Positions 1 through 64,000 of a stretch of DNA of 64,000 bases are shown here, in pieces. The stretch's first letter is position 1, and each line of letters opens with the position of its first letter. The stretch lies in contig NZ_JAAGKM010000001.1 of the NCBI RefSeq assembly GCF_019308355.1, positions 1 to 64,000 on the forward strand, given 5' to 3'. The stretch comes from Empedobacter falsenii. GTDB lineage: Bacteria; Bacteroidota; Bacteroidia; Flavobacteriales; Weeksellaceae. The notes below the pieces were generated by a model that was not told the DNA's origin, made no database searches, and saw only the letters and a program-made list of their open reading frames with translations. The position numbers were made by a program, and so were the translations under genes.

Positions 1-126
1 CAGTAAGAAACTGGGGAGTTATTATTGATCAATTTTTAATCCTATATCAAGAAAGGGTTAGACTCTAAAAAGTAGAACCTAACCCAAGCTTAATTTTTGA
101 ACTTACACACTTTAAGAGACAGTCCT

Positions 127-153
127 TAAAAAAATCGGGATTTACCCGATTTT
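127..153 (-). terminator. Intrinsic terminator of bshA
   Basis: On the minus strand AAAATCGGG and CCCGATTTT form a 9-bp stem followed by a T run. The bshA stop codon lies in the loop, so the hairpin starts inside the last codons of the gene. Bases 1-126 hold no gene that I can see; an imperfect GGGTTAG/CTAACCC hairpin at 55-85 has no T run. Confidence 0.8.
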
Positions 154-1278
154 AGATTTTGCGATGACTTTGCGATAAAGTTCTTCGTATTGCGGAAGAA
201 TATTCGTTTTATCAAATCGTATCGCTTGTTCTTTTGCTTGATGACTAAATTCTGCCAAACGCTTGTCATCTTCTAAGATATAGATTGCTTTTTCTGCCAT
301 CATTTCGATATCTCCTACAGGACAAACAAAACCAGTGACTCCGTTAATATTTACTTCTGGAATTCCGCCTGCATTGGACGAAATAACTGGAACACTTGCC
401 GCCATAGCTTCAAGCGCTGCCAAACCAAAACTTTCTTGTTCGGATGGTAAAAGGAATAAATCTGCTGCTTTCAAGACATCATTCAAATCACTTACCATTC
501 CAAGACTTTTCACTTTATCTTGAATTCCAAATTCTTGAATCATTTGATCCGCCATATCCCATTCAGGACCTTCTCCAGCAATAATCAATTTCGATGGAAT
601 TTGTTTCTGAATCAAATTAAACGTTCCAATTACATCTTCAATACGTTTAACTTTTCTCAAGTTAGAAGTATGCAAAATCACCTTCTCTTTTGGTTGCGCA
701 AAATTATCACGACAACACACACATTTCTCTGGCAAATATTGATCGTTATCAATAAAATTTGGCACAACTTCTATCTCATTTGTAATGTCAAATGCTTGTA
801 AAGTATCTTGTTTCAAACTTTCGGAAACTGACGTTACAGCATCCGATTCATTGATCGAAAACTCAACAGCCGTTTTATACACAGGATGTTTCCCCACCAA
901 CGTAATATCTGTTCCGTGCAACGTTGTTACAATTGGTAATTTATAGCCTTTTCGCGCCAACATTTGTTTCGTAAAATACGCCGCATACGCATGCGGGATC
1001 GCATAATGTACATGAACCAAATCTAATTCGTAATGCAAAACTTTATCATACAAAATTGTACTCAACGCCAAATCGTATGGCTGATATTGAAACAATGGAT
1101 ACGTTTCGACATGAATTCGATGAAAGTATATATTTGGTAATTTGATGTTTAATCTCGCAGGAACATTTGTGCTAAAAAAATGTACTTCATGACCTTTTTC
1201 CGCTAAATCCATTCCCAGTTCTGTTGCCACAATTCCACTCCCTCCATAGGTTGGATAGCATACAATTCCTATTTTCAT
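142..1278 (-). CDS. bshA: N-acetyl-alpha-D-glucosaminyl L-malate synthase BshA
   Basis: First enzyme of bacillithiol synthesis: a cytoplasmic glycosyltransferase that joins GlcNAc from UDP-GlcNAc to L-malate. The 378-residue length and GT-B fold layout match the family. The glycine-rich N-terminus ([16 protein letters not shown], residues 7-22) and the C-terminal nucleotide-sugar motif [13 protein letters not shown] (about 280) are as in BshA, and the bacillithiol role is known for both Firmicutes and Bacteroidota. The start ATG fits the family N-terminus [15 protein letters not shown]. It lies 23 bp downstream of the beta-lactamase-like reading frame and is probably co-transcribed with it. 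No bshB or bshC is present in the window. Confidence 0.93.
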
Positions 1279-1301
1279 TCGCGATTTTTATTTAGACAAA
1301 T

Positions 1302-2441
1302 TTAAGGTAAAATTGCTTCATAAATAACTTGTCGAATATTTTCTCGCACTTTTTTAATCGAAAGATAATTTGGCTCGACAGTTTCATTGACACGATTCGA
1401 AAGAAAAATGTATACTATATTATATTTAGGATCAGCCCAAACCATCGTTCCAGTAAAACCTGTATGACCAAAACTTTCGGCTGATGGACCTATTTTAGAT
1501 GAAGTTTGCATTTTATCAAAACCAGCTCCACGATGATTGCCATTGAATTGTTGTTTGGTAAATTCCGCCACCGTTTCTGGCTTCAAATAAACCTCATCAC
1601 CATATTCGCCACCATTCAAATATAGTTGCATCAATTTTGCCAAATCAATCGAGTTGGAAAATAAACCAGCATGCCCCGCAATTCCGCCCATCATTGCAGC
1701 GCCTTGGTCGTGCACAAAACCATGAACGAGTTGATTTCTGTAGGTTTTGTCATATTCGGTTGGAATAATATCTTCTAAACTAAATTTTTCCTTTGGATTG
1801 AACGTTGTGCGATACATTCCTAATGATTGATAAAATTTCTCTTGTGTCAGTTGATTCAGATCTTTTCCAAAATCCTTTTCTAACTTTTTCTTGAAAATAT
1901 AATAACCTAAATCTGAGTATTCATATGATTTACGACCTAAAGATGATTTATAAATATCTTCGTAAATCGTATCTTTTATAGAATTGATGATATAAATGTT
2001 ATCCGTAACTTTTATTTGATGTTCTTCGTCTTGCTTTCTCGAATAGAAATCTAAATATAATCGCGCATTTTTTACATTGACCGTTTCATTATAAAAGCCA
2101 ATCCAAGGTTTCAGACCAGCCTGGTGCGCTAATACTTCACGAATTTTTAAAGAAGATTTGTTCGAATTCTTCGCTTCATTGTCAATTTCTCCAATTGTTT
2201 GATCGAGGTTTAATTTTCCTTCGTTTACCTCCAACATCAACAAAGGCAACGTTGCCGTCACCTTTGTTACCGAAGCGACATCATATAAATCTGTCCACTT
2301 CACTTTTTTTGAAGAATTTTTATCTTGTGTTCCGAAGCTTTTATCATACACGATTTTCCCGTCTTTTGCGACTAGAATTTGTATTCCAGGCGTGTAATGA
2401 TTTGCAATTGCTTCTTCGGCAAGTTTATCTATTTCTGAGAG
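1302..2441 (-). CDS. Beta-lactamase-fold (AmiE-like) serine hydrolase; 3' part of a frame-split gene
   Basis: This is the C-terminal half of what is normally one GH3-serine hydrolase protein in Bacteroidota. It shows the beta-lactamase-fold motifs in order: SVTK (the SxxK nucleophile), YSD (in the YxN position) and HTG near the C-terminus. The fold and its pairing with a NagZ-like domain point to an N-acetylmuramoyl-L-alanine amidase like B. subtilis AmiE; that assignment is inference. There is no ATG, GTG or TTG between the upstream in-frame TGA and a GTG at 2351. Starting at 2351 would lose the first strand of the fold (GIQILVAKDGKIVYDK is encoded upstream). The segment is therefore read only by frame change from the GH3 frame at the A run 2442-2450. 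The alternatives are a true frameshift mutation or an assembly error. Confidence 0.8.
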   Translation of the reverse strand, partial: LSEIDKLAEEAIANHYTPGIQILVAKDGKIVYDKSFGTQDKNSSKKVKWTDLYDVASVTKVTATLPLLMLEVNEGKLNLDQTIGEIDNEAKNSNKSSLKIREVLAHQAGLKPWIGFYNETVNVKNARLYLDFYSRKQDEEHQIKVTDNIYIINSIKDTIYEDIYKSSLGRKSYEYSDLGYYIFKKKLEKDFGKDLNQLTQEKFYQSLGMYRTTFNPKEKFSLEDIIPTEYDKTYRNQLVHGFVHDQGAAMMGGIAGHAGLFSNSIDLAKLMQLYLNGGEYGDEVYLKPETVAEFTKQQFNGNHRGAGFDKMQTSSKIGPSAESFGHTGFTGTMVWADPKYNIVYIFLSNRVNETVEPNYLSIKKVRENIRQVIYEAILP

Positions 2442-4183
2442 TTTTTTTTTCCTAAATTCACATTTTCAGGTGCAGTAAATCCTAAACGTTTGATGTGTTT
2501 TGTTACAATTCCTTGTCCTTCTTTCAAATTTTGATTGATATCTACTGGAAACGTTCCATCTGCATCAATTGCTCCAAAAATAACTTGTGCAGCAGCTGCT
2601 TGTGCATCTTTTGTATTTTGATAATGAACTGTAACCGCATCCAAATTTGATAAATCAAGATCTTTCAAACCATAAGGACTTGTGAATAACGAAAAGATTT
2701 TCTTTTTGTCTTTTGGTAACGCTTTCAAAATTGCTTTCGAATTATCTGACAATTTATAAGGTTTATAAACCGTTTCATTCGATAAAAACGCTCCAGAAAT
2801 AATCACATCATAATCATTCAATAAATTGATTTGATTTGGATTTGAAATCTTCACCAATTCAACATTAGCGTATTTTTGTAAATGTGTCAAAAATTGATCA
2901 TAATCTGTTTGTTCAAGCGGAACAAAAGCTATTTTTTGATTCAATTTTTTAATTGGTAAAAGTTTGTGTTCATTCTTTACAACTGTCGAAGCTTTCTCAA
3001 AAATTTTAGTTGTTAACGCTAGATTTTCAGGAGAATTTAAATCTTCTAAAACATTTGCAGAATTTAAAGTTTTTATTTCATTTAAACCTGTAATATATTT
3101 TGCCATCAAAATTTTCTTCACACTTTCTTCTAAACGTGCTTCAGAAATCTGACCTTTATTTATTGCATCAATAATTTTTTGTTTCCCAACGTGTACATTT
3201 TGCGAAAACAATAAAATATCATTTCCCGCTACAAATGCTCTATAATCTACATCACCAGCAGGAAACATTTTTGCTACACCATCCATATTCAACGCATCTG
3301 TAATCACAATTCCTTTGAATTGTAATTCTCCTTTCAAATAATCTGTAATAATATTTTTAGATAAAGTTGAAGGTATTTTTGGATCTGGTTCTAAAGCTGG
3401 AACATTTAGATGCGCCACCATAATTGACTGTACACCTTCATCAATCATTTTCTTGAAAGGTGCAATGTGATATTTCTCTAAATCTGCTTTATTATCTGGA
3501 ATCAACGGCAAAACTTTGTGCGAATCTTGATCTGTATTTCCATGTCCAGGAAAATGTTTTGCAGACGATAATACGTTTTGCGCACGCATTCCATCCATAT
3601 AAGCAATTCCTTTTTCTGCAACTCGATCTGGATTTGAACCAAAAGAACGATTCCCGATAATTGGGTTATTTGGATTAACATTGACATCAACTGAAGGTGA
3701 AAAATTAAACTGAACACCCATTCTGTTCGCTTGTATACCAATTTGTTTTCCAACTTGATACACCAACTTATTATTGCGTAGAGCACCAAGCGTCATATTC
3801 CAAGGAAAACGCTCCACTCCTTTCAAACGCATTGCCAATCCCCATTCTGCATCCATTCCAATTAACAATGGAATTTTAGAAATAGATTGAAATTTATTTG
3901 TCAACTCAATTTGATGAGCCGCTTGATCTTGCATAAAAATTAATCCTCCGATATGTTCTTCTTCAATTAATTTTTGAATATCATTTTCATGCACCACATC
4001 TCTATTTGTATAGGCTGCAACGATAAATAACTGACCTACTTTTTCTTCCAATGACATTGAATTATACTTCTCATTCACCCATTTCATCTGAATAGAATCT
4101 TTGTACAATGGCGAAACGTGTTGCGCTTTCGAAGCTATAGGTAAAATAATTGTTAAGAATACGTATGCGATTACTCTTTTCAT
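2429..4183 (-). CDS. Glycoside hydrolase family 3 beta-N-acetylglucosaminidase (NagZ-like), 5' part of a frame-split gene
   Basis: Exported GH3 enzyme expected to remove GlcNAc from peptidoglycan fragments. The start at 4183 is chosen over an in-frame ATG at 4228 because it gives a clean signal peptide (MKRVIAYVFLTIILPIASKA). The NagZ hallmarks are present: KHFPGHGNTDQDSH, with the histidine general acid/base loop, and VITDALNMDGV, with the nucleophile Asp. A second, non-catalytic domain follows. The frame ends at TAG (2429-2431) just after nine A bases (2442-2450). A -1 shift at A-AAA-AAC would carry translation into the serine-hydrolase frame and give an uninterrupted protein of 960 residues, a usual size for the fused family. 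This and the downstream part form an operon with bshA. Confidence 0.88.
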   Translation of the reverse strand: MKRVIAYVFLTIILPIASKAQHVSPLYKDSIQMKWVNEKYNSMSLEEKVGQLFIVAAYTNRDVVHENDIQKLIEEEHIGGLIFMQDQAAHQIELTNKFQSISKIPLLIGMDAEWGLAMRLKGVERFPWNMTLGALRNNKLVYQVGKQIGIQANRMGVQFNFSPSVDVNVNPNNPIIGNRSFGSNPDRVAEKGIAYMDGMRAQNVLSSAKHFPGHGNTDQDSHKVLPLIPDNKADLEKYHIAPFKKMIDEGVQSIMVAHLNVPALEPDPKIPSTLSKNIITDYLKGELQFKGIVITDALNMDGVAKMFPAGDVDYRAFVAGNDILLFSQNVHVGKQKIIDAINKGQISEARLEESVKKILMAKYITGLNEIKTLNSANVLEDLNSPENLALTTKIFEKASTVVKNEHKLLPIKKLNQKIAFVPLEQTDYDQFLTHLQKYANVELVKISNPNQINLLNDYDVIISGAFLSNETVYKPYKLSDNSKAILKALPKDKKKIFSLFTSPYGLKDLDLSNLDAVTVHYQNTKDAQAAAAQVIFGAIDADGTFPVDINQNLKEGQGIVTKHIKRLGFTAPENVNLGKKNSQK

Positions 4184-4294
4184 TCCGGAATAAATTAATT
4201 TTGCTTGTTTTTTCTTTTTTAGAAACATTTTTTAAAGGCCAATCAAGTTAGGATTGGTAAATTTATAGTAAATTGTCAAATTAAATAAATTTAT

Positions 4295-5374
4295 ATGAGT
4301 ATTTTCAGTGTTGTACAGGATAGCATGTTGAATCATCCTGGACTAATAACTGTTTTTGGGGTTGCAGTAATTATTATGTTACTACTTGATTTAGGTGTTT
4401 TTAATAAAAATGCGCACGTGGTTTCGAACAAAGAAGCGCTTACTTGGACTATCGTTTGGATTTCCTTGGCGATGATTTTTAGTGGAGTGATTTATTTCGT
4501 TTTTAAAGAAGCAGATGGACATGCATTTGCCATCAATAAATTTTCGCAATTCCAGGCGGCGTATTGGATAGAAAAAGCCTTATCCGTAGATAATTTATTC
4601 GTCTTCATACTCGTTTTTGGATTCTTTAAAATTCCAAAAGAATATCAACATAAAGTCCTTTTTTGGGGAATTTTAGGTGCTCTTCTTTTTAGAGCAATCT
4701 TTATTTTTGCAGGTGTTGAATTAATTAAAATGACTTATTTACCATCTTTTTCTATTGGAGATTGGCACTTTAATCTTGGTGATGAAGCAACTCATGCAAA
4801 TTTTGAAGCAAAACAATTCTTCCGTCCAAATGTCGTTTTAACACTGTTTGGTTTCTTCTTAATTGTCGCCGGAATCAAATCTTGGAAATCAAGTGATGAT
4901 GATGAAAATCAAGATTTATCACAAAATTTTGGTGTTAAATTGGTACACAAATTCTTTAAAGTTACACCGAATTTTGATGGAGATAAATTCTTTTCTGTTC
5001 AAAACGGAATTAAAATGGCAACACCACTTTTCGTCGCTTTAATGGTAATTGAAGTAACTGATTTGGTTTTCGCTGTAGATAGTATTCCTGCTATATTCGC
5101 TGTTGCTCCAGACGATCCTTTTATTCTATATTCATCTAATATTTTTGCAATTTTAGGACTTCGTTCATTATATTTCTTGTTGGCAAATTCAATGGATAAA
5201 TTCAATAAACTACATTACGGCTTAGCGATTATTTTAAGTTTTATCGGAATTAAAATGATTATTATGCCATTCTATCATTTCGAATCGACTATTTCATTGT
5301 CAATAATTGGTGGAGTTTTATTAATAACAATTATTTGGTCGTTAATTTCGAATAAATCAGAGGTTAAGGAATAG
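4295..5374 (+). CDS. TerC/Alx family integral membrane protein
   Basis: A 359-residue polytopic inner-membrane protein of the TerC (Alx) family, linked in other bacteria to metal-ion (mainly manganese) efflux and tellurium resistance. About nine hydrophobic segments are visible. Family landmarks include LLLDLGVFNKNAHVV after the first helix, WIEKALSVDNLFVF with conserved acidic residues, and VIEVTDLVFAVDSIPAIFA with its Asp pair in the membrane. The gene stands alone, divergent from the GH3 gene, with its own downstream terminator. The 110 bp upstream are too short and too plain for a yybP-ykoY riboswitch, the usual control of this family elsewhere. Confidence 0.92.
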   Translation: MSIFSVVQDSMLNHPGLITVFGVAVIIMLLLDLGVFNKNAHVVSNKEALTWTIVWISLAMIFSGVIYFVFKEADGHAFAINKFSQFQAAYWIEKALSVDNLFVFILVFGFFKIPKEYQHKVLFWGILGALLFRAIFIFAGVELIKMTYLPSFSIGDWHFNLGDEATHANFEAKQFFRPNVVLTLFGFFLIVAGIKSWKSSDDDENQDLSQNFGVKLVHKFFKVTPNFDGDKFFSVQNGIKMATPLFVALMVIEVTDLVFAVDSIPAIFAVAPDDPFILYSSNIFAILGLRSLYFLLANSMDKFNKLHYGLAIILSFIGIKMIIMPFYHFESTISLSIIGGVLLITIIWSLISNKSEVKE

Positions 5375-5396
5375 ATTATTATCTTCATATAATGAT

Positions 5397-5428
5397 AAAC
5401 CCCAAGATTAAATTCAATCTTGGGGTTT
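5397..5428. terminator. Bidirectional terminator between terC-like gene and sbcC
   Basis: A perfect 13-bp stem, AAACCCCAAGATT with AATCTTGGGGTTT, separates two convergent genes. The flanks are T-rich or A-rich on both sides. Confidence 0.8.
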
Positions 5429-5447
5429 ATTTTATAATCATTATACC

Positions 5448-8400
5448 TTACGAAACAACTTCTATCAAACTACCTTTTTCTTCATCTTTTGTGATTTGTA
5501 GCGCAGCTGGAATTCGATCTTTTAATTCGTCAACATGAGAAATAATTCCGACAATTCGGTTCTCTTTTTGTAAACTCATCAACGTTTCAAACACGATATT
5601 TACCGCATCTGCGTCTTGCGTTCCAAAACCTTCATCAATAAAGAAGAAGTTCTTTTCCGACTTCGCATTTGTTTGCACACTTTCTGCCAAAGCCAAAGCC
5701 AAACTCAACGAAACTTGGAAAGATTGTCCTCCAGAAAGCGTTTTCACACTACGTGAACGACCTTCGTTCAAATAATCTATAATCTCAAAATCATTGTTGT
5801 CATTCATTTGTAAACTCAATTGATTTCTCGTCATTCGATGAAATCTCACATTTGCGTTATCACATAATTGTTTCAAATAAATTGACGAAACATATTGCAC
5901 AAATCCTGCTGAATTAAACAAATTTCGCATCGTTTGTAAATTAGCCGCTCGCTTTTTCAACTTTTCCAATTCAATTAACAAATCTTTCTTTTCTGTAAAA
6001 GATTTATTCAATCGCTCAATTTCAGTTTTTATTTTAGTAACAACTTCAGTAGCTTCTTTCAATTGATTTATCACAAAAATCAATTTTTCTTCTTGTATTT
6101 TATAAATCGTTTCATCAAAAGAAACTTCCGATAATTTTTGCTCTAATTCATGAATTAAATTTTTCAACGTTTCATACAAAATTCGAAAATCTTCCAACTC
6201 TTTTCTGATTTGAGAAACATTAAATTTCTGATTTAAAACAAATTGAACCTCTTCAATGTTTTGTATTTGATATTTTTCTAATGCTTTTTCTATTTGATTT
6301 TGATTAATAGCCAACTCTTCTTTTAACTCAATAAGTTGTTTTTCAACTAATTCAATTGAAGTTTTTTGAGAAGCTAATTTTGGATTCAATTGATTTAAAC
6401 TGTCTGTAAATTGAATATAATCTTGTTCAATTTTTGTATTATTTAACTTTAAATCATTCAAATTTTGAAGCACATTTTCTGTTGTTTGATTTTGAAAATC
6501 TTCAAATTTCAAGACTTTCAAATTTGCTTGATTTTGCTTGATTTGAGAAGCTTTTTCAGCTTCTTCTAATCTAAATTTTTCTAAAGCATTTTTATATTTT
6601 TCAACAGATTCACGTTCTTTCTCTAAAGTTTCACGAAAAGTTTCAATCTCTTTATTTTTATTCGAAATTGTTTTGTCCAAAGCAATAGCTGCTTTCTTTT
6701 TTTCTTCAAATAATTCAACATTTTTCGAATCAAAATCTTTCCAAACAAACAAATTCATATGATTTTCTTGTTCAATTTTCAGATCATTCAAAACTTGATT
6801 TTCTTGTGCAATTTGTTTTTCAATAAACTGTTTTTGATCAATCATTTTCTGAACTTCATTTTGTTTTTTCTGAAGCGATTTTAACTTTTCATCAATTTGA
6901 TTTAATTCATTATTTACAACTTCAAATTTCGTGGAAATATCATCAATTTCAACAATATTCGGATGCTCTAAAGCGCCACAAAGCGGACAAGATTCACCTT
7001 CGTGTAAATTATGTGCAAAATGAACCAACTTTTGCTGAACTTCTAATTCATTTTTCTGTTTTTCAATTGATTTTTTAGTTGATTCAAGCTTTTCAAATTC
7101 AGAACTAAACCAATTTTCAAAACTTGAAATTTCAATATTATCTGTTTTGAATTGAGCTTCGAAAACATTAATTTGTTGCTTTTGCTCATCTATTTTAGTT
7201 TGTTGTTTCTGAATAGATTGTTGCAAATTTTGATTCTGAACAAACCAATTTCCAACCTCCATCAATGTTTGCGCATCTATTTTTGACTCAGCTAAAGTTT
7301 TGACTTCTTTTTCAGATAATTTGATTGAAGCTTCAATTTTCTGTTCATTTTTCTGAACCTCTTCAACTTCTTTCAAACCTTTTGCTGTTCTTACTTTTAA
7401 CTTTTCTATCTCCTCTGAAAAAGTTAAAATTTGAACTATTAATTCTAAATCTGTTTCTTCTTTTCGTTTTATTGGTAAAGTTTCATAATCAGTTTTAATC
7501 GCTTCAATTTGGTTCGAAATTTCTTTGATTTGATTCTCGATTAAAGTCAGTTGTTTTTGTTGATTTTCAACTGAAATTGACTTTTCTTCAATCTGATTTG
7601 AAAGTTTTTTATGATTTTCTAAAAGTTGAGAAAACGCATTAAAAATCAATTCATAGCGCTCAATTTCAAGTTTTCGTTGATCCATTTCATTTTTCTGAAC
7701 TGAAACTTTTTCAAAATCAATTTTCTTTTGTTTTAAAGTCTCAAAATCTGATTTCAACGCTTTTAAACGTTGAAATGATTCATTCATTTGATTATATTCT
7801 TCTTGAACTTGATTGGTAACTTTTGTTTGCTCAATCAAATTTTCTTCAAGCTCTTTTATTTTTTCTTCCGAAACTTCTTCAAATCCAGATAATTTCCCTT
7901 CTAGTTGATTCAAATTCGTTAAGTTTTGAGAATTTAAAGCTGCAACTTTATCTTGTAAATCATAACGATGAAGTCCAAAAATTTCCTTCATCATTTGTGT
8001 TCGATCTTTTGCACCCAACTCAATAAATTCCTTGAATTGCCCTTGCGGAATAATAATTGTTCGTTTGAAATTTTCGTAACTCAACCCAATTATTTCTTCT
8101 GCTTTCGAATGATTAAGCGGAATCCATTCATTGTCTTTTTGTTCATAAAAAACAACTATTGGCGATTTTACATCTTCAAAACGTTTCGAATTTCTTTTAA
8201 ATTCACGTGTTGCTCTGAATAATTTTTGTTCAAAATTATAGAAATCAAACTCGATATATGCCAAATTCGATTTCAAATTCATCATATTGTAAGCACGCTT
8301 ATCTTTGGAATTTAGACGTTCTGTTTCGCCATACAAAACGTACATAATCGCTTCCAAAATTGACGATTTTCCGGAACCTACATTCCCGAAAATTCCAAAT

Positions 8401-8489
8401 AATCCTGCTTCTGTTAATTCAGAAAAGTCAATTGTTTGACGTTCTTGATACGAATAAAGTCCTTCTATGGTTAATTTTACTGGAATCAT
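5448..8489 (-). CDS. sbcC: SbcC-type SMC family ATPase (exonuclease subunit)
   Basis: The large subunit of the SbcCD (Mre11-Rad50 type) nuclease, which opens hairpins and processes DNA ends. The order of elements is classical: Walker A GNVGSGKSS (about residue 36), a long coiled coil rich in Glu/Lys/Gln, a zinc hook CPLC at about 498-501 (in GESCPLCGALEHP), the returning coiled coil, the ABC signature LSGGQSF (about 918) and Walker B FFFIDEGFGTQD (about 950). The length of 1013 residues is normal. It lies 72 bp downstream of sbcD, as expected for an sbcD-sbcC operon. Confidence 0.97.
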   Translation of the reverse strand: MIPVKLTIEGLYSYQERQTIDFSELTEAGLFGIFGNVGSGKSSILEAIMYVLYGETERLNSKDKRAYNMMNLKSNLAYIEFDFYNFEQKLFRATREFKRNSKRFEDVKSPIVVFYEQKDNEWIPLNHSKAEEIIGLSYENFKRTIIIPQGQFKEFIELGAKDRTQMMKEIFGLHRYDLQDKVAALNSQNLTNLNQLEGKLSGFEEVSEEKIKELEENLIEQTKVTNQVQEEYNQMNESFQRLKALKSDFETLKQKKIDFEKVSVQKNEMDQRKLEIERYELIFNAFSQLLENHKKLSNQIEEKSISVENQQKQLTLIENQIKEISNQIEAIKTDYETLPIKRKEETDLELIVQILTFSEEIEKLKVRTAKGLKEVEEVQKNEQKIEASIKLSEKEVKTLAESKIDAQTLMEVGNWFVQNQNLQQSIQKQQTKIDEQKQQINVFEAQFKTDNIEISSFENWFSSEFEKLESTKKSIEKQKNELEVQQKLVHFAHNLHEGESCPLCGALEHPNIVEIDDISTKFEVVNNELNQIDEKLKSLQKKQNEVQKMIDQKQFIEKQIAQENQVLNDLKIEQENHMNLFVWKDFDSKNVELFEEKKKAAIALDKTISNKNKEIETFRETLEKERESVEKYKNALEKFRLEEAEKASQIKQNQANLKVLKFEDFQNQTTENVLQNLNDLKLNNTKIEQDYIQFTDSLNQLNPKLASQKTSIELVEKQLIELKEELAINQNQIEKALEKYQIQNIEEVQFVLNQKFNVSQIRKELEDFRILYETLKNLIHELEQKLSEVSFDETIYKIQEEKLIFVINQLKEATEVVTKIKTEIERLNKSFTEKKDLLIELEKLKKRAANLQTMRNLFNSAGFVQYVSSIYLKQLCDNANVRFHRMTRNQLSLQMNDNNDFEIIDYLNEGRSRSVKTLSGGQSFQVSLSLALALAESVQTNAKSEKNFFFIDEGFGTQDADAVNIVFETLMSLQKENRIVGIISHVDELKDRIPAALQITKDEEKGSLIEVVS

Positions 8490-8561
8490 TTTTTAAGTTT
8501 AAGGTTTAGATTAAGGATAAGATTTCTTGATATCATAATATAACTTCAAAAAATAATCAAT

Positions 8562-9770
8562 TTAACTATTCAAAATTTCGTTAAACAAATCCTTTATTTC
8601 GTCGTTTGGTTCTTGATTTCCATTCTTCGATTTGAAATAATCTGCAAACAATTCTTTCATATCTTTTGTTTGATCTGCAAACTTATATTCGACTGTTTCA
8701 ATCTCTTGATTTTTAACTTTCGGAATCAAATGAATAATTCCATCATGTGATTGATAAATCAATTTTCGTTCATCAGCTTTCAAAAAAGAATCACTTTCTA
8801 AAATCAATTCAACCAACGCATTTTGATTTTCATTCAACCATTCTACAGCTAAATTTATATCATCAAAAGTTTTTCGAATAAGCGGTTTTCCATGCTTTAA
8901 TTCAATTTTATGATAAGAAATAGTTTTATTTGGTTCTGCTTCTATTACCGAAACATACTTGGTTTGACCAGCTTCGGAAAAACTATAACACAAAGGCGAA
9001 GAGCTGTACACAACAGGTTTTTCTTCTGTTCCGATGTTCTTAAAACCATGCAAATGTCCAAGCGCTGTATATTGAATTTGAGGCGGAATAGCTTCGGAAA
9101 AAATCATATCTGCATTTCCAATTTTAATCGGTTTTTCGCCTTCTGGTTCCTCTAAAATTTCAGCACCTTTTTGGTTCATATACAAATGTGCTATCAATAA
9201 ATTAACACCATTTTCGTCACAATATTCATCCGCAATATTTTTCCAATTTGTCGCTAAAACTTCATTCAATGCATCTTCTTTATTCTCTCCAAAATATTGT
9301 TTCAAACGAATTTCGTTTGCATAAGGCGTATGAATAATTCGAATCGGGTAATCGAAAGAATTTAATTTCAATTCAATCATTCCTTCTACAGATTTTAAAA
9401 TTTTGAAATCATTTAATTCAAATTCCTGAATTTTTGCATTTGGATAACCAATCAAAATAATTCCACATTCGCGTGCCAACGGATCTGGCGCATCAATCAA
9501 ACTTGGAGAATCGTGATTACCAGAAATCGCTACAACAGGACGTTTTCCGTTATTCGAAAGTCTTTTTAATGTTTTATAAAATAATTCTACAGCTTCCACA
9601 CTTGGATTAAAATTATCAAATAAATCGCCCGCAATAAGTACCAAATCGACTTGTTGTTGATCTGCAATTTCGATAATCTCGTTCATCACTAAAATTTGTT
9701 CTTCTAATCGCGAAAAACTATCCAATTTTTTGCCCAAGTGCCAATCGGCTGTATGTAGAATTTTTATCAT
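8562..9770 (-). CDS. sbcD: Exonuclease subunit SbcD
   Basis: The Mre11-like metallophosphoesterase partner of SbcC, 402 residues. The five phosphoesterase motifs are present: DWHLG (D and H metal ligands, about residue 9), GDLFDNF (about 48), GNHDSP (about 85), IAHLYM and ALGHLHG (about 240). The C-terminal part is the capping/SbcC-binding region. The start ATG overlaps the stop of a 51-codon ORF by one base (TAATG), which suggests translational coupling to it. Confidence 0.97.
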   Translation of the reverse strand: MIKILHTADWHLGKKLDSFSRLEEQILVMNEIIEIADQQQVDLVLIAGDLFDNFNPSVEAVELFYKTLKRLSNNGKRPVVAISGNHDSPSLIDAPDPLARECGIILIGYPNAKIQEFELNDFKILKSVEGMIELKLNSFDYPIRIIHTPYANEIRLKQYFGENKEDALNEVLATNWKNIADEYCDENGVNLLIAHLYMNQKGAEILEEPEGEKPIKIGNADMIFSEAIPPQIQYTALGHLHGFKNIGTEEKPVVYSSSPLCYSFSEAGQTKYVSVIEAEPNKTISYHKIELKHGKPLIRKTFDDINLAVEWLNENQNALVELILESDSFLKADERKLIYQSHDGIIHLIPKVKNQEIETVEYKFADQTKDMKELFADYFKSKNGNQEPNDEIKDLFNEILNS

Positions 9771-9925
9771 TATTCTTCCGTTTCTGGTTTATTTTTATCA
9801 TTAAATCGTTGATTGATTGCTTTCAATCGAGCTTTGCGTTCAGCTTCGGCTTCTTGCGCTTTACGTTTCTTTTGATCTAACTTTTTCTTATGCGCTTTTT
9901 TATTTGCATCTGTATTTCTACTCAT
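9770..9925 (-). CDS. Small lysine/arginine-rich protein coupled to sbcD
   Basis: A 51-residue ORF starting MSRNTDANKKAHKKKL and ending KPETEE. About a third of the residues are Lys or Arg, and the middle (QKKRKAQEAEAERKARLKAI) looks like one charged helix. The stop TAA shares its last base with the ATG of sbcD, so the two are probably translated from one mRNA. A -7 box TAACTTTG lies upstream at 9972-9979. I do not recognise a named family. The precise stop-start overlap and amino-acid composition argue that it is real, and nucleic-acid binding would be a guess. Confidence 0.65.
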   Translation of the reverse strand: MSRNTDANKKAHKKKLDQKKRKAQEAEAERKARLKAINQRFNDKNKPETEE

Positions 9926-9971
9926 TTCTATTTGGTTTAAAATTAATTTTTCTCCACGCCAAATGATGTCG

Positions 9972-9979
9972 CAAAGTTA
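9972..9979 (-). promoter_or_regulatory. -7 element for the small ORF-sbcD-sbcC operon
   Basis: TAACTTTG on the minus strand fits the Bacteroidota TAnnTTTG box, 47 bp before the small ORF. No good -33 TTTG is seen at the right distance. Confidence 0.4.
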
Positions 9980-10078
9980 GATTAAATGATAAAGAATTGT
10001 AAATCTTTTGTCCAACTAAATTGAAATTATTAACTTGGCTAGAAAGTAATCGAATTTATTAATTTTAAAACATTTATA

Positions 10079-10213
10079 ATGGGAAAAGGCGATAAAAAAT
10101 CGAGAAGAGGAAAAATTGTGAATGGCTCTTATGGTGTAAAACGTCCGAGACATAAGTATTATTATGAGGAAGATGTTGTTGAAGAAAAACCAACCAAAAA
10201 AGCTAAAAAGTAA
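10079..10213 (+). CDS. 30S ribosomal protein THX
   Basis: A 44-residue basic protein beginning MGKGDKKSRRGKIVNGSYG, the signature of ribosomal protein THX (bTHX). THX binds a pocket in the head of the 30S subunit in Thermus and is widespread in Bacteroidota. The family normally has only about 26-50 residues. This one carries a C-terminal tail with YYYEEDVVEEKP and a final KKAKK. The gene is single, followed immediately by a strong terminator, and divergent from the sbcD operon. Confidence 0.85.
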   Translation: MGKGDKKSRRGKIVNGSYGVKRPRHKYYYEEDVVEEKPTKKAKK

Positions 10214-10220
10214 TTTTTTG

Positions 10221-10260
10221 AAGCTGAAAATCAGGATTGATTTTCAGCTTTTTTATTTTA
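10221..10260 (+). terminator. Intrinsic terminator of THX gene
   Basis: A 12-bp stem, AAGCTGAAAATC with GATTTTCAGCTT, followed by a T-rich run, 8 bp after the THX stop codon. Confidence 0.88.
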
Positions 10261-10290
10261 TTGAATTTTTAGACATTCTAACAAAAGTCA

Positions 10291-10323
10291 TTGAATACAA
10301 AATCAACAACCTCATTATATTTG
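10291..10323 (+). promoter_or_regulatory. Bacteroidota-type promoter of the deoxyribosyltransferase-like gene
   Basis: A -33 TTG at 10291-10293 and a -7 TATATTTG at 10316-10323, spaced by 22 bp. The ATG follows 16 bp later, leaving a very short leader. Confidence 0.6.
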
Positions 10324-10339
10324 CCGAAACAAAAATAAC

Positions 10340-10858
10340 ATGAAAGCAATTTTATTTGCCTTATTTCTATTATTGAATACTACAATTTTTGCTCAATCTC
10401 TTGAAATAAAATCACCGAATGAACTTCCTAAAAATGATCAACGTACAAAGATATTTTTAGGAGGAACGATTGATATGGGAAATTCTGAAGATTGGCAAGC
10501 GAAAGTTTCAAAAGAACTGAAAAATGAAAAAGTCATCCTGCTAAATCCTCGTCGTGATGATTGGAATACTGCTTGGAAGCCTGTGAAAGAAGAGCCCGAA
10601 TTTCGCAAACAAGTGGAGTGGGAATTGAATGCATTGGAAAAAGCAGACTATATTATTATGTTTTTTGGAAAAGATTCTAAAAGTCCGATTAGTTTGTTGG
10701 AAATGGGATTGTATGCAAAAAGTGGAAAACTTTTGGTGATTTGTCCAGATGGTTTTTGGCGAAAAGGGAATGTTGATATTACAGCAGAAAAATATGGTGT
10801 AAAACAATTTGATTCAATAGAAAATGTGTTAGATTATTTAAAAAATAATCTAAAATAA
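10340..10858 (+). CDS. Exported nucleoside 2-deoxyribosyltransferase-like protein
   Basis: 172 residues. After an evident signal peptide (MKAILFALFLLLNTTIFAQ) comes a nucleoside 2-deoxyribosyltransferase-like domain (Nuc_deoxyrib_tr2 type). It contains IFLGGTIDMGNSEDWQ (about 38-53), NPRRDDWNTAW (about 69) and the likely catalytic-Glu segment SLLEMGLYAKSGK (about 118). Known enzymes of this fold act in the cytoplasm on nucleosides, so the leader is unusual; the protein should be periplasmic or exported. The gene stands alone behind a good promoter. The activity is inferred from motifs only. Confidence 0.75.
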   Translation: MKAILFALFLLLNTTIFAQSLEIKSPNELPKNDQRTKIFLGGTIDMGNSEDWQAKVSKELKNEKVILLNPRRDDWNTAWKPVKEEPEFRKQVEWELNALEKADYIIMFFGKDSKSPISLLEMGLYAKSGKLLVICPDGFWRKGNVDITAEKYGVKQFDSIENVLDYLKNNLK

Positions 10859-10985
10859 ATAATTAAAAAAGAGAGATTTAAGTTGAAACATGAAAGGTTT
10901 AACATATAATTTTATTTCTCAAAATCTTATTTTAAAAATTTATGTTTTAGCTTTGAAACCGCTTTAATAGTAAGTTTTAGAGATT

Positions 10986-11225
10986 ATGAAACATAATGAT
11001 TTGGAAATTAATCGGTTGATTGAACGATTAGAATCTTTAGGAATTTTGGTCGAAAAAATCGAGAGTTCTGGTTTTGGTAGCATGTTAAATTTTGAAATGA
11101 TTTATCAACTTCCTGAGCAAAATATTTCTAATGCAATCAATTTTAGACGTTTTGATATACAAGATGTTTATCTTTATTTCAAAGAAGCTGTTAACCAAAA
11201 AGGAGATTTACTTTTTATAGAATAA
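10986..11225 (+). CDS. Hypothetical protein (79 residues)
   Basis: A short soluble protein with no signal peptide or membrane segment (starts MKHNDLEINRLIERLESLG). The N-terminal third is predicted to be helical and amphipathic, and the rest is mixed, with aromatic-rich DVYLYFKEAV. I recognise no family. Support comes from a clean ORF, a possible -7 box TAGCTTTG at 10948-10955 and a terminator directly after the stop. Confidence 0.6.
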   Translation: MKHNDLEINRLIERLESLGILVEKIESSGFGSMLNFEMIYQLPEQNISNAINFRRFDIQDVYLYFKEAVNQKGDLLFIE

Positions 11226-11230
11226 ACGAA

Positions 11231-11258
11231 AAATGCTCAAGAATTTGAGCATTTTTTT
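11231..11258. terminator. Terminator shared by convergent genes
   Basis: A 10-bp stem, AAATGCTCAA with TTGAGCATTT, a GAAT loop and a run of T. It lies between the 79-residue ORF and the polysaccharide deacetylase gene, whose stop codon falls in the T run. Confidence 0.85.
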
Positions 11259-12036
11259 ATTTCAATTTTTGTAAGTCATTAACCGTATAAAACTTCATAT
11301 CATTATTCTTCACAAACTTGCAAATCTCTTCTAAGGTTTTAAATTCAGTTTCATAATTATTACTTGCTTTTGCAACTGTTTTATGCGCATAAAAAACGAC
11401 TATCTTATTGTTATCTTTTGCATATTGCAACAACGAAATAAAATAAGGCACACTAAAATGCGCGTAACTATTATCGATTCCTAAACCAAAAAATAACGGT
11501 TTATTTTGATAATAACAGTTCTGAAAATTAGGCGCTTCGTTTCCATAAGTTGTTCCTCTTAATGTTTTAAAATGATTGAAAAGTAATTGATCCGATTCTA
11601 CACTTCGATCGCCATAAGGATAAGAAAAATCGGTTACATCAAGACCTTTGTTTTTCATCAAAGTTAGCATTGGAGCGATTTCTTTATCAATAAATTCTTT
11701 TCCTCCAAATTCTTTTATATACTTTGTTGTATGAACGTGATTTAAACCATGCGCAGCAATCTCATTTCCGTTTTGTTGCAGATAAGTTAACTCACGTATT
11801 TGACTCTCCGAAAGCTTATCAAAATGCGTTACATAGAACGTTCCTTTCCAATTGTATTGTTTCAATTTTATATTCGCATTGAACCATTCGTCCACATAAT
11901 CATCATCAAACGTAAGCACCACTCCTGCTCTATTTGTAGATTTTTTTGGTTCTTTTATCGCATCTTCTTCGTGTGTACAGCTATTCAACACAAAAATTGA
12001 AATTAAGCAAATAAAATAATAATTAAGTTTTAGCAT
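11257..12036 (-). CDS. Polysaccharide deacetylase family lipoprotein
   Basis: A 259-residue lipoprotein: the leader ends in the lipobox LNSC (Cys20). The NodB-type carbohydrate esterase domain shows TFDDDY (catalytic and metal Asp, about 42-47) and HGLNHVHT (the HxxxH-like metal pair, about 97). A later SYPYGDRS matches the active-site groove motif. It should remove acyl groups from a cell-envelope or host polysaccharide in the periplasm or at the cell surface; the substrate cannot be told. It stands alone, with its terminator overlapping the stop codon. Confidence 0.88.
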   Translation of the reverse strand: MLKLNYYFICLISIFVLNSCTHEEDAIKEPKKSTNRAGVVLTFDDDYVDEWFNANIKLKQYNWKGTFYVTHFDKLSESQIRELTYLQQNGNEIAAHGLNHVHTTKYIKEFGGKEFIDKEIAPMLTLMKNKGLDVTDFSYPYGDRSVESDQLLFNHFKTLRGTTYGNEAPNFQNCYYQNKPLFFGLGIDNSYAHFSVPYFISLLQYAKDNNKIVVFYAHKTVAKASNNYETEFKTLEEICKFVKNNDMKFYTVNDLQKLK

Positions 12037-12146
12037 TCTTTATCAGTAAGTTTTAGTACTTAAATATATCGAAAAAGTAACTGCTAAAATGAGAAATTTT
12101 TAAAATTAAGCAAATCTTAATTTTAGATCATTTTGAAGTGATTTAA

Positions 12147-12177
12147 AACAAAAAAACCACTCAAAATTGAGTGGTTT
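12147..12177 (-). terminator. Terminator of the lptB operon
   Basis: On the minus strand AAACCACTC and GAGTGGTTT form a 9-bp stem followed by seven T, 20 bp after the lptB stop codon. Confidence 0.85.
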
Positions 12178-12197
12178 AGAAAATACTATAGTGTAAT

Positions 12198-12932
12198 TTA
12201 TATCTGCTGATACATAAAGTTTTCACCTAAATAAACGCGACGAACATCTTCATCATTTGCTAATTCTTCTGGCGAACCTTCTTTCAAGATTTTACCTTCG
12301 AACATAATATATGTTTTATCGGTAATTGCAAGCGTTTGCGATACATTATGATCGGTAATTAAGATTCCGATATTTTTATCTTTTAACGAACGTACAATTT
12401 TCTGAATATCCTCAACCGCAATAGGGTCAACTCCAGCAAAAGGCTCATCTAATAAAATAAAATTAGGTTCTGTTGCCAAACAACGTGCTATTTCGCAACG
12501 ACGACGCTCACCTCCAGAAAGTAAATCACCACGATTTTTACGAACATGCTCTAACGAGAACTCTTCAATCAAAGCATCTGTACGCATTTGTTGTTCTTTT
12601 TTGGAATGTTTCGTGAATTGTAAAACAGATTTGATGTTATCTTCTACAGAAAGTTTACGAAAAACAGAGGCTTCTTGCGCCAAATATCCAATACCTTTTT
12701 GCGCGCGTTTGTACATCGCATCACTTGTGATATCTTGTTTATCCAAAAAAACTTTTCCTTGCGTAGCCTTTACTAAACCAACAATCATATAGAAAGAAGT
12801 CGTTTTACCAGCACCATTTGGTCCTAATAATCCAATAATTTCTCCTTGTTCTACTTGAAAAGACACATTTTTTACGACATGTTTTTTACCGTAATCTTTT
12901 ACTAAATTCTGACCTTTTAATACAATTCCCAT
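12198..12932 (-). CDS. lptB: LPS export ABC transporter ATP-binding protein LptB
   Basis: A 244-residue ABC ATPase that powers LptFG extraction of lipopolysaccharide from the inner membrane. It has Walker [10 protein letters not shown] (about 36), Q-loop [17 protein letters not shown], signature [16 protein letters not shown] (about 138) and Walker B with [11 protein letters not shown] (about 160). The LptB-specific wording ([22 protein letters not shown]) separates it from other ABC ATPases. It is the last gene of a three-gene group with a CBS-type synthase (24 bp gap) and an FtsX-like permease. Confidence 0.95.
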
Positions 12933-12956
12933 ATCGCTTCAAAGATAGGATTTTTG

Positions 12957-14318
12957 TTATTTAATCGAGTTAATAATATCATATTTTGTGATGATATGAT
13001 ATTTTCCGTTTTCTAATTCTATTAAAACAGCTTGATTATCCTTTGTAATTAACTTCGAAACTTCTTCGATAGATGTTCCTGCTTTTACGACTGGATATGG
13101 TTTTCCCATTATTTCGTGAACAGGTTTTTCAGCAACATTTCTATCTTCTAAAAATGCTTGAAACAAATCTGATTCATCCAAAGAACCAACAATTCCATTC
13201 ACGTCCGTTACTGGAATTTGAGAAATTTTGAAACGACGCATACGATCAATTGCATGAGAGGCCAATTCCTCTGTACGAACCGTAACCAAAGGCTTATCGA
13301 CATGTTCTTTGATTAAATCTACAGCCGTTTTGATTTCTTCGTCCAAATATCCTCTATCACGCATCCAATCATCATTAAAGATTTTTCCTACATAACGAGA
13401 ACCTGAATCGTGGAATAAAACCACTACAACATCATCTGGTCCGAATTCGTCTTTCATTTGCAACAATCCTTTTATCGCAGATCCCGAAGACATTCCTACA
13501 AACAAACCTTCTTCTAAAGCTAAACGACGCGTATAAACCGCTGCATCTTTATCAGTCACTTTTGTAAATCCATCAATAATATCAAAATCTACGTTTTCAG
13601 GTAAAATATCTTCACCAATTCCTTCTGTTACATAAGAATACACTTCGTTTTCGTCGAAAATTCCGGTTTCTTTATATTTTTTGAAAACTGATCCATACGT
13701 ATCAACTCCCCAAATTTTAATGTTAGGATTTTTTTCTTTTAAGTATTTTCCAACGCCTGAAATTGTTCCTCCAGTTCCAACTCCAACAATAAAATGCGTT
13801 ACTTTTCCTTCTGTTTGTTCCCAAATTTCCGGTCCAGTTTGCTCATAATTCGCTTGTGCATTCGATGGATTATCGTACTGATTTACATACCAACCATTCG
13901 GCGTTTCTTTTGCCAAACGTTTCGAAACTGAATAATAAGAACGTGGATCATCTGGCTCAACATCTGTAGGACAAACGACAACTTTTGCACCAACAGCTCG
14001 CAAAATATCCATTTTCTCTTTCGATTGTTTGTCTGTAATCACACAAATTAATTTGTAACCTTTGATCACAGCAGCCAAAGCCAATCCCATTCCTGTGTTA
14101 CCAGAAGTACCTTCGATAATTGTACCTCCTGGAACTAAACGACCATCTTTTTCGGCATCTTCAACCATTTTTAACGCCATACGATCTTTACAAGAATGAC
14201 CAGGGTTAAAATATTCAACTTTTGCTAAAACTGTACATGGTAAATCCTTTGTAATCTTATTAATTTTAACCAAAGGTGTATTCCCAATCGTTTCTAATAT
14301 ATTGTTTGCGTATTTCAT
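12957..14318 (-). CDS. Cystathionine beta-synthase type PLP enzyme with C-terminal CBS pair
   Basis: 453 residues. The N-terminal two thirds is a fold-type II PLP enzyme: GHSCKDRMAL carries the Schiff-base lysine (about 44), EGTSGNTGMGLA is the substrate loop, and GTGGTISG is the phosphate-binding loop. The C-terminal part (about 335-450) is a pair of CBS domains, the arrangement of eukaryotic-type cystathionine beta-synthase. It probably makes cystathionine from serine and homocysteine, although cysteine synthase activity cannot be excluded. It lies in the same transcription unit as lptB (24 bp) and the permease (33 bp). Confidence 0.9.
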   Translation of the reverse strand: MKYANNILETIGNTPLVKINKITKDLPCTVLAKVEYFNPGHSCKDRMALKMVEDAEKDGRLVPGGTIIEGTSGNTGMGLALAAVIKGYKLICVITDKQSKEKMDILRAVGAKVVVCPTDVEPDDPRSYYSVSKRLAKETPNGWYVNQYDNPSNAQANYEQTGPEIWEQTEGKVTHFIVGVGTGGTISGVGKYLKEKNPNIKIWGVDTYGSVFKKYKETGIFDENEVYSYVTEGIGEDILPENVDFDIIDGFTKVTDKDAAVYTRRLALEEGLFVGMSSGSAIKGLLQMKDEFGPDDVVVVLFHDSGSRYVGKIFNDDWMRDRGYLDEEIKTAVDLIKEHVDKPLVTVRTEELASHAIDRMRRFKISQIPVTDVNGIVGSLDESDLFQAFLEDRNVAEKPVHEIMGKPYPVVKAGTSIEEVSKLITKDNQAVLIELENGKYHIITKYDIINSIK

Positions 14319-14351
14319 TTTTTTCTAACTTTTAAATTAAAACATTAAATT

Positions 14352-15581
14352 TTATCTAAAATTAATAGCTTTTGCAGGTGTAATTTTAGATATCATATAC
14401 GAAGGCAAAAGTAATACAATTGCACAAACTAATAACGCTCCTGCATTTAATAAAACAATTGTGCCAAAGTCTAAATAGACTGGAGCTGTTGATAAATAAT
14501 AGTTTTCTGCTGGAAGTTTTATAATTCCGAAATATTTCTGAATGAATAATAATCCAAGTCCAATTACATTTCCAGCAATTAATCCTGGTAACATGATAAA
14601 TAATGCGTAATTGATGAATAATTTTCGGATTCGCCAATTTGTCGCACCAAATGCTTTTAAAATTCCGATTGAATGTGTTCGTTCTAAAATTAATATCAAT
14701 AAAACCATCACCATATTAATCACCACCACAAAAAGCATGATAAAAAGAATAATGACAATATTTTTGTCGAAAATCGAAATCCAATCATTAATCTGAGCAA
14801 AAGATGCTGTTGCTGATTCTGCATACAAATTATATGGAATATTTTCTTGCACACGCTTTGCAACTGGATCAATATTTTCGACATCATTTACAAATAGTTC
14901 GAAACCACCAACAGTTGTCGAATCCCAACGATTAAGGCGTTGCACATGCTTGATATCACCAAACATAATTTGATCGTCAAAATTTTTGATATCAGTTTTG
15001 AACAATCCAGAAATGGTAAATCGACGATAAATAGGCTTTGTATCTTCTTGAATAAAATACATCACAAACGAACTATCAACATCCAATTTCATTTCGTCCG
15101 CAATCTTTTTAGATAATAAAACCTCATCCATTATCGAATCTTTATTGATTCGAGGAAAATGTCCTTTTACCATAAATTTTTCGAAACGAACCGAATCATA
15201 ATCTGTTCCAACTCCTTTGAACACCACACCACTAAAGTTTTCATCCGTTCGGATAACACCACTTTTATTGGCAATTGCTTGTACATGTTCTATTTCTGGA
15301 ATCGATTTAAACTTTGGATAAAAAGCTTGATGAAGTGATAATGAATCGGAATTTAATGACGTATTACTATTATAGTTTCTAATCGTAATATGACCATTAA
15401 AATCGGCCAATTTTTCTTTGATTGCCATTCTTGCTCCAACACCAGTCGAAATTGTCACCAAAGAAACAATCAACCCTAATGCTACCGCAATTTGACCTAC
15501 TCGAATAATAATACTCGATAAGTTATTTTTAGTATTTTTACCAAGCGCAATTTTTTTTGAAAACCACCAAGAAAAACTCAA
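14352..15581 (-). CDS. FtsX/LolC-like ABC transporter permease
   Basis: 409 residues with the MacB/LolC layout. An N-terminal transmembrane helix (residues about 27-48) precedes a large periplasmic domain (about 50-270), followed by three C-terminal helices of the FtsX domain (from IIILFIMLFVVVINMVMVLL). The cytoplasmic start has no signal peptide, as expected. It likely works in lipoprotein release or another envelope process. Its ATPase is not adjacent as a clear LolD. LptB, two genes downstream in the same operon, is an unlikely partner, and a distant LolD homologue is more probable. Confidence 0.82.
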   Translation of the reverse strand: MSFSWWFSKKIALGKNTKNNLSSIIIRVGQIAVALGLIVSLVTISTGVGARMAIKEKLADFNGHITIRNYNSNTSLNSDSLSLHQAFYPKFKSIPEIEHVQAIANKSGVIRTDENFSGVVFKGVGTDYDSVRFEKFMVKGHFPRINKDSIMDEVLLSKKIADEMKLDVDSSFVMYFIQEDTKPIYRRFTISGLFKTDIKNFDDQIMFGDIKHVQRLNRWDSTTVGGFELFVNDVENIDPVAKRVQENIPYNLYAESATASFAQINDWISIFDKNIVIILFIMLFVVVINMVMVLLILILERTHSIGILKAFGATNWRIRKLFINYALFIMLPGLIAGNVIGLGLLFIQKYFGIIKLPAENYYLSTAPVYLDFGTIVLLNAGALLVCAIVLLLPSYMISKITPAKAINFR

Positions 15582-15640
15582 ATTATATATTTTTTATAAG
15601 ATTAAAACTAACTTTAGGCTTTAAATTCGTCTAAATTCAA

Positions 15641-16882
15641 ATGATTCAAAACGAAATGAAAAACTTTGTCAAATATACATCAATTGGTTTACTTAGTTCA
15701 GTTATTTTTTTCGGCTTTTCTACTCCAATTTTAGCTCAAAATAATACATCAAAAACAATAGATAATCATTCAACTATTCTTGTTGGAGCAGAAAATACAG
15801 CTAACTATCTTTCGAAATTAAAAGGTAAAAAAGTTGGATTAATTTCTAATCAAACAGGAATTGCTACAATTAATGGAACAACGATGCATACAGTTGATTT
15901 GTTGTTAAAAAACAACATAAATGTTATAAAATTATATTCTCCTGAACATGGTTTTCGTGGTGATGCTGATGCTGGAGCGAAAGTAAAATCTGGTGTTGAT
16001 TCTAAAACAGGCTTGCCGATTGTTTCGCTTTATGGCGACAATAAAAAACCAAAAGCAAATCAAATTTCGGATGTTGATGTTTTGATTTTTGACATGCAAG
16101 ATGTTGGTGCTCGTTTCTATACTTATATTTCCACTTTGCATTATGTAATGGAGGCTGCAGCTGAGAATGGTAAAAAAGTAATTGTATTGGACAGACCAAA
16201 TCCGAACGGACATTATGTAGACGGACCAGTGATGAAAAATGAATATAAATCGTTTGTTGGTATGCACAATGTTCCGATTGTTTATGGAATGACGATTGGC
16301 GAATATGCACAAATGATAAACGGTGAAGGTTGGCTAGCAAATGGTGTAAAAGCAGATTTGGAAATTATTCCACTTATCAATTATACCCATCAATCCAAGT
16401 ACAATTTACCTGTGAAACCATCGCCTAATTTACCAAATGCTCACGCGATTAATTTATATCCAAGTACATGTTTGTTTGAAGGGACAAACGTTAACGAAGG
16501 TCGTGGAACAGATATTCAGTTTCAGGTTTATGGTTCACCATTCCTAAAAAATATGTCTTTTCAATATACGCCAACTTCAAAACCTGGTGCAACAAGTCCA
16601 AAATTCAAAGATGAAGTTTGTTACGGAGAGGATTTATCGGATGTTCCGTATCAATCTGCCATCAATTTGAAATGGTTAATCAATGCATATAAAAATAATA
16701 CGAAGCAACCTTTTTGGACGATGAATGGTAAAAAATTGTGGATTGATCAACTTTCTGGAACTGATGAATTGCGCAAACAAATAGAAGCTGGTTTATCAGA
16801 AGCAGAAATAAAAGCAACTTGGCAAAAAGATTTGGAAGCTTTCAAGAAAATAAGAGCAAAATATTTGATTTATAAAGAGTAA
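15641..16882 (+). CDS. Exo-beta-N-acetylmuramidase NamZ family protein (DUF1343)
   Basis: 413 residues with a signal peptide; Met6 at 15656 is an equally good start giving MKNFVKYTSIGLLSS. The DUF1343 (GH171, NamZ) landmarks are clear: VGLISNQTGI (about 66), YSPEHGFRGDADAGAKV (about 105), FDMQDVGARFYTYIST (about 150), LDRPNPNGHYVDGP (about 185) and LYPSTCLFEGTNVNEGRGT (about 275). B. subtilis NamZ removes MurNAc from the non-reducing end of peptidoglycan chains. Here it would work with the NagZ/AmiE-type gene at 1.3-4.2 kb. It stands alone, divergent from the permease gene. Confidence 0.92.
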   Translation: MIQNEMKNFVKYTSIGLLSSVIFFGFSTPILAQNNTSKTIDNHSTILVGAENTANYLSKLKGKKVGLISNQTGIATINGTTMHTVDLLLKNNINVIKLYSPEHGFRGDADAGAKVKSGVDSKTGLPIVSLYGDNKKPKANQISDVDVLIFDMQDVGARFYTYISTLHYVMEAAAENGKKVIVLDRPNPNGHYVDGPVMKNEYKSFVGMHNVPIVYGMTIGEYAQMINGEGWLANGVKADLEIIPLINYTHQSKYNLPVKPSPNLPNAHAINLYPSTCLFEGTNVNEGRGTDIQFQVYGSPFLKNMSFQYTPTSKPGATSPKFKDEVCYGEDLSDVPYQSAINLKWLINAYKNNTKQPFWTMNGKKLWIDQLSGTDELRKQIEAGLSEAEIKATWQKDLEAFKKIRAKYLIYKE

Positions 16883-16928
16883 TCTAATTATAAATGATTA
16901 GTTATGAATTATGAATATCAAAATAATA

Positions 16929-16960
16929 AAACGGAAGCCTAATTTGACTTCCGTTTTTAT
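16929..16960. terminator. Bidirectional terminator after namZ
   Basis: A 9-bp stem, AAACGGAAG with CTTCCGTTT, with A and T runs outside. It serves convergent genes ending at 16882 and 16973. Confidence 0.82.
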
Positions 16961-16972
16961 GTTTTAGAATGA

Positions 16973-17356
16973 TTATTTTTCTCCGACAACCGCAGAAATA
17001 GATTCACCCAATTCTTTCACTTTTTCATATAATTTTGTAGAACCTTTATCAAATTCTATCGAAATTTTTCCTTCACGTGCCTTTATTTCTAAAGATTCTC
17101 CTTCTCGCCAAACATAGTTTTTTCCTTCAGTCGTTGGCTTTCCAAAAGCTTTCTCTATTTCATTTATTGCAGCTTTAGATTTTGGTTTATCAAAAATCGC
17201 CGAATACGAATAAACTTCGTTACTATCGCTCACACTAACCGAAACATTAGAATGAGTTGTTGATCCTGAAGATTTGGCAACTGCGTGTGATTTTGCTGTT
17301 TGTCCGTTACAAGCTAAAGCTGATAAAGTTATTGCTATAAATAATGTCTTTTTCAT
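16973..17356 (-). CDS. Small lipoprotein, paralogue of the 17.5-kb gene
   Basis: The start at 17356 is preferred over one 14 codons upstream because it gives MKKTLFIAITLSALACNGQ, a lipoprotein leader with lipobox LALAC-type ending at Cys16. The mature part has a Ser/Val-rich linker and then a roughly 70-residue domain (IEKAFGKPTTEGKNYVWREG, then EIKAREGKISIEFDKG, then KELGESI). The neighbour at 17463 aligns along the same domain. I do not recognise the family. The domain pattern (helix, hairpin strands, helix) resembles small exported sensors or chaperones, but the function is unknown. Confidence 0.7.
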   Translation of the reverse strand: MKKTLFIAITLSALACNGQTAKSHAVAKSSGSTTHSNVSVSVSDSNEVYSYSAIFDKPKSKAAINEIEKAFGKPTTEGKNYVWREGESLEIKAREGKISIEFDKGSTKLYEKVKELGESISAVVGEK

Positions 17357-17430
17357 ATTTTTATTTTTTATAAAATTCTGAAAAAGATTGGTTTGCATTG
17401 GTTAATGAACGGTTAACGAAGCGTTAACAC

Positions 17431-17460
17431 AAAAAAAGCCACAAAATAATTGTAGCTCGT
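17431..17460 (-). terminator. Terminator of the gene at 17463
   Basis: On the minus strand AGCTACAA and TTGTGGCT pair (one G-T pair), followed by seven T, directly after the coding region. Confidence 0.75.
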
Positions 17461-17462
17461 TT

Positions 17463-17804
17463 TTAAGTATTAAATTTATTTATATTTTTTGTCGCAAGAA
17501 TTTTATCTCCAAGATTTTTAATTTTATCTACAATTTCTTGATTATCTGTACTTTTTTGAATCTCCATTTTAAGTGAATTATCATTCAAAATAATTTCAAA
17601 ACTTCCTCGTCCAGTCCAGATATAACCAGATTCTTCCAAAATTCCTTCACCAAATTCTTTCTCGATTGTTTTCTTTATAATCTCTTTTTTATCCGAATTA
17701 AAAGTTCCTTTCATCGAGTAATAAGACTCCGTATTATTCGCTCTCAATTGTGCAAAAACTGCAAACGTTAATAACATTAAGAACAAGCTTAAATATTTTT
17801 TCAT
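17463..17804 (-). CDS. Small exported protein, paralogue of the 17.0-kb lipoprotein
   Basis: 113 residues with a signal peptide (MKKYLSLFLMLLTFAVFAQ). The mature part matches the neighbour downstream. IEKEFGEGILEESGYIWTGR aligns with IEKAFGKPTTEGKNYVWREG, EIILNDNSLKMEIQ aligns with EIKAREGKISIEF, and IKNLGDKI aligns with VKELGESI. Each gene has its own terminator, so they are a duplicated pair and not a strict operon. No function can be assigned. Confidence 0.68.
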   Translation of the reverse strand: MKKYLSLFLMLLTFAVFAQLRANNTESYYSMKGTFNSDKKEIIKKTIEKEFGEGILEESGYIWTGRGSFEIILNDNSLKMEIQKSTDNQEIVDKIKNLGDKILATKNINKFNT

Positions 17805-17856
17805 TTAAGGTCTATTATTTAAGATAAATATATGAAATTTTTCAGCAAAAAACATT

Positions 17857-18285
17857 TTATAATTCGTTTAATATTTCAATAGTTAAGAATTCTCCCGTCA
17901 TCGAATCAAAAGAGAATAAACAATTTAAACGACTATAATCATTTGCTAAACGATTTGGATCATTATTAATAATTCTTTGATAATCATTACTTTTACGAAC
18001 TTGAGTTTCATCAATATTACGATTCAAATCAAAAATATTTTGACCTTCATACACCTTACAAATTGGATTTGGAGAAAGATAAAATTTAATCGAACTAATC
18101 ATTTCATCAACAATTTTCACCGAAATTCCATGCTGTTTGTACAACACAATTTTTCCTTGAGGAATATTTTGCTCTGAAATGTCAGATTCAAATTCATTTT
18201 GAAATGATTGAAATAATTCGTCATTCATCGATTTTCCGATTAAAGAAAAATACTGATTTGGATTGGCTTGAAATAAGTTTGTCAT
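17857..18285 (-). CDS. Hypothetical protein (142 residues)
   Basis: A soluble protein without signal peptide or membrane segment. The start MTNLFQANPNQYFSLIGKSM is followed by a mixed alpha/beta sequence ending in LTIEILNEL. The internal part SPNPICKVYEGQNIFDLNRN contains the only Cys of the N-terminal two thirds. I recognise no domain. It is monocistronic between two terminated genes. The sequence looks fully coding and ordinary in composition. Confidence 0.6.
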   Translation of the reverse strand: MTNLFQANPNQYFSLIGKSMNDELFQSFQNEFESDISEQNIPQGKIVLYKQHGISVKIVDEMISSIKFYLSPNPICKVYEGQNIFDLNRNIDETQVRKSNDYQRIINNDPNRLANDYSRLNCLFSFDSMTGEFLTIEILNEL

Positions 18286-18305
18286 ATTTTATAGATTTGA
18301 TTTCA

Positions 18306-18337
18306 TAAAAAAACCTTTCCAAAAATAGAAAGGTTTT
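18306..18337 (-). terminator. Terminator of the DUF4920 gene
   Basis: On the minus strand AAAACCTTTC and GAAAGGTTTT pair with further T, 24 bp after the DUF4920 stop codon. Confidence 0.8.
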
Positions 18338-18360
18338 GATTAATTATTGAGTTAAAAATA

Positions 18361-18927
18361 TTAGTTTTCTTTCAAATAAACTCCATCAGCCTCAAAATTA
18401 TATTGCAACTGAGGTTTTGTAATTTTCGCAATTTCTTCTTTCGATTGTCCTGCATCTTCTGCATAATGACGCAATTTCTCAACAGAAATTTCACTAACAA
18501 AAGCTTTTCCGTGCACGACAACATTCGCTTTTTCACCATCTAAAGGCATAAAAAAACCATAATCTTTGAAACGCACAAACGACTGTTCTTCGCCTTTTCC
18601 AAGATCAACTTTCATCCAACAACCTTTCTTTTTGCAAACAGATTCTATCGTCGAAACAAACTGAACATTTTCCAAAGAATCACCACTTTTCATGTTATCA
18701 TATAACTTTCCAAGCTCGTTTTTTGTTAATGTATTTTTGATATCAAACGATTCTCCATACACTTGATACGCATATAAATCGTCTATTTTTGCCGTTCCGT
18801 TATCTAAAATTTTTAATTGAGATTTAGAAGCTTTTTCAGTTTTAACCTTGGTTTCTTTTTTCGTTTGAGCATTAGTTGTCAAAGCAAAAGATGTTAAGGC
18901 ACAAAAAGTTAATATATATTTTTTCAT
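18361..18927 (-). CDS. DUF4920 domain-containing exported protein
   Basis: 188 residues with a signal peptide (MKKYILTFCALTSFALTTNA). A Lys-rich spacer precedes the DUF4920 domain. The domain is marked by SVCKKKGCWMKV (two Cys spaced by four residues, about 110-117), SFVRFKDYGFFMPLDG and VVHGKAFVSEISVEKLRHYA. This family is small, found mostly in Bacteroidota, and of unknown role; the Cys pair could bind metal or form a disulfide. It lies 11 bp after the NUDIX gene, so the two are probably co-transcribed. Confidence 0.83.
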   Translation of the reverse strand: MKKYILTFCALTSFALTTNAQTKKETKVKTEKASKSQLKILDNGTAKIDDLYAYQVYGESFDIKNTLTKNELGKLYDNMKSGDSLENVQFVSTIESVCKKKGCWMKVDLGKGEEQSFVRFKDYGFFMPLDGEKANVVVHGKAFVSEISVEKLRHYAEDAGQSKEEIAKITKPQLQYNFEADGVYLKEN

Positions 18928-18938
18928 ATTAATTTTAT

Positions 18939-19535
18939 TTAGTTCAAATTTAAATAATTGTCCATTAACAATTTTATATTTGGATATGAATTTTCTAATA
19001 ATTGAGGAATTTCATTCTCTTTTTTCCATTCAACCGATTCAATTCCTTCCTCAGTTTGCGGCAAAGGCAATTCAACACCGTCATAAAAAACTTCGAACCA
19101 AAATGTTTCTTTGATAATATATTCTCTCAAAAAATAAATGTGAAAAGTAGGCATTAAAAATCGTTTCAACTCTAAATTTGTCAAACTACATTCTTCTTCA
19201 ATTTCGCGAATTGCAGATTCTTCTCTCGATTCTCCTTTCTCCATTTTACCTTTTGGCAAATCCCATTTCCCAAGTCTGAAAATGAACAAATAATCGTCTT
19301 GCGGATTACGAACAATTCCGCCCGCGGCTTGAATATGTTTGTAATATTTTAAGAATTTCGTCCAAACAACATCAATATCTTCACTAAAAATATTGACTAA
19401 AGCGGCTGCTTTTGATGATAATAAATGAAAAGATTCATCAAATTGAGCTTCATTTTGAAACAAAATATTTTTTGCTTCAGGATTAGATTGGTTGCTGAAA
19501 GTTAACAAACTTTCATTAAAAAAAACTTTGTACAT
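18939..19535 (-). CDS. NUDIX hydrolase
   Basis: 198 residues. The NUDIX box is readable as GKMEKGESREESAIREIEEE (about 103-122), giving the G-x5-E-x7-RE-x2-EE pattern. The final Gly of the consensus (EExGU) is Ser here (EECSL), a tolerated variant. The roughly 70-residue N-terminal part is a lineage-specific extension. It probably hydrolyses a nucleoside diphosphate-linked substrate, but the substrate cannot be predicted. It is divergent from the SRPBCC gene with 41 bp between. In several flavobacteria I recall pyrE at this spot; it is absent here. Confidence 0.88.
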   Translation of the reverse strand: MYKVFFNESLLTFSNQSNPEAKNILFQNEAQFDESFHLLSSKAAALVNIFSEDIDVVWTKFLKYYKHIQAAGGIVRNPQDDYLFIFRLGKWDLPKGKMEKGESREESAIREIEEECSLTNLELKRFLMPTFHIYFLREYIIKETFWFEVFYDGVELPLPQTEEGIESVEWKKENEIPQLLENSYPNIKLLMDNYLNLN

Positions 19536-19576
19536 TTGAACGATTTGTTACAAATTTATAAAAAACTCACAAGGAT

Positions 19577-19975
19577 ATGAAGGTAAATACAAATAAAGTC
19601 CGTTTTGCAAAAAATCAACAAGAAGCATACACTTTTTTGTTGGATATGAAGAATTATGAGCAACTGATGCCAGAGGATACAAAATCGTTTGAAATTCATG
19701 AATCTGGAAAAGGATTTACGGTTGGTGTTGGTGCTTTACCAAAGGTTGGAATGCGTTTGAAAGAGACAGTTGAGCCATCGAAAATTGTTTTCGAATCTCC
19801 GGCACCTGCTTTTGAATATACTTTGACAATTTCTATTGATGCAGTTGATGAGAATTCGTCTGATGTTTCGTTAGATTTTGATGGAAATTTCAATATGATG
19901 ATCGAAATGATGGCGAAAAAACCATTGACATCTTTCATTGAAACTATTGCAGAAAATTTAGGAAAAATAGGGTAA
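19577..19975 (+). CDS. SRPBCC family protein
   Basis: 132 residues with no leader, of the START/polyketide-cyclase-like (SRPBCC) helix-grip fold. The N-terminal strand KVRFAKNQQEAYTFLLDM, the central strands VGMRLKETVEPSKIVFES and the long C-terminal helix FIETIAENLGKI fit the fold. Members bind hydrophobic ligands, but the role here is unknown. It is followed by its own long hairpin terminator. Confidence 0.72.
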   Translation: MKVNTNKVRFAKNQQEAYTFLLDMKNYEQLMPEDTKSFEIHESGKGFTVGVGALPKVGMRLKETVEPSKIVFESPAPAFEYTLTISIDAVDENSSDVSLDFDGNFNMMIEMMAKKPLTSFIETIAENLGKIG

Positions 19976-20003
19976 AACCATTTTTTCGGTAAATAAAATT
20001 TCT

Positions 20004-20053
20004 AAAACTGTTAAATAAACTTTATATTTTAAAGTTATTTAGCAGTTTTTTTA
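20004..20053 (+). terminator. Terminator after the SRPBCC gene
   Basis: A long imperfect stem: AAAACTG with CAGTTTT at the base, AT-rich pairs above, then seven T. It lies before the T9SS protein gene. Confidence 0.7.
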
Positions 20054-20068
20054 TCTAAATTATTTTTT

Positions 20069-22363
20069 ATGAAACACTTTTACTCAAAAATAATTCTCCT
20101 ACTCTTTTTTACTTTTACACTAAATAGTTTTTTATTTGGTCAATATATTCAGGTAGATACATCTTTACCGAAAGAAGAATTAATTGATAAATTTATTGGA
20201 ACAAACACAGGTTGTATTACTATTTCTAATATTAATATTTCTGGATACAATAGAGCTTATGATGAAATAAGCTATGGTTATTTTACAAAAGGAACTAGTA
20301 ATTTTGATCTTTCTGAAGGAATTATTTTATCTACTGGAAAAGCAAAAGCTGCTGAAGGTCCAAATGCTACTTTACAAAGTTTTTATGGAACTAATTGGGG
20401 AGGAGATCAAGATTTAATTGATATTTTGATACAATCTAATTTACCTCATGACAAGATTTTAAATGCAACTTATCTTGAATTTGATTTTGTATCAAATCTA
20501 ACAACAGATCAAATTAGTTTCGAATATATGTTTCTTTCAGAAGAATATCAATCAAGTAATTGCCAATACTCTGATGCTTTTGCCTTCTTAATCAAAAAAG
20601 CAGATAATTCTGAACCCTATCAAAATATCGCATTAGTTCCAAATACAACTATTCCTGTTACTTCATTAACCATAAATGGCGCAAGAGATTGTCCGAGAAA
20701 CACATCATATTTTGGAAGTTTTAATACTAGGAATAGTCCAACGAATTTCAATGGACAAACAAAAGTTTTGAAAGCAAATGCACAAATAGAAGCTGACACA
20801 AAATATCATATCAAATTGGTAATTGCTGATCATGGAGATTCAAAAGGTCGTTATGATTCTGCTGTTTTCTTGAAAGCTGGAAGTTTTATAGGTTCAAAAA
20901 GTTTAGGTTCTGATGTTGTATTATGTCCTGGAACATCTGAAACAATAGATGCGACAACGACAAATGCTACAACCTATAAATGGTACAAAGATGGTGTGGA
21001 AATTAGTGGTGAAACAAATGCAACATTAGTGGTAGATGAAACAGGTTATTACGAAGTAGAAATCACATTGAATACTGGTTGTTCTTTGAAAGGTCATATT
21101 AATGTTTCTGTACAAGAAGAACCGCAGATTTATCAATATAATATTCCTATTTGTGATGATGATTTAGATGGAAAAACACAAGTAAATTTAGACGAATATA
21201 CTGATCGAATTGTAGAAGATTATTATTCTGCTCATCAAGTGAAATATTTTGAAACCGAACTAGATGCAAATAATAATATTTCTGCTGGGATAACAAATTT
21301 CGAATTAAATGAAATTCAGACATCTAAAGAAGTTTGGATTCGTGTCCAAATCGGAACTTGTAAGCCTGTTATTAAAGAAATTACTTTTACATTAAATCAT
21401 TTAAGTGTTGCAAACGTAATTCCTCCAATAGAAATTTGTGATGAGAATTTAAGCAATGATGAAGAAATTGTTTTATCCGATTATGTTGATGACTTGGTTA
21501 CAAATCTTGAAGGCTCACCGACATATTACTTAAATGAAATTGATGCTAAAAATAAAAAAAATAATATCAACACAACACAAATTATAAATTCAGATCAAAC
21601 ATTTTGGGTAAGATTTAAACAAAATGGATTATGCGAAAACGTTGCTCCATTGCATTTTATTTTCAAACAATCTGGAAAATCATCAACCTTAAAAGATCTT
21701 ACAATTTGCAAAGGAACAACAACGACTTTAGACGCAGGTCCAGGATTTAAAACTTACGAATGGTTACATAATGGCGACAAAAATCAATCAATTACAAATG
21801 TTCCTGTTGGAACTTATTATGTGAAGTTAGGATTGAATGGTTGTTTTTATACACAAGAAGTAAAAGTTATTGAAGCCGAAGATCCAACTATTCAATCTAT
21901 CGAAATTCAAGGTTCTACGGTGACCATAAAAGTCACTGGATCTACACCGCCATATCTGTATTCATTGGATAATGGCACTTTTCAATCTTCAAATATTTTC
22001 ACAAATGTAACTTTAGGAACTCATACAATTTCTGTGAAATCGGCAGATAATTGTTTGCCTATTTCGAAAGAATTTTCGCTGATTAAACTAATCAATTTTA
22101 TTTCTCCAAATGGTGATGGTAAAAATGATGTGTTGGATTATTCTCAATTAAAAAGTAAAATCAATCCGAAATTTGTCATTTATAATCGAAAAGGAAAATT
22201 ATTATTTACAGGTTCTGAAGCTAATAATTATACATGGGATGGAAAACTGAATGGAAAAGCGCTACCTTCCGATAGTTATTGGTATATTATCGAATGGACT
22301 GAACCAAATTCAACTCAAACTCAAAAATTTGAAGATTGGATTTTATTAAAAAGTACTTATTAA
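20069..22363 (+). CDS. Choice-of-anchor L protein with T9SS type B sorting domain
   Basis: A 764-residue surface or secreted protein. A signal peptide (to about residue 25) is followed by a choice-of-anchor L domain, seen in FLSEEYQSSNCQYSDAFAFL and LVIADHGDSKGRYDSAVFLK (residues about 165-275). Ig-like repeats follow (VVLCPGTSETIDATT and later DLTICKGTTTTLDAG). The gliding-motility-associated type B C-terminal domain spans about 675-764, starting FISPNGDGKNDVLD and containing YNRKGKLLF and WDGKLNGKALPSDSYWY. Such proteins cross the outer membrane through the T9SS and act as adhesins or matrix parts. Its stop overlaps the ATG of the next, interrupted ORF (TAATG). Confidence 0.9.
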   Translation: MKHFYSKIILLLFFTFTLNSFLFGQYIQVDTSLPKEELIDKFIGTNTGCITISNINISGYNRAYDEISYGYFTKGTSNFDLSEGIILSTGKAKAAEGPNATLQSFYGTNWGGDQDLIDILIQSNLPHDKILNATYLEFDFVSNLTTDQISFEYMFLSEEYQSSNCQYSDAFAFLIKKADNSEPYQNIALVPNTTIPVTSLTINGARDCPRNTSYFGSFNTRNSPTNFNGQTKVLKANAQIEADTKYHIKLVIADHGDSKGRYDSAVFLKAGSFIGSKSLGSDVVLCPGTSETIDATTTNATTYKWYKDGVEISGETNATLVVDETGYYEVEITLNTGCSLKGHINVSVQEEPQIYQYNIPICDDDLDGKTQVNLDEYTDRIVEDYYSAHQVKYFETELDANNNISAGITNFELNEIQTSKEVWIRVQIGTCKPVIKEITFTLNHLSVANVIPPIEICDENLSNDEEIVLSDYVDDLVTNLEGSPTYYLNEIDAKNKKNNINTTQIINSDQTFWVRFKQNGLCENVAPLHFIFKQSGKSSTLKDLTICKGTTTTLDAGPGFKTYEWLHNGDKNQSITNVPVGTYYVKLGLNGCFYTQEVKVIEAEDPTIQSIEIQGSTVTIKVTGSTPPYLYSLDNGTFQSSNIFTNVTLGTHTISVKSADNCLPISKEFSLIKLINFISPNGDGKNDVLDYSQLKSKINPKFVIYNRKGKLLFTGSEANNYTWDGKLNGKALPSDSYWYIIEWTEPNSTQTQKFEDWILLKSTY

Positions 22364-22683
22364 TGAATAATTGGATAAATTTTCCTAAAAAGGATTTGAT
22401 GCTCGAAATTTATTTTTCTGAACAAAATATGGAGGACAAAACTTTATTATTTTGGAATCAAATTAAAATTTCTCCTGAAATATGGAAATGTGATGATGTT
22501 ATTGAGGATAATTTTTGGGTAGTTGCTGTATACGAAAATTATTTGATTTGATACAATGATATTGAAGAAGGTTTTAATGTTTCGAGATTCAAAATTAAAG
22601 GTGAAATAGTAGAATATAACGCTTCTAAAGATGAATTAAATTTCGCAATTAAAGCACTTAAAAATAAAATCGAATCTATTTAA
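22363..22683 (+). pseudogene. Small ORF interrupted by an in-frame TGA
   Basis: The ATG overlaps the previous stop codon. The reading frame gives 62 residues (MNNWINFPKKDLMLEIYFSE to VYENYLI), then TGA at 22549-22551, then 43 more in-frame codons of normal-looking coding sequence (YNDIEEGFNVSRFKIKGEI to KNKIESI) to a TAA at 22681. Reading the TGA as Trp (TGG) would give a smooth 106-residue protein. This suggests a recent nonsense mutation, or a base-call error. The family is not recognised. The placement suggests co-transcription with the T9SS protein gene. Confidence 0.65.
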
Positions 22684-22688
22684 AACAA

Positions 22689-22718
22689 AAAACCAGAAGA
22701 TTAACTTCTGGTTTTTTT
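22689..22718. terminator. Bidirectional terminator before typA
   Basis: An 11-bp stem, AAAACCAGAAG with CTTCTGGTTTT, a 5-base loop, and runs of A and T on both sides. It separates convergent units. Confidence 0.87.
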
Positions 22719-22739
22719 GTGATATATAATTTCAAATGA

Positions 22740-24542
22740 TTAGCTCATTGATTTTTCGAAACGCTTACGATCTACTTCTTTTAAGTGAATTTTACGTAAA
22801 CGGATGAAATTTGGAGTTACCTCGATACATTCATCAGCTTGGATATATTCCATACATTCTTCCAAAGTCATTTCTGTTTTTGGAGCGATAGAAGATGAAT
22901 CATCTTTACCAGCTGCACGGATATTGTTCAATTTTTTAGCTTCAACAACATTTACTACTAAATCATTGTTACGAGAATGCTCTCCGATAATCATTCCTTC
23001 GTAAACTTCTTCACCTGGCTCGATAAAGAATTTTCCACGATCTTGTAATTTATCAATAGAATAAGGAGTTGATGTACCTTGATCTTTTGAAATAATTACA
23101 CCTGCAGAACGACCAGCGATTGCTCCTTTGAATGGTTTATATTCTAAGAAAGTGTGTGCCATTACAGCTTCACCAGCAGTAGAAGTTAACATTTGAGAAC
23201 GTAATCCGATTAATCCACGAGATGGAATTTCGAATTCTAAGTGTTGCATTCCTTCTTTCGCCTCCATAACTAATAAATCACCCTTACGTTGAGTTACTAA
23301 GTCGATTGCTTTAGAAGAATAATCATCTGGAACATCAATTACTAATGTTTCATATGGTTCACATTTTACACCGTCAATTTCTTTGAAGATAACTTGTGGT
23401 TGTCCAACTGTTAACTCATATCCTTCACGACGCATTGTTTCAATTAATACAGATAAGTGCATGATACCACGTCCGTAAACTAATTGAGTATTTGAATCTG
23501 AAGTTGGCTCAACACGTAAAGCTAAATTACGCTCTAATTCGTCCTCTAAACGCTCAACTAAGTGACGAGAAGTAACGAATTTACCATCTTTACCAAAGAA
23601 TGGAGAGTTATTGATACCAAAAGACATATTCATTGTCGGTTCATCAATGTGCATTACTGGTAATGCTTCTGGATTCTCAGCATCAGCAATAGTATCTCCA
23701 ATTTGGAAACCATCGATACCAACTACAGCACAGATATCACCTGCTTTAACTTCTGTAGCTTTAACTTTACCTAAACCAGAGAAAGTATAGATTTCTTTTA
23801 CTTTTTGTTTCTTAGAAGATCCGTCAGGTTTTGCTAAAGCAACCCAATCACCTTCTTTAATAACACCACGAGTTACTTTACCTACAGCAATACGGCCTAA
23901 GAATTTAGAGTAATCTAAAGAAGTAATTTGCATTTGTAATTCACCTTCGTGAGCTTCTGGAGCTGGAACGTGCTCTAAAATACCATCCATTAATGGTAAG
24001 ATATTTTCTGTACGAACATTCTCAGTATTAAACCATCCTTGTTTAGATGATCCGTAGTATGCTGGGAAGTCTAATTGCTCTTCTGTAGCATCTAAGTTGA
24101 AGAATAATTCGAATACTTTATCGTAAACTTCGTCAGGACGACAGTTTTCTTTATCAACTTTGTTGATTACTACTAATGGTTTTAATCCTAATTCTAATGC
24201 TTTTCCTAATACGAAACGAGTTTGAGGCATTGGTCCCTCAAAAGCATCAACTAATAAGATAACACCATCAGCCATTTTCAACACACGCTCAACTTCACCA
24301 CCAAAATCGGCGTGGCCAGGAGTGTCGATAACATTGATTTTTACACCTTTATACTCTACCGAAGCATTTTTAGAGAAGATCGTAATCCCTCTTTCGCGTT
24401 CGATATCATTGTTATCCATGATTAATTCACCTGAATCTTGGTTTTCTCTGAAAACGTTTGTTGAGTGAAGAATTTTATCAACCAAAGTAGTTTTACCGTG
24501 GTCAACGTGTGCGATAATCGCAATATTTCTAATGTTTTGCAT
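22740..24542 (-). CDS. typA: Translational GTPase TypA/BipA
   Basis: 600 residues, the standard length. The G1 motif AHVDHGKTTLVDKIL (about 10-24), G2 around ERERGITIFSKNAS, G3 DTPGHADFGGE (about 72) and G4 NKVDKENCRP (about 128) are intact. The EF-G-like domains and the BipA-specific C-terminus (YKPFKGAIAGRSAGVIIS) follow. It is a ribosome-associated GTPase that helps 50S assembly and growth under stress. The gene is monocistronic; a TAAATTCG box at 24561-24568 could be its -7 element. Confidence 0.97.
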   Translation of the reverse strand: MQNIRNIAIIAHVDHGKTTLVDKILHSTNVFRENQDSGELIMDNNDIERERGITIFSKNASVEYKGVKINVIDTPGHADFGGEVERVLKMADGVILLVDAFEGPMPQTRFVLGKALELGLKPLVVINKVDKENCRPDEVYDKVFELFFNLDATEEQLDFPAYYGSSKQGWFNTENVRTENILPLMDGILEHVPAPEAHEGELQMQITSLDYSKFLGRIAVGKVTRGVIKEGDWVALAKPDGSSKKQKVKEIYTFSGLGKVKATEVKAGDICAVVGIDGFQIGDTIADAENPEALPVMHIDEPTMNMSFGINNSPFFGKDGKFVTSRHLVERLEDELERNLALRVEPTSDSNTQLVYGRGIMHLSVLIETMRREGYELTVGQPQVIFKEIDGVKCEPYETLVIDVPDDYSSKAIDLVTQRKGDLLVMEAKEGMQHLEFEIPSRGLIGLRSQMLTSTAGEAVMAHTFLEYKPFKGAIAGRSAGVIISKDQGTSTPYSIDKLQDRGKFFIEPGEEVYEGMIIGEHSRNNDLVVNVVEAKKLNNIRAAGKDDSSSIAPKTEMTLEECMEYIQADECIEVTPNFIRLRKIHLKEVDRKRFEKSMS

Positions 24543-24635
24543 CCTTGAAATTTATGGGTGCGAATTTACGATAAATTATTTTTAATTACTATAGATTTTA
24601 TTTAATTTAATGAAATCGCAACAAACGTATGTTAT

Positions 24636-25607
24636 TTATCGTTTTTTATTACCAAATGGGTTGTATGATATACCAAAGTTGAAATAGAAAGATGATTTTG
24701 GTTTATACTCGTATATATAGTCATTAAAAGATTCATTTTTTTCAAAGATTCTTCCAGTAGGAATGCTACGTAGTCCTGTTTTTACAGTACCAATAAAATC
24801 ACCAATTCTATGTTCATACATTACACCACTATTAATTTCTGTTTGTCTAAATTCAAATGTTTTATTCGATTGGTTAAAATAGAATGATGTAACATCCATT
24901 TCACTACCAAGAGAAAATCGACCATTATTAAATACATTTTTTTTCATCATTACTCTTTTTGGAAGTATGATATCGGCTATCCAACCATTTTTAAATTTAT
25001 GCTCATAAGAAATAATGGGGAATGTAGGTACTTGCGAACTAGGGTCTATAATTACAGCTAAACCTAAAAGTAATTTGGTTCTTTCGTTTGCTGTAATCAT
25101 TATACTACCTGTTAGTAAACCACGGAATCTTTCAAAACTATTTTCGTTACCATCAACTGATAGAGTAGCTGAATAAATTGCTGTTTTTTTCCATAGTTTA
25201 GAAATATGACTTGCAGTTACAGCTTCCGAATGATAATGAAAGTTTTGTTTCGTTTCATTCATAGTAGAACTAAGGTTATCTATATTTGCTGTCGTGTACT
25301 TATAATTAAGTGCTGTAGATATCGTCCATTTTTCTTTTTTGAAAAAATATAAATTCGCATTTGCCTTTATTTGTTGAAAGTTTTTCACTTTACTTTCGGG
25401 TAAATTAAAGTTGCTATCTTCTAACTTTTGAGAAAATTTATAAGGTGTAAGATTTGTATATTCTACATTAAGAACACGGGTAGAGGGGAATTTATCTGCA
25501 ACAAAAACGACAGCTCTTTTTTGAATACTATCTTTTTTTTGAGCGAATGACAAAGTTGAAAGTAAAAGCAATAAGCTTGTAATTGCTTTTTGTTGTATTG
25601 AATGCAT
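24636..25607 (-). CDS. DUF6268 family outer-membrane beta-barrel protein
   Basis: 323 residues with a signal peptide ending at SFAQ (about 22). The rest is alternating amphipathic strands such as WTISTALNYKYTTANI, GWIADIILPKRVMM and FYFNFGISYNPFG, with a C-terminal strand typical of outer-membrane barrels. It matches DUF6268 by overall pattern. It is encoded 6 bp after a hypothetical gene, in a unit divergent from a LytS/LytTR pair that may control it. The function is unknown. Confidence 0.78.
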   Translation of the reverse strand: MHSIQQKAITSLLLLLSTLSFAQKKDSIQKRAVVFVADKFPSTRVLNVEYTNLTPYKFSQKLEDSNFNLPESKVKNFQQIKANANLYFFKKEKWTISTALNYKYTTANIDNLSSTMNETKQNFHYHSEAVTASHISKLWKKTAIYSATLSVDGNENSFERFRGLLTGSIMITANERTKLLLGLAVIIDPSSQVPTFPIISYEHKFKNGWIADIILPKRVMMKKNVFNNGRFSLGSEMDVTSFYFNQSNKTFEFRQTEINSGVMYEHRIGDFIGTVKTGLRSIPTGRIFEKNESFNDYIYEYKPKSSFYFNFGISYNPFGNKKR

Positions 25608-25613
25608 TAATTT

Positions 25614-26018
25614 TTATTTGATTTCGTGAATACTCGATTGGAAAAAATTGAAGACAAATACCTTATCATAAATCTTACTGATATTGTGTTCTTCTATTGT
25701 TTTTAAAATTGATTTTAAGGTTGTGTCTAATTTGTCATTTACAAGAACAAACCAAGATTCTTTGTTTCTATTTATAGAAATTGTTTCGTTATTTTTAAGA
25801 TTAGAAATATCCATTAACTTTACTTCTTTAATATGTTCATTCTTCTCAATAATACAAAAATCATGATGTATACAATCTACAATTTCTAATGTCGGATCGT
25901 AGCATTGTATAAAACGATTTAAATCTGTTATTTGAATAATTTTATCTTCTTTTTCTGTTGCAGAAAAATTTAGAAGATTTAACTTATTTACCCAAAAATT
26001 AAAATTTTTCACACTCAT
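25614..26018 (-). CDS. Hypothetical cytoplasmic protein (134 residues) co-transcribed with the DUF6268 gene
   Basis: It has no signal peptide or membrane helix. It begins MSVKNFNFWVNKLNLLNF. The sequence has a basic/acidic pattern with LMDISNLKNNETISINRNKE and a hydrophobic C-terminal helix (KIYDKVFVFNFFQSSI). Its layout (short strands, ending in a helix) recalls small LytTR-linked sensory proteins, but I see no LytTR signature and do not recognise the family. It is the first gene of the unit divergent from the LytS/LytTR operon. Confidence 0.6.
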   Translation of the reverse strand: MSVKNFNFWVNKLNLLNFSATEKEDKIIQITDLNRFIQCYDPTLEIVDCIHHDFCIIEKNEHIKEVKLMDISNLKNNETISINRNKESWFVLVNDKLDTTLKSILKTIEEHNISKIYDKVFVFNFFQSSIHEIK

Positions 26019-26078
26019 AGTATTTCATGTTTTGTAAATTGAATAGCTAAGAAAAGTATAAAAAAATAGTTTTGATCG

Positions 26079-26150
26079 TTTTTTATACCAACACTAGATT
26101 TTTTTATACCAACCAGAAAAAAAAAGAAGAAGTATAATAAAAACGTTGGT
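26079..26150. promoter_or_regulatory. Putative LytTR operator region: 14-bp direct repeats 21 bp apart, plus a consensus-like site
   Basis: TTTTTTATACCAAC occurs at 26079-26092 and again at 26100-26113, exactly 21 bp apart (two helical turns). The reverse strand reads GTTGGTATAAAAAA. On the plus strand AACGTTGGT at 26142-26150 fits the general LytTR site pattern with core GTTNRK. Half of the motif also occurs inverted at 26056-26065. The region lies between the DUF6268 unit and the LytS/LytTR operon. Confidence 0.55.
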
Positions 26151-26217
26151 TCGTATAAACTTTAATAATGGAATAGATTAATCAATTACCTTTGTTATAG
26201 ATAAGATTTTTATAAAA

Positions 26218-27297
26218 ATGAATTCATTGTTACCTCAATCAAAAAATCAAAAAATCATAAATTTTTTAGTAGATAAAAAGTTTAGATTTTCTCGTCATTT
26301 ACTTTTTATAGTTGGATTTTTATTAGTGATATATAGTTCTACGTTTGCATCTAATTATTATGGTGTATATAGATATTATGTTATTCTTTTACTATTTGTA
26401 GTATTTGTATTAAAAACATATATTAATATTTATATATTGGTTCCAAAGTTTTTTTTTAAAGGTTACTATATTTTATATCTATTACTATTAACAATTTTAG
26501 TTTATGTGGGGATTAATATTATTGGTCAATCATTAGATATGTTTTTTGAAAAATATAGAATAGCTAATCCTAGACATTTTGGTGAAAACATAAGGAGAAG
26601 TTATGAAGGGCTTATAGTTGTTGTGCCAATTATTATGATGACAACTACCTTAAAACTTTTTCAGAAATGGATTGAAGATAATAGACAAATATCTGAACTG
26701 AAAAATTTGACATTTTCAATGGAGATAAATGAATTAAAAAATCAAATCAACCCACATTTTTTATTCAATATGTTGAATAATGTAAAAGCATTAATCAGAA
26801 AAGATCCTGAAATAGCGACAGATGTTATTATGAAACTTTCAGATTTTTTAAGATATCAATTATATGAAAATAATGAAGAAAAAACACCTGTTTCTTCAGA
26901 GTTGAAATTTTTAGCTAATTTTTTAGATTTAGAGAAAATTCGTCAAGAAAATTTAAATGTAGTTATAGAGACTGAAGCGAATAAAAGCGAATTAAATTCT
27001 ACTTACATTCCGCCCAATTTATTTACAACATTTGTAGAAAATGCTATAAAGCATAGTGTTAATTTAAATGGAGAAGCAACTTATATAAAGGTAAAAGTTT
27101 CGATTATTGATAATCATTTACACTTTGTTTGTTTAAATTCTTTAGATCCTAATTACATCATTCCTAATAATAAATTTAAAGGTTTAGGGCTTCCAAATAT
27201 TACAAGAAGATTAGAACTTTTGTACGGAAAAATGTATACTTTAAATATAGAATCTACAAAAGATGAATATGTTGTTAACTTAATAATTCCAATATGA
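26218..27297 (+). CDS. LytS/YehU-type sensor histidine kinase
   Basis: 359 residues. The N-terminal half has four hydrophobic helices (about 28-150). The catalytic half carries the His_kinase family phosphorylation motif NQINPHFLFNMLNNV (about 175-189) and an ATPase domain with PPNLFTTFVENAIKHSV (N box, about 261) and FKGLGLPNITRRLELLYG (G box). It is an inner-membrane kinase that passes phosphate to the LytTR regulator downstream; the two coding regions overlap by 4 bp (ATGA). A -7 TACCTTTG at 26187-26194 has no good -33, which suggests an activated promoter. Confidence 0.9.
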   Translation: MNSLLPQSKNQKIINFLVDKKFRFSRHLLFIVGFLLVIYSSTFASNYYGVYRYYVILLLFVVFVLKTYINIYILVPKFFFKGYYILYLLLLTILVYVGINIIGQSLDMFFEKYRIANPRHFGENIRRSYEGLIVVVPIIMMTTTLKLFQKWIEDNRQISELKNLTFSMEINELKNQINPHFLFNMLNNVKALIRKDPEIATDVIMKLSDFLRYQLYENNEEKTPVSSELKFLANFLDLEKIRQENLNVVIETEANKSELNSTYIPPNLFTTFVENAIKHSVNLNGEATYIKVKVSIIDNHLHFVCLNSLDPNYIIPNNKFKGLGLPNITRRLELLYGKMYTLNIESTKDEYVVNLIIPI

Positions 27298-28007
27298 ATT
27301 GTATTATAATTGATGATGAGCCTTTGGCAAGAGAAGAAATGGAGTTATTAATAAACGAAGTTTCTGAATTAGAAATTCTAGGTAAGTTTCCGAATGCAGC
27401 TTTAGCTTCAAAATTTTTAAGTACAACACAACCAGATGTTATATTTCTTGACATAGAAATGCCATTAATTAATGGGATAGAGTTTGCGCAAAGTGTACCT
27501 AGAAATACTTTAATAATTTTTACAACCGCTTATTCAAGATACGCAATAGATAGTTATGAATTAGATGCTATCGATTATTTGTTAAAGCCAATTGATAAAA
27601 AGCGTTTAGAAAAAGCAATAAATAAGGCGACGTTTTTTTATAATTTCCTTTCTAATAAAAAGGTTGAAGAAAATACTGTTGAAGAGAATGATGATAATTT
27701 TTTATTTATAAAAGCCGATAGAAAACAATATAAAATAAGTTTTTCTGAAATCTTGTTCATAGAAGGTTTGAAAGATTATGTAGTGCTTTACACAACGACA
27801 CAGAAGTTAATTACAGCAATGAATTTAAAAACGATTCACCAGAAAATAGATTCAGAATTTTTTATACGCGTTAGTAAATCATATATCATAAATTCAAAAC
27901 ATATTATTTCATTTGATAATCATACCATTTATATGAACGAATTTGAAATTCCAATAGGAGAGACCTATCGATCAGAATTCATGCTGAAATACTCAAAAGG
28001 GAATTAG
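27294..28007 (+). CDS. LytTR-type response regulator
   Basis: 237 residues. The receiver domain has acidic pocket DDEPLAREE (about 6-14), phospho-acceptor Asp in DVIFLDIEMPLINGIEFA (about 54) and the KPIDKKRL lysine (about 103). The LytTR DNA-binding domain follows (FIRVSKSYIINSKHIISFDNHT; about 185-205). It is partner of the LytS-like kinase immediately upstream. The likely targets are its own promoter region and the divergent DUF6268 unit, because of the 21-bp-spaced repeats between them. Confidence 0.92.
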   Translation: MNCIIIDDEPLAREEMELLINEVSELEILGKFPNAALASKFLSTTQPDVIFLDIEMPLINGIEFAQSVPRNTLIIFTTAYSRYAIDSYELDAIDYLLKPIDKKRLEKAINKATFFYNFLSNKKVEENTVEENDDNFLFIKADRKQYKISFSEILFIEGLKDYVVLYTTTQKLITAMNLKTIHQKIDSEFFIRVSKSYIINSKHIISFDNHTIYMNEFEIPIGETYRSEFMLKYSKGN

Positions 28008-28028
28008 ATTAAAAGAAAGTAGTATAAA

Positions 28029-28060
28029 TAAAAAAAAAAGCCAAACATTTCTGTTTGGCT
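28029..28060 (-). terminator. Terminator of the tRNA-Lys array
   Basis: On the minus strand AGCCAAAC and GTTTGGCT form an 8-bp stem followed by about ten T, 4 bp past the 3' end of the last tRNA. Confidence 0.9.
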
Positions 28061-28063
28061 TTG

Positions 28064-28136
28064 TGACCTGGCTGGGGCTCGAACCCAGGACCCCAACATT
28101 AAAAGTGTTGTGCTCTACCAACTGAGCTACCAGGTC
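28064..28136 (-). tRNA. tRNA-Lys(UUU), copy 5 in transcription order
   Basis: A 73-base cloverleaf: acceptor GACCTGG/CCAGGTC, discriminator A, anticodon stem CAACA/TGTTG with loop CTTTTAA (anticodon TTT) and T-loop TTCGAGC. CCA is not encoded. It is identical to the four other copies, lies closest to the terminator and is the last unit of the 124-bp tandem array. Confidence 0.97.
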
Positions 28137-28187
28137 TCCATTTTGGAGTTGTTATTGTTTTTAGACTTCTCAATAACTAGAAGTTTG

Positions 28188-28260
28188 TGACCTGGCTGGG
28201 GCTCGAACCCAGGACCCCAACATTAAAAGTGTTGTGCTCTACCAACTGAGCTACCAGGTC
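28188..28260 (-). tRNA. tRNA-Lys(UUU), copy 4 in transcription order
   Basis: It is identical in all 73 bases to the copy at 28064, with anticodon TTT. It is preceded and followed by the near-identical 51-bp spacers. Confidence 0.97.
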
Positions 28261-28311
28261 TCCGTTTTGGAGTTGTTACTGTTTTTAGACTTCTCAATAA
28301 CTAGAAGTTTG

Positions 28312-28384
28312 TGACCTGGCTGGGGCTCGAACCCAGGACCCCAACATTAAAAGTGTTGTGCTCTACCAACTGAGCTACCAGGTC
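28312..28384 (-). tRNA. tRNA-Lys(UUU), copy 3 in transcription order
   Basis: The 73-base sequence is the same as its neighbours, anticodon TTT, in the middle of the tandem 124-bp array. Confidence 0.97.
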
Positions 28385-28435
28385 TCCATTTTGGAGTTGT
28401 TACTGTTTTTAGACTTCTCAATAACTAGAAGTTTG

Positions 28436-28508
28436 TGACCTGGCTGGGGCTCGAACCCAGGACCCCAACATTAAAAGTGTTGTGCTCTACCAACTGAGCT
28501 ACCAGGTC
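28436..28508 (-). tRNA. tRNA-Lys(UUU), copy 2 in transcription order
   Basis: It is identical to the other four, anticodon TTT. A separate promoter lies directly upstream at 28526-28555, so copies 2-5 can be transcribed without copy 1. Confidence 0.97.
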
Positions 28509-28525
28509 TCCGTTTTTTCGGACTG

Positions 28526-28555
28526 CAAATATACGATTATATCTGAGTTTACAAA
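28526..28555 (-). promoter_or_regulatory. Promoter before tRNA-Lys copy 2
   Basis: On the minus strand a -33 TTTG (28552-28555), an 18-bp spacer and a -7 TATATTTG (28526-28533), 17 bp before the tRNA. Confidence 0.65.
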
Positions 28556-28604
28556 ACGAAAGACGTTTTTATTTTTTTATATAAAAAAGAACGTTTTGAC
28601 TAAG

Positions 28605-28677
28605 TGACCTGGCTGGGGCTCGAACCCAGGACCCCAACATTAAAAGTGTTGTGCTCTACCAACTGAGCTACCAGGTC
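28605..28677 (-). tRNA. tRNA-Lys(UUU), copy 1 in transcription order
   Basis: It has the same 73 bases and anticodon TTT as the other copies, but is separated from copy 2 by an unrelated 96-bp spacer. It is therefore the older, non-tandem member and has its own promoter. Confidence 0.97.
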
Positions 28678-28695
28678 GGTTTCTTAAATCGAGTG

Positions 28696-28728
28696 CAAAT
28701 ATAGGGCGTTTAATACTAATTTAACAAA
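28696..28728 (-). promoter_or_regulatory. Promoter of the tRNA-Lys array
   Basis: On the minus strand a -33 TTTG (28725-28728), a 21-bp spacer and a -7 TATATTTG (28696-28703), 18 bp before the first tRNA. Confidence 0.75.
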
Positions 28729-28874
28729 CGTTTTGTGAAGTTTTTTACAATTTATTAATTAATCATTTCGGTTTTAAGAACTTAAATTTAGATAAATTTT
28801 TAGTTTTTTTTTGAAAGATAGAATTTCGGATAAGAAAACTGAAAAAATAAGCCATAGAAACATCATTTTATATA

Positions 28875-28903
28875 TTTGATAAATGATTTATATACTATAT
28901 TTG
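28875..28903 (+). promoter_or_regulatory. Promoter of the lipoprotein gene at 28976
   Basis: A -33 TTTG at 28875-28878 and a -7 TATATTTG at 28896-28903, 17 bp apart. The 72 bases from there to the ATG hold nothing else obvious. Confidence 0.5.
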
Positions 28904-28975
28904 TCATCCAGCAAATCTAAATCTATGTGAACCGAAATTATTTTCGGAACGCTATTTAAAGATTGAAATTTTAGA

Positions 28976-29581
28976 ATGAAGAAGAATATACTATATATTA
29001 TTATTGCTTTGTTTTCGATAGTGTCGTGTAAAAAATCTGACAACCCAGAGGCAGACGTACCCGATTCTGAATATGCAAACAATTGTAATCAGGAAACAAA
29101 AGATGCACATTTGTCTAATTTTGCATTGAAAGAATTAAAGGAATTAATAAAAGATCAACCACAGATTATTCATCAAAAATTGAATGATCGTTGTTTCAAG
29201 GTTTCTAAACTTGGAAAAAATTTATACATTCAAAATTCAGATCGTTTAGATTCTTTGAAGATTAAAAACAATAATCAAGGAACAATGTTTTTGAATAAAA
29301 TAACAGCAATACAGGTTTCACAAGAGATTGTTTATAAATTAACATATTCTTTTCCTATTAAATTCTTGAATCAATATAGAGCAGAAATCAAAAAAGATGC
29401 GCCAAAATCTAAATATCATCATTCAAATTCTATTGTTACCAACGAAGATTATCAAGTAACTTATAATGTGGAACGTTATGATGCAAGACGTTTGGAGAAT
29501 ACGTATTCATATCAAATTGATACGTTTGATGGATATGCGAGATTAACTATTTTTTATTCAGAAGACTTACCAGTAGACTAA
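28976..29581 (+). CDS. Hypothetical lipoprotein (201 residues)
   Basis: The leader MKKNILYIIIALFSIVSCKK ends in lipobox IVSC (Cys18), so it is a lipid-anchored envelope protein. An Asp/Glu-rich tether follows, with two Cys (in NNCNQE and DRCFKV) that could pair. The mature part has beta-strand patterns late in the sequence (YQVTYNVERYDARRLENTYS). I recognise no family. aroK starts 2 bp after its stop codon, so the two are co-transcribed. Confidence 0.65.
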   Translation: MKKNILYIIIALFSIVSCKKSDNPEADVPDSEYANNCNQETKDAHLSNFALKELKELIKDQPQIIHQKLNDRCFKVSKLGKNLYIQNSDRLDSLKIKNNNQGTMFLNKITAIQVSQEIVYKLTYSFPIKFLNQYRAEIKKDAPKSKYHHSNSIVTNEDYQVTYNVERYDARRLENTYSYQIDTFDGYARLTIFYSEDLPVD

Positions 29582-29583
29582 TC

Positions 29584-30111
29584 ATGATTATTTCTTTAGT
29601 AGGATATATGGGTAGCGGAAAATCGACTACCGGAAAAGATTTAGCCAAAGCATTGGGTTTCGAATTTATTGATCTTGATGATTTTATCGAACAAAAATAT
29701 CAAACAAAAATTAGTGAGATTTTTGAAAAAGAAGGCGAATTAGGTTTTCGTAAAAAAGAACGAGAAGCCTTAAAAGAAGTTCTGACTTCAACAAACATTG
29801 TGCTTTCTTTAGGCGGTGGAACTCCTGTTTATTTCGATAATATGAATGATATTGCCAACAATTCAATTTCATTTTTTATGCGTGTACAATTACCACAATT
29901 GGTGAAACGATTAGAAAATAAAAAAGAAACTCGACCTTTAATTGCTCATCTTTCTAATGAAGAAATGATGGAGTTTATTGCGAAACATTTATTTGAACGC
30001 AATCAATATTATGAAAAGGCAAAATATACAATCAGTATTTCAAACCAAAGTACATTAGAAATTTTGGACGAAATTATGAAACATCTTAAAAAGGAGAAGA
30101 TTTGGAATTAA
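29584..30111 (+). CDS. aroK: Shikimate kinase
   Basis: 175 residues, the standard size. It phosphorylates shikimate in the chorismate pathway. It has Walker A GYMGSGKST (about 7-15), the shikimate-binding DLDDFIEQKYQTKISEIF (about 31-48), GFRKKER and LGGGTPV (about 78). Its last codons form half of a perfect 18-bp inverted repeat shared with the end of the opposing S4-domain gene, and the coding regions overlap by 4 bp. Confidence 0.95.
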   Translation: MIISLVGYMGSGKSTTGKDLAKALGFEFIDLDDFIEQKYQTKISEIFEKEGELGFRKKEREALKEVLTSTNIVLSLGGGTPVYFDNMNDIANNSISFFMRVQLPQLVKRLENKKETRPLIAHLSNEEMMEFIAKHLFERNQYYEKAKYTISISNQSTLEILDEIMKHLKKEKIWN

Positions 30112-30129
30112 TCCAAATCTTCTCCTTTT
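30089..30129. terminator. Bidirectional terminator embedded in the ends of two convergent genes
   Basis: A perfect 18-bp stem from 30089-30106 and 30112-30129 (AAAAGGAGAAGATTTGGA and its complement) with the loop ATTAA, which contains both stop codons. A and T runs flank the stem. The whole structure lies in coding sequence. Confidence 0.85.
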
Positions 30130-30521
30130 ATAATGATACCTTCTGCATCTTCTCCACCTTCTTCTAAATAATCATCCAAATCTCGCCGATCTTTTTTCGT
30201 TGGTCGACCTTCACCTCTTTCACGATAATAATCTTGCGAAAGCTTGCGAAGCTCTAACACCTCATATTCTTCTTTTGGAGTTGTATCCACAATATGCAAG
30301 GTTAACAATTTAGCTCCAATTCTATTATTTGGCACTTGCAATACTTTAAAAGATAAATTAATTTGATCTTTTCTCACCTCAATCGCATCACCCGGAATTA
30401 TATCTCGCGACGCTTTTGCTACATCTCCATTCACTTTTACACGATTCTTTTTTACCGCATCAGCCGCTAAAGATCTCGTTTTATAATATCTAACACTCCA
30501 AAGAAATTTATCTAATCTCAT
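30108..30521 (-). CDS. S4-domain RNA-binding protein (Hsp15/HslR-like)
   Basis: 137 residues. The S4 fold occupies the N-terminal two thirds: MRLDKFLWSVRYYKTRSLAA (1-20), KKNRVKVNGDVAKASRDI and the PGD turn (about 44). The C-terminal tail is strongly charged (RERGEGRPTKKDRRDLDDY), as in Hsp15 proteins that bind stalled 50S subunits. It is convergent with aroK, overlapping by 4 bp. The heat-shock role is inferred from family resemblance only. Confidence 0.85.
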   Translation of the reverse strand: MRLDKFLWSVRYYKTRSLAADAVKKNRVKVNGDVAKASRDIIPGDAIEVRKDQINLSFKVLQVPNNRIGAKLLTLHIVDTTPKEEYEVLELRKLSQDYYRERGEGRPTKKDRRDLDDYLEEGGEDAEGIIIKGEDLD

Positions 30522-30588
30522 TTAAAACTGAATATTTGTTAGGTTAAACTAATATTTTTTCTAAATTCGCAATATAAATCGAAATAAC

Positions 30589-31347
30589 ATGATAAAGAAA
30601 TTCTTCGTTACTTTAATTGCATGTTCTGCTGTTTTAGTAGGATGTAATAATGATGATGATAATGGTGTAAATAAAGAAACTAAAATTCCAGTTGAAGAAC
30701 GTAATGCTTTAGATGATGAAGCGATTCAACAATATATGGAAGATTTTTACTTCAATCCTAAAAATGGAAAACTTACAAAGTTCGATACTATCAAAGGAAA
30801 CGATGATGATGCCTATCCAACATTAAAAAGTTTAGCAAAACAAGATAACTTAGGAATTTGGTATGCCGAAAATCCAAATCATAAAGGAACTGGAGAAACA
30901 ATTGTATCTAATGATAGTACTTCTATTTATCTAAGTTCTATTTCAACATATTTTGTAGCTACAAACAGTACAGATTATAAAAGAAAATATGGATATTTAG
31001 GTCAGTTTTATTATTCAAGTATAAATACTGGAGATGGTTCTGCTGAACAAGACCCAACTTTTTATTACTTTACACCAACAGCAACAGAAATTAAAAATGG
31101 TGTAAAAAGAGAACACATCGAATTAAAAAACTTTGTAGAAGGATTAAAACATTTCAAAACAACTGAACGTGCTACAACTGATTTGTATAACTTTCAAGGT
31201 GTAATTATTTTACCTTCTCGTTTAGCTTATGCAAGAAACAAATATTACGTTCAAGGTACAGGGTTAACTGAATATTCAACATACAGAGACGCAACTATAA
31301 TTTTCAATTTCGAATTACCTAAAATCGAGAAAAGAACAACAAAATAA
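30589..31347 (+). CDS. FKBP-like exported lipoprotein
   Basis: 252 residues. The lipoprotein leader ends at VGC (Cys19), followed by an Asp/Asn linker. The C-terminal half resembles the FKBP-type prolyl-isomerase fold: LKNFVEGLKHF (about 183), FQGVIILPSRLAYARNKYY (about 204-222) and the closing strand ATIIFNFEL (about 235). Bacteroidota have many such lipoproteins, and catalytic residues may not all be kept. It would help fold outer-membrane or secreted proteins; this is inference. Confidence 0.6.
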   Translation: MIKKFFVTLIACSAVLVGCNNDDDNGVNKETKIPVEERNALDDEAIQQYMEDFYFNPKNGKLTKFDTIKGNDDDAYPTLKSLAKQDNLGIWYAENPNHKGTGETIVSNDSTSIYLSSISTYFVATNSTDYKRKYGYLGQFYYSSINTGDGSAEQDPTFYYFTPTATEIKNGVKREHIELKNFVEGLKHFKTTERATTDLYNFQGVIILPSRLAYARNKYYVQGTGLTEYSTYRDATIIFNFELPKIEKRTTK

Positions 31348-31373
31348 TTATCTTCAAAACAAGATAATCTTAC

Positions 31374-31402
31374 AAAAACCATCTACATTGATGGTTTTTT
31401 TT
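31374..31402 (+). terminator. Terminator after the FKBP-like lipoprotein gene
   Basis: A 9-bp stem, AAAACCATC with GATGGTTTT, followed by a long T run. Confidence 0.87.
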
Positions 31403-31443
31403 TATCTTTAAATTTCAAAATATATTAGAATTAAACCTAAAAA

Positions 31444-32646
31444 ATGAGTATTATAAAATCTATTATCGATAACGATTTCTATAAGTTCACCATGCAATTT
31501 GGCGTTACAAAATTGTATCCAGATGTAATGGCTCGCTATAAATTCATTAATCGTGGTGAACATCAATTTCCTGAAGGTTTTGCAGAAGAATTGCAAAAAG
31601 AAATCAATGCAATGGCTTCACTTGCTTTAACCAAAGACGAAAAAAACTTTTTCACAACGAATTGTCCTTATTTAAGTCCTGCTTATTTAGATTTTTTACA
31701 AGGTTATCGTTATGATCCAAATGAAGTAAAAATCACTCAAAATGGTGCTGATGTAGAAGTTCACGTAGAAGGATATTGGTATCGTACTATTTTATGGGAA
31801 GTTCCAATCTTGTGTTTGATTAGTGAAATTTTCTATAAATTGACAAATGCGCAACGCATTTCGAACGAAGAAATCACAAAACGTACAAGCGATAAAGTTG
31901 ATTTATACAATCGCCTTGGCGTTACAGTTGCAGAGTTCGGTACGCGTCGTCGTCACAGTTATGAAGTTCATGATGTCGTGATGAAAGAATTAACAAACCA
32001 TAAAGGAAAAAGTTTTGTCGGAACTTCTAATGTTCACTTTGCACATAAATATGGCGTAAAACCAATTGGAACTCATGCTCACGAATGGTTTATGTTTCAT
32101 GGTGCGCGTTACGGATTCAAGATTGCGAATTCAATCAGCTTAGATCGTTGGGTAAAAGTTTATTATGGTGATTTAGGAATTGCTTTGACAGATACGTATA
32201 CGTCGGATGTTTTCTTTGGACAATTTGATAAAAAACTATCTAAATTATTTGATGGTGTTCGCCACGATTCTGGAGATCCAATTGAATTTGGAGAAAAAAC
32301 AATTGCACATTACGAAAAAATGGGCATCAATCCTTTATTCAAAACGATTATTTTCTCGGATGGATTAAATTCTGAAAAAGTGGAAATGATTACAAAAGCT
32401 TTCAAAGGAAGAATTGGATTATCATTTGGAATTGGAACGAATTTAACAAACGACACCGATTTAAAACCTATGAATATCGTGATGAAATTAACCGAAATTT
32501 CTTCTATTGATATTAAATGGACAGGCGTTGTAAAACTTTCGGACGAAAAAAATAAACACACCGGAACTTCACGTATGATTGCTCTTGCTAAAGAAATGTT
32601 AGATTTAGATGACATTCCATCGCATGATGCGCCAGAAAATGATTAA
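31444..32646 (+). CDS. pncB: Nicotinate phosphoribosyltransferase
   Basis: 400 residues, the usual PncB length. It makes nicotinate mononucleotide from nicotinate and PRPP for NAD salvage. Landmarks: NDFYKFTMQFGV (about 9-20), EFGTRRRHSYEV (about 163), the segment SNVHFAHKYGVKPIGTHAHE with the regulatory/phosphorylated His, VRHDSGDPIEFG (about 274-285) and LSFGIGTNLTND. It is monocistronic and followed by a strong bidirectional terminator. Confidence 0.95.
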   Translation: MSIIKSIIDNDFYKFTMQFGVTKLYPDVMARYKFINRGEHQFPEGFAEELQKEINAMASLALTKDEKNFFTTNCPYLSPAYLDFLQGYRYDPNEVKITQNGADVEVHVEGYWYRTILWEVPILCLISEIFYKLTNAQRISNEEITKRTSDKVDLYNRLGVTVAEFGTRRRHSYEVHDVVMKELTNHKGKSFVGTSNVHFAHKYGVKPIGTHAHEWFMFHGARYGFKIANSISLDRWVKVYYGDLGIALTDTYTSDVFFGQFDKKLSKLFDGVRHDSGDPIEFGEKTIAHYEKMGINPLFKTIIFSDGLNSEKVEMITKAFKGRIGLSFGIGTNLTNDTDLKPMNIVMKLTEISSIDIKWTGVVKLSDEKNKHTGTSRMIALAKEMLDLDDIPSHDAPEND

Positions 32647-32663
32647 GAATTTTCTTTAAAATA

Positions 32664-32695
32664 AAAAATGGAACTCAATATTGAGTTCCATTTTT
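32664..32695. terminator. Bidirectional terminator between pncB and the aminopeptidase gene
   Basis: AAAAATGGAACTCAA pairs with TTGAGTTCCATTTTT in a 15-bp perfect inverted repeat. The genes on both sides converge on it. Confidence 0.88.
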
Positions 32696-32719
32696 GTTAT
32701 CATTTAATATAATGAAAGA

Positions 32720-34024
32720 TTATTTATTCATTAAATCTTCGATTTCTTCTGCTTCTAACGGAATATTTTGCATCAAGTTGAAAGGCTTTCCTTCTTTTTG
32801 AATTACATAATCATCTTCCAAACGAATTCCAAAACCTTCTGCAGGAATATAGAATCCTGGCTCGTTTGTGAAAACCATTCCAGCCACAAAATCATCAGTC
32901 AATAAACCATAATCATGTGTATCTAATCCCATGTGATGAGACGTTCCGTGCATCATGTATTTTTTGTAAGCTGGCCAAGCTGGATCTTCGTTTTGTACAT
33001 CTGCTTTATCCAACAAACCTAAACCTAACAATTCAGAAGTATAAACTTTTCCTAATTCTTCGTGATATTTGTACCAATTATTTCCAGGAACTAACATTGT
33101 TTCCGCTTCTTTTTTACAACGTAAAACCGCATCATATACTTCTCGTTGACGTTTTGTATATTTTCCATTAACCGGAATTGTACGTGACATATCTGATGAA
33201 TAATTTGCATATTCTGCAGCAACATCAAACAAAATCAAATCACCATCTTTACATTCTTGGTTATTTTGAATATAATGTAACACATTTGCATTATTTCCAG
33301 ACGCAATAATTGGCGTGTATGCAAAACCTTTCGAACGATTACGTAAAAACTCATGAACAAACTCAGCTTCGATTTCGAATTCCCAAACTCCAGGTTTTAC
33401 GAAATTTAAAATACGACGAAAACCTTTTTCTGTGATATCACACGCTTGTTGAATCAAAGCAATTTCTTCCACTTCTTTTACAGAACGTAAACGTTGCAAA
33501 ATAGGATTTGAACGTAAATAAGTATGTCCAGGATAATCTGCTTTCAATTGTTTTACAAAACGATCTTCGCGCGTTTCTACTTGTGGCGCTTCTGTTACGC
33601 GATAATGCTCGTTTTTATTTACATAAACATTATCCGCTTCTACCATCAATTTACGTAAAACATTTGGTAAATCTTGTAACCAAAGTACAGTTTTGATTCC
33701 AGAAACTTCTGTTGCTTGAGCTTTTGATAATTTTTCTCCTTCCCAAACTGCAATATGATCGTTCGTTTCACGAACAAATAATACTTCTTTATATTTTGGA
33801 TCGTAAGCATCAGGGAAAATCAATAAAATAGATTCTTCTTGATCAACTCCAGATAAATAAAAAATATCACGATGTTGCGCAAATGGTAACGTAGAATCTG
33901 AAGAAATTGGATAAATATCGTTAGAATTGAAAATAGCAAGAGAACGAGGTTTCATTGCTTTTACAAATTTCGCTCTGTTCTTTACGAATAATTCGCTTGG
34001 AATAGGATTGTATTTTGTTGTCAT
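32720..34024 (-). CDS. Aminopeptidase P family protein (M24B)
   Basis: 434 residues. The N-terminal creatinase-like domain is followed by the pita-bread metallopeptidase domain. Metal ligands are visible in LFDVAAEYANYSSDMSRT (two Asp), HGTSHHMGLDTHD (His), TNEPGFYI (Glu) and GIRLEDDYVI (Glu). Such enzymes remove an N-terminal residue before proline in the cytoplasm. A -7 box TAAATTTG at 34050-34057 lies between the gene and the upstream hairpin, so it probably has its own promoter. Confidence 0.94.
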   Translation of the reverse strand: MTTKYNPIPSELFVKNRAKFVKAMKPRSLAIFNSNDIYPISSDSTLPFAQHRDIFYLSGVDQEESILLIFPDAYDPKYKEVLFVRETNDHIAVWEGEKLSKAQATEVSGIKTVLWLQDLPNVLRKLMVEADNVYVNKNEHYRVTEAPQVETREDRFVKQLKADYPGHTYLRSNPILQRLRSVKEVEEIALIQQACDITEKGFRRILNFVKPGVWEFEIEAEFVHEFLRNRSKGFAYTPIIASGNNANVLHYIQNNQECKDGDLILFDVAAEYANYSSDMSRTIPVNGKYTKRQREVYDAVLRCKKEAETMLVPGNNWYKYHEELGKVYTSELLGLGLLDKADVQNEDPAWPAYKKYMMHGTSHHMGLDTHDYGLLTDDFVAGMVFTNEPGFYIPAEGFGIRLEDDYVIQKEGKPFNLMQNIPLEAEEIEDLMNK

Positions 34025-34049
34025 AAAATTTTACATTAATTATTATGAC

Positions 34050-34057
34050 CAAATTTA
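34050..34057 (-). promoter_or_regulatory. -7 box of the aminopeptidase P gene
   Basis: TAAATTTG on the minus strand, 26 bp before the ATG and downstream of the hairpin at 34083-34108. The -33 region is an A run without TTTG. Confidence 0.4.
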
Positions 34058-34072
34058 AGAAGATGTTTTTAG

Positions 34073-34154
34073 AAAAAAAAGGAAAACCCTCGCAGAAACG
34101 AGGGTTTTAACCTTAACCAACCTAAACCTATGAAAAAGCCATTAGCCTTTTATG
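34073..34154 (-). ncRNA. Candidate small RNA, about 82 nt
   Basis: A minus-strand promoter (34159-34189) predicts a start near 34154. The transcript would have a short 5' hairpin (AAAAG pairs with CTTTT around GCTAATGG), an unpaired stretch of repeated GGTT (GGTTTAGGTTGGTTAAGGTT, 34109-34128), then a 10-bp GC-rich hairpin (AAAACCCTCG with CGAGGGTTTT, 34083-34108) followed by eight T. No good ORF lies in it. The aminopeptidase gene downstream has its own -7 box, which favours a free-standing RNA over a leader. Confidence 0.6.
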
Positions 34155-34158
34155 TTGA

Positions 34159-34189
34159 CAAATGTAAGCTACTTTTTTTAAACTGCAAA
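34159..34189 (-). promoter_or_regulatory. Promoter of the candidate small RNA
   Basis: On the minus strand a -33 TTTG at 34186-34189, an exact 19-bp spacer, and a -7 TACATTTG at 34159-34166, the best form of the Bacteroidota promoter. Confidence 0.7.
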
Positions 34190-34285
34190 TTTTTTTTAAA
34201 AAAAGTCAATATTTTTTTAACGTCAATATGATAAAACGATAATATTCAACAAATAAGCTATCTATAAAAAATCAATAATTATTCA

Positions 34286-34318
34286 TTTGCGATATTCAAA
34301 TAATTATTCTTATATTTG
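34286..34318 (+). promoter_or_regulatory. Promoter of the rpsF-rpsR-rplI operon
   Basis: A -33 TTTG (34286-34289), a 21-bp spacer and a -7 TATATTTG (34311-34318), leaving a leader of about 40 bases before rpsF. Confidence 0.75.
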
Positions 34319-34362
34319 CACCTCGAATTTTAGTATAAATAATAACTTAAAAGAAGTTAAAA

Positions 34363-34710
34363 ATGACACATTACGAAACTGTTTTCATTTTGACTCCCGT
34401 TCTATCTGATTCTCAGGTAGAGGAAGCAGTTAATAAATTCAATGACTTTGTTACTGCTAACGGTGGTGAAATCGTAGCAAAAGAGAACTGGGGCTTAAAA
34501 AAATTAGCTTACCCAATTCAAAACAAAAGAAATGGATTCTACCACTTAGTAGAATTTAAATCAGACAATAACGAGTTAGTTTCTCAATTAGAAGTTGCTT
34601 ACAAACGTGATGAGCGTGTAATCCGTTTCTTAACTGTGAAATTAGACAAACACGGTATGGACTGGGCAGAAAAACGTAGAACAAAATTAAAGTCTAACTC
34701 TAACAAATAA
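34363..34710 (+). CDS. rpsF: 30S ribosomal protein S6
   Basis: 115 residues with the S6 ferredoxin-like fold: [20 protein letters not shown] at the N-terminus, the central [20 protein letters not shown] and the third strand [11 protein letters not shown]. It binds 16S rRNA in the platform together with S18, whose gene follows after 8 bp. It is the first gene of the S6-S18-L9 operon, behind a well-formed promoter. Confidence 0.97.
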
Positions 34711-34718
34711 GCAAAGCT

Positions 34719-35021
34719 ATGGCAATTGACGATTTAGCAAAAAAAGCAGCTGGAGGTAGCGAATCAGAAATCCGTTATTTATCTCCTTTAGATATCGAAA
34801 CACAATCAAACTCAAAATATTGTCGTTTCAAAAAATTTGGAATCAAATACGTTGACTATAAAGACGCTGATTTCTTAATTCAATTCGTGAATGAGCAAGG
34901 TAAAATTTTACCTCGTCGTTACACAGGAACATCTTTAAAATACCAAAGAAAAGTTTCTAAAGCGATCAAAAGAGCTCGTCACTTAGCATTAATGCCATTT
35001 ATTGGTGATCAATTAAAATAA
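34719..35021 (+). CDS. rpsR: 30S ribosomal protein S18
   Basis: 100 residues, with a 30-residue N-terminal extension over the common 70-75-residue form, as is usual in Bacteroidota. The core [20 protein letters not shown] is standard. Only one Cys ([11 protein letters not shown]) is seen, so no zinc site. It is the middle gene of the operon and pairs with S6 in the 30S platform. Confidence 0.96.
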
Positions 35022-35042
35022 TAACCTAAATATTAAAATATC

Positions 35043-35693
35043 ATGAACGTAATTTTAAGACAAGATGTAGAAGGTTTAGGTTTTGAATTTGAAGTTGTTT
35101 CAGTAAAACCTGGATACGCACGTAACTTCTTAATCCCTCGTGGATTAGCATCAGTTGCAACTCCAAAAAATGTACAAGAATTAAATGAAGTTTTAGACGC
35201 TCGTAAAGCAGAAGAAGCTACATTAATCTCTGCAGCGAAAGAAAAAGCGGCTAAATTAGATGGTTTAGTTGTTAAAATCGACGCTAAAGTTGGTTCTGGA
35301 GACAAATTATTTGGATCTATCAACAATGCAGATTTAGCAGAAACTTTAGTAAAAGCTGGTGTTGAAATCGAGAAGAAAAACATTAGAATCCCTGGAAATA
35401 CTATCAAACGTTTAGGAAAATACGAAGCTAAAGTTCGTTTCCACAGAGATGTTGAAGTAGATTTCGGATTTGAAATTGTACCAGATGCTGCATCTATCAA
35501 AGCTGCTGAAGAAGCTGCTAAAACTAGAGCAGAATTAGCTAAATTAGATGCTCAAAAAGCAGCTAATGCTACTAAAGAAGAAGGTTCTTTCTTCAACTAT
35601 GATAACCCAATTTACGCTAACGACAAGAAAGCGAAAAAAGAGGAAGTATCTGAAGAAGTTGCTACAGAAGAAACTCCATCTACAGAAGAATAA
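35043..35693 (+). CDS. rplI: 50S ribosomal protein L9 with long acidic C-terminal tail
   Basis: 216 residues against about 150 in E. coli. The N-terminal rRNA-binding domain (MNVILRQDVEGLGFEFEVVS, then VKPGYARNFLIPRGLASVAT) and the C-terminal domain (DKLFGSINNADLAETL) are normal. From about residue 150 the protein continues with an Ala/Lys helix and then a disordered Glu/Thr tail (EEVSEEVATEETPSTEE). It is the last gene of the operon, followed by a terminator. Confidence 0.95.
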   Translation: MNVILRQDVEGLGFEFEVVSVKPGYARNFLIPRGLASVATPKNVQELNEVLDARKAEEATLISAAKEKAAKLDGLVVKIDAKVGSGDKLFGSINNADLAETLVKAGVEIEKKNIRIPGNTIKRLGKYEAKVRFHRDVEVDFGFEIVPDAASIKAAEEAAKTRAELAKLDAQKAANATKEEGSFFNYDNPIYANDKKAKKEEVSEEVATEETPSTEE

Positions 35694-35714
35694 TTATTAT
35701 TCAACTATATATAA

Positions 35715-35741
35715 AAAACCTCGCAGTTTGCGAGGTTTTTT
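35715..35741. terminator. Terminator of the rpsF-rpsR-rplI operon
   Basis: An 11-bp stem, AAAACCTCGCA with TGCGAGGTTTT, a GTT loop and a T run. It also serves the opposing DUF5694 gene. Confidence 0.9.
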
Positions 35742-35748
35742 TATGCTT

Positions 35749-36573
35749 TTATTTTAGATAATCTAACGTATTTACTTCTTTAAACTTTGGCGAACGTCGT
35801 AAGAAATCTTTAAAGAAAGCCGTATGTGTAGCTCCCATTAATACAAAAATACGATCGTCTTTTGTGATTGGTACATTATTCATATTTGCAAACATCCATA
35901 AATTACGTTCATAAAACTTTGCTGCTTGTTCTGCTCCCAAAGGATAGCCATTAACTGAAATGGTAGTTAATAAATCTGCATTATAATTAATCATTGCATC
36001 TAAATAATCTGGTTGATTTTTTAACCAAAGCAATTCTGCTACACTCATTTTACCCTCATTAATATTATTCTTTTCTTCATTCAAAGAAAATAACTCTTCA
36101 TATTTTTTATATGTAATGGTATCTTGTTGATTTTTTAAAGCATAGTAAAGTGGATAATAATAATCTTTTTGATAATCTATTCCGAAAATTTGTTTTGCCC
36201 CGCTCAAACGTCCAACTTCGTAAGCTAATAACTCTATTTCTGTCGGTTTATCAAATTTCATTTTTGGATTTTTTAAATATTCCGTATAAGAAGCTGCTAT
36301 TCTTGGATTCTTATAAGATTCTTGTTCTACTAAAATAATCGTTGGCTTAAACATTGCAATCTTTTTTGCTATCTCATGTACTTGTCGAATATTCTCATTA
36401 TTATGTTCATCAAATTCTATAGAATTTACATCTGGTGTATATCCCATGTGAAAAGTCCCTACATTGAGAACTGGGATAGCATCATCAAATTTTGTTTGAA
36501 ATTGGAATTTTGTTTGAGCAGATAAATTCATTGTTCCGATAAATCCAGCAATTGCGATAAAAAAGTTTTTCAT
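35749..36573 (-). CDS. DUF5694 domain-containing exported protein (TraB-like fold)
   Basis: The start at 36573 is preferred over one 9 codons upstream because it gives the signal peptide MKNFFIAIAGFIGTMNLSAQ. The mature protein has the DUF5694 pattern: VLNVGTFHMGYTPDV (about 35), IILVEQESYKN (about 85), ERNLWMFANM (about 220) and VLMGATHTAFFKDFLRRSP (about 245). GTFHMG, EQE and GATH recall TraB/TiKi-type metallo-peptidase motifs; activity is not shown. It is divergent from a LytS/LytTR operon with two direct repeats between, so it is a plausible target of that system. Confidence 0.8.
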   Translation of the reverse strand: MKNFFIAIAGFIGTMNLSAQTKFQFQTKFDDAIPVLNVGTFHMGYTPDVNSIEFDEHNNENIRQVHEIAKKIAMFKPTIILVEQESYKNPRIAASYTEYLKNPKMKFDKPTEIELLAYEVGRLSGAKQIFGIDYQKDYYYPLYYALKNQQDTITYKKYEELFSLNEEKNNINEGKMSVAELLWLKNQPDYLDAMINYNADLLTTISVNGYPLGAEQAAKFYERNLWMFANMNNVPITKDDRIFVLMGATHTAFFKDFLRRSPKFKEVNTLDYLK

Positions 36574-36630
36574 TTGAGTTAATTTTTCATTTTGATTCAA
36601 ATCTCAATCATTTCAAAAAATATATTCTTC

Positions 36631-36664
36631 ATTTATCGACGAACCCTTTTGATTTATCGACGAA
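36631..36664. promoter_or_regulatory. Putative LytTR operator: 13-bp direct repeats 21 bp apart
   Basis: ATTTATCGACGAA occurs at 36631-36643 and at 36652-36664, identical and exactly 21 bp apart. It sits 58 bp before the DUF5694 start and 55 bp before the kinase start. LytTR regulators bind paired sites on one helix face with about this spacing. Confidence 0.6.
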
Positions 36665-36718
36665 TCACATTCCTTTTATATAGAAAAGCATTTAATTTTA
36701 CACCAAACAAAAAAACAG

Positions 36719-37786
36719 ATGGGAAAGAGAAAAGAAATCCAATTAATTTCTAAAAAGAACGAACTTGCAATTTTAATCATATTTTTATCTGTTTATTTTA
36801 TGCTTAATTATATGAATGAAGGATTATTTCGTTTATCTAAAAACAAATCTTTCATTGGAGAAATAGAGCTGTTTAATTCAACAATTTTTTTAGTTAAAGG
36901 AGTTGTATCTATCATTATATATTTTATTATTGCGCCAAAAATTTTGAAATCCATCAATTGGAAATCAATATTATTAGCTATAGTATATTCCTTTGCAACA
37001 TTTATTGCAGTTCGATATATTATTGAACAAATTATTACAGATCTTCTTTTTAATAAAGTCAACTATTTTGAAGGAACGACAATTAGTTTCTATATCTATG
37101 ACAATTTACATTATGGAACTTTTATCGTTTTTTCTTCACTTTTTTTATGGATGACAATACATTTAATCAACACTTTACAACAAAAAAATAAATTTGAAAA
37201 AGAGAAAAAAGAAGCCGAAATCAATTTTCTTAAATCTCAAATCAATCCACATTTTTTGTTTAATACACTCAATAATATTTATAGTTTGGTGAGTGTAAAT
37301 TCTCCTCATTCGTTAAAAGCAATCGAAAATTTGAGTGCAATTATGCGTTTTACAACCTACGAAACCAATAAAGATAAAATTGAAATTGAACGAGAAATTG
37401 ATTACATCAATCAATATTTAGATTTGGAGCAGATTCGTTATGGAGAAAAATTTTATGTCGAAAAAGAATTTTTGATTGAGAATTCTAAAAAATTAATTCA
37501 TCCATATATTATTTCGCCTTTAATCGAAAATGCAATCAAACATGGTGTTGTAAAAGATATTAATCATCCAATTAAAATCAATTTAAGAACTAATACTGAA
37601 CACCTAGAGATTTCCGTTTCAAATAAAATTAATCAACATCAAAAAGATGAAACTTCTGGAATTGGATTAACAAATTTGAAAAAAAGATTGAATTATTATT
37701 TCGGAAATAATTATACTTTCGAGATTAAAAACGATTACGAAACCTTTCATATTTACTTAAAAATTCCATTAAATGACGAAAATTAA
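36719..37786 (+). CDS. LytS/YehU-type sensor histidine kinase, second copy
   Basis: 355 residues. Four hydrophobic segments lie in the first 150 residues. The kinase half has LKSQINPHFLFNTLNNIYSL (phospho-His motif, about 171-190), YIISPLIENAIKHGV (N box) and GIGLTNLKKRLNYYFG (G box). The start MGKRKEIQLISKK lies on the cytoplasmic side. It overlaps the following response regulator by 14 bp, so the two are translated together. Confidence 0.9.
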   Translation: MGKRKEIQLISKKNELAILIIFLSVYFMLNYMNEGLFRLSKNKSFIGEIELFNSTIFLVKGVVSIIIYFIIAPKILKSINWKSILLAIVYSFATFIAVRYIIEQIITDLLFNKVNYFEGTTISFYIYDNLHYGTFIVFSSLFLWMTIHLINTLQQKNKFEKEKKEAEINFLKSQINPHFLFNTLNNIYSLVSVNSPHSLKAIENLSAIMRFTTYETNKDKIEIEREIDYINQYLDLEQIRYGEKFYVEKEFLIENSKKLIHPYIISPLIENAIKHGVVKDINHPIKINLRTNTEHLEISVSNKINQHQKDETSGIGLTNLKKRLNYYFGNNYTFEIKNDYETFHIYLKIPLNDEN

Positions 37787-38453
37787 GTGTATTATTTTAG
37801 ATGATGAACCTTTGGCTGTTGAATTATTAAAAAAACACGCTTCTGAAAATGAAAATTTAATTGTTTCACTTGCAACAACTGAAGTTTTTGAAGCAATTGA
37901 TTTTCTCAAAAATAATAAAGTTGATCTTATTTTCACAGATATTCAAATGCCCGAATTGACTGGAATTCAGTTGATGAAAATCCTTGATCATTCTCAGAAA
38001 TTCATTGTCACAACAGCTTATCAAGATTATGCTTTAGAAAGTTTTAATTTTCATGTGGTTGATTATTTATTGAAACCTATTACGAAAGAACGTTTTGATG
38101 CCTCTATAAAAAAATATGTTGATTTTTTTCAAACGACATCAACTAAAAATCAGTCGACTTATTTGTTTGTAAAAGCAGATGGAAAGCAAGTAAAAATTAA
38201 TTTTTCAGATTTAATTTACATTGAAGGTTTGAAAGATTATATTCGAATTCATACCAAAACTGAAAAAATATTAGTCTTAGAAACCATGAAGTCTTTCGAA
38301 GAAAAATTACCAAATCATTTCAAAAGAATTCATCGTTCGTATATCATCAATCTTGATTTTTTAACTTCTATTGATGGAAATTCTGTTTATCTCAATCAGA
38401 AAATTTTACCAATTGGAGAAACTTATCGAAAAGAAATGAAGGATTTTGGTTAA
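37773..38453 (+). CDS. LytTR-type response regulator, second copy
   Basis: 226 residues. Receiver domain: DDEPLAVELL (about 11), acceptor Asp in LIFTDIQMPELTGIQLM (about 56) and the KPITKERF lysine (about 103). DNA-binding LytTR domain: HFKRIHRSYIINLDFLTSID (about 180-199). It is closely similar in layout to the regulator at 27.3 kb (YIEGLKDYI against FIEGLKDYV). The 21-bp-spaced repeats at 36631-36664 are its best candidate operator. Confidence 0.92.
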   Translation: MTKIKCIILDDEPLAVELLKKHASENENLIVSLATTEVFEAIDFLKNNKVDLIFTDIQMPELTGIQLMKILDHSQKFIVTTAYQDYALESFNFHVVDYLLKPITKERFDASIKKYVDFFQTTSTKNQSTYLFVKADGKQVKINFSDLIYIEGLKDYIRIHTKTEKILVLETMKSFEEKLPNHFKRIHRSYIINLDFLTSIDGNSVYLNQKILPIGETYRKEMKDFG

Positions 38454-38480
38454 GAATTATTAAGAACAAAAAATACTTGT

Positions 38481-38543
38481 CTTTTCGAGCTTGTCGAAAA
38501 ATCTCAGATTCTTCATTTCGTTAACACTGCATTCAGAATGACA
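38481..38543. repeat. Dispersed intergenic repeat, copy A
   Basis: The reverse complement reads TGTCATTCTGAATG, a variable stretch, GAAATGAAGAATCT, GAGAT and then TTCGACAAGCTCGAAAAG. The same blocks occur at 60913-61062. The TTCGACAAGCTCG part can fold on itself. Confidence 0.7.
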
Positions 38544-38549
38544 ATAACA

Positions 38550-38580
38550 AAAAACTCCAACTTTAAAGGTTGGAGTTTTT
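38550..38580. terminator. Bidirectional terminator between the LytTR operon and aroC
   Basis: A 12-bp stem, AAAAACTCCAAC with GTTGGAGTTTTT and a 7-base loop, between convergent units. Confidence 0.88.
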
Positions 38581-38583
38581 TGT

Positions 38584-39642
38584 TTATATATTTCTTGTTC
38601 GTTGTATCAGCAACATATCAGCCAAAACCATCGCAGCTAAACTTTCTACAATAGGAACGGCTCTTGGAACAACACAAGGATCGTGACGACCTTTTCCATG
38701 CATTTCTACCATTTTGCCATCTGCATTCAACGTTGTTTGTTCTTGCATTAATGTCGCAACTGGCTTGAAAGCAACTTTAAAATAAATATCCATTCCATTT
38801 GAAACTCCACCTTGTATTCCTCCAGAATAATTGGTTCTTGTTGTTCCATCTTGGTTGAATTGATCATTCATTTCTGAACCTTTCATCGATGTAGAAGCAA
38901 AACCTTCGCCGTATTCAAAACCTTTTACGGCATTTATCGACATCATCGCCTGTCCTAAACGTGCATGCAATTTATCAAAAATTGGTTCACCTAAACCAAC
39001 TGGCACATTTTGAATAACACAAGTTACTTCACCTCCAATTGTATCACCTTCTTTGCGAATTTCTTTGATACGATTAATCATTTTTTCTGCCATTTCTAGA
39101 TCTGGACAACGAACTGCCGTTTCTTCAATTTTAGAAAAATCTAATGTAGAATAATCATTATCCAACTTCAACTCACCTACTCCGCTTACATAAGCTGTAA
39201 TATTGATATTTGGAATCACATGTTTTGCAACAGCACCACCAACAACCCAATTAGCCGTTTCTCGCGCAGAAGTTCTTCCTCCACCTCTATGATCGCGAAC
39301 ACCATATTTGGTTTCGTATGTAAAATCGGCATGAGAAGGACGAAAAACGTCTTTTATATGATCGTAATCGTGAGATTTTTGATTATCATTCGGAATAATA
39401 AACCCGATAGAAGCACCTGTTGTTTTTCCTTCAAAAATACCTGAAAGAAATTGTACTGTATCTGGTTCTTTTCGTTGTGTCACAATTGCAGATTGTCCTG
39501 GTTTACGACGATCTAATTGCGCTTGTATCCAATCAAAATCTAATTCGATTCCACTTGGAACGCCATCAATTACACCTCCAATCGCTACACCATGACTTTC
39601 GCCAAAAGTTGAAATTTTAAATAGTCTTCCGAATGTATTCAC
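38584..39642 (-). CDS. aroC: Chorismate synthase
   Basis: 352 residues. The last step of the shikimate pathway, an FMN-dependent loss of phosphate from EPSP. Family signatures: [20 protein letters not shown] (about 5-24), [17 protein letters not shown] (about 44), [11 protein letters not shown] (about 122) and [17 protein letters not shown] (near the C-terminus). It sits 23 bp downstream of the FabH-like gene and is likely read with it. Confidence 0.97.
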
Positions 39643-39665
39643 AATAGTATATGTGTTTTTTGTTT

Positions 39666-40739
39666 TTATTTTTCGAATTGATAAATCACTGCATTAACAT
39701 TCATTGTAGCTCCAACAGAAGCTAAAATAATTTTATCATTTGCGTGAAATTGATGAGGAGCTAATTCTCCTTTTTTGATTAAATCAAACATTGTAGGAAC
39801 CGTTGCTACAGATGTATTTCCTAAGAATTGAACTGTCATTGGATCAATTTTTTCTGGTACAGCTACACCATATAATTTGTATAAACGCTCTATCATTGCA
39901 TGATCCATTTTTGCATTTGCTTGGTGCAATAAAATTTTATCAATATCGGTAATTGATAAATTTGTTTCATCTAACAATTCTTTAATTGCTGGCGGAACAT
40001 TTTTTAATACGAATTCGTAAACTTTACGACCTTTCATATTAATTGTTTTGATTGAACCTTTATAATCTGGATTTGCAGAACGTCCATTTGTCAAGTAAGC
40101 CAATTCATCACCTGTATAACTTAACGTTTCGTGATTGATGATTCCATATTTATAATCAGCTTCTTTCGCTTCCAAAACAACTGCTCCTGCTCCATCTGCA
40201 AAAATCATCGCAGAACGATCATGCGGATCTACAGCACGAGATAACGTATCAGAACCGATTACCAAAACTTTCTTTGCAATATTTGCTTGAATAAATTGAT
40301 GTCCTAAAATCAATGATTCTATCCAACCTGGACAACCAAATGTCATATCATAAGGCTTACATTTTAGGTTTTTGATTCCTAAATTGTGTTTTACTTTTGC
40401 CGAAATTGACGGCATGATATCAATTTGATGACCAACAGGATCAATATCTCCAAAGTTGTGCCCAACGATTATATAATCTAATTCTTCTGGATTAACACCA
40501 GATTCTTCAATTGCTTTTTTAGCAGCAAAAGTTGCGATATCAGAATTTAATAAATCATCTTCTACATATCTTCTTTCTCTGATTTCTGTAATTTCCTCAA
40601 ATTTACGCGTAATTTCTTCACCAGTTTTATCCAAACGATTTCCACTTTCGTCATAAAATTCGTGGTTAACAAAATCTTCGTTCGTAACAATTCTATTCGG
40701 TAAATAGTGTCCAGAACCTGTAATTACAGAGTTTATCAT
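39666..40739 (-). CDS. 3-oxoacyl-ACP synthase III family protein (FabH-like)
   Basis: The start at 40739 is preferred over an ATG 17 codons upstream because [20 protein letters not shown] is the family N-terminus. The catalytic triad is complete: Cys in [11 protein letters not shown], His in [12 protein letters not shown] and Asn in [11 protein letters not shown]. It differs from housekeeping FabH by an insertion after residue 30 ([15 protein letters not shown]), common in Bacteroidota paralogues that use less usual starter units. It could prime branched or aryl fatty-chain synthesis; the substrate is not known. Confidence 0.85.
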
Positions 40740-40862
40740 ATTAATATTGTTCAATTTTAATAAAAAAATAATAGCGACAAAGTTACACATTTCATTAAAA
40801 TAGTCATGAAAAATATGTAATAACTCATACCGAAATTAATAAAGTATATTTAATTTAGCAGC

Positions 40863-41426
40863 ATGAAAAAAAATCCTTCATTAATTGGTCTTTTAATCGT
40901 CTGTGGATTAGCTGCTTTAATCGTTGTTATTTATAACACTTTTCTAAGCAAAAAAGATGGGTATGTGATTGATAATCCATCAAACAAAACCTTGACAATC
41001 AAAATTAACGATAAAGATTTTACAATTGCACCGCAACAAAATGCAAGAGTAGACTTGAAAAAAGGAAAAGCGCATATCGTTTATAGTTTTAATAACAAAA
41101 ATGTAGATACAGTTGTAGATATTACGAGAGCAAATGGTTTTATAAATCCAACGCATCAAGAATATTATACATTTACACGACCTTATGGTGTTAGAAAAAA
41201 CAAAGATTCTATCTTTTTATCAAACAATATTGCAATAGATAACAAGATTTATCACGGAATTATCGAAAAATCTTCTCAATTATACATCGAAAACTTTTAC
41301 TATAACATCGATCAAGATTATCCTAAAATGTTCATAAAAAGTAGTGGAAGCGAGAAAGCAACTGATTTATCGAAAATATTTAACAAAGAAGATTTTAAAC
41401 AATTTTATTTCGAGAATTACGAATAA
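40863..41426 (+). CDS. Hypothetical membrane-anchored protein (187 residues)
   Basis: One N-terminal transmembrane helix (SLIGLLIVCGLAALIVVIYNTFL, from about residue 5) precedes a 155-residue extracytoplasmic part rich in Lys, Asn and Tyr. Beta-strand patterns are seen in LTIKINDKDFTIAPQQNARV. The lack of a cleavage site suggests a permanent anchor. I recognise no family. It lies 25 bp upstream of menG and is probably co-transcribed with it. Confidence 0.65.
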   Translation: MKKNPSLIGLLIVCGLAALIVVIYNTFLSKKDGYVIDNPSNKTLTIKINDKDFTIAPQQNARVDLKKGKAHIVYSFNNKNVDTVVDITRANGFINPTHQEYYTFTRPYGVRKNKDSIFLSNNIAIDNKIYHGIIEKSSQLYIENFYYNIDQDYPKMFIKSSGSEKATDLSKIFNKEDFKQFYFENYE

Positions 41427-41451
41427 GATTTAGATTTTATAACTTTACAAA

Positions 41452-42192
41452 ATGGCAAATCATCAACACGATGCAGTAACTCCTTACGAAGCATCAGATC
41501 TAAATAAAAAGAAACAAGTCGAGCAAATGTTCGATAATATTTCGCCAAAATACGATTTATTAAACCGTGTTTTATCAATGGGAATCGACATTCAATGGCG
41601 AAAAGATGTTATCAAAATGGTAAAAGCTTCTCAACCAAAAACGATTTTAGATATCGCGACTGGAACAGGAGATTTAGCGATTATGATGGGTAAAAATACC
41701 GATGCAAAAATTACTGGATTAGACTTATCTAACGGAATGTTGGAAGTTGGTCGCAAAAAAGTAAAAGAAGCTGGATTAGAAAATCGTATCGAAATGGTGC
41801 AAGGTGATTCGGAAAATTTACCTTTTCCTGATAACACTTTTGACTGTGTGACCGTTTCTTTTGGTGTTCGTAATTTTGAAAACTTAGAGAAAGGTTTAGC
41901 AGAAATTAATCGTGTTTTAAGACCTGGAGGAACTTTCGTTATTTTAGAATTTTCTTATCCTACAGCTTTTCCAATGAAACAGTTGTACACATTTTATTCT
42001 AAAAATATTTTACCTGCAATTGGTAAAATGGTTTCGAAAGATCAAAGTGCTTATACCTATTTACCAGATTCAGTTCGTGCTTTTCCACATGGAGAAGAAA
42101 TGAAAAACATTCTGAAAAGTGTAAAATTTACACAACCTATTGATAAAAAACTTACTTTTGGTATTGCAAGCATTTATAAAAGTATAAAATAA
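41452..42192 (+). CDS. menG: Demethylmenaquinone methyltransferase
   Basis: 246 residues (ubiE/menG family). The SAM-binding motif [16 protein letters not shown] (about 64-79), [20 protein letters not shown] and [20 protein letters not shown] are standard. It makes the last step of menaquinone synthesis, which is the only respiratory quinone expected in Bacteroidota, so menG is the better name than ubiE. The porT gene follows 26 bp later, an arrangement I recall from many flavobacteria. Confidence 0.95.
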
Positions 42193-42218
42193 ATTTGCTT
42201 GTTATTCGTTGAAAGTCT

Positions 42219-43019
42219 ATGAGAAAAAATCTAATCATCGCATTATCGTTAACTGTTGCTAGCATTGCAAATGCACAGTTTCGCCCTAATAATGACAGAA
42301 GCGAAAACAGAACTGAAACTGATCAGAAAAAATTTAGTTTTGGATATTTCTTGGGAACTAATATGATGAGTTACAAGATTGTTCCTAAAGCACAAACTAA
42401 CCCTGTCCCTGGAGCTCCTCAAATTCCAGAAGATGATGGAGTAAATGAACACGGTTTAGTTTATTTAGATCAAGAAAGTAAAGCTGGTTTCTCTGTTGGA
42501 TTAATCGCTAAAATGCGTGTGAATGATTACATCGACTTAAAGTCTGAACCAGGATTGCATTTTGCACAACGTATTTTACATTTTCGTAACGCCCCTTTAG
42601 CTGGAACATCAACTGGTACTTACGAAGGAGATTTAGAAGATTCTAATGTAAAACGCGAAGTAAAATCTACTTATATCGAAATTCCATTGTTACTTAACTT
42701 TCACGGAGATCGTTGGTTCAATACACGTCCATATATTCAAGGAGGTTTGGGTTATCTAATGAATTTACAATCGAACGAAAATAAAGAAGACGATAACGCT
42801 ACTGGAGTTTTCAGAACTACAACGAATAACTTTAACTGGCAAGCAGAAATTGGTGTTGAAATTTATTTCAAACGATTTAAACTTACACCAGCCCTAAAAG
42901 GTATGTTCTTCTTTAATAATGAAATTGTTCCTGATAAACCTTCTACAGATCCTTATTGGACAGGAAGTTTGAATTCATTATCAACCAGAGCATTTGTTTT
43001 TTCTCTAAAATTTGAATAA
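42219..43019 (+). CDS. porT: PorT family protein of the type IX secretion system
   Basis: 266 residues. The signal peptide ends at ANAQ (about 19). The rest is an outer-membrane-type barrel with strands such as KFSFGYFLGTNMMSYKIV, VKREVKSTYIEIPLLLNFHG, YIQGGLGYLMNLQ and a C-terminal AFVFSLKFE. Position next to menG is typical of porT/sprT. PorT is required for T9SS secretion and gliding in model species. It would serve the CTD-bearing proteins at 20.1, 48.3 and 56.6 kb. Confidence 0.85.
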   Translation: MRKNLIIALSLTVASIANAQFRPNNDRSENRTETDQKKFSFGYFLGTNMMSYKIVPKAQTNPVPGAPQIPEDDGVNEHGLVYLDQESKAGFSVGLIAKMRVNDYIDLKSEPGLHFAQRILHFRNAPLAGTSTGTYEGDLEDSNVKREVKSTYIEIPLLLNFHGDRWFNTRPYIQGGLGYLMNLQSNENKEDDNATGVFRTTTNNFNWQAEIGVEIYFKRFKLTPALKGMFFFNNEIVPDKPSTDPYWTGSLNSLSTRAFVFSLKFE

Positions 43020-43071
43020 AAATTTAAAGTCATAATCATAAAATAATAAAAACCATAAATAATATAATCAC

Positions 43072-44211
43072 ATGAATTTTCAATTATCGGAAGAACAATT
43101 AATGATTCAAGAAGCTGCTCGTGATTTCGCTAAAGCCGAATTATTACCAGGAGTTATCGAACGCGACGAAACATCTACTTTCCCAACTGATGCAGTAAAA
43201 AAAATGGGAGAACTTGGATTCTTAGGTATGATGGTTGACCCAAAATACGGAGGATCTGGTTTAGATAGCGTTTCTTATGTCATTGCAATGGAAGAAATCG
43301 CTAAAGTTGATGCTTCTGCTGCTGTTGTCATGTCAGTTAACAACTCTTTGGTTTGTGCTGGTATGGAAAAATATTGTAACGAAGATCAAAAACAAAAATA
43401 TTTAGTACCATTAGCTTCTGGTCAAGTGATTGGAGCATTTTGTTTATCTGAACCAGATGCTGGTTCTGATGCGACTTCTCAAAAAACTACTGCGGTAGAT
43501 ATGGGAGATTACTATTTATTAAATGGTACAAAAAACTGGATTACGAATGGTGGAACAGCTTCTACTTATTTAGTAATCGCTCAAACTGATCCAGAAAAAG
43601 GTCACAAAGGAATCAATGCTTTCATCGTAGAAAAAGGATGGGCAGGTTTCGAAATTGGACCAAAAGAACAAAAAATGGGAATCCGTGGTTCTGACACACA
43701 TTCATTGTTCTTTAATGATGTTAAAGTGCCAAAAGAAAACCGTATTGGTGAAGACGGATTTGGATTTGCTTTCGCAATGAATGTCTTAAACGGAGGACGT
43801 ATTGGTATCGCTTCTCAAGCTTTAGGAATTGCACAAGGTGCTTATGAATTAGCGTTAGATTATGCAAAAATTCGTAAAGCCTTCAAAACAGAAATCATCA
43901 ATCACCAAGCTGTTGCATTCAAATTAGCAGATATGGCAACTAATATTACAGCTGCTCGTATGTTATGTTTTAAAGCTGCGGTTGAGAAAGATGAGGGAAA
44001 AGACATTTCTATTTCTGGTGCAATGGCAAAACTATTTGCTTCTAAAACAGCGAACGAAGTTGCTTCGGAAGCCGTTCAAATTCATGGAGGAAATGGTTAT
44101 GTTCGCGAGTATCATGTAGAACGTATGATGCGCGATGCAAAAATTACTCAGATTTACGAAGGAACATCAGAAATTCAAAAAATTGTAATTTCGAGAGGAA
44201 TTGCTAAATAA
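43072..44211 (+). CDS. Acyl-CoA dehydrogenase
   Basis: 379 residues, short/branched-chain class. An FAD enzyme that adds an alpha-beta double bond to acyl-CoA. It has the family signature GAFCLSEPDAGSDAT (about 126-140), WITNGGTASTYLVIAQTD, the second signature QIHGGNGYVREYHVERMMRD and the C-terminal catalytic segment QIYEGTSEIQKIVISR with the base Glu. The chain-length preference cannot be told. It is followed by a strong terminator. Confidence 0.93.
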   Translation: MNFQLSEEQLMIQEAARDFAKAELLPGVIERDETSTFPTDAVKKMGELGFLGMMVDPKYGGSGLDSVSYVIAMEEIAKVDASAAVVMSVNNSLVCAGMEKYCNEDQKQKYLVPLASGQVIGAFCLSEPDAGSDATSQKTTAVDMGDYYLLNGTKNWITNGGTASTYLVIAQTDPEKGHKGINAFIVEKGWAGFEIGPKEQKMGIRGSDTHSLFFNDVKVPKENRIGEDGFGFAFAMNVLNGGRIGIASQALGIAQGAYELALDYAKIRKAFKTEIINHQAVAFKLADMATNITAARMLCFKAAVEKDEGKDISISGAMAKLFASKTANEVASEAVQIHGGNGYVREYHVERMMRDAKITQIYEGTSEIQKIVISRGIAK

Positions 44212-44244
44212 TTTTAAATAAATATAATTATTTTTTATCTTTAT

Positions 44245-44278
44245 AAGACATCTGTTAATGACAGATGTCTTTTTTTAT
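44245..44278 (+). terminator. Terminator of the acyl-CoA dehydrogenase gene
   Basis: An 11-bp stem, AAGACATCTGT with ACAGATGTCTT, a TAATG loop and seven T. Confidence 0.88.
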
Positions 44279-44334
44279 TTATTTAATCAAAAAACAATAC
44301 GTCGTATATTTGTGGCGGAAAAAATATAAAGAAG

Positions 44335-45195
44335 ATGAAAATTTTTAGATTCGGACCAAAAGGTCAGGAGAAATCAGGTGTAATCATCGATGAGAAAAAA
44401 TTCGATGTTTCAGCATCAGGAATTATTTATGATGATGATTTTTTTGGAAATACAGAAAAACAAGAAACTTTACAAAAATATATCGAGCTTAACATTAACA
44501 GCTTGCCATTAGTTGAAGATGATGTACGTATTGGTACACCTTTAACTCGCCCAGGAAAAATTGTTTGTGTAGGTCTTAACTTTGATGATCACGTAAAAGA
44601 AACAGGTTTACAACAACAAGCAGAACCGATTATGTTTATCAAAGCTAATCAATCGTTTAACGGACCAGAAGACGGAATTATGCAACCAAATGGTTCTACA
44701 AAAATGGACTGGGAAACAGAACTTTGTATTATTATTGGTGAAAAAGCAAATAATGTAACGGAAGAAGAGGCAATGAATCACGTATATGGTTATGCCTTAA
44801 TTAATGATATTTCTGAGCGTGCTTTCCAAACAGAACGTGGAGGAACTTGGGACAAAGGAAAAGGATGTGATACATTTGCACCTGTTGGACCTTTTATTGC
44901 AACAAAAGACGAAATCGAGGATGTAAATAATTTACGTGTTTGGTTAAAATTAAACGGAGAATTAATGCAAGATGGTAATACAAGTGATTTTATTTACCGC
45001 ATTCCTAAATTAATTTCTTACCTATCTCAATTTATGTCTTTCTTACCTGGAGATATTATTTCTACAGGTTCACCTGCAGGATCAGGAATGGGAAAAACAC
45101 CTCAAGTTTGGCTAAAACCAGGAGATGTTATCGAATATGGAATTGAAGGTTTAGGTTCTACAACTCAAACTATTTTACCTTTCTCAAGAGGTTAA
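44335..45195 (+). CDS. Fumarylacetoacetate hydrolase family protein
   Basis: 286 residues. The FAH catalytic domain fills residues about 75-285: GKIVCVGLNFDDHVKETG (with the His-bearing loop), DWETELCIIIGEKA (metal Glu residues), GYALINDISERAFQ (metal Asp), KGKGCDTFAPVGP and STGSPAGSGMGK. It likely cleaves or isomerises an acylpyruvate-like compound and needs Mg or Mn. A -7 box TATATTTG lies at 44305-44312. It stands alone between two terminators. Confidence 0.9.
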   Translation: MKIFRFGPKGQEKSGVIIDEKKFDVSASGIIYDDDFFGNTEKQETLQKYIELNINSLPLVEDDVRIGTPLTRPGKIVCVGLNFDDHVKETGLQQQAEPIMFIKANQSFNGPEDGIMQPNGSTKMDWETELCIIIGEKANNVTEEEAMNHVYGYALINDISERAFQTERGGTWDKGKGCDTFAPVGPFIATKDEIEDVNNLRVWLKLNGELMQDGNTSDFIYRIPKLISYLSQFMSFLPGDIISTGSPAGSGMGKTPQVWLKPGDVIEYGIEGLGSTTQTILPFSRG

Positions 45196-45216
45196 AATAA
45201 GATATCTTACAATAAA

Positions 45217-45258
45217 AAAAACCGTGCAATTTAAATTTTGAATTGCACGGTTTTTAAA
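45217..45258 (+). terminator. Terminator of the FAH-family gene
   Basis: A 15-bp stem, AAAAACCGTGCAATT with AATTGCACGGTTTTT and a 9-base loop, about 20 bp after the stop codon. Confidence 0.88.
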
Positions 45259-45354
45259 TTTTGTTTAGCGTCATACTTAATTGATTAAACAATAAAACGA
45301 ATTCTTTTTCATACAATCAATCGATTAAATAGAACGTCTAATTCGAAAAAAATA

Positions 45355-45384
45355 TTGGATATTCAATTAATTAACGTAATTTTG
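45355..45384 (+). promoter_or_regulatory. Distal promoter of rplM-rpsI
   Basis: A -33 TTG at 45355-45357, a 19-bp spacer and a -7 TAATTTTG at 45377-45384, about 145 bp before the rplM start. Its transcript would contain the foldable stretch at 45389-45429. Confidence 0.5.
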
Positions 45385-45388
45385 CAAA

Positions 45389-45429
45389 CGTTTTGACAAC
45401 CATCTAAATGGTACAAATCCATCAAAATG
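45389..45429 (+). promoter_or_regulatory. Possible structured leader of rplM (L13)
   Basis: CGTTTTGA (45389-45396) can pair with TCAAAATG (45422-45429), enclosing ACCAT-CTAA-ATGGT (45399-45412). It lies just downstream of the distal promoter. L13 leaders with autoregulation are known in other phyla; this fold is only a candidate. Confidence 0.3.
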
Positions 45430-45449
45430 ACGAATAATTCCTAAAATCT

Positions 45450-45480
45450 TTTGGGAAAACAGAATCATTTTGTACATTTG
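45450..45480 (+). promoter_or_regulatory. Proximal promoter of rplM-rpsI
   Basis: A -33 TTTG (45450-45453), a 19-bp spacer and a -7 TACATTTG (45473-45480). The -7 box overlaps the ATG at 45470, so that ATG cannot be the start on this transcript. Confidence 0.75.
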
Positions 45481-45529
45481 CACCCCGATCGGATTGTCGG
45501 TAATTTATAAAATATTAAAAATCAAGATA

Positions 45530-45985
45530 GTGGACACGTTAAGTTACAAAACTTCATCAGCCAACAAAGAAACTGCTCAGAAAGAATGGGTAGTTGTGGA
45601 CGCTTCTGACTTATCATTAGGTCGTTTAGCGTCAGGTGTTGCGAAGCTTATCAGAGGTAAGCACAAAACAAACTTCACTCCTCATGCAGATTGTGGAGAT
45701 TATGTAATTGTTTTAAACGCTGACAAAATTCAATTAACAGGTAACAAATGGGATGACAAATTATACATCCGTCACACAGGTTACCCAGGTGGACAAAGAT
45801 CTTTAACTGCGAAAGAAGTTTTTGCAAAAGATCCTGTACGCTTAATCGAAAAGTCAGTAAAAGGAATGTTACCTAAAAATAAATTAGGTAGTAAATTATT
45901 GACTAATTTACATGTATTTGTTGGTACTGAGCACAATCACGAAGCTCAACAACCAAAACAAATCGATATTAACGAATATTTATAA
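45530..45985 (+). CDS. rplM: 50S ribosomal protein L13
   Basis: 151 residues from a GTG start at 45530 (VDTLSYKTSSANKETAQKEW, read with Met first). The longer ORF from ATG 45470 is rejected because a promoter -7 box lies across it and the family starts at MDTLSYKT. Core motifs are VVVDASDLSLGRLASGVAKL, FTPHADCGDYVIVLNADKI, HTGYPGGQRSLTAKE and GMLPKNKLG. L13 is an early 50S assembly protein. rpsI follows after 9 bp. Confidence 0.95.
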   Translation: MDTLSYKTSSANKETAQKEWVVVDASDLSLGRLASGVAKLIRGKHKTNFTPHADCGDYVIVLNADKIQLTGNKWDDKLYIRHTGYPGGQRSLTAKEVFAKDPVRLIEKSVKGMLPKNKLGSKLLTNLHVFVGTEHNHEAQQPKQIDINEYL

Positions 45986-45994
45986 TCTAATTCC

Positions 45995-46381
45995 ATGGCA
46001 ATAGTTCATAAAATCGGACGTAGAAAAACATCTGTTGCTCGTGTATACTTACAAGAAGGTAATGGAGAAATCTTCATTAACGGGCGCGAGTTAGCAATCT
46101 ACTTCCCTACGGCAGTATTACAATACAAAGTAGAACAACCATTTTTAATCACTGGTACAAAAGAGAAATACAATGTAGATATCAAAGTATTTGGTGGTGG
46201 AATCACTGGTCAAGCTGAAGCAATTCGTTTAGCAATTTCTAGAGCTTTATGTGAAGTTGACGCAGATTTTCGTTTACAATTAAAACCAGAAGGGTTATTA
46301 ACACGTGACCCACGTATGGTTGAACGTAAAAAATTCGGTCAAAAGAAAGCGCGTAAGAAATTCCAATTCTCTAAACGTTAA
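45995..46381 (+). CDS. rpsI: 30S ribosomal protein S9
   Basis: 128 residues. It begins MAIVHKIGRRKTSVARVYLQ and ends in the basic tail RKKFGQKKARKKFQFSKR, which reaches the P-site tRNA in the 30S head. VFGGGITGQAEAIRLAISRAL is the family core. It is the second gene of the universal L13-S9 pair. The stop is followed by a 124-bp spacer with a possible rpsB leader. Confidence 0.97.
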   Translation: MAIVHKIGRRKTSVARVYLQEGNGEIFINGRELAIYFPTAVLQYKVEQPFLITGTKEKYNVDIKVFGGGITGQAEAIRLAISRALCEVDADFRLQLKPEGLLTRDPRMVERKKFGQKKARKKFQFSKR

Positions 46382-46408
46382 TTTATTCAATTCATTAAAA
46401 AATCCATT

Positions 46409-46485
46409 TTCCGTTGGTTTAGCATCTAAACAAATAAGGCTAGAATTTTTCGACCACTTGTTTGTTGCTTGTTGAGATAACGGAA
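46409..46485 (+). promoter_or_regulatory. Possible structured leader of rpsB
   Basis: TTCCGTT (46409-46415) and AACGGAA (46479-46485) can close a 70-base structure. Inside, AAACAAATAAG and CTTGTTTGTT can also pair. It ends 20 bp before the rpsB ATG. No promoter box is seen in the spacer, so it may be part of a longer L13-S9-S2 transcript. Confidence 0.35.
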
Positions 46486-46505
46486 CGTAAACTAAAAAAA
46501 AGAAA

Positions 46506-47252
46506 ATGGCAAAAGTAAATGTAAAGGACTTATTAGGTGCTGGTGTGCACTTTGGTCACTTAACAAGAAAATGGAATCCGGCTATGGCTCCTTATATTTT
46601 TATGGAGAAAAACGGAATCCACATCATCGATCTTCACAAAACTGCAGTGAAATTAGATGAAGCATCTGAAGCTTTAGGAAAAATTGCTGCATCTGGACGT
46701 AAAGTTCTTTTTGTTGCAACTAAAAAACAAGCAAAAGATGTTGTAGCTAAGCATGCTGAAGAAATCAACATGCCTTATATTACAGAACGTTGGCCTGGTG
46801 GGATGTTAACTAACTTTGTTACTATCCGTAAAGCAGTTAAAAAAATGAATTCAATCGATCGTATGAAAAAAGACGGTACGTTTGAAACACTATCTAAAAA
46901 AGAAAGATTACAAGTTGATCGTCAAAGAGCATCTTTAGAGAAAAACTTAGGTTCTATCGCTGATATGACACGTTTACCATCTGCAGTATTTATTGTAGAT
47001 ATCGTACGTGAGCACATCGCTGTAGCAGAAGCTCAAAAATTGGGTATTCCAATCTTTGCAATGGTTGATACAAATACTGACCCTCGTCAAGTAGATTTCC
47101 CAATCCCTGCAAATGATGATGCTTCTAAATCTATCGATATCATCTTATCTACAGTAGCTGATTCTATCAAAGCTGGTTTATCTACACGTAAAGCAGAAAA
47201 AGAAAAAGCAAAAGAAGGTAAAGAAGAAGGAGCTGAAACAAAAGAAGCTTAA
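46506..47252 (+). CDS. rpsB: 30S ribosomal protein S2
   Basis: 248 residues. It starts MAKVNVKDLLGAGVHFGHLT and has TRKWNPAMAPYIFMEKNGIH, the signature ERWPGGMLTNFVTIRKAVKK (about 98-117) and VDTNTDPRQVDFPIPANDDA. The C-terminal tail is a charged Lys/Glu segment (KAEKEKAKEGKEEGAETKEA). It sits between rpsI and tsf in the usual bacterial order, with a terminator before tsf. Confidence 0.97.
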   Translation: MAKVNVKDLLGAGVHFGHLTRKWNPAMAPYIFMEKNGIHIIDLHKTAVKLDEASEALGKIAASGRKVLFVATKKQAKDVVAKHAEEINMPYITERWPGGMLTNFVTIRKAVKKMNSIDRMKKDGTFETLSKKERLQVDRQRASLEKNLGSIADMTRLPSAVFIVDIVREHIAVAEAQKLGIPIFAMVDTNTDPRQVDFPIPANDDASKSIDIILSTVADSIKAGLSTRKAEKEKAKEGKEEGAETKEA

Positions 47253-47291
47253 CATTAACTTGATGATCAATTCATCGATATAATATACCTT

Positions 47292-47334
47292 GTAGCTCCT
47301 ACACCACTTTGTGGTGTACGAGCTACTTTTATTT
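47292..47334 (+). terminator. Strong hairpin between rpsB and tsf
   Basis: GTAGCTC/GAGCTAC at the base and TACACCAC/GTGGTGTA above, with a TTT loop and only one mismatch, then TTTTATTT. It could terminate or attenuate transcription into tsf and set the S2 to EF-Ts ratio. Confidence 0.85.
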
Positions 47335-47366
47335 AAAATATTAAGAAACAAAATAAAAATATTACT

Positions 47367-48191
47367 ATGAGCTACAAAGCAACAGCCGCTGAGGTAAGTA
47401 AATTAAGAAACGCAACTGGTGCGGGAATGATGGATTCTAAAAAAGCTTTAGAAGAAGCTGGTGGAGATTTCGATAAAGCTGTAGAAGTTTTACGTAAACA
47501 AGGACAAAAAGTAGCTGCTAAAAGAGCTGACCGTGATTCTACAGAAGGTGCAGTTATCGCTAAAGTTAACGCTGACCAAACTAAAGGTATCGTTATCGCT
47601 TTGAACTGTGAGACTGACTTCGTTGCTAAAAATGAAGCTTTCGTTGCTATGGCTAACGAAATCGCTGATTTAGCTTTGACAGTTAACTCTAAAGAAGAAT
47701 TATTAGCTTTACCATTCGCAGGAATTACAGTTGGTGAAAAATTAACTGAGCAAACAGGTGTTATTGGAGAAAAAATCGAAATTGGTACTTTCCAAGCTAT
47801 CGAAGGTGCTATCGTTAATTCTTACATCCACGCTGGTAACAAAATTGGTGCTGTAGTTTCTTTATCTGCTAACGTAGAAGGTGCTTCTGAAGTAGCTCGT
47901 GACGTTGCTATGCAAGTTGCTGCTATGAACCCAGTAGCATTAGATGAAACTTCTGTTGCTCAATCTGTAATTGACACTGAATTATCTATCGCTAGAGAAA
48001 CTTTAGTTGCAGAAGGTAAACCAGAAAACATGATTGAAAACATCGCTCAAGGTAAATTACAAAAATTCTTCAAAGAGAATACATTAGTTCACCAAGCGTC
48101 AATCAAAGACGGAAAAACTTCTGTTCAAGATATCGTTAAAGCTGTTAACGCTGACTTGAAAGTAACTGGATTTATCCGTTACAGCTTATAA
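47367..48191 (+). CDS. tsf: Elongation factor Ts
   Basis: 274 residues. The guanine-nucleotide exchange factor for EF-Tu. It has N-terminal TAAEVSKLRNATGAGMMDSK, where the TGAGMMDSK loop contacts EF-Tu, then KALEEAGGDFDKAVEVLRKQ and GIVIALNCETDFVAKNEAFV. The C-terminal coil reads ARETLVAEGKPENMIENIAQ. The TAA stop lies in the first of three 11-bp direct repeats (48183-48215). A hairpin terminator follows. Confidence 0.97.
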   Translation: MSYKATAAEVSKLRNATGAGMMDSKKALEEAGGDFDKAVEVLRKQGQKVAAKRADRDSTEGAVIAKVNADQTKGIVIALNCETDFVAKNEAFVAMANEIADLALTVNSKEELLALPFAGITVGEKLTEQTGVIGEKIEIGTFQAIEGAIVNSYIHAGNKIGAVVSLSANVEGASEVARDVAMQVAAMNPVALDETSVAQSVIDTELSIARETLVAEGKPENMIENIAQGKLQKFFKENTLVHQASIKDGKTSVQDIVKAVNADLKVTGFIRYSL

Positions 48192-48230
48192 TAAGCTTAT
48201 AATAAGTTTATAATTTTTATTATATATCTT

Positions 48231-48262
48231 AAAGTGATGCTAAATTTTAGCATCACTTTTTT
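48231..48262 (+). terminator. Terminator of tsf
   Basis: AAAGTGATGCTAAA and TTTAGCATCACTTT form a near-perfect inverted repeat followed by T. Confidence 0.88.
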
Positions 48263-48284
48263 GTTTGGTATATATTTTGAAATG

Positions 48285-48315
48285 TTTGTTTTATAATTAT
48301 TTATTTTTATATTTG
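48285..48315 (+). promoter_or_regulatory. Promoter of the CTD-only gene
   Basis: A -33 TTTG (48285-48288), a 19-bp spacer and a -7 TATATTTG (48308-48315), 16 bp before the ATG. Confidence 0.65.
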
Positions 48316-48331
48316 TTAGGATTACAAGCAT

Positions 48332-48655
48332 ATGAAACACTTTATACTATTTATAACTATATTTTTATTCACCATAACATCTGCTTCAGCTCAGTCGAGA
48401 TTTGATCAGGATAAAGGCTCTGTTAGTATTTATCCAAATCCTGCGAGTTCTACGTTTACAATAAAATTTGATAATCCATCGAAAGCAAGTTCGGTATCGA
48501 TATATTCGATTATTGGAAATGAAGTGATGAATAAAAAATTAGACGGAAGCCAGAAAGCAAACTTTAACGTACAAAGTTTGAAAAAAGGAAAATACATTGT
48601 TCGCGTTTTTAATGAAGATGGAACAACAGAAACACAATCCTTGATTAAGAATTAA
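48332..48655 (+). CDS. Minimal protein: signal peptide plus T9SS type A sorting domain
   Basis: 107 residues. The signal peptide (MKHFILFITIFLFTITSASA) is followed after only ten residues by a complete T9SS type A C-terminal domain: VSIYPNPASSTFTIKFDN (about 31-48), SVSIYSIIGNEVMNKKL, FNVQSLKKGKYIVRVFNEDG and a basic end. No cargo domain is present. It may be a reduced surface protein, a decoy or regulator of sorting, or a remnant. It has its own good promoter and terminator, which argues that it is expressed as it stands. Confidence 0.85.
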   Translation: MKHFILFITIFLFTITSASAQSRFDQDKGSVSIYPNPASSTFTIKFDNPSKASSVSIYSIIGNEVMNKKLDGSQKANFNVQSLKKGKYIVRVFNEDGTTETQSLIKN

Positions 48656-48674
48656 GATTATTCATATATAAAAC

Positions 48675-48707
48675 AAAAAAGCTTCTCAAAAATTTGAGAA
48701 GCTTTTT
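48675..48707. terminator. Bidirectional terminator between the CTD-only and SOD genes
   Basis: AAAAAAGCTTCTCAA pairs with TTGAGAAGCTTTTTT (about 15 bp), with long A and T runs on either side. Confidence 0.9.
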
Positions 48708-48727
48708 TTATATCGTTACCCGAAAGT

Positions 48728-49507
48728 TTATTTCGCTTTCTTGTAATTATCTTCAACTTGTTTCCAATCCAAAACATTGTTAAACGCTTTCAAATAATCA
48801 TCGCGTTTGTTTTGGTATTTTAAATAGTAAGCATGTTCCCAAACATCAATTCCTAAAATTGGCGTTCCTGCGATCTCTGCTCCTGGCATCAATGGATTAT
48901 CTTGATTTGCTGTACTTGTAACCGCCAAACTTCCGTCCGCTTTCACAACCAACCAAGCCCAACCAGAACCAAAACGTTTAGAACCCGCTTCGTCCAATTG
49001 TTTGATTAATTCTTCTGTAGAACCAAATGTTGCTTCAATCTTCGCTTTAAGATCTCCTGTAGGGGCTTTCTGTGGCGTTGGAGACATAATATCAAAATAT
49101 AGCATGTGATTGTAATATCCACCAGCATTGTTGCGTAAAGCAGCATTATTCATATCCATTTTTTTCAAAATATCTACAATATCATTCGATTTGATATTTG
49201 CTTCTTTTAGCGCTGTATTCAATTTGTTGATGTATCCTAAATAATGTTTAGAGAAATGAACTTCCATTGTTTTTGCATCAATGTATTCGTTCAATTCATC
49301 GTAACCATATTTCAAAGGTTTAATTTGGAAAGTTCCTGGGTCAGCTTTAACATCTGTAGGATTTCCAACAGGCTCTGCAACAGCTTGCACTGTATCTTGT
49401 TTTACAACTTCTTTAGTTGTTGAGTCAGCATTTTCTTTCTTCGTTTCGCATGACTGAACAAAGAAAAGAACACCCAAAACTGACATCAAAAATATACCCT
49501 TTTTCAT
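48728..49507 (-). CDS. Superoxide dismutase (Mn/Fe family), lipoprotein form
   Basis: 259 residues. The leader ends in lipobox VQSC (Cys20), so the enzyme is lipid-anchored outside the cytoplasm, which is unusual for this class. The four metal ligands are present: His in MEVHFSKHY, His in GGYYNHMLYF, and Asp and His in GIDVWEHAYY. The GG before the second His and STANQDNPL suggest the Mn-type. A Thr/Val/Glu-rich tether of about 35 residues links the lipid to the domain. It stands alone. Confidence 0.93.
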   Translation of the reverse strand: MKKGIFLMSVLGVLFFVQSCETKKENADSTTKEVVKQDTVQAVAEPVGNPTDVKADPGTFQIKPLKYGYDELNEYIDAKTMEVHFSKHYLGYINKLNTALKEANIKSNDIVDILKKMDMNNAALRNNAGGYYNHMLYFDIMSPTPQKAPTGDLKAKIEATFGSTEELIKQLDEAGSKRFGSGWAWLVVKADGSLAVTSTANQDNPLMPGAEIAGTPILGIDVWEHAYYLKYQNKRDDYLKAFNNVLDWKQVEDNYKKAK

Positions 49508-49658
49508 CTTATTCTTTTATGTAGTTTACTTATGATATTAATATTTCTACTAAAATATACTAAAACTATCGAATATAAAATTGATTTCTTTTAATTTTCT
49601 GTTAAAATGGAGATTATCATCTAAATCAATAAAGGTAATTTGTTTGTATATTTGATTC

Positions 49659-49826
49659 ATGGATATTGAAATTAATAAAGAAGAATTAAATGATCTAGTT
49701 GATAAATTATATTTATTAACTGAAGATTATAAAAATTTGGCTAAAGAAATTTTTAAATATAAAGCTATGAAAGTTGATTTTATTGCTCTTAGTATTTTAA
49801 ATAGAGCTATGTCAATTAATGAAGGT
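49659..49826 (+). pseudogene. 5' fragment of a gene cut by the IS3 element
   Basis: The first 56 codons (MDIEINKEELNDLVDKLYLL and on to ALSILNRAMSINEG) of a gene of about 208 codons. The IS begins directly after GGT at 49824-49826; translation would run three codons into the element and stop at 49838. A -7 box TATATTTG (49647-49654) lies 4 bp before the ATG. The continuation is at 51092-51550. Family not recognised; a long, mostly helical cytoplasmic protein. Confidence 0.85.
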
Positions 49827-49883
49827 TGGATATACTAACTTAGTTGGGAGTAAAAGTTAAGCATAAAACCTTAATTTTAATAT

Positions 49884-50183
49884 ATGAAAAGAATCCGTAA
49901 AATTTATCCAAGCGATTTTAAACTCCAAGCGGTTGAATTAAGTTTTGAGCGAAAAAACATATCAGAATTAGCCAGAGAATTAGGTATAACAGTTAGTTTA
50001 CTATATAAATGGCGCAAAGAATATGCTGAATTTGGTACAGGAAGTTTTCCAGGTAAAGGAAATCTTAAACTCACTGCAGAGCAGGAAAAAATTCACGATT
50101 TAGAGCGAAAACTGAAGGATGCTGAACTTGAACGAGACATCCTAAAAAAGGCGATCAGCATTTTTTCCAAGAGCGGTCGTTGA
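49884..50183 (+). CDS. IS3-family transposase OrfA (helix-turn-helix subunit)
   Basis: 99 residues. The N-terminal helix-turn-helix (FKLQAVELSFERKNISELAR, then ELGITVSLLYKWRKEY) binds the terminal repeats. A C-terminal leucine-zipper-like coil (IHDLERKLKDAELERDILKK) mediates dimerisation. Near its 3' end the heptamer A-AAA-AAG (50144-50150) is a standard -1 ribosomal frameshift site giving the OrfAB fusion. It overlaps orfB by 4 bp. Confidence 0.95.
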   Translation: MKRIRKIYPSDFKLQAVELSFERKNISELARELGITVSLLYKWRKEYAEFGTGSFPGKGNLKLTAEQEKIHDLERKLKDAELERDILKKAISIFSKSGR

Positions 50184-51058
50184 AATATCAATTCATCAAA
50201 AATCATGAAATTATTTATCCGATTGAAAAAATGTGTAAAGTTTTAAAAATCAGTCAAAGCAGTTATTTTAGATGGAAAAAGTGTCCGTTTTCTGTTAGAT
50301 TTCATAAAAAAGAAGAGCTGAAACAACGTATTTTAACGATTTATTTTGATTCAAAGCAACGTTACGGTAGTCCAAGAATTACAGCAGAATTAAATAATTT
50401 AGGATTTAAAATATCTCGAATTACAGTTTCAAAATACATGAGAGAACTTGGAATTAGAAGTAAATTGAGCAAGAAATTTAAAATCACAACAGATTCTAAA
50501 CATAATTATTTGGTTGTAGAAAATATTCTTGATAGAGATTTCGAAAGCACTAAACCTGCCCAAAAATGGGTTTCTGACATCACTTACATCAGAACAATTG
50601 AAGGATTTTTGTATTTAACAATTGTTCTTGATTTGTACGATCGCAAGGTTATTGGTTGGAGTTTGTACGATGAAATGAGCACTGAAAAAACAAGTTTATC
50701 AGCCTGGAAAGTCGCTTTAGCAAACAGAAAGATAGAAAAAGGATTGATTTTTCATTCAGATCGAGGAGTTCAATATGCCAACAATAAATTTGCTAATATG
50801 CTAGAATCTCATCATGTTATTAGAAGTATGTCGCGTAAAGGAAATTGCTGGGATAACGCTGTGGCAGAGAGTTTCTTTAAAACACTGAAAACAGAATTGA
50901 TTTATGGAAATAAACTCATAAATAAACAACAAATGGAATTGGAAATATTTCAATACATCGAAATATTTTACAATAAAAAAAGAAGGCATAGTGCCTTAAA
51001 TTATAAAACGATTGAAGAATTTAATCAACAAAAAATTAGTTATAAAAATGTAGCTTAA
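50180..51058 (+). CDS. IS3-family transposase OrfB (DDE integrase-type catalytic subunit)
   Basis: 292 residues from a TTG codon at 50180, normally made as an OrfAB fusion by the frameshift at 50144-50150. An HTH_21 segment (KQRYGSPRITAELNNLGFK) leads into the rve integrase core. The catalytic residues are complete: D in WVSDITYI (about 125), D in FHSDRGVQYAN (about 190) and E in CWDNAVAESFFKTLKTELIY (about 225). There is no sign of decay. Confidence 0.95.
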   Translation: MKYQFIKNHEIIYPIEKMCKVLKISQSSYFRWKKCPFSVRFHKKEELKQRILTIYFDSKQRYGSPRITAELNNLGFKISRITVSKYMRELGIRSKLSKKFKITTDSKHNYLVVENILDRDFESTKPAQKWVSDITYIRTIEGFLYLTIVLDLYDRKVIGWSLYDEMSTEKTSLSAWKVALANRKIEKGLIFHSDRGVQYANNKFANMLESHHVIRSMSRKGNCWDNAVAESFFKTLKTELIYGNKLINKQQMELEIFQYIEIFYNKKRRHSALNYKTIEEFNQQKISYKNVA

Positions 51059-51088
51059 CTAATACTCCTATTTTTGTTTGCATATCCA

Positions 51089-51550
51089 GGTTTTAGATTA
51101 TTATTTCAAGAAAATAATTTTTACTCTGCAACTCATCTAATTAGAATACAAATGGATAATCTAATTAGATATAATTCTATCCTAGTTGCTAAAGACGATA
51201 GTTATATTGATTATATATTAGACGGAAAAGAAATCAGAAAATTCCGCGATAGCATTTTAAAAAAGAATTTCAATGATGCTTATTTAGTTGAACAAATTTC
51301 AAAAAAATTTCCAGAAATAAAAATTTTATACAAAAAATACTGTGGCTTTATTCATTTTAGTAACGAACATTTAGAAAGAATAAAAACCTTTCCTAATATT
51401 GAAAATGTAAAATTTCGTGTAGAGATAGGTAATTTCGAAAATTATTCACATCAAGAAAAAGTAGAAATTGTATCTGATATGATTACTATTTCATTATTTA
51501 TTTTTAATCAAATCAATTATTGGACCGAAGCAAAAAAGACCATAAAATAA
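51089..51550 (+). pseudogene. 3' fragment of the gene cut by the IS3 element
   Basis: After the duplicated GGT, codons from TTT at 51092 continue the frame of the 5' fragment: joining gives MSINEG-FRLLFQENNFYSATHLIR without a break. 152 codons follow to TAA at 51548, including LIRIQMDNLIRYNSILVAKD and MITISLFIFNQINYWTEAKK. An ATG-led ORF from 51074 reads through the IS end but is an artefact. Function unknown; the original protein was about 208 residues. Confidence 0.85.
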
Positions 51551-51551
51551 A

Positions 51552-51575
51552 AAAACCTTCCATTCGGAAGGTTTT
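51552..51575. terminator. Bidirectional terminator before hemE
   Basis: A 10-bp stem, AAAACCTTCC with GGAAGGTTTT and loop ATTC, between the interrupted gene and the convergent hem cluster. Confidence 0.88.
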
Positions 51576-51593
51576 CTTGTTATATCGAGTTTC

Positions 51594-52622
51594 TTAATCT
51601 CTTTTATAATCTACAACAGCTTCTATAAAAGCTTGTGCATTTTCAACTGGAATATTTGGTAAAATTCCGTGACCTAAATTGGCAATATATTTATACGGAC
51701 CAAAATCGTCAATCATTTCTTTTACCATTTGCTGAATAGTTTCTGGTGGCGATAACAAACGAGAAGGATCAAAGTTACCTTGTAACGTCTTTTTGAAACC
51801 TGTAAACTCACGCGCTAATTGTGGCGTAATCGTCCAATCAACACCCAAAGCAGATGCTTTAGAATCTGCCATTTTCTCTAAAGCAAACCAACAACCTTTT
51901 GCAAAAACAGTTACAGGAACTACTTTAGAAACTTCGTTTACAATTTGCTCGATGTATTTCCAAGAAAATTCATCATAATCTTTTGGCGATAACATTCCAC
52001 CCCAAGAATCAAAAATCTGAATCACATTTGCACCATGTTCCACTTTTTTCAACAAATATTGAATCGTTGTTTGTGTAATTTTTTCTAATAATTGGTGTGC
52101 TGCAACTGGATTTTGGAAACAAAAACCTTTCGCTTGATCAAAAGATTTAGAACCACGACCTTCCACTGCATAACACAACAATGTCCAAGGCGAACCTGCA
52201 AAACCAATCAACGGAATTTTATTGTCCAACTCTTTCTTTGTAATATCCATCGCTGCATAAACGTATCCTAACTCTTCTTCAACATCAGGAATATAAACTT
52301 TTTCTACATCTTGAGCTGTACGAATAGGATTCTCTAACCAAGGACCAACACCAGGTTTCATCTCGAAATTCATTCCCATTGCTTGTGGCACAACCAAAAT
52401 ATCTGAAAAGATAATTGCTGCATCTAACGGAAAACGACGAATTGGTTGAACTGTAATTTCAGCCGCTAACTCTGGCGTTTGACAACGTGTAAAGAAATCA
52501 TATTTATCTCTCAATTCGATAAACTCTGGTAAATAACGTCCTGCTTGACGCATCATCCACACTGGCGGACGCTCTACCTCCTCACCTCTCAATGCTTTTA
52601 AAAGCAAATCATTTTTTATCAT
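51594..52622 (-). CDS. hemE: Uroporphyrinogen decarboxylase
   Basis: 342 residues. It turns uroporphyrinogen III into coproporphyrinogen III. Signatures: [17 protein letters not shown] (about 17-33), [35 protein letters not shown] and [18 protein letters not shown] near the end. It is the last gene of the hemA-C-D-E cluster, overlapping hemD by 14 bp. Confidence 0.97.
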
Positions 52623-53286
52623 TGATGTATTTTTTTATATTTTCAATAACTACTTCCACCAATGGTGTTTGCGCAGTTATAATTTCATGATTTGGATAAA
52701 CTTCTTCTATCGCAGAAGTTGTTGTATTTCCGATTGTAAAAATACGCGAACTTTCTGAAATTTCATTTTGTTGATGAAACGCTTTGAATGACAACGGACT
52801 AAAAAAAGCATACACATCAAATGTTTCATTTAATTGATAAACAATTTGCCCTGATTGATATGTTATAATTTGATTGACTTCGTGATTTGCTTTTGATAAT
52901 TCATTCACCAACAAATCTCGACGGGAAGAACCACATAAGAAATTCCATTTCGGAGAATAATTTCCTGAAATTAATTTCGAAGCTAAATCTTCTGCATAAT
53001 CTTCAACCAACACAACATCTCTGTTTTGCGCTTTTAGTTTTTCTGCCGTTTTTTTTCCAACAACAAAAAAATGACCATTCAATTCCAAATCTTGAATGGC
53101 ATTTACAGTATTTTGACTCGTCACGATAAACTGATGAACGGATTCATCAATCTGTGCATAAATTTCATTTTTCGAAGTCAAATCGATTTGTAAAGTTGGT
53201 TTACAAACCACCTCAACATCAGTTCCAAATTCTTTTTCAAGCAATTCAGAAGAAATTAACTTCGTGAATAAAACCTTCGTTCGCAC
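52609..53286 (-). CDS. hemD: Uroporphyrinogen-III synthase
   Basis: 225 residues. The family is poorly conserved in sequence. Assignment rests on the two-domain layout (strand-rich start [16 protein letters not shown], hinge near 100), [34 protein letters not shown] and SPLSFKAF, and on its place between hemC and hemE, overlapping both (1 bp and 14 bp). It closes hydroxymethylbilane with inversion of ring D. Confidence 0.9.
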
Positions 53287-54212
53287 TATTTCGTTCCGAT
53301 TTCTTTTTTTATTTGTTCAATCATTTTTGCTGCACCTTGTGCAATACATTCTTCAGCAAATTCGCGACCTTTCGTCAAATATTCATCTGCTTTGAATTGT
53401 CTTTCGATTGAAATCATTTCTTGTCCATCAATGGTTAAAATTGCTCCTTTGAAGGAGTAATTTTCTTCATCAATTTTCTCAACTAACGCACCAATTGGCG
53501 CTGTACAACCACCTTCTAAAACATTCAAAAATTGACGTTCTACTGTTGCAAAAAGTTCACATTGCGGATTATTAATATCACTCAAATCAAAACCTTCTTT
53601 GGCTACAATTCCTAAAATTCCTTGTGATGGTGCAGCAATCATCCAATCAATCACTTTATAATGAAGACCTTTTTCTGCCAATTCATCTAAAATTTCTGAA
53701 CGATCCAAACCTGCAAAAGCAAAAACAGCTCCGTCCCAATCTGCATTATCTTGCAACTTTTTCAGACGTAATTGCACATTTCCACGTAAATCTACAATCG
53801 TATCATTTGGATATTTATGATTCCAAAATGCTTTACGACGCAAAGATCCAGTAGCGATAACACGATGTTTTTTCTCGAAAATATCTTCCGATTTGTACAC
53901 CAAAATATCCGCAGAACTTGCACGTTCTGGATACGCAATCAACTCTAATGTTTCTGGTAAAACAGTTGGAACATCTTTCAACGAATGAACCGCAATATCT
54001 ACTTGATCATTCAACAAAGCAATGTCCAATGAACGCGTAAAAACACCTGTTAAACCTAATGAATAAATGGGTTGTTTTAGATTTGCATCACCTTCAGAAG
54101 TAATCGGAACGATTTCTGTTGGATGACCTTTTGCCTCAAGAATAGAAGCAACTTTATTGGCTTGCCAAAGTGCTAACGGACTTTGACGTGTACCAATTTT
54201 TATTATTTTCAT
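53286..54212 (-). CDS. hemC: Hydroxymethylbilane synthase (porphobilinogen deaminase)
   Basis: 308 residues. It joins four porphobilinogens. It has KIGTRQSPLALWQANKVASI (about 5-24), AVHSLKDVPT (about 76), ATGSLRRKAFWNHKYP (about 128), DLRGNVQLRLKKL, and the cofactor-binding Cys in LEGGCTAPIGA (about 240). It overlaps hemD by one base and follows hemA after 7 bp. Confidence 0.97.
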   Translation of the reverse strand: MKIIKIGTRQSPLALWQANKVASILEAKGHPTEIVPITSEGDANLKQPIYSLGLTGVFTRSLDIALLNDQVDIAVHSLKDVPTVLPETLELIAYPERASSADILVYKSEDIFEKKHRVIATGSLRRKAFWNHKYPNDTIVDLRGNVQLRLKKLQDNADWDGAVFAFAGLDRSEILDELAEKGLHYKVIDWMIAAPSQGILGIVAKEGFDLSDINNPQCELFATVERQFLNVLEGGCTAPIGALVEKIDEENYSFKGAILTIDGQEMISIERQFKADEYLTKGREFAEECIAQGAAKMIEQIKKEIGTK

Positions 54213-54219
54213 GATTGTA

Positions 54220-55467
54220 TTAAGCTTGTTTTAAATGAAACATTTTTTCGATTAACTGAATTGTTTCGTCTGCATTTTCTTTATTTTCAATCAAATAAGA
54301 AGCAAACTGATTTGTAATTTTCTGAATTACTTTTTCAGTTAAAATCGTTTCATTTTCGTCAATGTTTACATTATCTTTTTTCAAATTATTTAAAGCAAAA
54401 CTCTGAAAAAAGTCTAATCTATCTTTGAAAGATTGAATAGCTGGAACCAATTCTCTGGTTTCTAACCATTCGTAAAACTCTGTAGAATGCTCCTCTATAA
54501 TTGCCAAAGCTTCTGGAATTGCATTGCGACGTTGCGCAATCGTATCATCTACCATTTTAGATAATCCGTCCACATTTACCAATTGAATAGATTCGCGAGC
54601 AGCCAATGTATGAATTACATTTTCTGGAACTGACATATCAATAATCGTCATTTCCTTATCGAACGGAATCATTTCTTCTGTAATCGTGTAATTACTTGCT
54701 CCCGTTGCAACAATTAGAATATCTGTTTTTTGTAATTCTTCTTTTAATTCGCTGTGATCTTTTACGGTAATATCGTATTTCAGTCCAAGAATTTCTGCCT
54801 TTTCTTTTGTACGATTGATTAGCGTAATGTTTGTATTTGGATAATGTTTGACCAAATTAGCACACGTATTACGACCAATTTTACCAATTCCGTACAACAA
54901 AATATTTTTGTCAACTAAGTTTCCTTGCGTTGCTTGAATAAAATTAACCGCTGAATATGCAACCGAAGCAGAACCGTTACTTAAGAAAGTTTCGTTCTTC
55001 ACTTTTTTACTAATTTGAATCGCAGTATTTACCAAACGCTCTAAAAAAGCATTTGATGCACCTTGTTTTTTGAAACGAGAAAACCAAATTTTGATTTGTC
55101 CGATGATATCAAAATCACCTAAAATCTGACTTTCTAATCCCGACGAAACACGGAATAAATGTGTAATCGCTTCTTCTCCTTCTTTTACCATCATAAATTG
55201 ACGGAATTCATCTGCATTACCTTCTGTGTATTTACAATATTGCTCAACGATTTGATCTTCGTTTTCTGCAAAACCATAAAATTCAGTACGATTACAAGTT
55301 GATACAATAAAAAAGTTTTCTAATCCATTCGTTTTAGAATCTTGCGTAAACGTTTCAACTTGTTCCGGGAAAAATGTAAATTTACCACGTGTAATGGCGT
55401 CAGCTTTTTCATAACTGATTCCGATTACGTAAAAATTTTCTTCCGTTTTATTACCTCTAATTGCCAT
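54220..55467 (-). CDS. hemA: Glutamyl-tRNA reductase
   Basis: 415 residues. The first committed step of C5-pathway tetrapyrrole synthesis. The active-site Cys lies in IVSTCNRTEFYGF (about 57). GLESQILGDFDIIGQIK, SVAYSAVNFIQ and NADPH-binding ILLYGIGKIGRNTC are standard. The C-terminal helical dimerisation domain is complete. It is the first gene of the hemA-C-D-E cluster, divergent from an AraC-family regulator that may sense heme or iron status (inference from position). Confidence 0.96.
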   Translation of the reverse strand: MAIRGNKTEENFYVIGISYEKADAITRGKFTFFPEQVETFTQDSKTNGLENFFIVSTCNRTEFYGFAENEDQIVEQYCKYTEGNADEFRQFMMVKEGEEAITHLFRVSSGLESQILGDFDIIGQIKIWFSRFKKQGASNAFLERLVNTAIQISKKVKNETFLSNGSASVAYSAVNFIQATQGNLVDKNILLYGIGKIGRNTCANLVKHYPNTNITLINRTKEKAEILGLKYDITVKDHSELKEELQKTDILIVATGASNYTITEEMIPFDKEMTIIDMSVPENVIHTLAARESIQLVNVDGLSKMVDDTIAQRRNAIPEALAIIEEHSTEFYEWLETRELVPAIQSFKDRLDFFQSFALNNLKKDNVNIDENETILTEKVIQKITNQFASYLIENKENADETIQLIEKMFHLKQA

Positions 55468-55584
55468 TTCTTCAAATACTGATACAAAAGTAGTTTCAAA
55501 AGTCTTCGAAAAATAACTTTAAAAAGAAAAAATAACGCTAAAAATTAAAGTTTGCTTTTTTAGAATAATTATAAATTAAAGGTT

Positions 55585-55592
55585 TATATTTG
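55585..55592 (+). promoter_or_regulatory. -7 box of the AraC-type gene within a dyad
   Basis: TATATTTG at 55585-55592 lies inside the inverted repeat GGTTTA/TAAACC (55581-55602). The dyad could be an operator over the core promoter; no -33 at normal spacing. Confidence 0.4.
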
Positions 55593-55663
55593 TATGTAAA
55601 CCATTATAAAGAGCGAAGTTGACAATTATCACGTTTTTTATATGACAAACCTCATCATTCGAA

Positions 55664-56542
55664 ATGGATTTAAAAAATACCCATAAAAGTAAAATTAACG
55701 AGTATAAATTGTCAACAGACGTATTTATCGCTCAAATAGACAACTTTACAGCTTCTACAGACACGATTCTGAAAGGAATTGACAAGCGTTATATACAATT
55801 CTATTTTTGTACAAAAGGTTCGCTGACATTTAATTTTAATAATGGTATTTATAAAATCAATTTGAACGAAGGAAAAAGTTTTTTGTTTTATTATCCAACA
55901 TTAGATATTCCATTATCGTTAAATATAAATGCAGAAAGTAAGGTTTATATTGTGGTTTTGTCTATTCATAAATTACATCAATTGTTTGCAGAATATCAAA
56001 TTCAGAATAATTTGATTTCGAGCATGACGCAAGAGAAATTTTATATTGAACGCGAAATTGGGCCAGCGATAAAATTAGTTTTGAATCAAATTGAACAAAT
56101 GAAACTTTCTCCACAATTTCAAAATTTATTTTTGAATGGAAAAATGTACGAATTGTTCACGCTTTATTTTTCTGAAATCGAAAATCAAACTGAGCATTGT
56201 CCTTTCTTGAATGATGAAAATGAAGGAAAACGAATCAAAGAAATCAAAGATTATTTATTAGCTGATTTTAAAAATCCTCCAACCATCAAACAACTTTGCG
56301 AAAAATTTTCGATCTCGGAATATCATCTGAAAGAAGGTTTCAAAGAACTTTATGGAACAACTGTTTATGGTTATTTATTGGATAAAAAACTGGAATATGC
56401 GTTGCATAAATTAGAAGAAAATCAACAAATGGTAAAAGATATCTCGTTTGAAATTGGTTACGAAAATCCATCTCATTTTATATCAGCATTTAAGAAAAAA
56501 TACGGCTTGACACCTAAACAATACATTAAACAATTTCAGTAA
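55664..56542 (+). CDS. AraC-family transcriptional regulator
   Basis: 292 residues. The N-terminal two thirds is a sensor part without a strong signature. The C-terminal double helix-turn-helix is clear: PPTIKQLCEKFSISEYHLKE (about 206-225) and VKDISFEIGYENPSHFISAF (about 262), closing with FKKKYGLTPKQYIK. It is divergent from hemA; control of the hem cluster or of iron uptake is a guess from position. An alternative start lies upstream only at non-ATG codons. Confidence 0.9.
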   Translation: MDLKNTHKSKINEYKLSTDVFIAQIDNFTASTDTILKGIDKRYIQFYFCTKGSLTFNFNNGIYKINLNEGKSFLFYYPTLDIPLSLNINAESKVYIVVLSIHKLHQLFAEYQIQNNLISSMTQEKFYIEREIGPAIKLVLNQIEQMKLSPQFQNLFLNGKMYELFTLYFSEIENQTEHCPFLNDENEGKRIKEIKDYLLADFKNPPTIKQLCEKFSISEYHLKEGFKELYGTTVYGYLLDKKLEYALHKLEENQQMVKDISFEIGYENPSHFISAFKKKYGLTPKQYIKQFQ

Positions 56543-56612
56543 AAAATTTAAGAATTGTTAATCTTAATATCATTTATAAATACTTATTTTTGTCAAATAT
56601 TTATAAATAATT

Positions 56613-57662
56613 ATGAGAAAACTTTTACTCCTTTTATTTCCTTTTGCCGCTTTTGCCCAACAGCCAGCTTATTATGAAGGGATAGATTTTAAACAAAATG
56701 GAAAAGCTATAAAAGAAGAATTGCATAATTTAATTAATGCAACTCATCATGCTGTAAGCTATACGCCGGGTGTTTGGAATATTTTAGATAAATCTGACTT
56801 AGATTTAGATTCTCAAGGCCGAGTTTTGTTAATCTATGGTTTTACAGATAACTCTACCATTTATTCAGAACAACGTACGCGCGATGTGAATAATAAAAAC
56901 AATACAGGCGGAAACGCAAACGGAAAATGGGAACGTGAACATGTTTTTCCTAAATCATTGGCAAATCCTGTTTTAGACACGAGATATCCGGGAACAGGTA
57001 CAGATGCACATAACTTACGCGCAGTCGACAGACAAATCAATTCTACAAGAAGTAACAATGCTTACCGCGAAAAGTGGACACAAGACGTAACTGGTCAGGC
57101 TAAATTAATAAATGGTGGTTTTTATCCCGGTGACGAATGGACTGGTGACGTTGCACGTATTATTATGTATATGTATGTACATTACGGAATGGAAACAGAT
57201 CCTCAATTAGTTGCGTACAACAAAACAACCAGTAATGATGACAGAATGCCGGATATGTTCTTGAAATGGAATGTGCAGGATAAAGTATCTGAATTTGAGA
57301 AAGTGCGAAACGAAATTATTGCCGAAACACAAGGAAGTCGAAATCCATTTATTGATAATCCGTATTTAGCAACGTTGATTTGGGGAGGAGATAAAGCCGA
57401 AAATACTTGGACTGAATTATCTGCGAACGATTACAATTATCAACAAACGCTTGTAGAAGTTTTTCCTAATCCAACAACAGACAAAGTAAAGATTAATGCT
57501 AAGAATTTTGATTATGTGAATTTATATGATTTTAACGGTCGTTTACTTGGAATTGAATTAGGTTCGGAAGTTAATTTGAAAAATTATCCAGCTGGAATGT
57601 ATATTTTATCTATTCACCTAAAAGATGGAAACATCGTCACAAAAAAAGTGATTAAGAAATAA
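56613..57662 (+). CDS. Endonuclease I family nuclease with T9SS type A sorting domain
   Basis: 349 residues. A signal peptide (MRKLLLLLFPFAAFA) precedes the endonuclease I domain with the beta-beta-alpha metal site WEREHVFPKSLAN (general-base His), GTDAHNLRAVDRQINSTRSN and GDVARIIMYMYVHYG. From about residue 275 a type A sorting domain follows (VEVFPNPTTDKVKINAKNFD to YPAGMYILSIHLKDG). It would be secreted by the T9SS and degrade extracellular DNA for nutrients or matrix turnover. It stands alone with a long terminator. Confidence 0.93.
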   Translation: MRKLLLLLFPFAAFAQQPAYYEGIDFKQNGKAIKEELHNLINATHHAVSYTPGVWNILDKSDLDLDSQGRVLLIYGFTDNSTIYSEQRTRDVNNKNNTGGNANGKWEREHVFPKSLANPVLDTRYPGTGTDAHNLRAVDRQINSTRSNNAYREKWTQDVTGQAKLINGGFYPGDEWTGDVARIIMYMYVHYGMETDPQLVAYNKTTSNDDRMPDMFLKWNVQDKVSEFEKVRNEIIAETQGSRNPFIDNPYLATLIWGGDKAENTWTELSANDYNYQQTLVEVFPNPTTDKVKINAKNFDYVNLYDFNGRLLGIELGSEVNLKNYPAGMYILSIHLKDGNIVTKKVIKK

Positions 57663-57666
57663 TTTT

Positions 57667-57707
57667 AAACAAAAAATTCCAACTCTAAGAGTTGGAATTT
57701 TTTGTTT
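57667..57707. terminator. Bidirectional terminator after the endonuclease I gene
   Basis: A perfect 19-bp stem, AAACAAAAAATTCCAACTC and its complement, loop TAA. The convergent gene at 57715 starts its end 8 bp away. Confidence 0.92.
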
Positions 57708-57714
57708 ATTCATT

Positions 57715-58233
57715 TTAACAACCTTCATTATACATTACATCGAAAGAAACTACTTTATCATTCACTAAATAAAATTGTAGAATCGATCCATTATCATAAT
57801 CTTCAACATTAAAATAACGAAAAGCTTTTGTTCTTTTATCCGTTTTATCATCATAACCATCGAAAATAGAAATATTCAGATTTTTATATTTATTAATTAA
57901 CTCATCCAAAGATGAGCCAATTTTAATTCCAGATAATGTTTTAAGACTAGAATCCGAAGACTTTACACTATATACAGTTAAAGTAGAAGAACCTGCTGTC
58001 TCCTCACCATTTGTTGTCAATCCAACTTTATATGTTACTCCTTTAGAGACAATTGTTACATCACCATCAGGATAACCATATTCATTCAATTTTATTTTGA
58101 ATTTTTGTCCAGTTAATTTTTCTAATTCAGACAATTTCATTCCAAGTTTTACGTCATTAATACGAGTTGTAGAAACTTGCGCTTGCAAAGCTATTCCAGC
58201 TACAAAAGCAGCTATAAAAAATATTTTTTTCAT
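57715..58233 (-). CDS. Small exported protein, paralogue family member 1
   Basis: 172 residues with signal peptide MKKIFFIAAFVAGIALQAQ. The mature part begins VSTTRINDVKLGMKLSELEK, has a central strand pair, then TLSGIKIGSSLDELINKYKN (about 105-124), and ends in a strand region GSILQFYLVNDKVVSFDVMY. The next two genes upstream share the VSTTR-like start and the TLSGIxIGSSLxxLxxxY motif. The KLGMKLSEL and KIGSSLDEL halves look like an internal repeat. Function unknown. It is the last gene of the run from 59.9 kb. Confidence 0.7.
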   Translation of the reverse strand: MKKIFFIAAFVAGIALQAQVSTTRINDVKLGMKLSELEKLTGQKFKIKLNEYGYPDGDVTIVSKGVTYKVGLTTNGEETAGSSTLTVYSVKSSDSSLKTLSGIKIGSSLDELINKYKNLNISIFDGYDDKTDKRTKAFRYFNVEDYDNGSILQFYLVNDKVVSFDVMYNEGC

Positions 58234-58262
58234 TTTTATGTATTTAGGTTTTAATCATTATT

Positions 58263-58757
58263 TTAAAGTGTACATTCTTCTGGGTTATAAGAACTCAATC
58301 TTATTGTTGTTACAATTTCATTTTTCAAAGAAAAAGTCAATATAACACCATTTTCTCTATCATCAATTCTAAATTCTCTGTTATTATTATTCGATTTATC
58401 CAAAAACACATTATATTTTGACGAATAAGCTTTCCACAAATCCTCCAACGTACTACCAATTCCAATTCCAGACAAAGTTTTGATATTTTTACTTGTTGTA
58501 GAAATAGAACTTAAATAGGTGTCATTTTCTGTTTTACTCAAATAACCACTTCTTATTTCGATTGTATAATCAATCCCTTTTAGGGTGACATTCGTTTCTC
58601 CTTCATCAACAATTGCAGCAATTTCTTCACCTAACAATTTCAACACTTCGAACGGACGCATACCAATTTTCAGTTCATTCATTCGTGTTGTAGAAATCTG
58701 ACCAAATCCAACAACCGAAAGCAAGAAAAATCCTAATAAAGTTATTTTAATCCTCAT
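58263..58757 (-). CDS. Small exported protein, paralogue family member 2
   Basis: 164 residues with a signal peptide to GFGQ. It shares with the neighbour ISTTRMNELKIGMRPFEVLK, TLSGIGIGSTLEDLWKAYSS and a final strand block NGVILTFSLKNEIVTTIRLS. It is separated from member 1 by 29 bp and from the truncated member 3 by 52 bp. I do not recognise a named family; full-length members appear to have two related halves. Confidence 0.68.
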   Translation of the reverse strand: MRIKITLLGFFLLSVVGFGQISTTRMNELKIGMRPFEVLKLLGEEIAAIVDEGETNVTLKGIDYTIEIRSGYLSKTENDTYLSSISTTSKNIKTLSGIGIGSTLEDLWKAYSSKYNVFLDKSNNNNREFRIDDRENGVILTFSLKNEIVTTIRLSSYNPEECTL

Positions 58758-58809
58758 AAATTTTATTGTTTAAATATCCCGATTCTGTCTCATCATCTTC
58801 AAAAATATC

Positions 58810-59178
58810 TTACACCGAAATATCATATTTTTTGTACACTTTCCATAAATCGTCCAACGAACTTCCAACTTTTATTCCTGATAAAGTCAAAAGTTTAGAG
58901 CTGACAGACGAAACCATACATACTTCGAATTGTTTTGTTTTCAAATTTTTATAGTACGAAATATGATATTTAATTCCATTCAACTCAATGTCCTGTTCAG
59001 GCATTTCTGCATTATTTACATCATAAAGAGCTAATTGATTTGGTGTTAAAGCTGCAACTTGTTTTTGCTTCATTTCGTACGAAATATCTCCAAATTTGGA
59101 AGTCGTTACTTTTTGAGCAAACATTATCGAAGTGAATAGCAAGAAGCACCCTAAAATTGAAAAAAATCGACTAAGCAT
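58810..59178 (-). CDS. Small exported protein, paralogue member 3, truncated
   Basis: From ATG 59178 (an ATG at 59196 is also possible) the signal peptide MLSRFFSILGCFLLFTSIMF ends at AQ. The mature part has VTTSKFGDISYEMKQKQVAA and TLSGIKVGSSLDDLWKVYKK, then stops at TAA where the other members continue for about 45-50 residues. Past the TAA the frame stays open for 20 codons (DIFEDDETESGYLNNKIYED) that resemble the corresponding loop of member 1. This looks like a decaying copy. It overlaps the SH3 gene by 8 bp. Confidence 0.6.
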   Translation of the reverse strand: MLSRFFSILGCFLLFTSIMFAQKVTTSKFGDISYEMKQKQVAALTPNQLALYDVNNAEMPEQDIELNGIKYHISYYKNLKTKQFEVCMVSSVSSKLLTLSGIKVGSSLDDLWKVYKKYDISV

Positions 59179-59851
59179 AAGCATTAATTTGAGCAATATG
59201 TTTTACAATTTTTCCATTATCCAAAACCCAAAGTGCATCATAAACACCAGCTCCATCGCTATATGTACCGAACAAATAATATTGATTTAACTCTTTATTG
59301 TAAGTAAGTTTTGTTGCTGATAAATTCGCATTATATAAATTGATAAAATATTCTTTTGGAATGATAATTTCTTTTCCTTTGAATGATATTTTAAACGATT
59401 TGAATTCTGTTTGAGGAATCATTCCGTCCGAACCAAGAAAATCTTTTTCATCAATCGCATAAACAAAATCACCTTCCTTGAAAATTTTATGTTTTTTCGA
59501 ATTAAATTCTTGCGTTTCGAGCTGAATGGTATAATCAGCAACCGAAAATTCTATTTTAGAATCATTGACTGAAGTTGGTGAAATAGTTTCAAAATCTTCT
59601 AACTTTTTGATTCGATCATAGTAAACAAAACCAGCTTTTTCAGGCTGATATTCAACTAAATACCATTTCGAGTTTTCTTCATCAGAATCAATTGGATAAA
59701 TTGAATTTGAATTGACTTTAGCAACAATTTTAGACGAAATATTTTTATCATCTCTCACATTTGCAAAACCATCTTTATCTTGCACAATCCCAAATTGAGC
59801 TTGCACAAAATAGCCTAAAAAAGTAGTAAGAATGAATAAACTTTTTTTCAT
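59171..59851 (-). CDS. Exported SH3-domain protein
   Basis: The start at 59851 gives the signal peptide MKKSLFILTTFLGYFVQAQ; an ORF reading from 59908 is rejected for lack of a leader. A bacterial SH3 domain follows (FGIVQDKDGFANVRDDKNIS to GFVYYDRIKKLEDF, residues about 20-85), as used to bind peptidoglycan. The remaining 140 residues are strand-rich and not recognised (YYLFGTYSDGAGVYDALWVL). It is the first gene of the unit with the three paralogues. Confidence 0.7.
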   Translation of the reverse strand: MKKSLFILTTFLGYFVQAQFGIVQDKDGFANVRDDKNISSKIVAKVNSNSIYPIDSDEENSKWYLVEYQPEKAGFVYYDRIKKLEDFETISPTSVNDSKIEFSVADYTIQLETQEFNSKKHKIFKEGDFVYAIDEKDFLGSDGMIPQTEFKSFKISFKGKEIIIPKEYFINLYNANLSATKLTYNKELNQYYLFGTYSDGAGVYDALWVLDNGKIVKHIAQINAYA

Positions 59852-59911
59852 TTTTTGATTCGATTTTCTTGAAGTAAAGCTAACAAAATCTAAACCAAAA
59901 ATTTTCACGAA

Positions 59912-60859
59912 TTATAGTGATTTTACAAAATCGATATTTCTTTTCAAACCATCAAATTTTGTACGTTTTACAGGTGATTTCTTAAAAATTTCTCGAAAAA
60001 CATCCTCTGTAATTTCTTCCCAATCTTTCTTCGAGAATTGATTAATTTTCTTATGACCAACAAAACGAGTTTCTTTCGTTGGCAACGAAAAACGATTCCA
60101 TGGACAAACTTCTTGGCAAAGATCACAACCAAAAATCCAATCATCAAATTTTCCTTTCATTTCGGTCGGAATTTGATCTTTCAATTCAATTGTAAAATAC
60201 GAAATACACTGACTTCCGTTCACTGTTTTATTGGGTAAGATTGCCTCAGTTGGGCAAGCATCAATACAACGCGTACATTTTCCACAATGATCAGTTTCAA
60301 TTGGAGAATCATAAGCTAAATCCAAATCAATAATTAATTCGGATAAAAAGAAAAATGAGCCTTTTTGTTTAGACAATGTTAACGAATTTTTTCCTACCCA
60401 ACCAATTCCAGCTTTTCTAGCCCAAGCATGTTCCAGAATTGGTGCTGAATCGGTAAAAGCTCTTCCGTTCACTTCTCCTATTTCTTCTTGAATAAAATCT
60501 AATAATTCGCGTACTTTTTCCTTCACGACAAAATGATAATCTTCGCCTTGCGCATACATCGCAACCTTGTAAGAATTTGGATTTCGATCTAAATTTTGGT
60601 AATAATTATACGCCAACGAAATTACAGATTTTGCTCCTTCGACCAAAATTCGAGGATCCAATCGCATATCAAAATGATTTTCCATATACTGCATTTCACC
60701 ATGAAAATCATTCTTCAACCAAGCTTCTAAATGAGGTGCTTCTTCTTCCAAAAAATCAGCCTTTGCTATACCACAAGAAATAAATCCCAACGCTTCAGCT
60801 TTTTCTTTGATTCGATGGGACCATTTTATTTTGATATGTTCTTCTGTTGGAAGATGCAT
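59912..60859 (-). CDS. queG: Epoxyqueuosine reductase
   Basis: 315 residues. The last step of queuosine synthesis in tRNA: cobalamin-dependent reduction of epoxyqueuosine. An N-terminal domain with [15 protein letters not shown] and [20 protein letters not shown] precedes two 4Fe-4S clusters: [16 protein letters not shown] (about 195) and [11 protein letters not shown] (about 250). It is shorter than E. coli QueG because the C-terminal HEAT-like repeats are missing, which is common in this phylum. Confidence 0.95.
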
Positions 60860-60912
60860 TAGTTAATTCGTAATTATGAATTTATAATTATTATATCGAC
60901 GAGATTAAATTT

Positions 60913-61062
60913 TGTCATTCTGAATGAAACGTGAGTGAAATGAAGAATCTTAGATTCCTCCTAACGCAAGAATAATATGTCGTGTTAAGTGATTTTCTAT
61001 TCGTTAGAATAAAAAAATCGGATCGAAACATATAAAAATTCTTCGACAAGCTCAGAATGGCA
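60913..61062. repeat. Dispersed intergenic repeat, copy B
   Basis: It starts TGTCATTCTGAATG, then AAACGTGAG, TGAAATGAAGAATCT, TAGAT, and ends CTTCGACAAGCTCAGAATGGCA; the blocks match copy A at 38481-38543 but here enclose about 90 extra bases. It fills most of the 220-bp queG-ruvB gap. Confidence 0.7.
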
Positions 61063-61079
61063 GCGAACTTAGAACAAAA

Positions 61080-62117
61080 TTACAAATCAAACAAATCAGT
61101 TTGAGGTGAATTTTCGCCACGATATTTTACCCCAATATGCTTGTATGCTTTTTCTGTTGCAATACGTCCACGCGCAGTGCGCATCAAATAACCTTCTTGA
61201 ATCAAATACGGTTCATAAACTTCTTCCAACGTTCCGCCATTTTCTCCAACTGCTGTTGCCAAAGTTGTAATTCCGACTGGACCTCCTTTAAATTTTTCTA
61301 TGATCGTTGATAAAATTCGGTTATCCATTTCATCTAAACCATTATCATCAACTTTCAAGGCTTTTAGAGAAAATTCAGCAATTGATAAATCAATTTTTCC
61401 ATTTCCTTTAATTTGTGCAAAATCTCGAGTCCTTCTCAATAAAGCATTTGCTATACGAGGTGTTCCACGACTACGACCTGCAATTTCTATTGCTGCTCTT
61501 TCGTCAATTGGTGTATCTAAAATACGAGAAGAACGTTCAACAATCGAACTTAATAATTCTACATTATAATATTCGAAACGGAAATTAATTCCAAAACGGG
61601 CACGAAGAGGCGCAGTTAATAAACCAGAACGTGTTGTTGCGCCAATTAATGTAAAAGGATTCAAACCAATTTGAACCGAACGTGCATTTGGTCCAGACTC
61701 GATCATAATATCAATCTTAAAATCTTCCATTGCCGAATACAAATATTCTTCGATAACGGGAGACATACGATGAATTTCATCAATAAAAAGCACATCATTT
61801 TCTTCCAAATTCGTTAACAAACCAGCTAAATCACTTGGTTTATCGAGAACTGGTCCAGAAGTAATTTTAATTCCAACACCTAATTCATTTGCAATAATAT
61901 TTGCCAATGTCGTTTTTCCCAAACCTGGAGGTCCATGCAACAAAACATGATCCAACGCTTCGCCTCGAAGTTTAGACGCCTTTACGAAAACTTCTAGATT
62001 CTCGAGAATATGCGCTTGTCCAACAAAATCATCAAAACTTTGCGGACGAACAGTATTTTCGTGATTTAGATCGTCGTCTGGATAAAATTCTTTATCAGGA
62101 TTTAATAAATCTGACAT
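61080..62117 (-). CDS. ruvB: Holliday junction branch migration helicase RuvB
   Basis: 345 residues. Motor of the RuvABC complex. Walker [16 protein letters not shown] (about 65-79), Walker [12 protein letters not shown] (about 112), sensor 1 [18 protein letters not shown] (about 159-176), arginine finger in the same segment, and the C-terminal winged-helix part [10 protein letters not shown]. It stands alone, divergent from hemH. Confidence 0.97.
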
Positions 62118-62225
62118 AAAATGATGATATAAATTATAATGATGATATTACGAAGGACAAATTAAATTATCCTCCGTACTTTTACACCTACAAAGAACGC
62201 AATATTTTTTTAGATAAAAAGAATT

Positions 62226-63209
62226 ATGAGCAAAGGAATATTATTAGTGAATTTAGGTTCGCCCGATTCTACCAATGTTGAAGACGTAAGAACTTATTTA
62301 CGCGAATTTTTAATGGATAAGAAAGTTTTGGATTCTCCTTGGATTATTCGTAAAACTGTTGTTGAATTATTTATTTTACCAAAAAGACCTGAAAAATCTG
62401 CTGAAGCTTACCGAAAAATTTGGACAAAAGAAGGTTCTCCTTTGATTGTTTACTCTAAAATTTTGAGAGATATGGTACAAAAACAAATGGATATTCCAGT
62501 TGTTTTGGCAATGCGTTACAAAAATCCTTCAATAGAAGCTGGTTTACAAGAGCTTTATGACAAAGGAGTTCGCGACATTTTGGTTGTTCCTTTATACCCT
62601 CAATACACAATGTCTTCTACAGAAACTGTTGCGGATAAAGTGCTTGAAATTCAGAAAAAAAGTTACAAAGACACTAAGATTAATTTCTTGAAAGCTTTTT
62701 ACAATCATCCAGATTATATCAAGGTTTTAGGAGATTCTATCAAAGAAAAATTACCTGAGAATTTTGATAAATTATTGTTTTCTTATCACGGAATTCCAGA
62801 ACGTCACGATAATAAAGCACTTCGTGCTGCAAAAGCGAGCAAATTACCTATTGAAACTTATCGTAATCAATGTTTTGAAACAACACGTTTGGTAACCGAA
62901 TACTTGCAATTACCAGAAGATAAATATACCACTTCTTTTCAGTCTCGTTTAGGTCGTGACCCTTGGATTAAACCTTATACAGACCACATGTTAGAAGAAT
63001 TTCCTGCACAAGGCGTTAAGAATTTAGCGGTTTGCACCCCTGCCTTTGTTTCGGATTGTTTGGAGACTTTGGAAGAAATTTCGATGGAAGGACAAGAAGA
63101 ATTCTTAAAAGCTGGTGGTAAGCAATTTACATACATCCCTTGTTTGAATGATCGTCAAGATTGGGTGGATACATTAGTGAAATGGTTGAAAGGTTGGCAA
63201 AATAATTAA
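62226..63209 (+). CDS. hemH: Ferrochelatase
   Basis: 327 residues. It inserts iron into protoporphyrin at the end of heme synthesis. LLVNLGSPDSTNVEDVRTYL at the start, VPLYPQYTMSSTETVADKV, the catalytic-His segment FSYHGIPERHDN (about 188-199), FQSRLGRDPWIKPYT and CTPAFVSDCLETLEEI with a conserved Glu are all present. It is apart from the hemA-C-D-E group by 7 kb. A hairpin terminator follows. Confidence 0.96.
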   Translation: MSKGILLVNLGSPDSTNVEDVRTYLREFLMDKKVLDSPWIIRKTVVELFILPKRPEKSAEAYRKIWTKEGSPLIVYSKILRDMVQKQMDIPVVLAMRYKNPSIEAGLQELYDKGVRDILVVPLYPQYTMSSTETVADKVLEIQKKSYKDTKINFLKAFYNHPDYIKVLGDSIKEKLPENFDKLLFSYHGIPERHDNKALRAAKASKLPIETYRNQCFETTRLVTEYLQLPEDKYTTSFQSRLGRDPWIKPYTDHMLEEFPAQGVKNLAVCTPAFVSDCLETLEEISMEGQEEFLKAGGKQFTYIPCLNDRQDWVDTLVKWLKGWQNN

Positions 63210-63240
63210 GAAAGGTTTTTAGCCTTACAAAATAAATTAG

Positions 63241-63288
63241 ATATCTTTGTTTGGAATTTTTCAATTTTAAACAAAGATATTTTTTTTA
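63241..63288 (+). terminator. Terminator after hemH
   Basis: A 12-bp stem, ATATCTTTGTTT with AAACAAAGATAT, then eight T. It ends 3 bp before the next ATG. Confidence 0.82.
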
Positions 63289-63290
63289 AA

Positions 63291-64000
63291 ATGAGACTAA
63301 TTTTCTCAATTATATTTTTAGTCCTATCACTTTTTAGTTCGGCTCAATTTTTAGATACTAGTGGAAATCTAATTATTGATGGTCGAAAATATCTGAAATC
63401 CAAAGTGGATACTACAGGACGAAAATCGGGTTGGGAAATTTATGGTGCAAATACTTTAACCGTTAATCAAAATACCTTTTCCAATTGGATGGCAGGTGGT
63501 GAAAATTCGGTTTCACTAAATGCTAAAGCTGATTACGAATTTAATTTCCGAAAAAAGAAACACTTTTGGGACAATCGTTTTATTTTTGAATATGGTTTTT
63601 TAGACAATAAAACCAATGGAACGCGTAAAACTGCTGACAATCTAAATATCACAACTTCTTATGGATATTTGATAAAAGAAAAGTGGTACCTAACCTCATC
63701 ACTTAATATTCGTTCACAGTTTTCTACAGGTTACAATTACGGAACAACTCCAAAAACAAAACTATCAAACTTATTTGCGCCTGCATATGTAACAATTGGG
63801 GTCGGTGCGAATTATACGCCAAATTCTAATTTTTCTGTCAGTTTTCAACCTTTAACATCAAGAACAACAATTGTAGCAGACAAAGATTTGCAAAAGAAAG
63901 GAACTTATGGTTTACGAAACGATGGAGATACGTTTCTTTTTGAAGTTGGAGCATATTTAGGTGGTCGATACAAAATGAAACTTTTTGATAACGTAACCTA
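63291..64000 (+). CDS. DUF3078 domain-containing outer-membrane protein, cut by the window end
   Basis: 236 codons are visible and the frame is open at 64000. The signal peptide (MRLIFSIIFLVLSLFSSAQ) is followed by the DUF3078 pattern: TLTVNQNTFSNWMAGGENSV (about 55-74) and repeated barrel strands (NAKADYEFNFRKKKHFWDNR, then FIFEYGFLDNKTNG). The family is an outer-membrane beta barrel of unknown role in Bacteroidota. It sits directly after the hemH terminator, so it needs its own promoter, which I do not see in the very short gap. Confidence 0.88.
   Translation, partial: MRLIFSIIFLVLSLFSSAQFLDTSGNLIIDGRKYLKSKVDTTGRKSGWEIYGANTLTVNQNTFSNWMAGGENSVSLNAKADYEFNFRKKKHFWDNRFIFEYGFLDNKTNGTRKTADNLNITTSYGYLIKEKWYLTSSLNIRSQFSTGYNYGTTPKTKLSNLFAPAYVTIGVGANYTPNSNFSVSFQPLTSRTTIVADKDLQKKGTYGLRNDGDTFLFEVGAYLGGRYKMKLFDNVT

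Follow-up and report, generated by a model that had tools for sequence, protein, structure and literature searches.

A conserved, multi-copy small RNA of Empedobacter and its relatives likely pairs over the start codons of surface-protein mRNAs, with ompA as the best-supported candidate target

Next to the pepP gene of Empedobacter falsenii, a short minus-strand element probably encodes a trans-acting small RNA (sRNA) of a Weeksellaceae sister family, which would block translation initiation without a protein of RbpB type; its best-supported candidate target is an mRNA encoding an outer-membrane protein of the OmpA family. The element lies within positions 1 to 64,000 of contig NZ_JAAGKM010000001.1, and this whole stretch of 64,000 nucleotides is hereafter called the window. 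From sequence comparison, we have high confidence that this sRNA gene is conserved and free-standing and belongs to a multi-copy family; it is likely that the RNA pairs over start codons of surface-protein mRNAs, and ompA as its main target is supported, not proven, by comparison across three genera. Base-pairing sRNAs are familiar from Proteobacteria; to our knowledge, they are hardly charted in Flavobacteriales, where the classical chaperone partners are lacking. A literature search found no study of sRNAs in Empedobacter.

The predicted sRNA of about 79 nt extends on the minus strand from about 34154 to 34076, its 5' end placed from the promoter and its 3' end from the terminator, and scores 88.4 bits with our covariance model R1. 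The promoter (34159-34189, minus strand), read from the sequence, comprises TTTG at 34189-34186, a 19-nt spacer, and TACATTTG at 34166-34159. On the same strand are found a possible 5' hairpin, AAAAGGC-UAAUG-GCUUUUU (34151-34133), recognized from the sequence and the comparison of copies; the conserved seed CUUUUUCAUAGGUUUAGGUUGGUUAAGG (34138-34111), delimited by core invariance, start-region preference, and ompA complementarity; the G/U-rich GGTT stretch (34128-34109), read from the sequence; and an intrinsic terminator hairpin, AAAACCCTCG-TTTC-TGCGAGGGTTTT (34108-34083), identified from the sequence and from compensatory changes and followed by CC and a tail of eight T (34080-34073). A sequence-only reading of this DNA had named the minus-strand promoter, the 5' hairpin, the GGTT stretch, the GC-rich terminator hairpin, and the eight T, and all of them lie where it had placed them. 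Two neighbors are not part of the sRNA, i.e., the aminopeptidase P-type gene pepP downstream (32720-34024, minus strand; a block conserved in orthologues), which has a TAAATTTG box of its own past the sRNA terminator, and the divergent gene rpsF for ribosomal protein S6 (34363-34710, plus strand). An inverted repeat, ACTTTTTTTAAA / TTTAAAAAAAGT, flanks the TTTG promoter element at 34171-34206 and possibly reflects just A/T runs.

Because the promoter consensus by itself is near chance in this AT-rich 64-kb window (5 found versus 3.2 expected), the single sequence is only suggestive and conservation must decide; the promoter that had been called textbook thus has its elements in place, but the consensus alone is not significant. 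One terminator was found in 700 bp against 0.3 expected, and the region folds better than its shuffled versions (z = -2.4). The GGTT stretch had also been described as unpaired. A G/U-rich stretch is indeed present, but its unpaired state is uncertain, since part of it pairs with the 5' segment when the RNA is folded by itself to minimum energy. The 5' hairpin at 34151-34133 may partly sequester the anti-start segment, and alternative folds exist. Searched with Rfam at gathering scores, the 64-kb window yielded five tRNAs and nothing else; weak Rfam matches at the sRNA locus (PyrR, rnk leader, and others) were discarded as terminator-driven. Five tandem tRNA-Lys(TTT) genes with identical Rfam scores, the first four about 124 bp apart, are located at 28063-28677 on the minus strand.

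Conservation of the locus in related genomes was evident from a search with a 121-base query, which found it in 13 of 13 further genomes from this GTDB genus, with 85-100% identity and E values down to 5e-58, and also recovered a Moheibacter locus; the seed and terminator, whose conservation had been proposed as a check on the sRNA, are kept in all of these. The genus as sampled includes Empedobacter, Faecalibacter, and Chishuiella, and the sRNA adjoins rpsF in each of the 13 sister genomes. In five genomes (L017-L021), rpsF adjoins the locus and pepP was not found there, while in Moheibacter the locus adjoins pepP and not rpsF; the locus is therefore independent of both neighbors. Together with the pepP box past the terminator, this supports the proposal of a free-standing regulatory sRNA, and on this comparison the element is a free-standing transcription unit with its own predicted promoter and terminator.

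Alignment of 29 copies from several genera revealed an invariant core, UUUUCAUAGGUUUA-GUU-GUUA (in DNA, TTTTCATAGGTTTA-GTT-GTTA), and the promoter box TANNTTTG precedes most aligned copies at a constant distance. Compensatory changes were seen in 9 of 9 terminator pairs. The structure had a covariation score of 0.475, compared to 0.243 ± 0.018 for shuffles, while slid pairings reached no more than 0.18. The 5' hairpin is present in nearly all copies in a shifted register, with 79.5% of cells paired, and its covariation is partial, with changes on both sides in 2 of 6 pairs.

The sRNA is also not alone in its genome. Using model R1 and pattern searches, we identified at least four sister copies of the same layout, bringing the total to at least five: C6 (54954-55038; 81.9 bits), adjoining sigma-factor-like and succinate dehydrogenase cytochrome-like genes, C33 (near 158604-158540), C14 (7021-7091), and C9 (32966-33055). 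A partial copy, C38, carries part of the seed at the end of a prophage-like gene, and a further match of model R1, C95:13297, was rejected, as it has no terminator and looks coding. The sister copies keep the anti-AUGAAAAA part of the seed and vary the part reading the 5' UTR, and so may divide targets among themselves. At least four copies are present in Moheibacter, including three spaced 150 bp apart, and the sRNA model matched eleven times in G039, a genome from another family of the same order, where CUUUUUCAUAGUUUAAAUUAGUUAGG or a close variant stands ahead of differing terminators (L147, L250-L256). Upstream of the promoter, the Moheibacter copies L038, L089, and L098 have an operator-like palindrome, ATACCAAGATCTTGGTAT or close variants, which was not seen in those copies read from the genus of the window.

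These observations bear on two readings in which the locus would not encode a trans-acting RNA. It is very improbable that the element controls pepP in cis, as a leader or attenuator with a regulated terminator whose read-through would yield pepP mRNA: pepP does lie downstream on the same strand, behind what could be a long conserved leader with a terminator, but it has its own promoter box past that terminator, L017-L021 keep the locus without an adjoining pepP, and the sister copies precede unrelated genes. Scarcely credible is a plus-strand mRNA for a small gene that starts at AACCTAAACCTATGAAAAAGCC and precedes rpsF; although ATGAAAAAGCC resembles a good start and opens a 33-codon frame, this frame is not kept, with sister copies and orthologues giving 4-41 codons with unrelated ends, and the compensating hairpin and T tail fit transcription of the minus strand.

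We turn to what the predicted trans-acting sRNA may recognize. Its conserved core complements AACCUAUGAAAAA, which consists of the start codon, the flanking bases before it, and the Lys-Lys codons after it, and the seed CUUUUUCAUAGGUUUAGGUUGGUUAAGG complements AACCUAUGAAAAA and also A/C-rich sequence that precedes start codons. From the GGTT repeats, pairing with AACC-type sequences close to start codons had been proposed, and comparison supports this, but the most conserved part, UUUUUCAUAGG, starts just upstream of the GGTT stretch and covers the start codon itself. Among 389 start regions, from the window plus 400 kb of its own genome, the seed showed a preference, in that 10.0% of the genes pass a threshold passed by 5% of flanks; with shuffled seeds 3.8 ± 1.5% of genes pass, and none of 100 dinucleotide shuffles reached the 10.0% of the real seed. 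This preference is mostly due to UUUUUCAU, as 8-23 of 100 shuffles do as well when UUUUUCAU is held fixed. In this prediction, start regions of SusC/RagA and other TonB-dependent receptors rank as background.

The best-supported candidate to emerge from target prediction is ompA; neither this target nor the sister copies had figured in the sequence-only reading. The 13-mer AACCUAUGAAAAA falls on only one protein-coding start in its own genome, that of an OmpA-family outer-membrane gene (product P0001, 461 aa; Pfam OmpA, E = 3e-19), and AACCTATGAAAAA occurs three times there, i.e., antisense to the window sRNA, antisense to the sister copy C33, and at the ompA start. Of the 14 genomes of the genus, 12 have AACCTATGAAAAA at the start of ompA, and the two without an exact match keep UACCUAUGAAAAA or AACCUAAUGAAAAA at that position. 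Sixty-five sites in the 14 genomes include about 33 sRNA loci, by reading, and the 12 ompA starts, and the sole other recurrent long coding site seen among them occurs twice. The start of ompA is conserved at 98% from -5 to +8, which is unremarkable in itself because the rpsF start is similarly conserved (91-95% over this region; 91% from -5 to -1).

For the target ranks, genes were called as simple open frames in samples of about 460 kb (own genome), 400 kb (Moheibacter), and 360 kb (G031). In its own genome, ompA leads all 389 start regions when contiguous complement is the measure (13 nt versus 10 for the next gene) and ranks just 33 of 389 by energy. The Moheibacter ompA start differs in sequence (UUAACCGACCCAAACAACAAUCUAUGAG), and by energy it ranks 1 of 353 with the orthologous seed, at -25.5 kcal/mol, and 9 with an array seed; in G031, ompA comes first among 277 start regions with one copy (-24.3) and thirteenth with the other. 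These ranks overstate the case somewhat, because the metric was chosen after the fact, and ompA had already been selected in Empedobacter when the Moheibacter and G031 tests were made. In relatives without a copy of this sRNA type, the likely ompA start mostly pairs weakly, at about -7 to -15 kcal/mol, with the exception of G034, which has no sRNA yet shows strong ompA pairing at -20.6. No ompA pairing was seen with the copy tested from G039, which has eleven.

Based on these data, we propose that the segment at 34138-34111 would pair with mRNA over the start codon, UUUUUCAU against AUGAAAAA, while AGGUUUAGGUUGG would pair with the A/C-rich 5' UTR just upstream of it, and that this pairing would block translation initiation. 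The mRNA of the OmpA-family outer-membrane protein would be the best-supported target, other secreted proteins and lipoproteins beginning with Met-Lys-Lys would likely be minor targets, and the sRNA would act without an RRM protein of RbpB type, absent from the genus. That the outcome is repression we infer from where the pairing would lie and from the case of FopS, discussed below.

Two other modes of action were weighed against this proposal. A trans-acting sRNA for which ompA is not the main target is on the unlikely side; it would act broadly on AUGAAAAA-starting mRNAs of secreted proteins and lipoproteins, or on one unsampled mRNA. The origin of the general start-region preference mostly in UUUUUCAU and the many AACCTATGAAAAA and AACTACTATGAAAAA sites at starts of differing secreted proteins agree with broad action, but the recurrence of ompA in 12 of 14 genomes, against 2 for the next coding site, and its first rank in two further genera, with one copy each, speak for ompA. 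Considerably less probable is a protein sponge, in which the repeated GGUU would titrate an RNA-binding protein rather than pair with mRNAs, as might be suspected from the G/U-rich repeats and from the binding of RbpB by Bacteroides FopS (PMC11697453); the genus has no RRM_1 protein, and the invariant part includes an anti-start CAU that a GGUU sponge would not need.

Comparison with known sRNAs identified FopS as the closest known relative of the predicted ompA-pairing sRNA, closer than Rfp18. In B. thetaiotaomicron, FopS comprises 14 sRNAs built of a 5' seed and a terminator; Bacteroides genomes have 12-15 copies, and the family represses susC translation at the start codon, antagonized by the RRM protein RbpB (PMC11697453). 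Both it (RF04319) and the window sRNA have a housekeeping-type promoter, a seed followed by a terminator, and pairing over start codons, which is predicted here; both are multi-copy, with several FopS paralogues per genome and at least five copies in the genome of the window and 11 in G039. The two share partial, in-register similarity over seed and terminator, UUUUUCAU-G--UUAG-U--UUAAGGUUAA. Scored with the RF04319 model, the window sRNA reaches 26.4 bits, compared to a gathering cut-off of 56 that no relative among 40 genomes passed; nevertheless, orthologues of the window sRNA and array members recur among the best 35 RF04319 matches in these 40 relatives, by our estimate far more often than random terminators would. 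Unlike FopS, the window sRNA has an extra 5' hairpin and a minimum-energy fold pairing part of the seed, its likely target is ompA rather than susC, with susC-type starts predicted not to be special, and its genus is without an RbpB-type RRM protein. No RRM_1 protein was found in its own genome, the 13 sister genomes, or Moheibacter; such a protein is present in 22 of 60 relatives, and G031 has both it and the sRNA. The window sRNA thus resembles FopS in design but departs from it in three of the features tested and is not to be filed as FopS; its likeness to FopS may reflect common descent or convergence on AUGAAAAA starts.

Rfp18 of Flavobacterium psychrophilum pairs through its third stem-loop with metalloprotease mRNAs (PMC9723704). 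Like the window sRNA, it is a conserved, free-standing sRNA of the same order with proposed pairing to mRNAs of surface or secreted proteins, but its anatomy, compared by published description, differs in that third stem-loop. Flavobacterium-like genomes (g26; L201-L213) also have an sRNA-like locus, sometimes twice in about 320 bp, in which the GGUU element resembles the window sRNA in having a 5' hairpin, UUUUGGUUUUGGUUAGUUAAA, and a terminator, scoring mostly 36-40 bits with model R1, but differs in a seed without CAU. These loci share a conserved upstream block, CAACAAAGTAATAACAAAACCTTAACAGC. In Escherichia coli, MicA, CyaR, and RseX target the start regions of mRNAs encoding OmpA or other outer-membrane proteins; they are Hfq-dependent and, as far as known, unrelated to the window sRNA, and the comparison is by analogy only.

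The family offers a testable sRNA-target pair, the window sRNA and ompA, and connects the sRNAs of flavobacteria with the FopS family of Bacteroides. Because the genus keeps the sRNAs without an RRM protein, while most other Weeksellaceae sampled have the protein and no strong copy, it provides a natural test of the need for RbpB. AUGAAAAA is a usual beginning of signal peptides here, and we tentatively suggest a Bacteroidota-wide system, in which sister sRNAs with a shared anti-start core (UUUUUCAU versus AUGAAAAA) and varying next 10-15 bases might control surface and secreted proteins through recognition of their start sites; FopS-susC would be one branch, and in Weeksellaceae the main target would be an OmpA-type porin, controlled without an RRM chaperone.

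Matches on plasmids were short, none spanning most of the query, and the viral contigs searched held no exact copy of the core. Five Bacteroides phages matched and were considered as carriers of an sRNA; this was rejected, as in the two inspected the match is confined to the start of a phage gene and no terminator is present. In Bacteroides fragilis phages (L128, L129; about 1501-1523), a 21/23 seed match lies opposite the beginning of a small phage gene, in antisense, and we take it to be a target site or a chance match rather than an sRNA. Some genomes have arrays of three to five copies of another sRNA type (UUUUUUAUAGUAGUUUAGGUUGGUUA) (L041, L043, L044; L325, L329, L335); a matching start, AACUACUAUGAAAAA, recurs at the starts of similar secreted proteins of about 257 aa in several genomes.
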